DNA of 33,501 bases from Klenkia terrae (GTDB lineage Bacteria > Actinomycetota > Actinomycetes > Mycobacteriales > Geodermatophilaceae), in the NCBI RefSeq assembly GCF_900491935.1, contig NZ_UEXK01000004.1:4428539-4462039 (forward strand). The letters are read 5' to 3'. The translations under genes and the position numbers were made by a program. The number at the start of each line of letters is the position of its first letter. Position 1 is the stretch's first letter. The notes beneath the pieces were generated by a model. The model ran no database searches. It saw only the letters and a program-made list of their open reading frames with translations, and was not told the origin of the DNA. Of this stretch, positions 1 to 33,501 are shown piece after piece.

Positions 1-119
1 CTCACGCCGTCGGTGGTCGCGCTGCTAGTTGTCCGTATCTGTTTTTTTATCCGCAGCGGCGCCCACCGAGGTAACCTCAGGGGGTTTCGTCGGCTGCGTC
101 GGATGTGTATAAGAGGCGG
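1..119. other. Sequencing adapter artefact (Illumina P5 + i5 + Nextera read 1)
   Basis: This is not genomic. Bases 87-119 match the 33-nt Nextera read-1 adapter at 29 of 33 positions, including the mosaic-end core GATGTGTATAAGAG at 102-115. Bases 57-70 match the P5 core CGGCGACCACCGAG at 13 of 14. The eight bases between (79-86) sit exactly where an i5 index belongs. Bases 11-20 (CGGTGGTCGC) are the reverse complement of P5, so the first part looks like a folded-back or chimeric adapter read. Genome sequence begins about base 120. Confidence 0.93.
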
Positions 120-328
120 GCCCCGCCCCGCCGGGCCGGCGGTCACCGGTCCGCGGTTGCCGCGGGACGACCGGCCACGGAGCGGCTCGCAGGAGCGCCA
201 GGTCGGCCGCGTCGGGGCCGGGGCCCGAACCTGGGCCGTCTCCACGACAGCGAGCAGGTCGGGATCGGTGGGGTCGGTGGGGCCGCGCTGGCCACCCTCA
301 CGACGGTGGCGGAGGGCCCTGGTCGTCG

Positions 329-342
329 GGGACCTGCGACCG
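329..342. promoter_or_regulatory. DosR-like box upstream of the SPFH gene
   Basis: GGGACCTGCGACCG fits the palindromic core GGGNC-N4-GNCCC with one mismatch in the last base. Its centre lies about 43 nt before the inferred leaderless start at 379, the position usual for DosR-type activators. Similar sequences occur upstream of other genes in this island. At this GC content such a motif is not rare by chance, so the assignment is tentative. Confidence 0.4.
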
Positions 343-378
343 CTGTCGGGACCGACCCGTCTGCCTAGCGTCGGGAGC

Positions 379-1251
379 ATGAGCACCGTCGTCACCGTCC
401 TGGCTGTCCTCCTCGTGCTCGGCGGGCTGCTGATCGGGGGCTCGGTCCGCGTGCTCAAGCAGTACGAGGAGGGGGTGCTCTTCCGGCTGGGTCGGGTGCG
501 CGGCACCCGCAAGCCCGGGTTCTTGCTGATCGTCCCGGTCGTGGACGTGCTGCACCGGGTGTCGCTGCGGATCGTCACGATGCCGATCCAGTCCCAGGGG
601 ATCATCACCCGGGACAACGTGAGCGTCGACGTGTCGGCGGTGGCCTACTACCGGGTCGTCGACCCGGTGAAGTCCGTGGTGGCCATCGAGGACGTGCGGG
701 CGGCCATCGACCAGATCGCCCAGACGACGCTGCGCAAGGTCGTGGGCCAGCACACCCTGGACGAGACGCTGTCCGAGACCGACCGGATCAACCTCGACAT
801 CCAGGAGATCCTCGACGTCGCCACCCTGGAGTGGGGCGTGCAGGTCACCCTCGTGGAGCTCAAGGACATCCAGCTGCCCGACAGCATGGAGCGGGCGATG
901 GCCCGCCAGGCCGAGGCCGAGCGGGAGAAGCGCGCCAAGATCATCAACGCTGAGGGCGAGTCGCAGGCCGCGGCTGCCCTGGGCGAGGCCTCGGACACGA
1001 TGATGGCCCACCCGTTGGCCCTCCAGCTGCGCACGCTGCAGAGCCTGGTGGAGCTGGGCGTGGACAAGAACACCACGGTCGTCTTCCCGGCCCCGCTGAT
1101 GGCGACCATCGCCGAGCTGGGCACCTTCCTGGCGAGGGAGTCCGCCGCGGCCGCCGGCCCCGCGGCGGCCCCGGTGGTCCCCGCCTTCCTCCCCGCCGGG
1201 ACGGCACTGCTCGACGGGGGGCCCGACAGCCACCTGCAGCACGTGGGGTGA
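379..1251 (+). CDS. Slipin family SPFH/Band 7 membrane protein
   Basis: This 290-aa protein has one N-terminal membrane segment (about residues 4-25). It is followed at once by the stomatin-type sequence QYEEGVLFRLGRV, the SPFH domain and an Ala/Glu-rich coiled coil (MERAMARQAEAEREKRAKI). Slipins oligomerise on the inner face of the membrane and organise protein complexes. No enzymatic role is expected. The C-terminus is Ala/Pro-rich and probably disordered. The reading frame is open upstream to base 13, but that stretch includes adapter. ATG 379 was chosen because the protein then begins as family members do, and because TAGCGT (366-371) lies 7 nt ahead, as for a leaderless transcript. The next gene, an MgtA-type ATPase, follows after 96 nt. 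Slipins usually sit beside an NfeD gene; none is present here. Confidence 0.9.
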   Translation: MSTVVTVLAVLLVLGGLLIGGSVRVLKQYEEGVLFRLGRVRGTRKPGFLLIVPVVDVLHRVSLRIVTMPIQSQGIITRDNVSVDVSAVAYYRVVDPVKSVVAIEDVRAAIDQIAQTTLRKVVGQHTLDETLSETDRINLDIQEILDVATLEWGVQVTLVELKDIQLPDSMERAMARQAEAEREKRAKIINAEGESQAAAALGEASDTMMAHPLALQLRTLQSLVELGVDKNTTVVFPAPLMATIAELGTFLARESAAAAGPAAAPVVPAFLPAGTALLDGGPDSHLQHVG

Positions 1252-1264
1252 CCACGGGCCCGAG

Positions 1265-1278
1265 GGGTCCGACGACCC
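1265..1278. promoter_or_regulatory. DosR-like box upstream of the MgtA-type ATPase
   Basis: GGGTCCGACGACCC is a full match to GGGNC-N4-GNCCC in the 96-nt gap between the SPFH gene and the ATPase, centred about 76 nt before the ATPase start. This suggests the ATPase has its own regulated promoter and a short leader. Binding is inferred from the motif only. Confidence 0.4.
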
Positions 1279-1347
1279 TGTCCATCCCGGCCCGGGCTGG
1301 GCACGCTGGGTCTCGGTCATCCGCCCCGCCCGACCCGAGGAGCACCG

Positions 1348-3975
<2,628 letters not shown>

Positions 3976-4006
3976 GGCTCGCCGTCCGACCACCCGGGAG
4001 CAGCCC

Positions 4007-4168
4007 ATGACCACGATCGCCCCACCCCCAGCACGCCTGGTGCGGACGGCCCCACGACCACCGCGCAGGAGGGTCCGGGCGCGGTACGGCGGCAGCCGCG
4101 ACTGCGCGGTGCGGGTGTGGGGCACCGACACGGGCGCTGACGTGACCGCCGCCGTGGCCGGGTCGTGA
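4007..4168 (+). CDS. Small basic ORF (53 aa) coupled to the downstream ATPase
   Basis: The ORF starts at ATG 4007 with GGGAG (3996-4000) 6 nt ahead, and ends at TGA 4166-4168. The stop overlaps the GTG start of the next ATPase as GTGA. The product begins MTTIAPPPARLVR, is Pro/Arg-rich (PRPPRRRVRARYGG) and ends in an acidic/alanine-rich tail. No family was recognised. The good Shine-Dalgarno sequence and the 4-nt overlap argue that it is translated, if only as a leader peptide that delivers ribosomes to the ATPase, which lacks a clear ribosome-binding site of its own. Its first residues resemble those of the upstream ATPase (MTTLAPASPHRP). It could instead be a chance open frame. Confidence 0.5.
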   Translation: MTTIAPPPARLVRTAPRPPRRRVRARYGGSRDCAVRVWGTDTGADVTAAVAGS

Positions 4169-6630
4169 CCGCCTTGGCGGCCCGGGGCGAACCGGCCTGG
4201 ACGCGGCCGGGCGCCGAGGTGGCGCACGACCAGGGCACCGATCCCGGTACCGGGCTGACCGGGGCCGAGGCAGCCCGGCGGTTGGCTCGGGACGGTCCCA
4301 ACGAGGTGGCGGTGCACCCCTCGCCGCCGCTGTGGCGCTCGGTGCTCGGGCAGCTCAGCGACGTCCTGGTCCTGGTGCTGCTGGCCGCGGCTGTGCTGAC
4401 CGCGATCACCGGCGACCTGGTCGACACCGCCGTCATCGGCCTGGTCGTGGCCGTCAACACCGTCCTCGGGGTCGCCCAGGAGCGCCGCGCGCTGCGGGAG
4501 GTCCAGGCACTGGACGACCTCGTGGCCCCCACCGCCCGGGTGACCCGCGACGGCACCGCCCACTGGGTGCCCACCCGTGAGCTGGTGGCCGGGGACCTGC
4601 TCGCCCTCGCCGCCGGTGACGTGGTCGGTGCCGACGCCCGCCTGCTGGCCGCCGTCCGGTTGCAGGTGGACGAGGCGCTGCTGACCGGGGAGTCGCAGCC
4701 CAGCGAACGGGACGCCGGTCACCTGGCCGACGCCGACGCCCCCGCCGCGGACCGGGCCGGGATGGTGCACGCCGGCAGCACGGTGCTGCGCGGGTCGGGC
4801 ACGGCGGTGGTGGTGGCGACCGGCCCGGCCACGGCGATCGGCCAGGTCGCGGTCCTGGTCGCCGCGCACCGATCACCGCAGACGCCGCTGCAGCGGCGGC
4901 TCGCCGTCCTGGGCCGGCAGATCTCACTGGCCGTGGCCGCGGCGTGCCTGCTCTTCGTGGCCTCCGGTCTGCTGCGCGGCCAACCGTGGGAGACCACCGT
5001 GGTGGCCGCGGTCGCCCTCGCCGTCGCGGCCGTGCCGGAGTCCCTGCCCGCCGTCGTGGCACTGGCGCTGTCAGCCGGGGCGGGACGGATGGGCCGCCGC
5101 GGTGCCGTGGTGCGCTCCCTGCCCGCGGTCGAGACCCTCGGCTCGGTCACCCTGCTGGCCACCGACAAGACCGGCACCCTCACCCGGGGCGCGATGGTCG
5201 TCGACCGGGTCTGGACGCCGGCCGAAGGCGAGGTGGACCTGCCCGCGGACACCCCCGGGGTGCGTGCACTGCTGGAGGCGGCGGCGCTGTGCAACGACGC
5301 CGACGCCAGCGGCGCCGGCCCCGGTGGCGACCGGGGCACCGCGGACACCGAGACCGCCCTGGTGCGCGCTGCCCGGGCCGCCGGCTGCGACGTGGCGGCG
5401 CTGCGCGCGGCGCACCCCCGGACGGCGGAGGTGCCCTTCGACGCGGTGGTCCGCCGGATGACGACGGTGCACCGCGAGCCGGACGGCGGCGCGCGCACCC
5501 TGGTGAAGGGGGCACCGGAGGTGCTCCTGGCCGGGGGTGGCCCGGCCACCGCGGTCGCCGACCGGTGGGCGGCCGACGGGGGTCGGGTGCTGGCGGTGAC
5601 CGCGGACGGCGTCCTGCTGGGGCTGGTGTCGATGGCCGACCCGGTCCGCCCGGAGGCCGCCGCAGCGGTGGCCGCCCTGCACCGGGCCGGGATCGTCGTC
5701 GTGGTGGTCACCGGTGACCACGCGGGCACCGCGGCCGCCGTGGCCCGGCAGGTCGGCGTCCTCGGGGCGGGGGAGGAGCCGGGGGCCAGGGTCCACGCCC
5801 GGGTCGAGCCGGCCGGGAAACTCGACCTGGTCACCGGGTGGCAGGCCGCGGGGCACGTCGTGGCGATGACCGGGGACGGCGTCAACGACGCCCCGGCGCT
5901 GCGGGCCGCCGACATCGGGGTCGCCATGGGCCGGCGGGGGACCGAGGTGGCCAAGGAGGCCGCCGACCTGGTGCTGGTCGACGACAGCCTCGCCACGGTG
6001 ACCGCGGCGGTGGCCGAGGGACGTCGGGTCTTCGACAACGTCCGTCGGTTCGTCGGGTACGGCCTGGCCGGCGGACTCGCTGAGGTGCTGGTCATGCTCG
6101 CCGGGCCGGCGGTGGGCCTAGCGTTGCCCTTGTTGCCGGCCCAGGTGCTCTGGGTCAACCTGCTGACCCATGGCCCGGTCGGGGTCGCGATGGGCGGGGA
6201 GCCCGCCGCACCCGACGTGCTGGCGCGGCGGCCCCGGGACCCGGGGGCCGGTGTGCTGGACCGGTCCCTGGTCACCCAGCTGGTGGCCAACGGGCTCGCG
6301 GTGACGGTGGTCTGCCTGGCCGTGGCGGGGATCTCGCGGGCGGCGGACGGCCCGTGGCAGACCCAGCTGTTCATCAGCCTCGCGGTCGCCCAGCTGGCCC
6401 TGGCGCTCGCCCTTCGACCGGCCGGCGCCTGGTCGCGGCACCGGGCCGGCGTCCCGTGGCTCCCGGTCGCCGTGGCGGTGAACCTGGTGCTGCTGGCCGC
6501 CGCGGTCCTGCTGCCCGCGTTGTCGGACCTGATGGGCACCGAACCGTTGACCGCGCTGCAGACCCTGGCCGCGGTGGGGCCGGCGCTGGTGCCGGCGAGC
6601 CTGGTCCTGCTGGTCCGCCGGCTCCGCTGA
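4165..6630 (+). CDS. P2-type cation-transporting ATPase (CtpF-like)
   Basis: This 821-aa cation ATPase has an N-terminal P-ATPase domain (TGAEAARRLARDGPNEV), TGES at 174-177, DKTGTLT with phospho-acceptor D334, and GDGVNDAP from 570. The M4 motif PESLPAVV has E292. The overall build is that of P2 (Ca2+/Na+-like) pumps and of mycobacterial CtpF, a DosR-regulon member. The M6 segment reads NLLTHGPVG (N665, T668, H669). The Asp that follows Thr in classical Ca2+ pumps (NxxTDG) is His here, so the ion is uncertain. GTG 4165 was chosen because it overlaps the stop of the 53-aa ORF and leaves a normal N-terminus. The ion specificity and the CtpF assignment are inference from fold and setting. Confidence 0.88.
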   Translation: MTALAARGEPAWTRPGAEVAHDQGTDPGTGLTGAEAARRLARDGPNEVAVHPSPPLWRSVLGQLSDVLVLVLLAAAVLTAITGDLVDTAVIGLVVAVNTVLGVAQERRALREVQALDDLVAPTARVTRDGTAHWVPTRELVAGDLLALAAGDVVGADARLLAAVRLQVDEALLTGESQPSERDAGHLADADAPAADRAGMVHAGSTVLRGSGTAVVVATGPATAIGQVAVLVAAHRSPQTPLQRRLAVLGRQISLAVAAACLLFVASGLLRGQPWETTVVAAVALAVAAVPESLPAVVALALSAGAGRMGRRGAVVRSLPAVETLGSVTLLATDKTGTLTRGAMVVDRVWTPAEGEVDLPADTPGVRALLEAAALCNDADASGAGPGGDRGTADTETALVRAARAAGCDVAALRAAHPRTAEVPFDAVVRRMTTVHREPDGGARTLVKGAPEVLLAGGGPATAVADRWAADGGRVLAVTADGVLLGLVSMADPVRPEAAAAVAALHRAGIVVVVVTGDHAGTAAAVARQVGVLGAGEEPGARVHARVEPAGKLDLVTGWQAAGHVVAMTGDGVNDAPALRAADIGVAMGRRGTEVAKEAADLVLVDDSLATVTAAVAEGRRVFDNVRRFVGYGLAGGLAEVLVMLAGPAVGLALPLLPAQVLWVNLLTHGPVGVAMGGEPAAPDVLARRPRDPGAGVLDRSLVTQLVANGLAVTVVCLAVAGISRAADGPWQTQLFISLAVAQLALALALRPAGAWSRHRAGVPWLPVAVAVNLVLLAAAVLLPALSDLMGTEPLTALQTLAAVGPALVPASLVLLVRRLR

Positions 6631-6634
6631 GGCA

Positions 6635-6684
6635 GGGTTGCCGGCCGGACCCGCGATCAGCAGGCCCCGACGGCCGGTCAACCC
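6635..6684. terminator. Hairpin terminator between convergent genes
   Basis: GGGTTG plus CCGGCCG (6635-6647) pairs with CGGCCGG (6671-6677) plus CAACCC (6679-6684), with one bulged T. The hairpin lies between the P2 ATPase stop (plus strand) and the stop of the 67-aa gene (minus strand). There is no T-run, as is usual in GC-rich actinomycetes. It could serve both strands. Confidence 0.6.
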
Positions 6685-6693
6685 GGGGCCAGG

Positions 6694-6897
6694 TCAGGAC
6701 CGGGTGAGCGGGTCCTGCCCTCCGCGACGGCAGCCGGGGACCGCCTGGTCGCGCCCGGTGTGGCGGTCCAGGGCCAGGCGTCGCCGGCGCCCGGAGGTCA
6801 CCTCGTGCATCGACGACCGGCGGCGGTGGGCGTCGTTCACCAGCTGGGACAGCGCGACCTCGACGGCGGTGGCGGGGGCCTGGTCGGCGGCGGTCAT
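6694..6897 (-). CDS. Small hypothetical protein (67 aa)
   Basis: The ORF starts at ATG (6897-6895) with GGGAGG 4 nt ahead, one of the better ribosome-binding sites in the window, and runs to TGA at 6694. The first 35 residues (MTAADQAPATAVEVALSQLV then NDAHRRRSSMHEV) look like an amphipathic helix. The rest is strongly basic (SGRRRRLALDRH, CRRGGQDP). No known family was recognised. Two DosR-like boxes lie just upstream (6935-6983). The gene stands between a CtpF-like ATPase and two Acg-type proteins, so it may belong to the same stress regulon. The basic tail might bind nucleic acid or ribosomes, but nothing in the sequence proves it. Confidence 0.6.
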   Translation of the reverse strand: MTAADQAPATAVEVALSQLVNDAHRRRSSMHEVTSGRRRRLALDRHTGRDQAVPGCRRGGQDPLTRS

Positions 6898-6934
6898 CTG
6901 TCCTCCCGGTGGTGCGCGAGCCGTCCGTGCGGGC

Positions 6935-6983
6935 CGGACCATCGTCCCGAGGGACCGGGCGGACGACCAGGGTCGTCGGTCCC
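6935..6983. promoter_or_regulatory. Pair of DosR-like boxes ahead of the 67-aa gene
   Basis: CGGACCATCGTCCC (6935-6948, one mismatch) and GGGTCGTCGGTCCC (6970-6983, full match to GGGNC-N4-GNCCC) start 35 bp apart. Between and around them are further inverted repeats: GACGACC-AG-GGTCGTC at 962-977 of this kilobase (6962-6977), and GGGTCGTC (6970-6977) with GACGACCC (6990-6997). This density of symmetry fits a regulator-binding region for the minus-strand gene starting at 6897. Confidence 0.45.
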
Positions 6984-7064
6984 GGGGTCGACGACCCAGG
7001 CCGGTGGTCGGCGGGGGAGCTCTTCTCCGACCCTCTGCCGTCCCCGCCGGGGCTCCCGGCCGGA

Positions 7065-7994
7065 TCAGCCGTCGTGGTCGTCGGGCGACGGGGGAGGGGG
7101 TGGCCAGGTCGCCGAGTGCTCGTAGAGGATCTCGGCCAGCGGTCGTCTCGGCCCCGGACGCGTGCCGGGGGCACCACGACCGATGTGCACCAGCGCCTGT
7201 AGCCGTCGGCCCGGGCAGACCTGCCGCTCCGCGATCGCCCGTACCGCTGCGACCTCGACCGATCCGGTGACCAGGCCCCCCGCGCCGCCGTGCCGGGAGA
7301 TCTGCAGCAGGACGAGCTGCAGGGCACGGCCGGCCCGCACCCGCTCCGTCACGGTGTCGCCCGCCGTGGCCAGCGCGACCCTGGCCGGTGCGCACGTCAG
7401 GTTCTGGGGGGCGACCCGTCGCGACCTCCCTCGGTCCGCGGCGTCGAGCACCCACCGGGTGCTCCGGCAGACCTGCTCGGGGCTCAGGGCCAGCACCTCC
7501 ACTGCACGGGTGGCGGCCGTCGCCAGGTCGGCCGCGAGGTCGCCCGCCAACTGCTCGTCGTCGGAGCCCGCCCGGTAGCACTGCCGGAGACCCACCAGCA
7601 GGTCCAGCGCGGCCAGCCGGGGATCGGGCAACCGGTCCGCAGGCCGCAGGACGGCGACGAGGAGGTCGTCGGCAGGATCGGGGCGCAGCTCCACGTCGAC
7701 GGCCAGCCCGGCGGCGGCGGCTCCGATCTCGGCTGCGCAGACCGCGGCGCCGGCGCTGAGCGACGCGGCGTGCCCCCGGGGGTCTCCTCCGGCGCAGCGT
7801 GCCCGGTCCAGCCGGACCTCGAGCCGATCGGGCAGCAACAGCCACCAACACGGTTGCCGATCCGTGGTCCAGGAGGCGCAGCGTGCCCGGTCGACGCCAC
7901 GGCGCAGGGCGCGGAGGTGCTGACGCGCGGGACCGGCGACGGTCGTCACCGACACCACCGGCGGGCGGCGATGGTCACGTGGCGAGCCACGCAC
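7065..7994 (-). CDS. Degenerate Acg-family nitroreductase-fold protein
   Basis: This 309-aa protein aligns by eye along its length with the true nitroreductase encoded just upstream. LDRARCAGGDPRGHAASLSAG corresponds to LDRALPATDPSGRELLLSCG, RPDPADDLLVAVLRP to FPDPADPHHLATVDL, and AGRALQLVLLQISRHGGAG to AGEALAAVLLHATAAGLAS. The flavin-binding motif SVHNTQPW of the neighbour has become SWTTDRQPCW, and the TDRR motif is also lost. It therefore probably does not bind FMN as a normal nitroreductase does. In M. tuberculosis, Acg and its relatives (Rv2032, Rv3127, Rv3131) are DosR-controlled proteins of unusual flavin chemistry. The start is GTG 7994, directly after a TAG stop. No ribosome-binding site is visible there and an internal GTG about 15 codons later is possible. 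Confidence 0.7.
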   Translation of the reverse strand: MRGSPRDHRRPPVVSVTTVAGPARQHLRALRRGVDRARCASWTTDRQPCWWLLLPDRLEVRLDRARCAGGDPRGHAASLSAGAAVCAAEIGAAAAGLAVDVELRPDPADDLLVAVLRPADRLPDPRLAALDLLVGLRQCYRAGSDDEQLAGDLAADLATAATRAVEVLALSPEQVCRSTRWVLDAADRGRSRRVAPQNLTCAPARVALATAGDTVTERVRAGRALQLVLLQISRHGGAGGLVTGSVEVAAVRAIAERQVCPGRRLQALVHIGRGAPGTRPGPRRPLAEILYEHSATWPPPPPSPDDHDG

Positions 7995-8144
7995 CTACGG
8001 GGGTCCAGTGCAGGCCCCGAGCCGGCCGAGGCGACGATCGGTCGCCGGCGGCCCTGCGTCGATCCGTTCACGTGCACCTCCGCTGCGAGGCCGGTCCGGA
8101 CGGGACGGTGCACCGACGATCGCGGAGTCGCACGCGCCGGGCCA

Positions 8145-8158
8145 GGGACCTCCGACCC
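8145..8158. promoter_or_regulatory. DosR-like box upstream of the degenerate Acg gene
   Basis: GGGACCTCCGACCC is a full match to GGGNC-N4-GNCCC, and its first half is the DosR half-site GGGAC. It sits inside a larger inverted repeat, CCAGGG (8142-8147) and CCCTGG (8157-8162). It lies about 150 nt before the minus-strand gene starting at 7994. The rest of the 7995-8287 gap holds no convincing gene. Confidence 0.42.
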
Positions 8159-8170
8159 CTGGCGGGGGTG

Positions 8171-8201
8171 GGCCCTGCACCCAACACCTCCGGGCAGGGC
8201 C
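8171..8201. terminator. Hairpin downstream of the nitroreductase gene
   Basis: GGCCCTGC (8171-8178) and GCAGGGCC (8194-8201) form a perfect 8-bp stem with a 15-nt loop, about 87 nt beyond the stop of the minus-strand nitroreductase. No T-run follows. A role as terminator is likely but not certain. Confidence 0.45.
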
Positions 8202-8287
8202 GTCGTGATGTCAGCGGGTCTCGGTGCTGGACCCCGCCCGAGGGTGCCGGTGTGTCCGCGGGCGCAGGGGGGACGGCGGGTCCGGGG

Positions 8288-9322
8288 TCAGCCACCACGT
8301 ACGGGGTATGTCCCCGATCCCGGTGTGGTGCCCGCTGTGGCGGTCCGGTCGATCGTCGACCCGGCCGGGCGGCGGCCGGTGCGCGGGAGCGGTGCGCTGT
8401 GCAGCGGGAGCCTGCCCAGGCGCACCAGCACCTGCGGGACCAGGCCCGGCGGGAGGACCTCCACCGCGAGCCGGTCGCGCACATCGGGCACCTCCACGAG
8501 CTCGCTGACCACGTGGCTGGCCAGGCCGGCAGCAGTTGCGTGCAGCAGGACGGCGGCGAGGGCCTCGCCCGCCTCCACCTGGTCCAGCGGTCGATCCCCC
8601 GTGGTGGCCAGGACTGCCAGCCGAGCGCCGTCCCGCAAGGGGAGCGGTGAGACGCCGACGGACAACTCGGCGGTCGCGAACCGACGCGCCGGGACGTCAC
8701 CCGGGTCCGGACCGGCCGGGACGTCGGCGCCCGGGACCCCGTCCGGGGAACCCGCAGGTCGCCCGGACCAGGCGCGGGTCTCGGCAGCCACCCGCGGGTC
8801 GGCCGCGATCCGGGCGGCTGCGGCCTCCGCCAGCTGGCCCACGACCCGGTGGGCGGCCGGTTCGACGAGGACCAGGTGGGCCCGGTGGACCGCGGCGGTG
8901 GCAGCCAGCTGGTGCCACCATCCCTCGGGCACGGGTTCATCGGCGAATGCCCGCCGATCGGTCTGCCGGTGGGCGACCGCAGCGGCGAGCGCGGTGTCGC
9001 CCGGCGCGGGTACGGCGGGGGTGAGGTCGACCGTGGCCAGGTGGTGGGGATCGGCCGGGTCGGGGAACCGCCGGACCTGCGCGGACCATCCTGCGGCCCG
9101 GGCGACGACCACCAGGTGCTGGAGCACCGCCCCGCAGCTCAGCAGCAGTTCACGACCGGAGGGGTCGGTGGCCGGGAGGGCCCGGTCCAGGTCGGCGAAC
9201 AGCTGCAGGCCGGCCGGGTCCAGCCGCCACCGCCAGGGCTGGGTGTTGTGCACGGAGGGGGCTCGCTGGGCGAGATCGACGAGCTGCAGGACGTCGTCGG
9301 GGTGCAGTGCAGTGCCGGGCAC
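8288..9322 (-). CDS. Acg-family FMN-binding nitroreductase
   Basis: This 344-aa protein of the nitroreductase fold carries the flavin motif APSVHNTQPWRW (about residues 21-32), a TDRRAF motif in mid-protein, and the C-terminal AGEALAAVLLHATAAGLAS helix followed by VLVRLGRLP. Family members in mycobacteria (Rv2032 Acg, Rv3131, Rv3127; about 330-345 aa) are induced by DosR in hypoxia and NO stress. The open frame reaches GTG 9520, but GTG 9322 was chosen for four reasons. It gives the family length. It has GGAG 6 nt ahead. The extra 66 residues are low-complexity Pro/Gly/Arg. A DosR-like box (9399-9412) then falls upstream instead of inside the gene. The degenerate paralogue lies directly downstream. 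The last about 30 residues are disordered. Confidence 0.85.
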   Translation of the reverse strand: MPGTALHPDDVLQLVDLAQRAPSVHNTQPWRWRLDPAGLQLFADLDRALPATDPSGRELLLSCGAVLQHLVVVARAAGWSAQVRRFPDPADPHHLATVDLTPAVPAPGDTALAAAVAHRQTDRRAFADEPVPEGWWHQLAATAAVHRAHLVLVEPAAHRVVGQLAEAAAARIAADPRVAAETRAWSGRPAGSPDGVPGADVPAGPDPGDVPARRFATAELSVGVSPLPLRDGARLAVLATTGDRPLDQVEAGEALAAVLLHATAAGLASHVVSELVEVPDVRDRLAVEVLPPGLVPQVLVRLGRLPLHSAPLPRTGRRPAGSTIDRTATAGTTPGSGTYPVRGG

Positions 9323-9398
9323 CGGGGTCTCCAGGTGGTCTGCCGCCGTGGCCGGCGGGTCGGGCACCGACCCTCGCCCGCCTCTGCCCGCCCGACCA

Positions 9399-9412
9399 GG
9401 GCCGGTGGTCCC
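9399..9412. promoter_or_regulatory. DosR-like box upstream of the nitroreductase
   Basis: GGGCCGGTGGTCCC is a full match to GGGNC-N4-GNCCC, centred about 83 nt before GTG 9322 on the minus strand. It supports the shorter start for the nitroreductase, since the longer frame would place the box in coding sequence. Confidence 0.38.
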
Positions 9413-9540
9413 CACCCCGGGTGGCCCGAGGTCATCGGGGACCGGACTGCCCCGTCGACACCGTGCGCTGGCCCTCTGCTGCGGCGGTCGCGGACCAGGT
9501 TGCGGGTCGCCCGTCGTCACGCGGTCCAGCTGTCCGGTCC

Positions 9541-9546
9541 TAGTCT
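9541..9546 (+). promoter_or_regulatory. -10 element of a leaderless promoter
   Basis: TAGTCT lies 6 nt before ATG 9553, the spacing at which transcription would begin at or next to the start codon. There is no Shine-Dalgarno sequence ahead of this gene. Confidence 0.55.
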
Positions 9547-9552
9547 CCGGGC

Positions 9553-9855
9553 ATGGCGGCGTGGACGTTCCTGACCAACCATGCCCACGTGCTGCTGTGC
9601 GTCGCGCGGGACCGGGGGGTGCGGCTGCGCGACATCGCCGAGGCCGTCGGCATCACCGAGCGGGCGACGCAGCGCATCGTCACCGAGCTCGCGGAGGCCG
9701 GTTACCTCAGGCGGGAGAAGGAGGGCCGGCGCAACGTCTACCGGCTCGATCCCGATCTCCCGCTCCGTCACCCCTTGGAGCGCGACCACGCCATCGGGGA
9801 GATCCTCCGCGTGCTGACCCCGTCCCCGGTGGAGGCGGCGTTCCCGGCCCCTTGA
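9553..9855 (+). CDS. Small winged-helix transcriptional regulator
   Basis: This 100-aa protein consists almost entirely of one winged helix-turn-helix domain of MarR/ArsR/TrmB type. A first helix (WTFLTNHAHVLLCVARD) precedes the HTH LRDIAEAVGITERATQRIVTEL with recognition helix ERATQRIV, and then the wing GYLRREKEGRRNVYRL. A short tail (HPLERDHAIGEILRVL) may dimerise. No metal-binding cysteines are seen. Such proteins are common, little-studied regulators in actinomycetes. TAGTCT (9541-9546) implies a leaderless mRNA. The terC promoter, with repeated GACAT/ATGTC half-sites, begins inside the last codons of this gene, so control of terC is an attractive but unproven role. Confidence 0.82.
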   Translation: MAAWTFLTNHAHVLLCVARDRGVRLRDIAEAVGITERATQRIVTELAEAGYLRREKEGRRNVYRLDPDLPLRHPLERDHAIGEILRVLTPSPVEAAFPAP

Positions 9856-9879
9856 CACCCGACATGGATGTCCTATGTC
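9852..9879 (+). promoter_or_regulatory. Strong sigma-70-type promoter of terC with operator-like half-sites
   Basis: A perfect TTGACA -35 hexamer (9852-9857) is followed after 16 nt by TATGTC (9874-9879). Transcription would begin near 9886, just ahead of the riboswitch. The spacer carries GACAT-GG-ATGTC (9861-9872), and a further ATGTC lies at 9875-9879 within the -10, 7 bp from the previous copy. This looks like an operator for a repressor. The regulator is unknown; the adjacent winged-helix protein is one candidate. Confidence 0.7.
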
Positions 9880-9887
9880 ATCAGGGA

Positions 9888-10007
9888 CAGCAAGGGGAGT
9901 ACCCCACGACGGCGCGTCGTCACCACGACTCGACAGCGAGTCCGGCGCGACCGGTCCGGCGCTGAGCCGGGCGGGGGAGACCTTCGACATGGTCGGAGGT
10001 CTGCCCC
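9888..10007 (+). promoter_or_regulatory. yybP-ykoY manganese riboswitch
   Basis: The invariant L1 sequence GGGGAGTA is at 9894-9901, preceded by AA so that AAGG (9892-9895) can pair with CCTT (9981-9984) as helix P1. The L3 element CTGAG is at 9962-9966, and the 3' hallmark GAGACCTT is at 9977-9984. Internal hairpins include GACTCG-ACAG-CGAGTC. The expression platform is an 11-bp hairpin, 9978-9988 with 9992-10002 and loop ATG, that buries the Shine-Dalgarno GGAGGT (9995-10000). P1 and this hairpin compete for CCTT. Mn2+ binding should therefore stabilise P1, free the ribosome-binding site and switch TerC on, as known for alx and mntP. Conserved motifs are seen; the mechanism is inferred. Confidence 0.9.
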
Positions 10008-10970
10008 GTGGACGTGCTCGACTTCGCCGTGCCCGCCTGGGCCTGGGTCGCCCTGACGGTCGGCATCGCCGCCATGCTGGCCATCGACCTGTTCCTGCAC
10101 CGGGACGACCACGAGATCGGCTTCCGCGAGGCCGCGACGTGGAGTGCGGTGTGGATCGCGGTCGGTCTGGGCTTCGGCGTCCTGATGTGGATCTGGCAGG
10201 GCGGGGACGTCGCCGGGGCCTACTACTCGGGCTACCTGATCGAGAAGGCGCTGTCGATCGACAACGTGTTCATCTTCGCGATGGTCTTCGCCGCCTTCCA
10301 CGTCCCGGCGGCATACCAGCACAAGGTGCTGTTCTGGGGCGTCATCGGGGCGCTCGCCTTCCGGCTGGTCTTCATCTTCGCCGGTGCCAGCCTGCTGGAG
10401 ACCCTGTCGTGGACGGCGTTCCTGCTCGGGGGACTGCTGCTGTACACCGGCTGGGCGACGGCCTTCCGCCACGGGCAGCAGCTCGACCCCGACCGCGACC
10501 TCCTCGTCCGCCTGGTCCGGCGCGTCGTCCCGACGACGACGGAGTTCCACGGCAGCCGCTTCTTCGTCCGCATCGACGGTCGGCGGACGGCCACGCTGCT
10601 GTTCGTCGTGCTGGTCGCCGTGGAGGCCACCGACCTGGTGTTCGCCGTGGACTCCGTGGCCGCCGTCCTGGCCATCACCACCAACACGTTCCTGGTGTGG
10701 ACCGCCAACGCCTTCGCCGTCCTGGGACTCCGCGCGCTGTACTTCTGCCTGGCCGGGCTCCTCAGCCGCTTCGTCCTGCTGCACTACGGCCTCGCGCTGC
10801 TGCTCGTCTTCGCCGGGATCAAGCTCATCCTCTCCGAGACCCCCGTGGGCAAGCTCCCCATCCCCCTCACCCTCGGGGTCATCGTCACCACGCTGGTGGT
10901 CAGCATCGCCGCGAGCCTGTGGGTGACCCGTGCCGACCGTCCCCAGACCGATCCTGCCCACCGGAACTGA
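10008..10970 (+). CDS. TerC/Alx family manganese exporter
   Basis: This 320-aa integral membrane protein has about seven to nine hydrophobic segments. The two family motifs EKALSIDNVFIFAMVF and EATDLVFAVDSVAA carry acidic residues within membrane helices, the likely metal path. The Alx/TerC (now MeeF/MeeY) branch exports Mn2+. The Mn2+ riboswitch directly ahead supports that function here more strongly than the old tellurite-resistance name. Start GTG 10008 has GGAGGT (9995-10000) at 7 nt, and that site is sequestered in the riboswitch hairpin. The baeRF3-type gene starts 27 nt downstream with its own ribosome-binding site and may be co-transcribed. Confidence 0.93.
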   Translation: MDVLDFAVPAWAWVALTVGIAAMLAIDLFLHRDDHEIGFREAATWSAVWIAVGLGFGVLMWIWQGGDVAGAYYSGYLIEKALSIDNVFIFAMVFAAFHVPAAYQHKVLFWGVIGALAFRLVFIFAGASLLETLSWTAFLLGGLLLYTGWATAFRHGQQLDPDRDLLVRLVRRVVPTTTEFHGSRFFVRIDGRRTATLLFVVLVAVEATDLVFAVDSVAAVLAITTNTFLVWTANAFAVLGLRALYFCLAGLLSRFVLLHYGLALLLVFAGIKLILSETPVGKLPIPLTLGVIVTTLVVSIAASLWVTRADRPQTDPAHRN

Positions 10971-10996
10971 TCCCACCGACCTCGAGGAGGCCTGTC

Positions 10997-12364
10997 ATGA
11001 CCAGCACGCTCGCCCCGGCGCCGATCCCGTCGCACACCACCCCTCTGCCGCTCCCCACCCCGCCGGAGGTGGTGGCGCTGCAGGCGCTCCGTGCGCAACC
11101 GGCCGTGTCCGTGCTGTGCACGACCGTCCCCGGGCCGCGGATGACCGGCGAGGACGCCGCCCGGCTGCGTGCGCTGGCCGCAGCTGCACGCAGCCGGGTG
11201 ACCGCCGAGCTCGGGTCCGTGGCGGCCGAGCCGCTGGTCGAGCGGTTGGACGAGCTGGTCACCGATGCCGTCGGGCGGGCCACCCGGCTGGCGGTGGCGT
11301 TGTTCGTCAGCGACCGGGCCTCGTCATCTTGGTCGCTGTCGGTCGAGGTCGTCGACCGGGCGGTCGTCGACCCCACCTTCGCCACACGCGACCTGGTCCG
11401 GTCCCTGCACCGCACCCCGCGCCACGTCGTGCTGGTGCTGACCGACCGGCAGGCCCGCCTGTTCGACGGCCTCGGTGACAGCCTCCTGCCGGCGGTGTCC
11501 CGGTTCCCGATGGACAGGGAGCCCCGCCCGTCCTCGCACGGGCGAGCCGGCCGGCACGGGCGCGGCGGCCGGGTCGAGCGCAACGGCGACGGCGGCGATG
11601 CTGCCCGGACGGCGTGGTTGCGCTCCGTGGACAGCGCGCTCGGGGCCCACCTGGCCCTCCACCCTGCCCCATTGGTGGTCGTCGGCGCCGAGCGTCTGCT
11701 GGCCCGTTTCGCCGGGCTGTCCCGCAACCTCGACCGGCTGGCCGGCACGGTCGTCGGCAGCCACCGGCCCAGCGATACGGTGCCGACCGGACCGACGGCA
11801 CCGGGCAGTGAGGCCGGTGGGCGGTGCGCGGTGGGGACCGGTGTCCGATGCACGGAGCGAGCCGCCCAGCTGTGCAGCAGTCCTACGCCGACCGGGTCCT
11901 GGCGGCGCGGCTCGGAGTGGCAGGGCTGGTGGACCCGGCCATGGAGGCCTTGGAGCGGGCGCTGGCGAGCAAGGACGAGGCGGTGGCGCTGCGCGCTGCG
12001 GGGGCCGCCCAGGTCGTACTGGAGCGCCTGGCACGCAAGGGAGCCACGGTGGCGTTCCACATGGGCGAGGATGGTGCAACGGTCCGATCGGGGGCCGACA
12101 TCGTGCGGGAGCGACTGCGCGCAGTCGGCGCCGCGAGGGCCGAGCACCCGGGGGGTGGTCGGCCAGGCCTCGGCCGTGGAGACCGTGGGCAAGCCGTGGA
12201 GGCCGAGCTGGTGGACGAATGGGGCTGAAAGTTTCACCAGCTCGGTCCTGACGGCCCTACCGTCCCGGCATGGGGACAGACGCCTGGGCGCTGATCGTGG
12301 CCATCCTGGCGCTGGTGGTGGCCGGGTACGGCATCCACCGGCAGAACACCTATGCGGCGCGTGA
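10997..12364 (+). CDS. baeRF3-type protein, C-terminal third replaced
   Basis: ATG 10997 has a strong GAGGAGG (10984-10990) 6 nt ahead. Residues 1 to about 260 match the actinobacterial baeRF3 (release-factor-like) family, with the stretches VVDPTFATRDLVRSLHRTPR, HVVLVLTDRQARLFDG, and LVVVGAERLLARFAGLSRN followed by LDRLAGTVVGSH. Family members then continue for about 110-120 residues through the catalytic-loop-like C-terminal domain. Here recognisable sequence stops near base 11776. The frame stays open to 12364 but translates to Trp/Arg-rich text typical of out-of-frame reading, and a different coding frame takes over at 11848. The gene looks truncated by recombination or deletion, and the product is probably non-functional or partly functional. 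The family's function is poorly known; a ribosome-associated stress role is proposed from domain analysis. Confidence 0.65.
   Translation: MTSTLAPAPIPSHTTPLPLPTPPEVVALQALRAQPAVSVLCTTVPGPRMTGEDAARLRALAAAARSRVTAELGSVAAEPLVERLDELVTDAVGRATRLAVALFVSDRASSSWSLSVEVVDRAVVDPTFATRDLVRSLHRTPRHVVLVLTDRQARLFDGLGDSLLPAVSRFPMDREPRPSSHGRAGRHGRGGRVERNGDGGDAARTAWLRSVDSALGAHLALHPAPLVVVGAERLLARFAGLSRNLDRLAGTVVGSHRPSDTVPTGPTAPGSEAGGRCAVGTGVRCTERAAQLCSSPTPTGSWRRGSEWQGWWTRPWRPWSGRWRARTRRWRCALRGPPRSYWSAWHAREPRWRSTWARMVQRSDRGPTSCGSDCAQSAPRGPSTRGVVGQASAVETVGKPWRPSWWTNGAESFTSSVLTALPSRHGDRRLGADRGHPGAGGGRVRHPPAEHLCGA
11848..12228 (+). CDS. Orphan helical protein, possible mobile-element gene
   Basis: This 126-aa ORF (start ATG 11848; GTG 11824 possible) has clearly coding codon use, unlike the frame of the truncated baeRF3 gene that it overlaps. 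It reads YADRVLAARLGVAGLVDPAM, then ALERALASKDEAVALRAAGA and AAQVVLERLARKGATVAF, a run of alanine-rich helices. Short phage and integrative-element proteins, such as small-terminase-like ones, often have this texture, but no family was recognised. The tail is Gly/Arg-rich. It begins just where baeRF3 homology ends, so it probably came in with, or marks the edge of, foreign DNA. Confidence 0.5.
   Translation: MHGASRPAVQQSYADRVLAARLGVAGLVDPAMEALERALASKDEAVALRAAGAAQVVLERLARKGATVAFHMGEDGATVRSGADIVRERLRAVGAARAEHPGGGRPGLGRGDRGQAVEAELVDEWG
12258..12263 (+). promoter_or_regulatory. -10 element of a leaderless promoter
   Basis: TACCGT lies 6 nt before ATG 12270, which has no Shine-Dalgarno sequence. 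This fits leaderless transcription of the membrane-anchored protein gene. Confidence 0.5.
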
Positions 12365-12878
12365 GGATCAGAGGCGGGAAGGCGAGATCGCCGGGCGCCC
12401 CTCCCACGTGGTGGCGACCGTGGGGCACTGGGACCCGATCGAGAAGAACGTCAGCCCTAAGATCGGCGACGGTGAGATCTCACCGATTAAGTACCACCAG
12501 TGGACTCCTGCCGGGGCGCCCGTCTACTGGGGCGGCCTGGCTGTCGTACTGCATAACGTGGGCGAACGGCCGGTTGACGTGAACCACATTGACGTCGTCC
12601 TACGCAGCGACGCAGCCGGTCGAGAGTCGGTCATGACGTCGCAGTCGGTCGCATCGACCGGCCCTTCCCTGCCCGCGACCCTGGCGCACAACTCAGCGAC
12701 CTACCTGGTCGGGTTCGATGAACTCCAGACCCTGACCCGGACGTTGCTCCCCGCAGACGGCGAGGTCAGGTACGGCTTCCGGGTCCGCTTCTCCGACCAG
12801 TCGGAGATCGTCACCCCGCTCGCCCGGCTGGTGTTCCTCCCGCCGACCGCCGACGACAGGCCAGGCGAGATCGGCTGA
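12270..12878 (+). CDS. Membrane-anchored hypothetical protein
   Basis: This 202-aa protein has one N-terminal membrane segment (WALIVAILALVVAGYGI, about residues 6-22). A short basic/acidic juxtamembrane helix (HRQNTYAAREDQRREGE) follows, then a beta-rich domain (YWGGLAVVLHNVGERPVDVN, VRYGFRVRFSDQSEIVTPL) that resembles an immunoglobulin-like fold. No family was recognised. Codon use is less GC-biased than in neighbouring core genes (for example GATTAAG, CATAACG), consistent with acquired DNA. It lies between the truncated baeRF3 gene and the integrase cluster and is probably cargo of the integrated remnant. The start has TACCGT 6 nt ahead. Confidence 0.65.
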   Translation: MGTDAWALIVAILALVVAGYGIHRQNTYAAREDQRREGEIAGRPSHVVATVGHWDPIEKNVSPKIGDGEISPIKYHQWTPAGAPVYWGGLAVVLHNVGERPVDVNHIDVVLRSDAAGRESVMTSQSVASTGPSLPATLAHNSATYLVGFDELQTLTRTLLPADGEVRYGFRVRFSDQSEIVTPLARLVFLPPTADDRPGEIG

Positions 12879-13272
12879 TCCCACCTGGCCCGTGTCAACC
12901 AGTCAGCCGCCGACGATCTCGGCGACGACCTCGGAGACCCGGGCCTCCTTATGCCGGTCGCTTGCCTCCCGGTCGCCGCTGGTGACCTCCCCGACCTGCT
13001 GCGTGCTTAGTTCGCGCTGGTGGCGCTCGGGACCGTGTAATCGACGTGTACCGGTAGGCGCCTCCCGTGGCGACTGCCGGTATTTACGCAGGTACGGGTG
13101 TTGACAAGGTCCGGGCGGTGTCGTCCCGCTTCAACGTCGCCGGCAGCCCACCCGTCACCGAGGTCTGGACCGCACCCGAGCCCCGGTCGGCGCCCGCGGC
13201 CAGATCTTCGCGGCCGTTCGCAGCTACCCAGAACCGGCCCGAGCACCAAGCACCATCGGTGGCTGCAGTGAC
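12879..13272. other. Gene-free stretch in the integrated region
   Basis: No convincing gene is present; short open frames here have poor codon use and no ribosome-binding site. GC content is lower than in the core. It holds a TTGACA hexamer (13101-13106) without a good -10, a TACCGGTA palindrome (13049-13056) and two nearby CCGGTA copies. It may contain decayed element DNA or a left attachment region, but no copy of the tRNA-Leu 3' end was found. Confidence 0.4.
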
Positions 13273-13503
13273 CTATCGCGGGTCGGCGGCGGGGGCGCCG
13301 GAAGCCGTGTCTGCAGCCTCGACGCCAAGCCTGGCCAAGAGTGGCAGCCGGGGCAGGAGGAACCGTCGGCCTACGCGCAGAGCGGGCAGGTCCCCGTTCT
13401 GCATAGCGCGGGAGACAGTTCGGACATCGACCCCGAGCACACGGGCGGCGTCGGCGATCGTCACCACTGCACTGGTGCTGCTCCGCAACTCGTTGAGGTC
13501 CAC
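13273..13503 (-). CDS. Excisionase-like helix-turn-helix protein
   Basis: This 76-aa protein has a MerR-like/HTH_17 DNA-binding domain: VVTIADAARVLGVDVRTVSRA then MQNGDLPALRVGRRFLLPR. This is the standard layout of excisionase-family proteins, with a helix-turn-helix followed by a short wing that ends in a GR(R)xxxP turn. These small proteins steer integrase toward excision or regulate element genes. Start GTG 13503 has AGGA at 7 nt on the minus strand. It is transcribed away from the integrase gene (13840), as often seen in integrative elements. The last about 15 residues are Ala-rich and variable. Confidence 0.72.
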   Translation of the reverse strand: MDLNELRSSTSAVVTIADAARVLGVDVRTVSRAMQNGDLPALRVGRRFLLPRLPLLARLGVEAADTASGAPAADPR

Positions 13504-13613
13504 GAGTCATCCTTTCCTCGTCCGACCGGGTGGATTGGGCGACGGTCACCATGCCTTAGCCCGATGACAATCGCGATCAGCACTCCCACCAGGTGCCAGC
13601 GCACGCGACTCAT
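13461..13613 (-). CDS. Possible tiny membrane peptide (50 aa)
   Basis: An ATG (13613-13611) opens a frame beginning MSRVRWHLVGVLIAIVIG. This is one clear hydrophobic helix, followed by a basic, non-descript tail, ending at TGA 13461. It overlaps the start of the excisionase-like gene by 43 nt in another frame. No good ribosome-binding site is visible. Small membrane peptides are common in actinomycete integrative elements, but this may be chance. Confidence 0.25.
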   Translation of the reverse strand: MSRVRWHLVGVLIAIVIGLRHGDRRPIHPVGRGKDDSWTSTSCGAAPVQW

Positions 13614-13716
13614 GTCAGTTCGCGGTATCACCCTTGCGACGGCGCCAGCCGAAGAAACCGGTCGGACGGATGGCTGATGTCGCCCGTCAGACGCGGCTTG
13701 CTCTCAGCACCTGCCC

Positions 13717-13755
13717 CCTGTGGATAAGCGGCGATGGCCATGGCCCGTCCACAGG
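13717..13755. repeat. Nested inverted repeat with a DnaA-box-like arm
   Basis: CCTGTGGA (13717-13724) and TCCACAGG (13748-13755) form a perfect 8-bp inverted repeat around a second palindrome, GGCCATGGCC (13736-13745). The left arm extends to TGTGGATAA (13719-13727), identical to the consensus DnaA box. It lies 85 nt ahead of the integrase gene, within the otherwise gene-free 13614-13839 stretch. It could be an operator, an integrase/excisionase arm site or a replication element. Confidence 0.5.
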
Positions 13756-13839
13756 CTGATCCCGATGCCCGCCAAGGGCTCAAGGTCGCTGATTGCCTAA
13801 GTCTCTGGCGCGGGCCTTGCCGCAACGGGGGAGATCGGA

Positions 13840-15072
13840 GTGACGTTGGGGATGAGCAAGAAGCGTCAATACGGGGAGGGAGGTATCAGCGAGTACCGCA
13901 CCAAAGCTGGTCCTCGGTACTACATCAAGTACATGGCCCTGCGGCCCGATGGGACGCGCTCTGCGGTCCTGAAGCGTGGATTCGTCAACCGGCGTGAGGC
14001 CGCCTCAGCGCTGCGGGCCGAACTCCGGAACCTCGAGACCGGCCAGTGGGTCGATGTTTCGAAGCAGTCGCTCAGTGCCTACCTGGCTGAGTGGCTGGAC
14101 GGACAACGGCTGGCCCCTTCCACCCTGTCCAGCTACCAGAAAAATGTTCGCCTGCACATCGATCGCCACATCGGCAAGACCCCGCTTGACCGTCTGACGG
14201 GCCTTGCGATCGATGGGTGGATGCGCAAGCTTGAGAGGTCTGGGCGAGCAGACGGAGCCGGCGGGTTGTCAGCGCGGACGGTGCGATACGTCTTCACCAT
14301 CCTGAGATCCGCATTGGCGGATGCGGTGAAGCATGGACACCTCGCCGTCAACCCGACCGACCGCTCAACACCCCCGACGGCGTCGCAGGCACGGCCCCCC
14401 GAGATGCAGGCATGGACGGCTGCAGAGCTCGCACGGTTCCTCGGCTGGGCGGAGAAGTACGACTCGGACATGGCCGTCGCATGGCACCTGCTCGCTTTCA
14501 CCGGCATGCGGCGGGGTGAGGCTCTGGCTCTGCGCTGGCGTGACGTCGATCTAGAGGCCGCCCGCATCGCCGTGCGGCGCAGCGTGGGCTTGGTGAAGCA
14601 CAAAGGGGAGGGCGAGGAGCTGGTGGAAGGTCCGACCAAGACTGGCCAAGCTCGGGTCGTCGACCTCGACGCCGGCACCGTGGAACGCCTGCGTAGACAT
14701 CGGGCGGTACGAGGCGCTCTCTCCCCGGAACTGATCCGCGGCACTGCTGTCGTGCTCGGTGACCTCGAAGGCAACCACCGTCACCCTGAGCGGTTCTCTC
14801 GGCGTTTCCTCGGTCACCTCAAGCGGGCGCAGCGCGCCCTGGGCGACGACAGGGTCCCGACGATCAGGCTGCACGACCTGAGGCACACACACGCCACGCT
14901 TCTCCTGGCGGACGGTGAACCGGTGAAGGTCGTCTCCGAACGGTTGGGGCACGCGAGCGCGACTATCACCTTGACCGTCTATCAACACGTGCACCCCGGG
15001 ATGGGCAAGCAGGCAGCCACTCGGTTCGCGACTTTGCTCGACGAAGCGTCTGAGGGACGACCCGCGGAGTGA
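13840..15072 (+). CDS. int: Tyrosine-family site-specific integrase
   Basis: This 410-aa tyrosine recombinase has an N-terminal AP2-like arm-binding region (KRQYGEGGISEYRTKAGPRY), a SAM-like core-binding domain (LSAYLAEWLDGQRLAPSTLS) and a complete catalytic domain. Catalytic residues seen are R224 (TGMRRGE), K267 (PTKTGQAR), H345-R348 (HDLRHTHA), H371 (LGHAS) and nucleophile Y381 (TVYQHV). The enzyme should be active if expressed. Start GTG 13840 has GGGGAG 6 nt ahead; ATG 13852 is an alternative. The gene ends 90 nt from the 3' end of tRNA-Leu, the usual arrangement for elements that integrate into a tRNA. GC content is lower than in the core genes. No tail, capsid or conjugation genes are in the window, so it is the main visible part of a small or decayed element. 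Confidence 0.93.
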   Translation: MTLGMSKKRQYGEGGISEYRTKAGPRYYIKYMALRPDGTRSAVLKRGFVNRREAASALRAELRNLETGQWVDVSKQSLSAYLAEWLDGQRLAPSTLSSYQKNVRLHIDRHIGKTPLDRLTGLAIDGWMRKLERSGRADGAGGLSARTVRYVFTILRSALADAVKHGHLAVNPTDRSTPPTASQARPPEMQAWTAAELARFLGWAEKYDSDMAVAWHLLAFTGMRRGEALALRWRDVDLEAARIAVRRSVGLVKHKGEGEELVEGPTKTGQARVVDLDAGTVERLRRHRAVRGALSPELIRGTAVVLGDLEGNHRHPERFSRRFLGHLKRAQRALGDDRVPTIRLHDLRHTHATLLLADGEPVKVVSERLGHASATITLTVYQHVHPGMGKQAATRFATLLDEASEGRPAE

Positions 15073-15092
15073 TTGGGATCAAATTGGGATCA
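15072..15092. repeat. Tandem ATTGGGATCA repeats beside the integrase stop
   Basis: ATTGGGATCA occurs at 15072-15081 and again at 15083-15092, spaced 11 bp (one helical turn). It begins at the last base of the integrase stop codon and lies between integrase and tRNA. The position and phasing fit arm-type integrase-binding sites of an attachment region. Confidence 0.5.
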
Positions 15093-15120
15093 CCGCCGGT
15101 CTGCGGTCCGAAAACGCAGA

Positions 15121-15156
15121 CACCCCGGGCTCCTGAACTGCAGGAACACCGGGGTG
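15121..15156. terminator. Hairpin terminator between integrase and tRNA-Leu
   Basis: CACCCCGG (15121-15128) pairs with CCGGGGTG (15149-15156), and an inner TCCTG (15131-15135) pairs with CAGGA (15141-15145). It lies just 3' of the minus-strand tRNA and downstream of the plus-strand integrase, so it may stop both transcripts. Confidence 0.7.
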
Positions 15157-15162
15157 AAGCTG

Positions 15163-15247
15163 TGTCCGAGGGGGGACTTGAACCCCCACGCCCGATAAAG
15201 GGCACTAGCACCTCAAGCTAGCGCGTCTGCCATTCCGCCACCCGGAC
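15163..15247 (-). tRNA. tRNA-Leu (anticodon GAG)
   Basis: The 85-nt cloverleaf on the minus strand has acceptor stem GTCCGGG with CTCGGAC and anticodon arm CTAGC-TTGAGGT-GCTAG with anticodon GAG, reading CUC/CUU leucine codons. It also has a class II long variable arm (GCCCTTTATCGGGC) and T-arm GGGGG-TTCAAGT-CCCCC. The CCA end is not encoded, as is usual in actinomycetes. A TATGCT hexamer on the minus strand (15288-15283) is a possible -10. The 3' end faces the integrase and is the probable integration target. Confidence 0.96.
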
Positions 15248-15447
15248 AGGTGGACCAGCGCTCTGCGGCGCGGCCGTGGTGAAGCATACGGGAGCCCGGA
15301 CCGCCGTCCGCACGCCCCCTCGGCACCGGCGAGCCGCGCAGCCGGTCACCGCCCAGGGATCCGGTCACCGTGCACGCCGACCGGATGCCTGCAGGGTGAC
15401 CGGACGCCGCCGGGTGGGGGAGCGGGGGCGGTGGCACGATCGGGCGC

Positions 15448-16779
15448 ATGGCCGAGACGACTGCACCCGAACCGCTCGCCCGCGCCCAGGCCGAGGTCGC
15501 GGACCTGCTGAGCGAGCTCATCCGGATCGACTCCACCAACACCGGCGACACCACGACGAGCAAGGGCGAGCGCCAGGCTGCCGAGTGGGTCGCCGGCAAG
15601 CTCGACGAGGTCGGCATCGACTCGGTCATCCACGAGTCCGAGAAGGGCCGCGCCAGCCTCGTCGCCCGCATCCCGGGCCAGGACCGCGAGCGCCCCGGGC
15701 TTCTGGTGCACGGCCACCTCGACGTCGTCCCCGCCGACGCGAGCGAGTGGACCGTCGACCCGTTCTCCGGCGAGCAGCGCGACGGCTACGTCTGGGGCCG
15801 CGGCGCGGTCGACATGAAGGACATGGACTGCATGACCCTCGCGCTGGTCCGCGACTGGGCCCGCACCGGCGTCGTCCCCCCGCGCGACATCGTGCTGGCC
15901 TTCGTCGCCGACGAGGAGGCCGGCGGGAAGTACGGCGCCCACTACCTCGTCGACCACCACGCCGACCTGTTCGAGAACGTCTCCGAGGCGATCAGCGAGG
16001 TCGGCGGCTTCAGCCTCACCGTCCGCGACGACCTGCGGCTCTACCTGATCCAGACCGCCGAGAAGGGCCTGGCCTGGATGAGGCTCACCGCCGCCGGCCG
16101 CCCCGGGCACGGCTCGTTCGTCCACGACGACAACGCCGTCACCCGGCTGTCCGCCGCCGTCGCCCGGATCGGCTCCACCCGGCTGCCCACCGTGCTCACC
16201 CCGCCGATGAAGCAGTTCATCGAGGAGGTCTCCGACGCCTACGGCATCGAGATCGACCCGGACTCGCCCGACGAGGCACTGAGCCGCCTGGGCTCCATCA
16301 GCCGCATGATCGGCGCCGCCCTGCGCAACACGGTCAACCCCACGATGCTCGACGCCGGCTACAAGGCCAACGTCATCCCCGGCACCGCCAGCGCCACCAT
16401 CGACGGCCGCTTCCTCTACGGCCAGGAGGAGGCCTTCGAGGCCCAGATCGACGAGCTGCTCGGCGAGGGCGTCACCCGCGACTACATCCACCACGACCAG
16501 GCCGTGGAGACGACGTTCGACGGCCCGCTGGTCGAGCAGATGGTCGCCGCCCTCAAGGCCGAGGACGACGGCGCCCGCCCGGTCCCGTTCACCGTGAGCG
16601 GCGGCACCGACGCCAAGAGCTTCGAGACCCTCGGCATGCGCTGCTTCGGGTTCTCCCCGCTGCGGCTGCCCGCCGACCTGGACTTCGCCGGCCTCTTCCA
16701 CGGCATCGACGAGCGCGTCCCGGTGGAGAGCCTGCAGTTCGGCATCCGCGTGCTGGACAGGTTCTTGAAGGCCAGCTAG
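15448..16779 (+). CDS. M20 family metallopeptidase (ArgE/DapE/ACY1 type)
   Basis: This 443-aa dinuclear-zinc hydrolase carries the full set of family residues. HGHLDVVP gives ligand H90 and catalytic D92, GAVDMKD gives bridging D122, DEEAGG gives catalytic E156 and ligand E157, and LFHGIDERVP gives ligand H418. The dimerisation lid is recognisable near RPGHGSFVHDDNAV. Members remove N-acyl groups or cleave dipeptides; the substrate cannot be told from sequence. The actinobacterial clade is usually annotated only as M20/M25/M40 family. No Shine-Dalgarno sequence is seen. Instead TGGCACGAT (15432-15440) stands 7 nt before the start, suggesting a leaderless extended -10 promoter. A small PH-like gene starts on the last base of the stop codon. 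Confidence 0.92.
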   Translation: MAETTAPEPLARAQAEVADLLSELIRIDSTNTGDTTTSKGERQAAEWVAGKLDEVGIDSVIHESEKGRASLVARIPGQDRERPGLLVHGHLDVVPADASEWTVDPFSGEQRDGYVWGRGAVDMKDMDCMTLALVRDWARTGVVPPRDIVLAFVADEEAGGKYGAHYLVDHHADLFENVSEAISEVGGFSLTVRDDLRLYLIQTAEKGLAWMRLTAAGRPGHGSFVHDDNAVTRLSAAVARIGSTRLPTVLTPPMKQFIEEVSDAYGIEIDPDSPDEALSRLGSISRMIGAALRNTVNPTMLDAGYKANVIPGTASATIDGRFLYGQEEAFEAQIDELLGEGVTRDYIHHDQAVETTFDGPLVEQMVAALKAEDDGARPVPFTVSGGTDAKSFETLGMRCFGFSPLRLPADLDFAGLFHGIDERVPVESLQFGIRVLDRFLKAS

Positions 16780-17153
16780 TGGACCCGCTCGCCGCCTTCC
16801 TCGTGGGCCAGCTGACCACCGATGGGTTCGTGCCCGTGACGGTCCTGCGGGTCACCCAGGGCCGGGTGCCCGCCCGGGGCTCAGCGCAAGCCCTGGCGGT
16901 GGGCGGCAAGCGGCTGTGGCTGGCCCACGCCCAGCTCTTCGGCCAGCCCACCCTGGCCAGCGTCCCGCTGGCCAAGGTCACCGGGGTCGACGTCCGGCAG
17001 GTCCGGCGGATCACCGGCGCCCGGCGCGAGCTGTCGGCCTGGGTGGACGGCAACACGCTGCGGTTCACCGTGGTGGACGACGAGGCCACCACCGCGGCGT
17101 TCGTCGCCGCCGTCCGGGCCGGGGGGTCTCAGCCCACGACGACCGCGGGCTGA
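16779..17153 (+). CDS. Small hypothetical protein, PH-like
   Basis: GTG 16779 overlaps the last base of the M20 peptidase stop codon (TAGTG), so the two are probably co-translated. The 124-aa product has alternating beta-strand pattern (KRLWLAHAQLFGQPTLASVP, LAKVTGVDVRQVRR, LSAWVDGNTLRFTVVDDEAT) ending in one helix (TAAFVAAVRA). This matches the strand-then-helix build of bacterial PH-like domains. No signal peptide or catalytic motif is seen, and no specific family was recognised. Its 3' end overlaps the converging diguanylate cyclase gene by 25 nt. Confidence 0.7.
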   Translation: MDPLAAFLVGQLTTDGFVPVTVLRVTQGRVPARGSAQALAVGGKRLWLAHAQLFGQPTLASVPLAKVTGVDVRQVRRITGARRELSAWVDGNTLRFTVVDDEATTAAFVAAVRAGGSQPTTTAG

Positions 17154-19075
17154 GCCGCCAGCACGGCGCGGGCCCGGCCGGCGTCCTTGCCGGCGTAGAG
17201 CGCCGCGTCGGCGCGGGCCAGCGTGTCCTGCGCGGTCTCCCCGCGGCACCACTGCGCGATGCCGACCGTGGCGCTCTGCCCGAACGGCACCGCCGCGATG
17301 ATCCGCTCGGCCACCGGGCGGGCCTCCTCGTCGGTGCAGTCGGGCAGGGCGACGACGAACTCCTCGCCGCCCCAGCGGGCGATCAGGTCGCCGTCGCGCA
17401 GGCACTCGGTGGCCGCGGCGGCGAAGTCGTGCAGGAGGACGTCGCCGGCGGCGTGGCCGAAGGTGTCGTTGTAGGCCTTGAAGTGGTCCAGGTCCAGCAG
17501 CAGCAGGGTCAGCGGCAGGCGGCTGCGCTGGGCCCGGGCGACCTCGATCGTCGACATCTCGTCCCAGCGCCGGCGGTTGGCCAGCCCGGTGAGCTGGTCG
17601 CGGTCGGCGGCACGGGCCAGCTCGGCGAGGTGGTTGCCGCGCTCGATGGCTCGCGCGGCCTCGTTGCCCAGCACCTGCAGCACGCCGCGGGTGGTGGCGC
17701 AGAAGACGTCGACCGGCTGCCGCCACAGGATCCCGATGAGGGCCACGACCTTGTCCTCGCCCAGGACCGCGGGCTGCCATGCCGCCGACGCCACCCCGAG
17801 GTGCTCGACGAGGTCGCTGCTGACGCCCTCCTCGTCGGCGACGTGGCTGGCGAAGTAGGGGGTGCCCTCCTCGAAGACCCGGGCGGTCAGCGAGGCGGAC
17901 GGGTCGGTGCTGAAGCGGAGCGGCGGCAGGTCGAGGCCGTCGACGGCGGTGGACACCAGGTGGCCCTCGCCGTCGGGCTCGAGCAGGTAGGCGCCGTCCG
18001 CGCCGACGGCCTCCCGCACGGCGGCGCAGATCGCGGCGCGCGGGTCCTCGGCCAGCAGCACGGTCCGCGACGCGCGGGCCATGACCTCGACCTGGCGGTG
18101 CCGCTCCTCGGAGTAGTCGACCGCGTCCCGCAGGCGGACCACCAGGACCAGCCGCTCGTCCCGGTTGAGCGCCAGGGCCAGGCCCAGCGCGGCCCCGAGG
18201 GCGACGTAGGCCTGCACGATGCCGGCCCGGACCAGGACGTCGTCCACCGCGGCGAAGGGGCCCTCGCCCTGCAGCGTGTAGACCACCGCCACCACGCTGA
18301 CCGCCGCGGTGCGCAGCACCGTCAGCCCGGTGTCGAACCGCAGCGCCACCCAGGCGGTGAGCGCGAAGAGCGGGAACGCGATCGGGTACTCGGGCATCCA
18401 GTGGAAGACCGCCACGTTGCCGAGCACGGAGGCGGCGACGGCGAGCACGAGCTCGACCGCACGCCACCCGCCCGGTGCGCGGAAAGGCAGCATCCCGTCG
18501 ACGACGGGGCCGCGCCGGGTCAGCAGCAGCTGCCGGACCCGCAGCCCGAGGGCGACGACGACGAGGACAGCGGCGCCGTTGCGGGCCTGCCAGACGACCA
18601 GGCCGAGCACCGACCAGCTGCCGTCGGCCACGGCCAGGACGACGGTGCCCACCGCGGCGCCGGCCGTCGTCGCGATGCCGGTGGCCAGCAGGAGGCCGCC
18701 CAGGTCACGCATGTCCAGCAGCAGCGGACCCGCGGCGCCCGTGGAGCCGGCGAGTCGGCGGTAGAGCAGGACGACGAGGCCGGCCTGGCCCAGGTTGACC
18801 GCGGCCAGCCCGCCGGAGACGAGCAGGTCCTCCCCGGTGAGCAGGTCGGTGGCCAGCACCACCGCGACCAGGAGGGCGCAGTCCAGGACGAAGGTGGCGC
18901 GGCCGCGCTGGAGCAGCAGCCACAGCGCACCGACGCCGGCGGCCGGCCAGACCAGGTTGACCCCGGTGCCCTCGACCACCGTGAGGCGGCCGACCACCGC
19001 GGCCCCGGCGAACAGCAGCGCGAACGCGGCGGTGCGGAGCAGGCCGGTGGCGTCCGGGCGGGAGGGAGTGGTCAC
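17129..19075 (-). CDS. MASE1-GAF-GGDEF diguanylate cyclase
   Basis: This 648-aa membrane sensor-enzyme has residues 10 to about 300 with eight or so hydrophobic segments in MASE1 style (VNLVWPAAGVGALWLLL; ALTAWVALRF). A GAF-like sensory domain follows (about 330-475, PRAAICAAVREAVGADGAYL), then a GGDEF domain (about 490-640). The active-site loop is GGEEF at 569-573, an active variant. It is preceded by RDGD exactly five residues upstream, the inhibitory I-site for c-di-GMP. It should make c-di-GMP from GTP with product inhibition. Start GTG 19075 was chosen because the sequence upstream is low-complexity Arg/Gly. It is divergent from the SDR gene, with 86 nt between the two. Confidence 0.9.
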   Translation of the reverse strand: MTTPSRPDATGLLRTAAFALLFAGAAVVGRLTVVEGTGVNLVWPAAGVGALWLLLQRGRATFVLDCALLVAVVLATDLLTGEDLLVSGGLAAVNLGQAGLVVLLYRRLAGSTGAAGPLLLDMRDLGGLLLATGIATTAGAAVGTVVLAVADGSWSVLGLVVWQARNGAAVLVVVALGLRVRQLLLTRRGPVVDGMLPFRAPGGWRAVELVLAVAASVLGNVAVFHWMPEYPIAFPLFALTAWVALRFDTGLTVLRTAAVSVVAVVYTLQGEGPFAAVDDVLVRAGIVQAYVALGAALGLALALNRDERLVLVVRLRDAVDYSEERHRQVEVMARASRTVLLAEDPRAAICAAVREAVGADGAYLLEPDGEGHLVSTAVDGLDLPPLRFSTDPSASLTARVFEEGTPYFASHVADEEGVSSDLVEHLGVASAAWQPAVLGEDKVVALIGILWRQPVDVFCATTRGVLQVLGNEAARAIERGNHLAELARAADRDQLTGLANRRRWDEMSTIEVARAQRSRLPLTLLLLDLDHFKAYNDTFGHAAGDVLLHDFAAAATECLRDGDLIARWGGEEFVVALPDCTDEEARPVAERIIAAVPFGQSATVGIAQWCRGETAQDTLARADAALYAGKDAGRARAVLAAQPAVVVG

Positions 19076-19161
19076 GAGGACCCATCGGCCGGTCCGGCGG
19101 CCGGCTCCACCGGTCCCACCCCTGCGGGTGACCCAGGTCGCTCCCGTGCTTCGATGCCGGC

Positions 19162-19959
19162 ATGAGCGAGCACACCCCCCGGCCCGGATCCGTCGCACTG
19201 GTCACCGGCGGGAGCGGTGGCTTCGGCCGCGCTCTGGCCGCCCGGCTGCGCGACGCCGACGTCCGGGTGGTCCTGGCCGACCTGGACTCCCCGCGCAACC
19301 GGGCCGTGGCCGAGGAGCTGGGGGTCGGCTTCGCCGTCCTGGACGTGACCGACCACGCGGCCAACCAGGCCGTCGTCGCCGCGGTCGAGGCCGAGCACGG
19401 CCGGCTGGACGCCGCGTTCCTCAACGCCGGCATCGCCGGCTCGGGCACGACCGACGCCCTGGACGTCGAGGAGTACCTCCGGGTCGTCGCGATCGACCTG
19501 CACGGCGTCGTCTACGGCACCGACGCCGCCCGGCCGGCGCTGCGCCGGGCCGGCGGCGGCTCGGTCGTGGTCACCGCGTCGCTGGCCGGGCTGTCCCCGA
19601 TGCCGACCGACCAGGCCTACTCGGTGGCCAAGGCCGGCGCGGTGGCCTTCGTCCGGTCGATCGCCCCGGTGCTGCACGCCGAGGGCATCACCATCTCCGC
19701 GATCTGCCCCGGGTTCGCCGACACCGCGATCATCGACCCGCTGCGCGAGCACTTCGCGGCCGCCGACTTCCCGGTGCTCACCGCCGACGAGGTGGCCGCG
19801 GCCATGGCCCAGGCCTGGACGTCGGCCGACCCCGGCGCGGCCTACGTCGTCCAGCCCGGCGTCGGTGCGGTGCCCTACCGGTTCAAGGGCGTGCCCGCGG
19901 CGAAGACCACGGCGGGGGAGTCCGCCCGGATCCCCACCCAGCTGATGGGCCCGCTGTGA
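19162..19959 (+). CDS. Short-chain dehydrogenase/reductase
   Basis: This 265-aa classical SDR has the NAD(P) motif TGGSGGFG at 15-22, ADLD after the second strand (favouring NAD(H)), NAG in mid-domain, and the catalytic set S140, Y153 and K157 (YSVAK). The substrate is unknown. The C-terminus (YRFKGVPAAKTTAGESARIP) extends beyond the usual fold and may shape the active site. TTCGAT (19150-19155) precedes the start by 6 nt, a weak -10. The quinone oxidoreductase gene follows after 23 nt, so the pair probably forms an operon of oxidoreductases. Confidence 0.9.
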   Translation: MSEHTPRPGSVALVTGGSGGFGRALAARLRDADVRVVLADLDSPRNRAVAEELGVGFAVLDVTDHAANQAVVAAVEAEHGRLDAAFLNAGIAGSGTTDALDVEEYLRVVAIDLHGVVYGTDAARPALRRAGGGSVVVTASLAGLSPMPTDQAYSVAKAGAVAFVRSIAPVLHAEGITISAICPGFADTAIIDPLREHFAAADFPVLTADEVAAAMAQAWTSADPGAAYVVQPGVGAVPYRFKGVPAAKTTAGESARIPTQLMGPL

Positions 19960-19982
19960 CCGCGTCTGGCAAGGTCGCGGTC

Positions 19983-20936
19983 ATGCGTGCATGGCGTGTC
20001 CACTCCCTCGGCGACCCCGCAGACGTGATGACCCTCGACGAGGTGCCTGAGCCGGAGCCCGGCCCCGGCCAGGTCAAGGTCAAGGTGCTGGCCGCGGCGC
20101 TGAACTTCCCGGACATACTGATGGCGCAGGGCACCTACCAGGAGAAGCCCCCGCTGCCGTTCACCCCGGGCCTGGAGCTGTGCGGCCAGCTGCCCGACGG
20201 CAGCCGAGTGCTCGGTTCGCCGTCCGGCGGGCCGGGTGCGCTGGCCGAGTACGCGCTGATGGACGCCGACGCCGCCTGGCCGGTGCCCGACGGCATGGGC
20301 GACGCGCAGGCCGCCGCGCTCTACATCACCTACCAGACCGGCTACGTCGGCCTGCACCGCCGGGCCGCCCTGCAGCCGGGGGAGTGGCTGCTCGTGCACG
20401 CCGGCGCCGGCGGCGTCGGGACGGCGGCCATCCAGCTGGGCAAGGCCGCCGGCGCACAGGTCATCGCCACGGCCGGCGGGCCGAAGAAGACCGCAGTCTG
20501 CACCGAGCTGGGCGCCGACCACGTCATCGACTACCTGAGCGAGGACTTCGTCGCCCGGGTCAAGGAGATCACCGGCGGCCACGGCGCCGACGTGGTCTAC
20601 GACCCGGTGGGCGGCGACGTCTTCGACGGGTCGACCAAGTGCATCGCGTTCGAGGGCCGGATCGTCGTCGTCGGGTTCACCTCCGGCCGGATCCCGGCCG
20701 CGAAGGCCAACCACCTGCTGGTGAAGAACTACTCGGTGCTCGGCCTGCACTGGGGGCTGTACCGCAGCAAGGACCCGGGCCGGATCGCCGACGTGCACCA
20801 GGCGCTGTGCGACCTGTTCGCCGAGGGCAAGATCGACCCGCTGATCGGCCAGACCCTGCCGATGGACCAGGCGCCGACGGCGCTGGCCTCCCTCGGCGAC
20901 CGCGGCACGGTCGGCAAGGTCGTCCTCACGCCGTAG
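19983..20936 (+). CDS. Zinc-independent MDR, NADPH:quinone oxidoreductase type
   Basis: This 317-aa medium-chain reductase begins MRAWRVHSLGDPADVMTLDE, as family members do. It has a GroES-like domain and then the Rossmann motif HAGAGGVGTAAIQLGKAAGA. The structural and catalytic zinc ligands of alcohol dehydrogenases are absent, placing it with quinone oxidoreductases and crotonyl-CoA reductase-like enzymes that use NADPH. A GTG at 19956 overlaps the SDR stop and is in frame, but ATG 19983 gives the normal N-terminus. A strong terminator follows. Confidence 0.88.
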   Translation: MRAWRVHSLGDPADVMTLDEVPEPEPGPGQVKVKVLAAALNFPDILMAQGTYQEKPPLPFTPGLELCGQLPDGSRVLGSPSGGPGALAEYALMDADAAWPVPDGMGDAQAAALYITYQTGYVGLHRRAALQPGEWLLVHAGAGGVGTAAIQLGKAAGAQVIATAGGPKKTAVCTELGADHVIDYLSEDFVARVKEITGGHGADVVYDPVGGDVFDGSTKCIAFEGRIVVVGFTSGRIPAAKANHLLVKNYSVLGLHWGLYRSKDPGRIADVHQALCDLFAEGKIDPLIGQTLPMDQAPTALASLGDRGTVGKVVLTP

Positions 20937-20950
20937 GCCCCGTCGGGCAG

Positions 20951-21002
20951 AGGAACCTCTGCACCCCCTCGTCGGCCGATGAGGGGGTGCAGCGGTTCCT
21001 TT
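20951..21002. terminator. Strong bidirectional terminator
   Basis: AGGAACC (20951-20957) plus TGCACCCCCTC (20960-20970) pairs with GAGGGGGTGCA (20981-20991) plus GGTTCCT (20994-21000). This gives 18 bp with a 2x2 internal loop and a 10-nt loop, followed by TT. It stands between the plus-strand quinone oxidoreductase and the minus-strand DUF5703 gene and can serve both. Confidence 0.88.
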
Positions 21003-21009
21003 GCCGGGG

Positions 21010-21213
21010 CTACACGGCGGGGCGCGGCAGGTAGCTCAGGCGGGCGCGGCGGCGCATGACCACCCGGCGGGTGCCGTCGGCGAACATCTGCAGCTTCGCG
21101 AGCTCCCAGCCGCCCACGTCGGACTGCAGGCTCATCATCTGCGCCGCGGCGGACCGGCCGGTGCCGGACGGGATGCGCAGCGGGGCGTACTCCCACTCTC
21201 CGGTGATCGACAC
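21010..21213 (-). CDS. DUF5703 family protein
   Basis: This small protein (67 aa from GTG 21213) has the DUF5703 pattern: WEYAPLRIPSGTG, then GGWELAKLQMFADGTRRVVM and RRRARL. The function is unknown; it is a single small beta-alpha domain of the cytoplasm, widespread in actinomycetes. The frame is open to GTG 21249, which would add 12 residues. The shorter start was preferred because family members begin just before WEY, and because TGGCACCAT lies 7 nt ahead (21229-21221, minus strand), a pattern nearly identical to the one before the M20 gene at 15432. Confidence 0.78.
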   Translation of the reverse strand: MSITGEWEYAPLRIPSGTGRSAAAQMMSLQSDVGGWELAKLQMFADGTRRVVMRRRARLSYLPRPAV

Positions 21214-21330
21214 GCCCCCGATGGTGCCAGCCGTTCGCCTCCCGGTCACCCGGACGTCGGACGTGTCACGGCCGGCCGGGCCGGGCAGCCCTCCCGGGAC
21301 CCACCCGACCCGGACCGCTGGAGGACCGCG

Positions 21331-21489
21331 ATGACCGACCCCGTGGACGACGCCGACCGCCTCGAGCAGCAGCAGGCGATCACCGAGGAGGTGGGCCCGG
21401 GCACCCCGGTCCCGGCCGACGCGGACCCCGCGGACGCCGTGGACCAGCGGCGCGCCGTCCCGCTGGACGAGGACGACGCGCCCCGCTGA
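21331..21489 (+). CDS. Small acidic hypothetical protein (52 aa)
   Basis: ATG 21331 has a strong GGAGGA (21320-21325) 5 nt ahead. The 52-aa product is very acidic and probably disordered (MTDPVDDADRLEQQQAITEE; VPLDEDDAPR). No family was recognised. Its TGA is back-to-back with the stop of the converging lipoprotein gene within the palindrome TGATCA (21487-21492). The good ribosome-binding site and clean codon use support a real gene. Confidence 0.65.
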   Translation: MTDPVDDADRLEQQQAITEEVGPGTPVPADADPADAVDQRRAVPLDEDDAPR

Positions 21490-22488
21490 TCAGCCCCGCG
21501 CGTCGATCAGCTGCAGCTGCCCGGTCTCCCGGCTGCCGACGAAGACCCGCCCGGTCGTCGGGTCGACCGCGACGGTGTTGGGCTGGCGGACGGTCGGGAA
21601 CCGGGCCACCTCGGTGAGCTCGTCGCCGGCGGTGGACAGCCCGACCACCTCGTTGGTGGCCGTCAGGGTCACCCAGACGACCTGGTCGGTGCTGTCGTAG
21701 GCGAGGCCGTACGGCGTGCCCTCGAGGGGGTAGGTCGAGTCGAGCTCGAGTGGGTCCGAGCCGTAGACCAGCATCGCGTCGCCGCGGGTGTCGGCGACCA
21801 GGAACCGGCCCTGGCCGTCCGTGACGATGTGGGTGGGCCCGTCCCCCGCGTCCAGCACGGTCTGCAGCTCGCCGGCCGCGACGTCGTAGGTGGTGATGCT
21901 GAAGGCGCCGACGTCCACGACCCCGGCGACGTCGCCCACGGTGGCCACACCGCCGGGTTGGGTCTGGGAGTCGAAGGTCTGGGTGACCTCGCCGTCGGTG
22001 ACCACCGAGAGGGTGCCGCCCATCTCGTCGCCCACCAGGATCTGGCCGCTGGCCACCCGGGCGGCGTCGTGCGGGTAGTCCCCGACCATCGTCTCGGTGA
22101 CCTCGCCGCCGGGTAGCGCGACCTCGACGAGCATGTTGGAGTCCTCGGCCGGCACGAGCACCGGACCGCCCGGTGCGGCCAGCTGCAGGTGCCGGGCGTG
22201 GCCGGGCAGCGGGATCTCGGCCTGGGTCACGCCCTGGGCGTCGGTGAGCACCAGCCGGTTCGGGTCCCGGACGGCGACGGCGAGCAGCCCGGTGACCGGG
22301 TCGAACACCATGCCCTCGGCATCGGGGTCCAGGTCGACCACCGTCCCGGCCGGGTCGGCGGTGAGCTCGGGGGAGTCGGCCGGCTCGGCGGCCTTCACCG
22401 GCTCCGCGGCGGGGGCGTCGTCCGACCCGGACGAGCAGGCGCCGAGCACGAGGGCGAGGGGGAGCAGGAGGGCGGCGGTGCGGTGCAT
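21490..22488 (-). CDS. Beta-propeller surface lipoprotein (YncE-like)
   Basis: This 332-aa exported lipoprotein has signal peptide MHRTAALLLPLALVLGAC with lipobox LGAC and lipidated C18, followed by an Asp/Glu/Ala-rich linker. The mature part has about seven repeats of the YncE/NHL type (GMVFDPVTGLLAVAVRDPNR; NTVAVDPTTGRVFVGSRETG), each pairing a predicted strand with a DPxTG-like turn, so a seven-bladed propeller is likely. Such proteins bind ligands or partners at the cell surface; no enzyme motif is seen. ATG 22488 has GGTGGAG only 2 nt ahead, a rather close site. It follows the GT4 glycosyltransferase by 43 nt on the same strand, probably in one operon. Confidence 0.87.
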   Translation of the reverse strand: MHRTAALLLPLALVLGACSSGSDDAPAAEPVKAAEPADSPELTADPAGTVVDLDPDAEGMVFDPVTGLLAVAVRDPNRLVLTDAQGVTQAEIPLPGHARHLQLAAPGGPVLVPAEDSNMLVEVALPGGEVTETMVGDYPHDAARVASGQILVGDEMGGTLSVVTDGEVTQTFDSQTQPGGVATVGDVAGVVDVGAFSITTYDVAAGELQTVLDAGDGPTHIVTDGQGRFLVADTRGDAMLVYGSDPLELDSTYPLEGTPYGLAYDSTDQVVWVTLTATNEVVGLSTAGDELTEVARFPTVRQPNTVAVDPTTGRVFVGSRETGQLQLIDARG

Positions 22489-22531
22489 CGCTCCACCCTG
22501 CGGGTTCCGGGGTGCCGGCGCTGACCGGGGG

Positions 22532-23659
22532 TCACGCGGCCGGGAGCAGCTCGAGCATGCGGTCGACGGCGGCCGACCACGGGAAGTCGGCGGCCCGGGC
22601 CCGCGCCGCCCGCCGGCGCTCGTCGACCGGGAGGGCCAGCACCTGCTGCACGCCGTCGGCGAAGGACCCGGCGTCGTCGGCCACCGCGGCCCCGTGCCGA
22701 CCGCCGGCCACCAGCTCGCGCAGGGCGGAGCTGGCCGAGGCCACCACCGGGGTGCCGCAGGCGAGGGACTCCAGGCCCGCCAGCCCGAAGGTCTCGTGCG
22801 GGCCGGGCGCCAGCGCGACGTCCGCGCTGGCCAGCAGGGCGGCGAGACGCCCGCGGTCGGCGACATGGCCGAGCCAGCGCACGGGCAGACCGACGGACCC
22901 GGTCTGCAGGCGCGCGGCGAGCGGACCGTCGCCCACCACCACGAGCGTGGCCCGGACCCCGCGCCGCCGGAGCTCGGCCAGCGTGTCCAGCGACCGCTGC
23001 GGGTGCTTCTCCGCCGACAGCCGGCCGCAGTGGACCAGCAGGACGTCGGAGCGGTCCAGCAGCTCCGCGCGCAGCCGGACGTCGAACCGGTCCGGGGCGA
23101 AGGTGCGCAGGTCGACGCCCAGCGGCACCTGGGCCACCGGCATGCCGAGTCGGGCGAACTCCTCGGCGGCGAAGTCGGTGCTGCAGACCACCAGGTCGTG
23201 CCCGGCCACCGTCCGGCGGTTCGCCGCGTCGGCCACCCGGCGCGCGGCACCCGGGGGGAGCAGCCACTGGGTGAGCAGCCGGTCCAACCGCTCGTGGGCG
23301 AGGACCAGCGCGGGGACGTCGCGCTCGGCGGCCCACCGGCCCAGGCCCCGCAGCGTCGTCCGGTCCGAGACCTCGATCCGGTCGGGGTGCAGCTGCTCCA
23401 GCAGTCGGCGCACGCGCCACGGGTCCATCACCCGGTAGCCGCCGGTGCCGGGCACCCGCGGTGCGGCCAGGGTCAGCCGGGTGACGGTGCCCGCCGCGAC
23501 GTCGGCCGGGGCGCCGTCGGTCCGCGCCCCCGGGACGACGACGGCCACCGCGTGCCCCCGGTGCGCATAGCCCAGGGCGAGCCGGTCCACCGCCGTCCGC
23601 AGTCCGCCGGAGGTGGGGTGGTGCAGGTTGGCCACGAGGACGATGCGCACGCCCGGCAC
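22532..23659 (-). CDS. GT4-family glycosyltransferase
   Basis: This 375-aa GT-B fold enzyme opens with RIVLVANLHHPTSGGLRTAV, the glycine-rich acceptor-side loop of GT4 enzymes. It later has LLVHCGRLSAEKHPQRSLDT and the nucleotide-sugar site GPHETFGLAGLESLACGTP, where both Glu of the EX7E motif are present. It probably transfers a hexose from an activated sugar to a lipid or glycan; donor and acceptor are unknown. Start GTG 23659 was chosen because AGGAGAG lies 7 nt ahead. GTG 23650 and a long low-complexity extension are less likely. There is no membrane segment. The lipoprotein gene lies downstream. Confidence 0.88.
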   Translation of the reverse strand: MPGVRIVLVANLHHPTSGGLRTAVDRLALGYAHRGHAVAVVVPGARTDGAPADVAAGTVTRLTLAAPRVPGTGGYRVMDPWRVRRLLEQLHPDRIEVSDRTTLRGLGRWAAERDVPALVLAHERLDRLLTQWLLPPGAARRVADAANRRTVAGHDLVVCSTDFAAEEFARLGMPVAQVPLGVDLRTFAPDRFDVRLRAELLDRSDVLLVHCGRLSAEKHPQRSLDTLAELRRRGVRATLVVVGDGPLAARLQTGSVGLPVRWLGHVADRGRLAALLASADVALAPGPHETFGLAGLESLACGTPVVASASSALRELVAGGRHGAAVADDAGSFADGVQQVLALPVDERRRAARARAADFPWSAAVDRMLELLPAA

Positions 23660-23739
23660 GATCCGGCTCTCCTGCGACGGCCCCGTGGCCGTCGGGTGGA
23701 CGCCGTGCGGCGGACCGGCGAGCAGGTGATCATGCCGCT

Positions 23740-24189
23740 GTGACCTGGCCGATCGTCGTGGTGGTGGTGCTCCTCGTGGGGCTGCCGCTGGGTGCTGTCT
23801 GGTGGAGCCGCCGGCGGTTCTGGGCCCGGCTGCGGCCGGGGCGCGACCGCGACGTGCTCGGGGAGGTCGTGCGCCGCCACGGTCTAGGACCCGCGGCGAT
23901 CGCCCGGGTCGAGGACGCCGTCCTGTGGGGGAAGCGGGTCGACGACCCGCGCGAGCGCGCGGCCGTCGTGGACCTGGCCCGGGCGAGCCTTCCGCGCCCG
24001 CCGTCCGGCCGGTGGGCCACGGTCGTGGTGGTGGGCGCGGTCGCCTACCTGGTCGTGGCGGTCGCCGGCGCTGTGTGGGCGACCGTGCAGGGACGGTGGG
24101 ACGACGTGCCGTGGACCGTCCTCCTGGTCGCCGGGCTCGTCGGGGTGGGGAACGGCCCTCGGCTGGCGATCCGCCGGAACACCGACTGA
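23740..24189 (+). CDS. Small multi-spanning membrane protein
   Basis: This 149-aa protein has a membrane helix at about residues 3-22 (IVVVVVLLVGLPLGAVWW), then a basic cytoplasmic stretch (SRRRFWARLRPGRDRD). A helical region with LGPAAIARVEDAVLWGKRV follows, then two further hydrophobic segments (about 93-115 and 126-142). No family was recognised. The start is GTG 23740; no clear Shine-Dalgarno sequence is seen. It diverges from the GT4 gene and converges on the ribosomal protein S4 gene across a strong hairpin. Confidence 0.7.
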   Translation: MTWPIVVVVVLLVGLPLGAVWWSRRRFWARLRPGRDRDVLGEVVRRHGLGPAAIARVEDAVLWGKRVDDPRERAAVVDLARASLPRPPSGRWATVVVVGAVAYLVVAVAGAVWATVQGRWDDVPWTVLLVAGLVGVGNGPRLAIRRNTD

Positions 24190-24191
24190 CG

Positions 24192-24245
24192 CTCGGCACG
24201 GTCGATGCGCATTCCGCAGCTGGGATGCACAGGAACCGTGCCGAG
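24192..24245. terminator. Long hairpin between convergent genes
   Basis: CTCGGCACGGT (24192-24202) pairs perfectly with ACCGTGCCGAG (24235-24245). The 32-nt interior can pair further (near 24206-24215 with 24221-24232, about nine of ten positions). It separates the membrane protein gene from the S4 gene and probably ends both transcripts. Confidence 0.8.
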
Positions 24246-24255
24246 CCGGCCGGGG

Positions 24256-24870
24256 TCAGCGGGAGTAGTGCTCCACGACCAGCTGCTCCTCGCACTGCAC
24301 CGGGATCTCGCTGCGCTGCGGACGGCGGGCGACGAAGCAGGTCAGCTCGGCCAGCCGGACGTCGAGGTACTTCGGCGCCTCGGCGTGCGCGCCGGACGCG
24401 GCCACCTGGAAGGGCTGCTTGGGCTTGCTGCGCTCGGCGATGGCGACCACGTCACCGGGCTCGACCCGGTAGCTGGGCCGGTCCACCCGGCGGCCGTTGA
24501 CCGTCACGTGGTGGTGGGTGACGTTCTGCCGGGCCTGGTAGATGGTCCGGGCGAAGCCGGCGCGCAGCACCGTGGCGTCCAGCCGCGACTCCAGGTCCAG
24601 CAGCAGCGCCTCGCCGGTCTTCGCGCCGGTGTTGCGGCCCTGCTTGCGGGCCCGGTCGAAGGCCAGCCGCAGCTGGGTCTCGCTCACGTCGTACTGCGCG
24701 CGCAGCCGCTGCTTCTCCAGCAACCGGGTCTTGTAGTCGCTGGTGTTCTTCCGCTTGCGGCCGTGCTCGCCGGGCGGGTAGGGGCGGCGCTCGAAGTACT
24801 TCACGCACTTGGGCGTCAGCGGCATGCCCAGTGCGCGGGACAGGCGCACCTTCGGTCGGGGGGTGTTCAC
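24256..24870 (-). CDS. rpsD: 30S ribosomal protein S4 (short, zinc-free form)
   Basis: This 204-aa protein matches S4 throughout. It starts RPKVRLSRALGMPLTPKCVK, has YFERRPYPPGEHGRKRKNTS and the S4 RNA-binding domain (LDATVLRAGFARTIYQARQN, VTVNGRRVDRPSYRVEPGD), and ends EEQLVVEHYSR. S4 nucleates assembly of the 30S body. The N-terminus lacks the four-cysteine zinc knuckle of the long form and is close in length to the stand-alone Streptomyces S4. It is not beside rpsK or rpoA. Start GTG 24870 has AGGAGG 4 nt ahead on the minus strand. An IdeR-type iron box lies 13-31 nt upstream, so expression is probably iron-dependent. Whether a second rpsD exists in the alpha operon cannot be seen here. 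Confidence 0.93.
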   Translation of the reverse strand: MNTPRPKVRLSRALGMPLTPKCVKYFERRPYPPGEHGRKRKNTSDYKTRLLEKQRLRAQYDVSETQLRLAFDRARKQGRNTGAKTGEALLLDLESRLDATVLRAGFARTIYQARQNVTHHHVTVNGRRVDRPSYRVEPGDVVAIAERSKPKQPFQVAASGAHAEAPKYLDVRLAELTCFVARRPQRSEIPVQCEEQLVVEHYSR

Positions 24871-24882
24871 GGGGCCTCCTCG

Positions 24883-24901
24883 TTCGGTTAGCCTCACCTT
24901 A
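24883..24901. promoter_or_regulatory. IdeR/DtxR iron box
   Basis: TTCGGTTAGCCTCACCTTA matches the degenerate IdeR consensus TWAGGTTAGSCTWACCTWA at 17 of 19 positions. It sits in the 57-nt gap between the divergent starts of rpsD (24870, minus) and the DUF2470 gene (24928, plus), close enough to block or activate both promoters. Confidence 0.85.
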
Positions 24902-24927
24902 CTCACACCGAAGACGAGGACCCCGCG

Positions 24928-25701
24928 ATGACGTCGACCACCCCGCCCGCCGTCCGACCCACCGCCGCCGAGCGCGCCCGCAGCGTGGCCTGCCGCCCCT
25001 CGGCCGCCGTGTGCGCCGCGGGCGTGTCCGGGTCCCGCGTGCTCGCCCACGCCACCACCCGGGCCGGCCAGGTGTTCCTCGTCGTGGCCGAGGACGGCGA
25101 GCTCGCCGCCGCCGTCCGCACCGCCCCCGAGGGCGACCTGCCGGCGCTGCTGATGGTCACCGACCACGCGCCGGTCCCGCTGCGGGACCAGGTCCGGGCC
25201 CAGCTGTGGCTGTCCGGGTGGCTGACACCGGTGCGCCCGGAGGATCAGCGCGAGGTCGCCCTGGCCTTCGCCGACGTCCAGCCCGCGGGGGCCCTGCTCG
25301 ACGTCGGCTCAACCGCCGTGCTGCTGCGCCTGGACCTGGCCGAGGTGGTGCTGGGCGAGGGCGGCACGACCGTCGAGCTCACCCCGGAGGACTACGCCGA
25401 CGCCGAGCCCGACCCGCTGGTGGGCGTGGAGACCGCGGCCCTGCAGCACCTGGACGCCGACCACCCCGAGGAGCTGGCCCTGCTCCGCTCGCGCATCCCG
25501 GGCGTCTGGGTGACCGACACCGACGTCGTGCGGCCGCTGGGCCTGGACCGCTCGGGCTTCCGGCTCCGCATCGAGTCCGCCCGCGGCCACCGCGACGTCC
25601 GGGTCCCCTTCGACGTCCCGGTGACCTCCGAGGCCGATCTCGGTCCCGCGGTGCACCGGCTCATGTGCGCGGCCCGGCGCTGCTGCCGGGCGCAGGACTG
25701 A
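24928..25701 (+). CDS. DUF2470 domain protein (HugZ-like)
   Basis: This 257-aa protein has an N-terminal split-barrel-like region (VLAHATTRAGQVFLVVAEDG, LPALLMVTDHAPVPLRD, VRAQLWLSGWLTPV) and then a C-terminal DUF2470 domain (VETAALQHLDADHPEELALL; FDVPVTSEADLGPAVHRLM). This is the layout of the HugZ/HutZ heme-utilisation family, where the DUF2470 part helps bind heme. Actinobacterial members are often iron-regulated, and here an IdeR box lies 27-45 nt upstream. A role in heme handling is likely; activity is unproven. The last residues are Cys/Arg-rich (MCAARRCCRAQD). ATG 24928 has GAGGA 7 nt ahead. The 3' end overlaps the converging ABC-F gene by 41 nt. Confidence 0.85.
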   Translation: MTSTTPPAVRPTAAERARSVACRPSAAVCAAGVSGSRVLAHATTRAGQVFLVVAEDGELAAAVRTAPEGDLPALLMVTDHAPVPLRDQVRAQLWLSGWLTPVRPEDQREVALAFADVQPAGALLDVGSTAVLLRLDLAEVVLGEGGTTVELTPEDYADAEPDPLVGVETAALQHLDADHPEELALLRSRIPGVWVTDTDVVRPLGLDRSGFRLRIESARGHRDVRVPFDVPVTSEADLGPAVHRLMCAARRCCRAQD

Positions 25702-27283
25702 GCGCGCCGCCGGTCAGCACCAGCCGGCGGTCCAGCCCGAGGTCGGCGAGGAACCGCTCGTCGTGGCTGACGACCAGCAGGGCGCCCCGGTAGGCCGCCA
25801 GCGCCTGCACCAGGTGCCGCACGCTGGCCAGGTCCAGGTTGTTGGTCGGCTCGTCGAGCACCAGCAGCTGCGGTGCCGGGTCGGCGAACAGCACGCAGGC
25901 CAGCACGGCGCGCAGCCGCTCGCCGCCGGACAGCGCCCCGACCGGCAGGTGCGCCCGCGACCCGCGGAAGAGGAACCGGGCCAGCAGGGTCAGCCGCTCC
26001 GACGCCGGCCGGTCCGGTGCCGCGGCGGCCAGGGCGTCGGCGACCGTCGTCCCGGGGTCGAGCAGGTCCAGCCGCTGCGACAGGTGGGCGACCCTTCCCT
26101 CGGCCCGGGTGACCGTGCCCCGGTCGGGGACCAGCGCGCCGGTCAGCACCTGCAGCAGGGTGGTCTTGCCCGAGCCGTTGGCGCCGGTCAGGGCCACCCG
26201 TTCCGGCCCGCGCAGCACCAGGTCCACCCCGGCCGGGAACGGGTCGCGGACGCCGACGCCGCGCGCCTCCAGCACGGTGCGCCCGGCCGGCACCCGGGTG
26301 TCGGGCAGCTCCAGGGCGATCTCGTCGTCGGTCCGCAGGGCGGCCTCCGCACGGTCCAGGCGGGCCCGGGCGTCGTCCACCCGGGAGCCGTGCGTGCCGT
26401 CGGCGCGACCAGCGGACTCCTCGGCCCGGCGCTTGCGGGCGCCGAGCAGGATCTTCGGGATCCCGGCGTCCGGCGCCTTCCGGGCGGCGGAGCCGGCCCG
26501 GCGCTCGGCCCGCTCCCGGGCCTCCTGCTTCTCCCGCTTCTCCCGCCGCAGCGCCTGCTCGGCGCCCCGGACGTCGCGCTCGGCGGCGGCCTGCTCGGTG
26601 GCCACCACCGACGTCCACTCCGTGTACCCACCGGCGACCAACCGCAGCCGGCCCCGGTCGAGCTCGGCGATCTGGTCCATGCGGTCGAGCAGGTCGCGGT
26701 CGTGGCTGACCACCAGCACCGTGCCGCCGGCGCCGGCCACGACGTCGTGCAGCCGGGCCCGCTCGCGGGCGTCGAGGTTGTTGGTCGGCTCGTCGAGCAG
26801 CAGGACGTCGGGACGGCGGAGCAGCTGCCCGGCCAGCCCGAGCACCACCACCTGGCCGCCGCTGAGGGTGGCCAGCTCCCGGTCCAGGCCGATGCCGCCC
26901 AGGCCCAGCCGGTCGAGCTGGGCGGAGGCGCGCTCCTCGACGTCCCAGTCGGTGCCGACGGTGTCGAGGCGGGCGGGGTCGACGTCGCCGGACTCCACGG
27001 CGCGGATCGCCGCCAGCACCGGGGCGACCCCGAGGACGTCGGCGACCGTGCCCGCGGCGGTGGTCGGCAGCGCCTGCGGCAGGTACCCGACCACGCCGTC
27101 GACGGTCACCGACCCGGCGGTGGGCGACAGCTCACCGGTGACCAGCCGCAGCAGGGTGGTCTTGCCGCCGCCGTTGGGCGCGACCAGGCCGGTGCGGCCG
27201 GGCCCGATCGTGGCGGTGACGCCGTCGAGCACGGGCGTGCCGTCGGGCCAGGCGAAGGACAGGGAGTTCAGCGTGATGGGCAC
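25661..27283 (-). CDS. ABC-F family ATPase
   Basis: This 540-aa soluble protein has two ABC domains and no membrane segments. The first Walker A is APNGGGKTT (35-43, with Ala for the usual first Gly), followed by LSGGQ and LLLDEPTNNLD. The second is GANGSGKTT, LSGGERLRAV and LVLDEPTNNLD. Between them lies a long charged linker (RREKREKQEARERAERRAGS, then GIPKILLGARKRRAEESAGR), the part that reaches into the ribosome's P site in ABC-F proteins. Family roles are translation factor or protection from ribosome-targeting antibiotics. The linker style recalls actinobacterial resistance types, but no drug can be assigned. GTG 27283 has GAGG at 7 nt. A long hairpin lies 118-178 nt upstream. Confidence 0.88.
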   Translation of the reverse strand: MPITLNSLSFAWPDGTPVLDGVTATIGPGRTGLVAPNGGGKTTLLRLVTGELSPTAGSVTVDGVVGYLPQALPTTAAGTVADVLGVAPVLAAIRAVESGDVDPARLDTVGTDWDVEERASAQLDRLGLGGIGLDRELATLSGGQVVVLGLAGQLLRRPDVLLLDEPTNNLDARERARLHDVVAGAGGTVLVVSHDRDLLDRMDQIAELDRGRLRLVAGGYTEWTSVVATEQAAAERDVRGAEQALRREKREKQEARERAERRAGSAARKAPDAGIPKILLGARKRRAEESAGRADGTHGSRVDDARARLDRAEAALRTDDEIALELPDTRVPAGRTVLEARGVGVRDPFPAGVDLVLRGPERVALTGANGSGKTTLLQVLTGALVPDRGTVTRAEGRVAHLSQRLDLLDPGTTVADALAAAAPDRPASERLTLLARFLFRGSRAHLPVGALSGGERLRAVLACVLFADPAPQLLVLDEPTNNLDLASVRHLVQALAAYRGALLVVSHDERFLADLGLDRRLVLTGGALSPAPGSSAGPRT

Positions 27284-27400
27284 GGGAGGACCTCGCGGGG
27301 GGACGCCGGGGGAGAGGGCGGGGGCGAGGTCGTCAGCGCACGGGGGCAGTCTGCCCACCCCGTCGCCCGCGCGCACCCGCTTTTCCACCCCGGGCCGCCC

Positions 27401-27461
27401 AGGCAAGGGAGCCCCTGCCGAATGCAGGGCGCCCGGCAGGTGCGGAAGGGATCCCTTGCCT
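27401..27461. terminator. Long hairpin between RecD2-like and ABC-F genes
   Basis: AGGCAAGGGA (27401-27410) pairs with TCCCTTGCCT (27452-27461), and an inner CCTGCCG / CGGCAGG pair extends it. It lies 13 nt beyond the stop of the minus-strand RecD2-like gene, so it is most likely that gene's terminator. It is also in the leader region of the ABC-F gene, where an attenuator could act. Confidence 0.65.
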
Positions 27462-27473
27462 CGGCCGGGCGGG

Positions 27474-29387
27474 TCAGCCCAGGTGGTCGCGGAGGAGCGC
27501 GGCCAGCCTCGTCCGCCGGGGCTTCACGTCGACCTCGCGGACCGCCCTCGCCAGCGCGGCACCGGACGCGTGCACGATCGACAGGTGGCGCTGAGCCCGG
27601 GTCAGCGCGGTGTAGACCAGCGGCCGGGACAGCATCCCGCCGGCCTCCGGCGGCAGGACGACGACCACGCCGGGCCACTCCGAGCCCTGCGCGCGGTGCA
27701 CGGTGATCGCCCAGCCGTGCTTGAGGTCGCCCAGCGCCGAGGTGGGCACGGTGCACGGCCCGGAGCTGAAGTCGACCGACAGCGTGCCGTCGCCGGTGCC
27801 GGTGACCACGCCGACCTCGCCGTTGGCGAAGCCGACCGGGTCCAGGTCCAGGTGGTTGGCGGTGGCGACCACCCGGTCGCCGACGTCGAAGCCCCAGACG
27901 GTGCCGTCGCCGGGGTTGAGCCGGGCCTTCAGCGCCTTGTTCAGCTCGATCGTGCCGGCCGGTCCGCGGTGCACCGGCGTCACCACCTGCACGGTGGACG
28001 GGTCGATCGACAGCGCCCGCGGGATGGAGTCGGTGACCAGCTGGACCACCCGGCGGGCGGCCTCGGCGCTGCCCTGCGCCGGCACGATGACCACCTCGCG
28101 GTCGGGGGAGTCCACCTGCACCAGCTCGCCGCCGCGCACGCCGGTCGCCAGTTTCGCGATGGCGCCACCGGCGGCCTGCCGGTGCAGGATCGTCAGCTCG
28201 GTCACCGGCACGACGCCGGAGTCGATCAGGTCGCCCAGCACGTGGCCCGGACCGATCGAGGGCAGCTGCGCCGGGTCGCCGACCAGCAGCAGGTGCGTGC
28301 CGTCGCCGCACGCCTCGAGCAGGGCGGCGGTCAGCTCGACGTCCAGCATCGAGGCCTCGTCGACGACGACCACGTCGGCGTCCAGCGGCCACTCCTCGTT
28401 GCGGGCGAACCCGCCCGTCATGCCCTGCGCGCCCAGCAGCCGGTGCACGGTGGTCGCCGGGTGGTCGGTGAGCTCCTCCAGCCGCTTGGCCGCCCGGCCG
28501 GTCGGTGCGGCCAGCGCGAGCTCGACGCCCTTCGACTCCAGCAGCTTGACGACGCTGGCGACGGTGCGGCTCTTGCCGGTACCGGGTCCACCGGTCAGCA
28601 GCGAGACCCCGGCGGCGAGGACCTGGGTCACCGCGTCCTTCTGCGCCGGGTCCAGCCCCTGCGCCACCGCCTTCACCGCGGACGCCGGGGCGATCGGCTC
28701 GGCGGTGGCCGCCAGCCGGGCGATGTTCTCGGCCACGGCGTCCTCGGCCATGCCGTAGCGGGCCAGGCTCAGCGTCCGCAGCGACGGGTCCGGCTCCTCG
28801 TCGGACTCCTCGTCGAACGGGGGCTCGTGCTCCAGCACGTCCCCGCTCTCCACGGCGGCCAGCACCGCGGCGGCGACGTCGTCCACGCCCTCGGCGCGCA
28901 GCGCGGTGAGCACCTGGTCCACCGGCAGCACGGTGTGCCCGTCGCGGGTGGCGGTGCGCAGGGTGAGCGCGACCAGGGCCCGGCCGCGCCGGCTGTCCTG
29001 CCGGTCGGCCCCCTTGAGGACGGCGATCGCGAGCCGGTCGGCGTCGGCGAGGGACACCTGGTTGAGCAGCAGCAACCGCCACGGGTCGTCCCGCAGGCGC
29101 CGTCCGGCGTCCGGGCCCAGCACCTCGCTGACCCCGGCGGCGAGCTTGGCGGCCAGGCCGGCACCGACCAGCAGCTCGACGACCTCGTAGGCCGGGGCCG
29201 CCGACAGGAAGGAGGAGAACAGCCGCTCGGCGCGCTGCCGGCCCACCCGCGGCAGCTTGACCAGGTTGTCGGCGCTGACGTGGTCGGGGGCGGTGATGCC
29301 GGCGCCGGGCAGCTCGGCGGCCGCGCGCTTGCCGAGCCCGGGCCAGAGCCCGGCGGCGGTGAAGGCGGCGAAGACGGGGTCGGTCAT
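27474..29387 (-). CDS. RecD2-like ATP-dependent DNA helicase
   Basis: This 637-aa superfamily 1B helicase has an N-terminal helix-hairpin-helix region (LWPGLGKRAAAELPGAGI; LVKLPRVGRQRAERLF). Walker A GGPGTGKS is at 266-273, Walker B DEASM is from 343, and motif III is GDPAQLPSIGPG. The C-terminal UvrD-like motifs are HGWAITVHRAQGSEWPG and YTALTRAQRHL. RecD2 unwinds DNA 5' to 3' and works outside RecBCD, with roles in repair and mutation avoidance. At 637 aa it is shorter than typical RecD2 (over 700), chiefly in the N-terminal part. ATG 29387 overlaps the stop of the aldo/keto reductase gene as ATGA, so translation is coupled. The open frame upstream to 32030 is out-of-frame shadow of other genes. 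Confidence 0.88.
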   Translation of the reverse strand: MTDPVFAAFTAAGLWPGLGKRAAAELPGAGITAPDHVSADNLVKLPRVGRQRAERLFSSFLSAAPAYEVVELLVGAGLAAKLAAGVSEVLGPDAGRRLRDDPWRLLLLNQVSLADADRLAIAVLKGADRQDSRRGRALVALTLRTATRDGHTVLPVDQVLTALRAEGVDDVAAAVLAAVESGDVLEHEPPFDEESDEEPDPSLRTLSLARYGMAEDAVAENIARLAATAEPIAPASAVKAVAQGLDPAQKDAVTQVLAAGVSLLTGGPGTGKSRTVASVVKLLESKGVELALAAPTGRAAKRLEELTDHPATTVHRLLGAQGMTGGFARNEEWPLDADVVVVDEASMLDVELTAALLEACGDGTHLLLVGDPAQLPSIGPGHVLGDLIDSGVVPVTELTILHRQAAGGAIAKLATGVRGGELVQVDSPDREVVIVPAQGSAEAARRVVQLVTDSIPRALSIDPSTVQVVTPVHRGPAGTIELNKALKARLNPGDGTVWGFDVGDRVVATANHLDLDPVGFANGEVGVVTGTGDGTLSVDFSSGPCTVPTSALGDLKHGWAITVHRAQGSEWPGVVVVLPPEAGGMLSRPLVYTALTRAQRHLSIVHASGAALARAVREVDVKPRRTRLAALLRDHLG

Positions 29388-30361
29388 CCGGGGCGGCGGT
29401 CGGGGTACGAGGTGTGCGGGGCGGAGACCTCGTCCAGGGCGAACCGGATCGCCGCGGGCAGGCTGACCTCCTCGGCGTCCAGGCTGACCTGCAGCTGGGC
29501 GGCGGTGCGCGCGCCGACGACCGGGGCGACGACGCCGGGCCGGTCGCGCAGCCAGGCCAGCGCCACGGCCAGCGGGACGGTGTGCAGGCCCTGGGCGGCG
29601 GTGCAGACGGCCTCGACGACCCGGTCGGCGTCCTTGGAGCGCAGGTCGTCGACGAAGCCGGACCACTGCGGGGAGGCACCGCGGCTGTCGCTGGGGGTGG
29701 TGTGCCGGTACTTGCCGGTCAGCAGGCCGCGGCCCAGCGGCGACCAGGGCAGCAGCCCGATGCCCAGGGACTCCACGGCCGGCACGACCTCGCGCTCGAC
29801 GCCGCGCTGCAGCAGCGAGTACTCCATCTGGCTGCTGACGATCGGGGCGCGCCCGGGCCAGCTGCGCTGGTGGGTGGCGGCCTGCGCGGTCTGCCAGCCG
29901 GTGAGGTTGCTCACGCCGACGTAGCGGGCGCGGCCGCTGCTCACCGCGGTGTCCAGGGCAGCCAGGGTCTCGTCCAGGGGGGTGTGGTCGTCCCAGGCGT
30001 GCAGCTGCCAGAGGTCGACGTGGTCCAGGCCGAGGCGCTCGAGCGAGGCGTCCAGGGCGGCCAGGAGGTGGCCGCGCGAGCCGCCGCGGCCCATGGCCCC
30101 GGTGCGGGTGCGGCCGCCGGCCTTGGTCGCGACCAGCACGTCCTCCCGCGGGACGACGTCGGACAGCAGCCGGCCCAGCGTCCGCTCGGACTCCCCGTCG
30201 ACGTAGACGTCCGCGGTGTCCACCAGCGTGCCGCCGGCGTCGACGAAGGCGGTCAGCTGCATCGCAGCCTCGTCCTCGTCGGTGTCCCCGCCCCAGGTCA
30301 TCGTGCCCAGCGCGAGCCGGGAGACCACCAGGCCGCTGCGCCCCAACGCCCGCTGTTCCAC
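29384..30361 (-). CDS. Aldo/keto reductase
   Basis: This 325-aa TIM-barrel NADPH-dependent oxidoreductase begins [20 protein letters not shown], as the family does. The catalytic tetrad is visible: D48 (VDTADVY), Y53, K80 (ATKAG) and H121 (LWQLHAWD). The NADPH-binding tail [11 protein letters not shown] is present. It reduces aldehydes or ketones; the natural substrate is unknown. GTG 30361 was chosen with TAGGTT (30375-30370, minus strand) 8 nt ahead, a leaderless promoter. The gene is first in a probable operon with the RecD2-like helicase, with a 4-nt overlap, an unusual pairing of functions. Confidence 0.92.
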
Positions 30362-30413
30362 GAGGGGTCAACCTACCGGGACCTGCCAGGCCCGGACCGT
30401 AGGCTGCCGCCCC
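30362..30413. promoter_or_regulatory. Compact divergent leaderless promoter pair
   Basis: Only 52 nt separate the starts of the aldo/keto reductase (minus) and uppP (plus). TAGGTT (30375-30370, minus) is 8 nt before GTG 30361, and TAGGCT (30400-30405, plus) is 8 nt before GTG 30414. Both transcripts would begin at or near their start codons, and the -35 regions would overlap. Confidence 0.6.
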
Positions 30414-31229
30414 GTGGGTTGGGTAGAAGCAGTCGTCCTCGGGCTGGTGCAGGGACTCACGGAGTTCCTGCCCATCTCCTCCAGCGCGCACCTCCGGGTG
30501 GTCGGCGCCCTCTTCGGCTGGGACGACCCGGGTGCGGCGTTCACCGCGATCACCCAGATCGGCACCGAGATCGCCGTCCTCATCTACTTCCGGCACGACA
30601 TCTGGAACATCATCCGGACCTGGGTGCTCTCGCTGCGGGACAAGTCGCTGCGCTCGGAGCCCGACGCCCGGATGGGCTGGCTGATCATCATCGGGTCGAT
30701 CCCGATCGTCGTCCTGGGGCTCCTGCTGCAGGACAAGATCGAGACGACGTTCCGCGACCTGCGGATCATCGCCATCGCCCTGGTCGTGTTCTCCCTGGTG
30801 CTCTTCTTCGCCGACCGGATCGGCAGCAAGCAGCGCCAGCTGTCGGACCTGACCGTCGGCCACGGCGTGCTCTACGGGCTGGCCCAGGCGGCGGCGCTGA
30901 TCCCCGGCGTGTCGCGGTCGGGCGGCACGATCACGATGGGCCTGTTCCTCGGCTACTCCCGGGCGGCCGCGGCGCGCTACTCGTTCCTGCTGGCCATCCC
31001 CGCCGTCCTCGGCTCGGGCCTGTTCCAGGCCTACGAGTCGCTGGACACCGGCATCGAGTGGGGCCCGACGATCGTGGCCACGGTGATCGCCTTCGGCGTC
31101 GGCTTCGCCGTGATCGCCTGGCTGCTGCGCTACCTGGAGCGCGGCACCTTCACCCCGTTCGTGGTCTACCGGATCGTGCTGGGCCTCGCCCTGCTCGCCC
31201 TGGTCGGCGCGGGCGTGCTGACGCCCTAA
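30414..31229 (+). CDS. uppP: Undecaprenyl-diphosphate phosphatase (UppP/BacA)
   Basis: This 271-aa membrane enzyme recycles undecaprenyl diphosphate to the monophosphate carrier used for peptidoglycan and other envelope glycans. The family motifs are complete: [18 protein letters not shown] with E17, S22-S24 and H26, and PGVSRSGGT with R168. About seven to eight hydrophobic helices follow the usual pattern. Start GTG 30414 gives the normal N-terminus ([16 protein letters not shown]) and has TAGGCT 8 nt ahead. The order uppP, histidine phosphatase, DUF3090, SCO1664-like matches Rv2136c-Rv2133c of M. tuberculosis, which leads into cysQ and mshC. Confidence 0.95.
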
Positions 31230-31232
31230 CCT
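31227..31232 (+). promoter_or_regulatory. -10 element that includes the uppP stop codon
   Basis: TAACCT begins with the TAA stop of uppP and ends 6 nt before ATG 31239. This fits a leaderless start for the phosphatase gene inside the operon. The same TAACCT recurs at 31941. Confidence 0.5.
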
Positions 31233-31238
31233 CGGACC

Positions 31239-31943
31239 ATGACCACGGTGATCCTGCTCCGCCACGGCCGGACGACGGCGAACGCGTCCGGCCTGCTCGC
31301 CGGCTGGACCCCCGGGGTCCGGCTGGACGAGAAGGGCGAGGAGCAGGTGGCCGCCGTGGGCGCCCGGCTCGCCCCGGTCCCGCTGGCCGCGATCGTGTCC
31401 AGCCCGCTGGAGCGCTGCCAGCAGACCGCCGGCGCCGTCCTGGCCGGCCGCGAGCTCGAGCTGCAGACCGACGACCGGCTGGGGGAGTGCCGCTACGGCG
31501 ACTGGACCGGCAAGCCGATCAAGGACCTGCTCAAGGAGCCGCTGTGGAAGGTCGTGCAGCAGCACCCCTCCGCCGCGGTCTTCCCCGGCCCCGAGGGCGA
31601 GGGGCTGGCGCAGACCCAGGCCCGCGCCGTCGCCGCCGTCCGGGAGTGGAACGCGAAGCTGGGCCCGGACGCCGTCTGGCTGGCCTGCACCCACGGCGAC
31701 GTGATCAAGGCGATCCTGGCCGACGCCTACGGCATGCACCTGGACTCCTTCCAGCGGATCGTCGCCGACCCCGCCTCGATCTCGGTCGTCAGCTACACCG
31801 AGACCCGCCCGTTCGTGCTCCGGGTCAACGACTCCGGCGGCGACGTCAGCGGGCTGATCCCGCCGAAGAAGAAGGCCCGCCGCTCGCGGAAGGCCTCCTC
31901 GGACGCCGTCGTCGGCGGGGGCGCCGGCCCGGCCGGCGCGTAA
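31239..31943 (+). CDS. Histidine phosphatase, MSMEG_4193 family
   Basis: This 234-aa histidine phosphatase has the RHG motif at 8-10 with nucleophile H9, a second Arg in SSPLERCQQT, the acid in GECRYGDWTG, and the second His H152 (CTHGDVIK). The actinobacterial family is often called a putative phosphomutase but is more likely a phosphatase; its substrate is not established. The C-terminal 35 residues (PPKKKARRSRKASSD...) are basic, then Gly/Ala-rich, and not part of the fold. It is encoded between uppP and DUF3090 as in mycobacteria and streptomycetes. Start ATG 31239 has no Shine-Dalgarno sequence, only TAACCT. Confidence 0.92.
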   Translation: MTTVILLRHGRTTANASGLLAGWTPGVRLDEKGEEQVAAVGARLAPVPLAAIVSSPLERCQQTAGAVLAGRELELQTDDRLGECRYGDWTGKPIKDLLKEPLWKVVQQHPSAAVFPGPEGEGLAQTQARAVAAVREWNAKLGPDAVWLACTHGDVIKAILADAYGMHLDSFQRIVADPASISVVSYTETRPFVLRVNDSGGDVSGLIPPKKKARRSRKASSDAVVGGGAGPAGA

Positions 31944-31946
31944 CCT
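31941..31946 (+). promoter_or_regulatory. -10 element that includes the phosphatase stop codon
   Basis: TAACCT begins with the TAA stop of the histidine phosphatase gene and lies 7 nt before GTG 31954 of the DUF3090 gene. The layout is the same as at 31227-31232. Confidence 0.5.
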
Positions 31947-31953
31947 CGTCGCC

Positions 31954-32505
31954 GTGCCACGCCAGGTCTTCCTCTTCGAACGCCCCGTCCGCTTCGTCGC
32001 CGGCACCGTCGGGCAGCCCGGCGACCGCACCTTCTACCTGCAGGCCGCCGACCAGGCCGGTCGGGTGGTCAGCGTCGCCCTGGAGAAGTCTCAGGTCGAG
32101 GTGCTCGCCGAGCGGATGAGCGAGCTGCTCGACGAGGTCGCCACCCGGGCCACCACCGTCGTCCCCCCGGACGCCGACGTCGACGACCTCGACCCGTTGA
32201 CCGCCCCCGTCGACGAGGAGTTCCGCGTCGCGGCCATGGGCCTGGCCTGGGACGGCGGGGCCCGGGCCGTCGTCGTGGAGGCCGTGGCCGCGGGCGAGGA
32301 GCCGATCGACGAGGACGCGATCCTCTCCGACGCCGACGAGGGCCCCGACGCGCTGCGGGTGGTCATCCCCCCGGCGGCGGCCCGCGGCTTCGTGGCCCGC
32401 GCCCGCCGGGTGGTCTCGGCCGGGCGGCCGGCCTGCCCGTTGTGCTCGATGCCGCTGGACCCGGCCGGCCACGTCTGCCCGCGGCAGAACGGGTACCGGC
32501 GCTGA
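31954..32505 (+). CDS. DUF3090 family protein
   Basis: This 183-aa protein starts PRQVFLFERPVRFVAGTVGQ, as the family does, and ends with the diagnostic zinc-ribbon-like tail CPLCSMPLDPAGHVCPRQNG then YRR, with C161, C164, H173 and C175. It is a cytoplasmic protein of unknown function, found almost only in actinomycetes and nearly always beside the histidine phosphatase and the SCO1664-like kinase-fold protein. This suggests that the three act together. Start GTG 31954 has TAACCT 7 nt ahead. Its stop codon overlaps the probable start of the next gene. Confidence 0.93.
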   Translation: MPRQVFLFERPVRFVAGTVGQPGDRTFYLQAADQAGRVVSVALEKSQVEVLAERMSELLDEVATRATTVVPPDADVDDLDPLTAPVDEEFRVAAMGLAWDGGARAVVVEAVAAGEEPIDEDAILSDADEGPDALRVVIPPAAARGFVARARRVVSAGRPACPLCSMPLDPAGHVCPRQNGYRR

Positions 32506-33347
32506 CCGAGCGCCAGGGCGGCACGGGCGACGAGCTCGTGGACGCCTTCCTGGGCGGCGAGCTCGACGACCTCGCGGACGAGCCCGACGAGGACGACGAG
32601 TTCGAGGACGACGAGGACGGCGAGACCCGCGAGGTCGAGGGCCTGGCCTTCGACCACGGCGACCGGCGCTCGCCCGCCGACGACGCCGAGTCGCGCACGC
32701 TGCTGCTCGACGGCGAGCTGGACCTCGAGGGCCGGCTGCTCGACGCCTCCAACGTCACCCTGATCGGGGCCATCCGCACCGACACCCTGGCCGGGGAGTG
32801 CGTCTACAAGCCGGTGCGCGGCGAGCGCCCGCTGTGGGACTTCCCCGACGGCACGCTGGCCGGCCGGGAGATCAGCGCCTACCTGGTCTCCGAGGCCACC
32901 GGCTGGCGGGTCGTGCCCCCCACGGTGCTGCGCGACGGGCCCTTCGGCAGCGGCATGGTCCAGCTGTGGCAGCACATCGACCCGACGGTGGAGATGACCA
33001 CCTTCGTGCGGCGGGACATCCCCGAGCTGCGCCGGATGGCGGTGTTCGACGCGGTGGTCAACAACGCCGACCGCAAGGGCGGGCACATGATCCCGGTCGC
33101 CGGCGGCCACGTGTACGGCGTGGACCACGGCATCTGCTTCTCCGCCGACCCCAAGCTGCGCACCCTGCTGTGGCGGTGGGCCGGTCAGCCGCTCACCGAC
33201 GAGGCGGTCGAGGTGCTGGACCGGCTGCAGGACCAGCTGCGCGGTGACCTGGGGGAGCAGCTGCACGAGCACCTGACCCGCACCGAGGTCCGCCGCACCC
33301 AGCAGCGGGTCGCCGACCTGCTGCGCAGCGGCCGGCACCCCGAGCCC
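32502..33347 (+). CDS. SCO1664-family kinase-fold protein, 3' truncated
   Basis: The product is about 280 aa to the contig break. A very acidic N-terminus (LADEPDEDDEFEDDEDGETR) precedes a domain like that of phosphatidylinositol 3/4-kinases and HipA: LLDASNVTLIGAI, a Lys in ECVYKPVRGERPLWDFPDG, the catalytic-loop-like FDAVVNNADRKGGHM, and the metal-loop-like YGVDHGICF. Activity is unproven. The frame has GTG at 32442 (64-nt overlap with DUF3090) and 32538. CTG 32502, overlapping the DUF3090 stop as CTGA, would fit the usual coupling best, so the start is uncertain. After about 33340 the sequence becomes adapter, so the last residues (from PEPTRPERISY on) are artefact and perhaps 10-15 true residues are missing. 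Confidence 0.82.
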
Positions 33348-33501
33348 ACGAGACCAGAGAGGATCTCGTATGCCGTCTTCTGCTTGAAAAAAAAAAATAG
33401 CCTCGCCTGTTTGACCTGGTTCTCAGCTTTCAAGTTTCAGTTATAAATGAATAATTTGGCTCGTTCGCAACTGCCGCGTGAGTTTACTATCCGCTTCCAA
33501 T
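33340..33501. other. Sequencing adapter artefact (Nextera read 2, i7, P7) and tail
   Basis: CCGAGCCCACGAGAC (33340-33354) is the exact Nextera read-2 segment. It is followed by the 8-nt index CAGAGAGG (33355-33362), which corresponds to i7 index N708, and then all 24 nt of the P7 end (33363-33386). An 11-A run (33387-33397) and an AT-rich tail with no resemblance to the rest of the contig complete the end. The 19-nt mosaic end that should precede the adapter is absent, so the junction is a chimera, perhaps at chance homology to CCGAGCCC. None of this should be annotated as coding. Confidence 0.97.

Follow-up and report, generated by a model that had tools for sequence, protein, structure and literature searches.

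The TerC gene and its surroundings

The window (the whole stretch of 33,501 nucleotides that was analysed) carries a gene for a TerC/Alx family membrane protein of 320 amino acids (10008-10970, forward strand, as are all features of the leader and the TerC unit given below). It begins with GTG at 10008, and its product matches PF03741 at 162.1 bits and the NCBIfam model TIGR03718, named 'R_switched_Alx', at 375.7 bits (cut-off 246.4), in agreement with the earlier note, which had placed a TerC gene behind a switch. Directly upstream of the leader lies the gene for a 100-aa winged-helix (MarR/ArsR-like) protein (9553-9855). Among the best 80 of 141 TerC loci, 59 have a homologue of it, in 50 cases less than 800 bp from TerC, and the protein is perhaps a transcriptional partner of TerC. 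Other genes near TerC encode a Band 7 protein (13-1251), an MgtA-type P-type ATPase (1348-3975; TIGR01524 at 657.4 bits, over the cut-off), a PMR1-like P-type ATPase (4165-6630, below the cut-off) and an Acg-type FMN oxidoreductase (8288-9520). Similarities of the neighbouring genes had raised the idea of a DosR-type cluster around TerC, which was given up when the DosR box found no match in the window.

Upstream of the leader, our own scan picked out a weak, possible -35 hexamer, TTGACA (9852-9857). The best -10 candidate is TGTCAT at a spacing of 18, which is not a good one, and a stricter scan returned no promoter there. The words GACAT/ATGTC are repeated at 9858-9882, between TTGACA and the aptamer, and could represent an operator. 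Relatives of the aptamer described below (here called elements) were also inspected on their upstream side. For the 76 of these with at least 75 nt of upstream sequence, a promoter signal is weakly enriched (22 TANNNT starts 17-20 nt before GGGAGTA); given the weakness of this enrichment, a conserved promoter before the aptamer was rejected.

Only 26 nt past the TerC stop begins an open reading frame (10997-12364) whose first ~256 amino acids resemble Balon-type ribosome hibernation factors and match baeRF_family3 (PF18845) at 52.1 bits, over the cut-off. Against NF052287 (AOC03_06830, Balon) it scores 104.3 bits over model positions 3-231 of 361, which is below the cut-off of 330, a value reached by none of the 396 genomes of the phylum that were searched. 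The C-terminal third of a relative's Balon-like protein is found in no frame at this place, and the gene is probably truncated. Further along, an integrase gene (13840-15072) adjoins tRNA-Leu(GAG), and a 20-bp exact copy of the 3' end of this tRNA occurs 51.25 kb away from it, at a site with no tRNA gene. The window's TerC sits between the two repeats. By its sequence, the segment of ~51 kb (G000:C4:4392451-4443721, where G000 is the window's genome; noted in the window at 13840-15247) is a probable integrative element at tRNA-Leu(GAG), carrying the TerC riboswitch as part of its load. The closest TerC found is 81% identical and comes from an uncultured Corynebacteriales MAG; among TerC homologues on plasmids (2640 records), two are at 60-80% identity.

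Fold and identity of the aptamer

TIGR03718 is present in 39 of 41 genomes (36 over the cut-off), with four copies in the window's own genome. From these genomes 74 upstream regions were taken (one of 153 nt), and 44 of them hold GGGAGTA and GAGACC 40-160 nt apart. With the two leaders of the window's genome left out, the remaining 42 form an alignment (A1) and the covariance model built from it (R1); the training set contains neither the window's genome nor the alx leader of Escherichia coli. In the 33.5-kb window R1 finds a single site, 9889-9986, at 64.9 bits (E 3.6e-13, or 3.2e-13 when the window is searched alone), and the match spans the full model (positions 1-103 of 103). The same model recovers the E. 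coli alx leader (MG1655, locus L105, 875-1000) at 45.2 bits (E 1.2e-8). Applied to the 30 regions without the two motifs, together with the two positives of the window's genome, it gave as its sole addition L102, which is the same DNA as L060; two further matches there, with E of 0.3 and 0.58, were taken as chance.

The fold assigned to 9889-9986 is that of the yybP-ykoY (Mn2+) family, in accord with what the earlier note had claimed for this leader. Helix P1.1 joins AAGG (9892-9895) to CCTT (9981-9984), and P1.2 joins CCCC (9902-9905) to GGGG (9973-9976). Between them lies L1, with GGAGTA (9896-9901) on its 5' side and GAGA (9977-9980) on its 3' side; GAGA and the CCTT that follows it make up the switch strand (9977-9984). 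The P3 arm (9910-9953) consists of P3.1 (9910-9916/9946-9953, A9950 bulged) and P3.2 (9927-9932/9937-9942), separated by L3, whose 5' side is TCGTCACCAC (9917-9926) and whose 3' side is 9943-9945. The P4 hairpin (9954-9972), indicated by folding and by R1, has the loop GCTGA. The L1 motif, GGGGAGUA (9894-9901) with GAGACC (9977-9982) closing on P1, is present, and the strings named earlier, GGGGAGTA (9894-9901), AAGG (9892-9895) and GAGACCTT (9977-9984), all stand where they had been placed. This does not apply to CTGAG (9962-9966) as a conserved motif: it is the apical loop of P4 plus the closing G, varies in A1, and was rejected in favour of L3 GTCGTCA (9916-9922) as the conserved second motif. 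Within L3, all 42 rows of A1 share GTCA, which had no part in row selection; since GGGAGTA and GAGACC served as the filter, the invariance of these two in A1 is by construction. A9922 matches the Mn2+-contacting adenosine, A41 in Lactococcus lactis and A48 in Xanthomonas oryzae, as mapped from the sequence strings given in PMC6754395.

All five helices (P1.1, P1.2, P3.1, P3.2 and P4) are backed by covariation in relatives. The pairs were named by hand and then scored, replacing an RNAalifold fold from a MAFFT alignment that was partial and doubtful. In A1, 88.9% of the cells are paired, against 76.1% after shuffling, and the covariation score is 0.409 against 0.174, a value as high being reached in none of 500 shuffles. 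The 31 matches from named organisms (29 distinct) give 92.9% paired and a score of 0.403 against 0.136, in an alignment that was fitted to R1 and so leans to the model. There is no helix P2: four nucleotides (ACGA, 9906-9909) join P1.2 to P3.1 at the place where P2 stands in members with a four-way junction, and alx likewise lacks it. P2, and with it the four-way junction, is a variable and not a defining feature of yybP-ykoY. Its loss was considered as a novelty and rejected as such, because a three-way form has already been described for mgtA of Streptococcus pneumoniae (PMC9495176).

The search with Rfam RF00080 proposed in the earlier note gave a different result. The model (Rfam 15) has no match in the window, either at its gathering score or at E≤10, and no site in the whole genome at E≤0.001. 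The earlier note had named such an outcome as a refutation. However, the E. coli alx leader, whose response to Mn2+ has been published, likewise goes undetected by this release at E≤1, which means that RF00080 is not a valid means of refuting membership, and it was dropped as arbiter. Its gathering score is a cut-off for the library rather than a biological criterion. Over 20 of the 44 loci with both motifs it places four matches correctly, the best at 22.7 bits where the cut-off is 45, with none at the window's own leader; in six named loci with R1 matches it gives none over the gathering score. Homology and fold of the leader are established by computation with R1 and the covariation of its helices. 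Taken together with the switch and the target, our reading, to which we give a probability of roughly 0.85, is that the leader belongs to the yybP-ykoY (Mn2+) riboswitches, in their P2-less form, and turns on translation of a TerC/Alx-family gene.

Exchange between P1 and the Shine-Dalgarno hairpin

Overlapping the 3' end of the aptamer is an anti-Shine-Dalgarno hairpin (9978-10002), assigned to the OFF state, with 11 bp (9978-9988/9992-10002) and the three-nucleotide loop ATG (9989-9991). As the earlier note had described, it buries the Shine-Dalgarno sequence GGAGGT (9995-10000), in which the last G of GGAGG is 8 nt from the GTG. When the 37 nt of the hairpin stretch were shuffled 200 times, only two of the products folded as well as the native sequence. 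The CCTT at 9981-9984 is common to P1, where it pairs with AAGG, and to the hairpin. No terminator-like site occurs in 9500-11200, and transcription attenuation was rejected on this ground.

The sharing is also seen in relatives. Among the 141 of 163 unique elements with a hairpin score of at least 15, a variable base of the switch strand faces A in P1 in 58 of 59 cases when it is T, and G in 81 of 82 cases when it is C. Opposite the same base, the Shine-Dalgarno arm has 38 A, 20 G and 1 T against T, and 76 G, 4 A, 1 C and 1 T against C, numbers that are inflated on this side since the hairpin search is biased to pairing and the rows are related. In a swap control with 162 elements, the mean pairing of each with its own downstream sequence is 18.5, compared with 15.1 for swapped sequences, the largest of 200 swaps giving 15.6. 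For 166 of 167 elements compared with mononucleotide shuffles of the downstream sequence, the best hairpin with its anchor on the switch strand reaches a score of 21.4, and the shuffles one of 14.6; 81 of the 166 beat their shuffles at p≤0.04, and 101 have a strong Shine-Dalgarno-like word in the 3' arm. A hairpin that hides the Shine-Dalgarno sequence is therefore common but not universal among the elements. Shared switch strand, conserved exchange and target gene are computationally established, and P1, switch strand and Shine-Dalgarno arm covary as a three-way exchange across actinobacteria.

Translation of TerC induced by Mn2+, as first proposed in the earlier note, is the likely mechanism; we infer it from homology with alx, the covariation of aptamer and switch strand, and the swap control. 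At low Mn2+, CCTT (9981-9984) would be drawn into the 9978-10002 hairpin, leaving the Shine-Dalgarno sequence hidden and TerC untranslated. At high Mn2+, a metal ion held between L1 and L3 (at A9922) would dock the two arms and stabilise P1 (AAGG:CCTT), so that the hairpin would be blocked, the Shine-Dalgarno sequence free and TerC made. Its product would then lower or redistribute Mn2+.

By nearest-neighbour energies, forcing P1 in the window's leader leaves a gap of 22.5 kcal/mol to its best fold. The median of this gap over 166 rows is 11.2, and only five of the 166 are as extreme, including the window's copy and its duplicate; the other two elements of the genome have gaps of 3.6 and 8.9. 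P1.1 has only 4 bp, a length found in 16 of the 166 rows, and five rows have fewer. By these energies the window's copy appears to lean unusually far to the OFF state, and the calculated gap would be too large for metal binding to overturn at equilibrium. A large gap alone does not exclude switching, as alx has 13.6 in the same calculation. The hairpin greatly exceeds P1 in stability, which makes it probable that the RNA commits to one structure while still being transcribed, when the 3' arm of the hairpin is not yet complete. The modelled gap thus argues for kinetic control or, alternatively, for a locked copy.

If the latter applied, this would be a genuine aptamer in a mobile copy locked OFF, the hairpin beating the 4-bp P1 at every Mn2+ level, and TerC would be little expressed, or expressed from another start. 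The short P1.1 and a gap near the extreme of the 166 rows fit this, as do the position of the copy inside the probable integrative element, the failure to find it in the eight other genomes of the genus and the apparent truncation of the gene after TerC. However, the aptamer preserves every helix as well as the metal-site adenosine, and the closest relative found (81% protein identity; row U_L051, gap 18.4) keeps the GACCTTCGAC/GTCGGAGGTC exchange, which suggests selection. The energy model, moreover, leaves out metal, tertiary contacts and kinetics, and a locked copy is quite improbable.

Slightly less probable still is a leader that responds chiefly to alkaline pH or Ca2+ rather than to Mn2+, a behaviour reported in part for alx and for mgtA of S. 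pneumoniae. An alx reporter rose 3.5-fold at pH 8.5 alone (PMC9603457), the mgtA aptamer is reported to bind Ca2+ more tightly than Mn2+ (PMC9495176), and Na/Ca-exchanger genes stand behind four elements with scores over the Pfam cut-off, and behind a fifth with a score below it. Against such sensing, most of the classed targets come from families counted among Mn efflux or detoxification systems (PMC13274385), and the adenosine reported to confer Mn2+ preference (PMC6754395) is retained. A chance likeness in GC-rich sequence, with the hairpin an ordinary translation-attenuating one, would explain the lack of an RF00080 match, and GC-rich leaders generally fold strongly; it is already contradicted by the R1 E-value (3.6e-13), the covariation and the target specificity, and its probability is close to nil. 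An Mn2+-responsive ON switch, whose ligand and direction we infer from these comparisons, is therefore the reading retained.

Targets in the phylum and relation to known systems

Under strict filters, R1 elements occur in 90 of 396 genomes of the phylum, and RF00080 matches in 14 of the same genomes, one of them over the cut-off. The two lists overlap solely in G155, with matches at different places; the 13 RF00080 genomes missing from the R1 list indicate that neither model is complete. Annotation and regulon counts for yybP-ykoY in the phylum are thus probably too low, and the current RF00080 leaves a set of actinobacterial Mn2+ riboswitches unreported. Targets were classed by protein matches within about 1.3-1.5 kb behind the element, where the contig allowed, for 124 elements (126 rows less G239, at a contig edge, and G039:C1:285259, already counted as L098). 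The genes are for TerC (61), GDT1/UPF0016 (26), P-type ATPases (19) and others (18), and for 104 of the 106 that were classed, no more than 300 nt separate the element from the start of the matching frame. Most targets in the phylum are TerC, GDT1 and P-type ATPase genes. The 18 others comprise Na/Ca exchangers (5, one below the cut-off; loci L148, L192, L195 and L237 among them), M48 proteases (3; L202, L220, L221), which we take to be HtpX-like, M50 proteases (2; L174, L178), one zf-dksA and one PGPGW protein, four without a family (two of these without any Pfam match, one examined by way of a distant ORF) and two at contig ends. The window's own genome has three elements, before a TerC tandem, a GDT1 gene (L108; PF01169 at 133 bits) and the window's TerC; the eight other genomes of the genus have one or two each. 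Among the best 80 of 141 named TerC relatives, 30 have an element directly upstream, and one more match lies elsewhere in its locus.

The families of TerC, GDT1 and cation P-type ATPases are named as Mn efflux or detoxification systems (PMC13274385), and the occurrence of the element before all three strengthens the link to Mn2+. Of the earlier claim that this TerC serves Mn2+ export rather than tellurite, the tie to Mn2+ is supported; export would be a putative role, as metalation of exoenzymes has also been reported for TerC proteins (PMC10550928). Where the family name points to tellurite, the likely signal for the window's TerC is Mn2+. The genes for GDT1, P-type ATPases, Na/Ca exchangers, M48 and M50 proteases and, rarely, Balon-like proteins near elements become candidates for a manganese-stress regulon.

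Of 30 loci with the element, 6 have a Balon-like gene near TerC, compared with 2 of 50 loci that lack the element (Fisher p 0.047, with related rows). G041 (C7:4164-6340) has element, TerC and Balon-like gene in this order, and in Mycolicibacterium sp. CR10 (L268) the element (2812-2915) stands directly before a Balon-like gene (locus span 2812-3722). Compared by eye, the phylum matches listed contain such neighbours in G000 and G041, and in G317 on the opposite strand; so few in the phylum sample count against a general link. In a literature search that joined the topics, the one paper listed with both subjects is a review of Clostridioides difficile riboswitches (PMC11477304). Balon genes have been described in stress operons, in a paper whose main text does not contain the word manganese (PMC10901736). 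It is conceivable, if unlikely, that in some actinobacteria ribosome hibernation is under Mn2+ control, through a TerC-Balon unit or through a Balon-like gene directly. If so, an excess of Mn2+ would lead both to removal of the metal and to silencing of ribosomes, and in the window's genome the TerC-Balon unit would be cargo of the probable integrative element, with an apparently truncated Balon-like copy.

The E. coli alx leader has the same L1 and L3 motifs as the window's and the same absence of P2, and its GACCTT just 3' of L1 can similarly swap P1 for a GC-rich hairpin. The gene under its control codes for a TerC homologue with the annotation 'Mn(2+) exporter Alx', and the leader is reported as Mn2+-responsive in reporter assays (PMC9603457). 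It differs in being AT-richer, in its long P4 and in the position of the start codon, 66 nt beyond the hairpin, which means that the alx hairpin, unlike that of the window, does not bury the Shine-Dalgarno sequence directly. For mntP a translational ON switch is reported (PMC9603457). By description, the window's leader is also like that of Corynebacterium glutamicum cg2157 (terC), likewise actinobacterial, for which RF00080 was predicted (49.13 bits with the then-current Rfam) and a transcript 5' end was observed at the aptamer (PMC3890552). In Vibrio parahaemolyticus, of another phylum, mneA and terC have predicted yybP-ykoY riboswitches and Mn-induced expression (PMC13274385); these represent the two gene families that also occur in the window's genome, TerC and TMEM165/UPF0016 (here equated with GDT1). 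The L1/L3 metal site, the invariant adenosine and the P1.1 switch helix are shared with the crystal structures from L. lactis and X. oryzae, in contrast to the four-way junction with P2 described for both and the transcription antitermination described for X. oryzae (PMC6754395). Riboswitches of this kind are thus known, with C. glutamicum terC and E. coli alx and mntP as precedents; new here are the phylum-wide set that RF00080 leaves unreported, the probable ~51-kb integrative element and the Balon-like gene after TerC.
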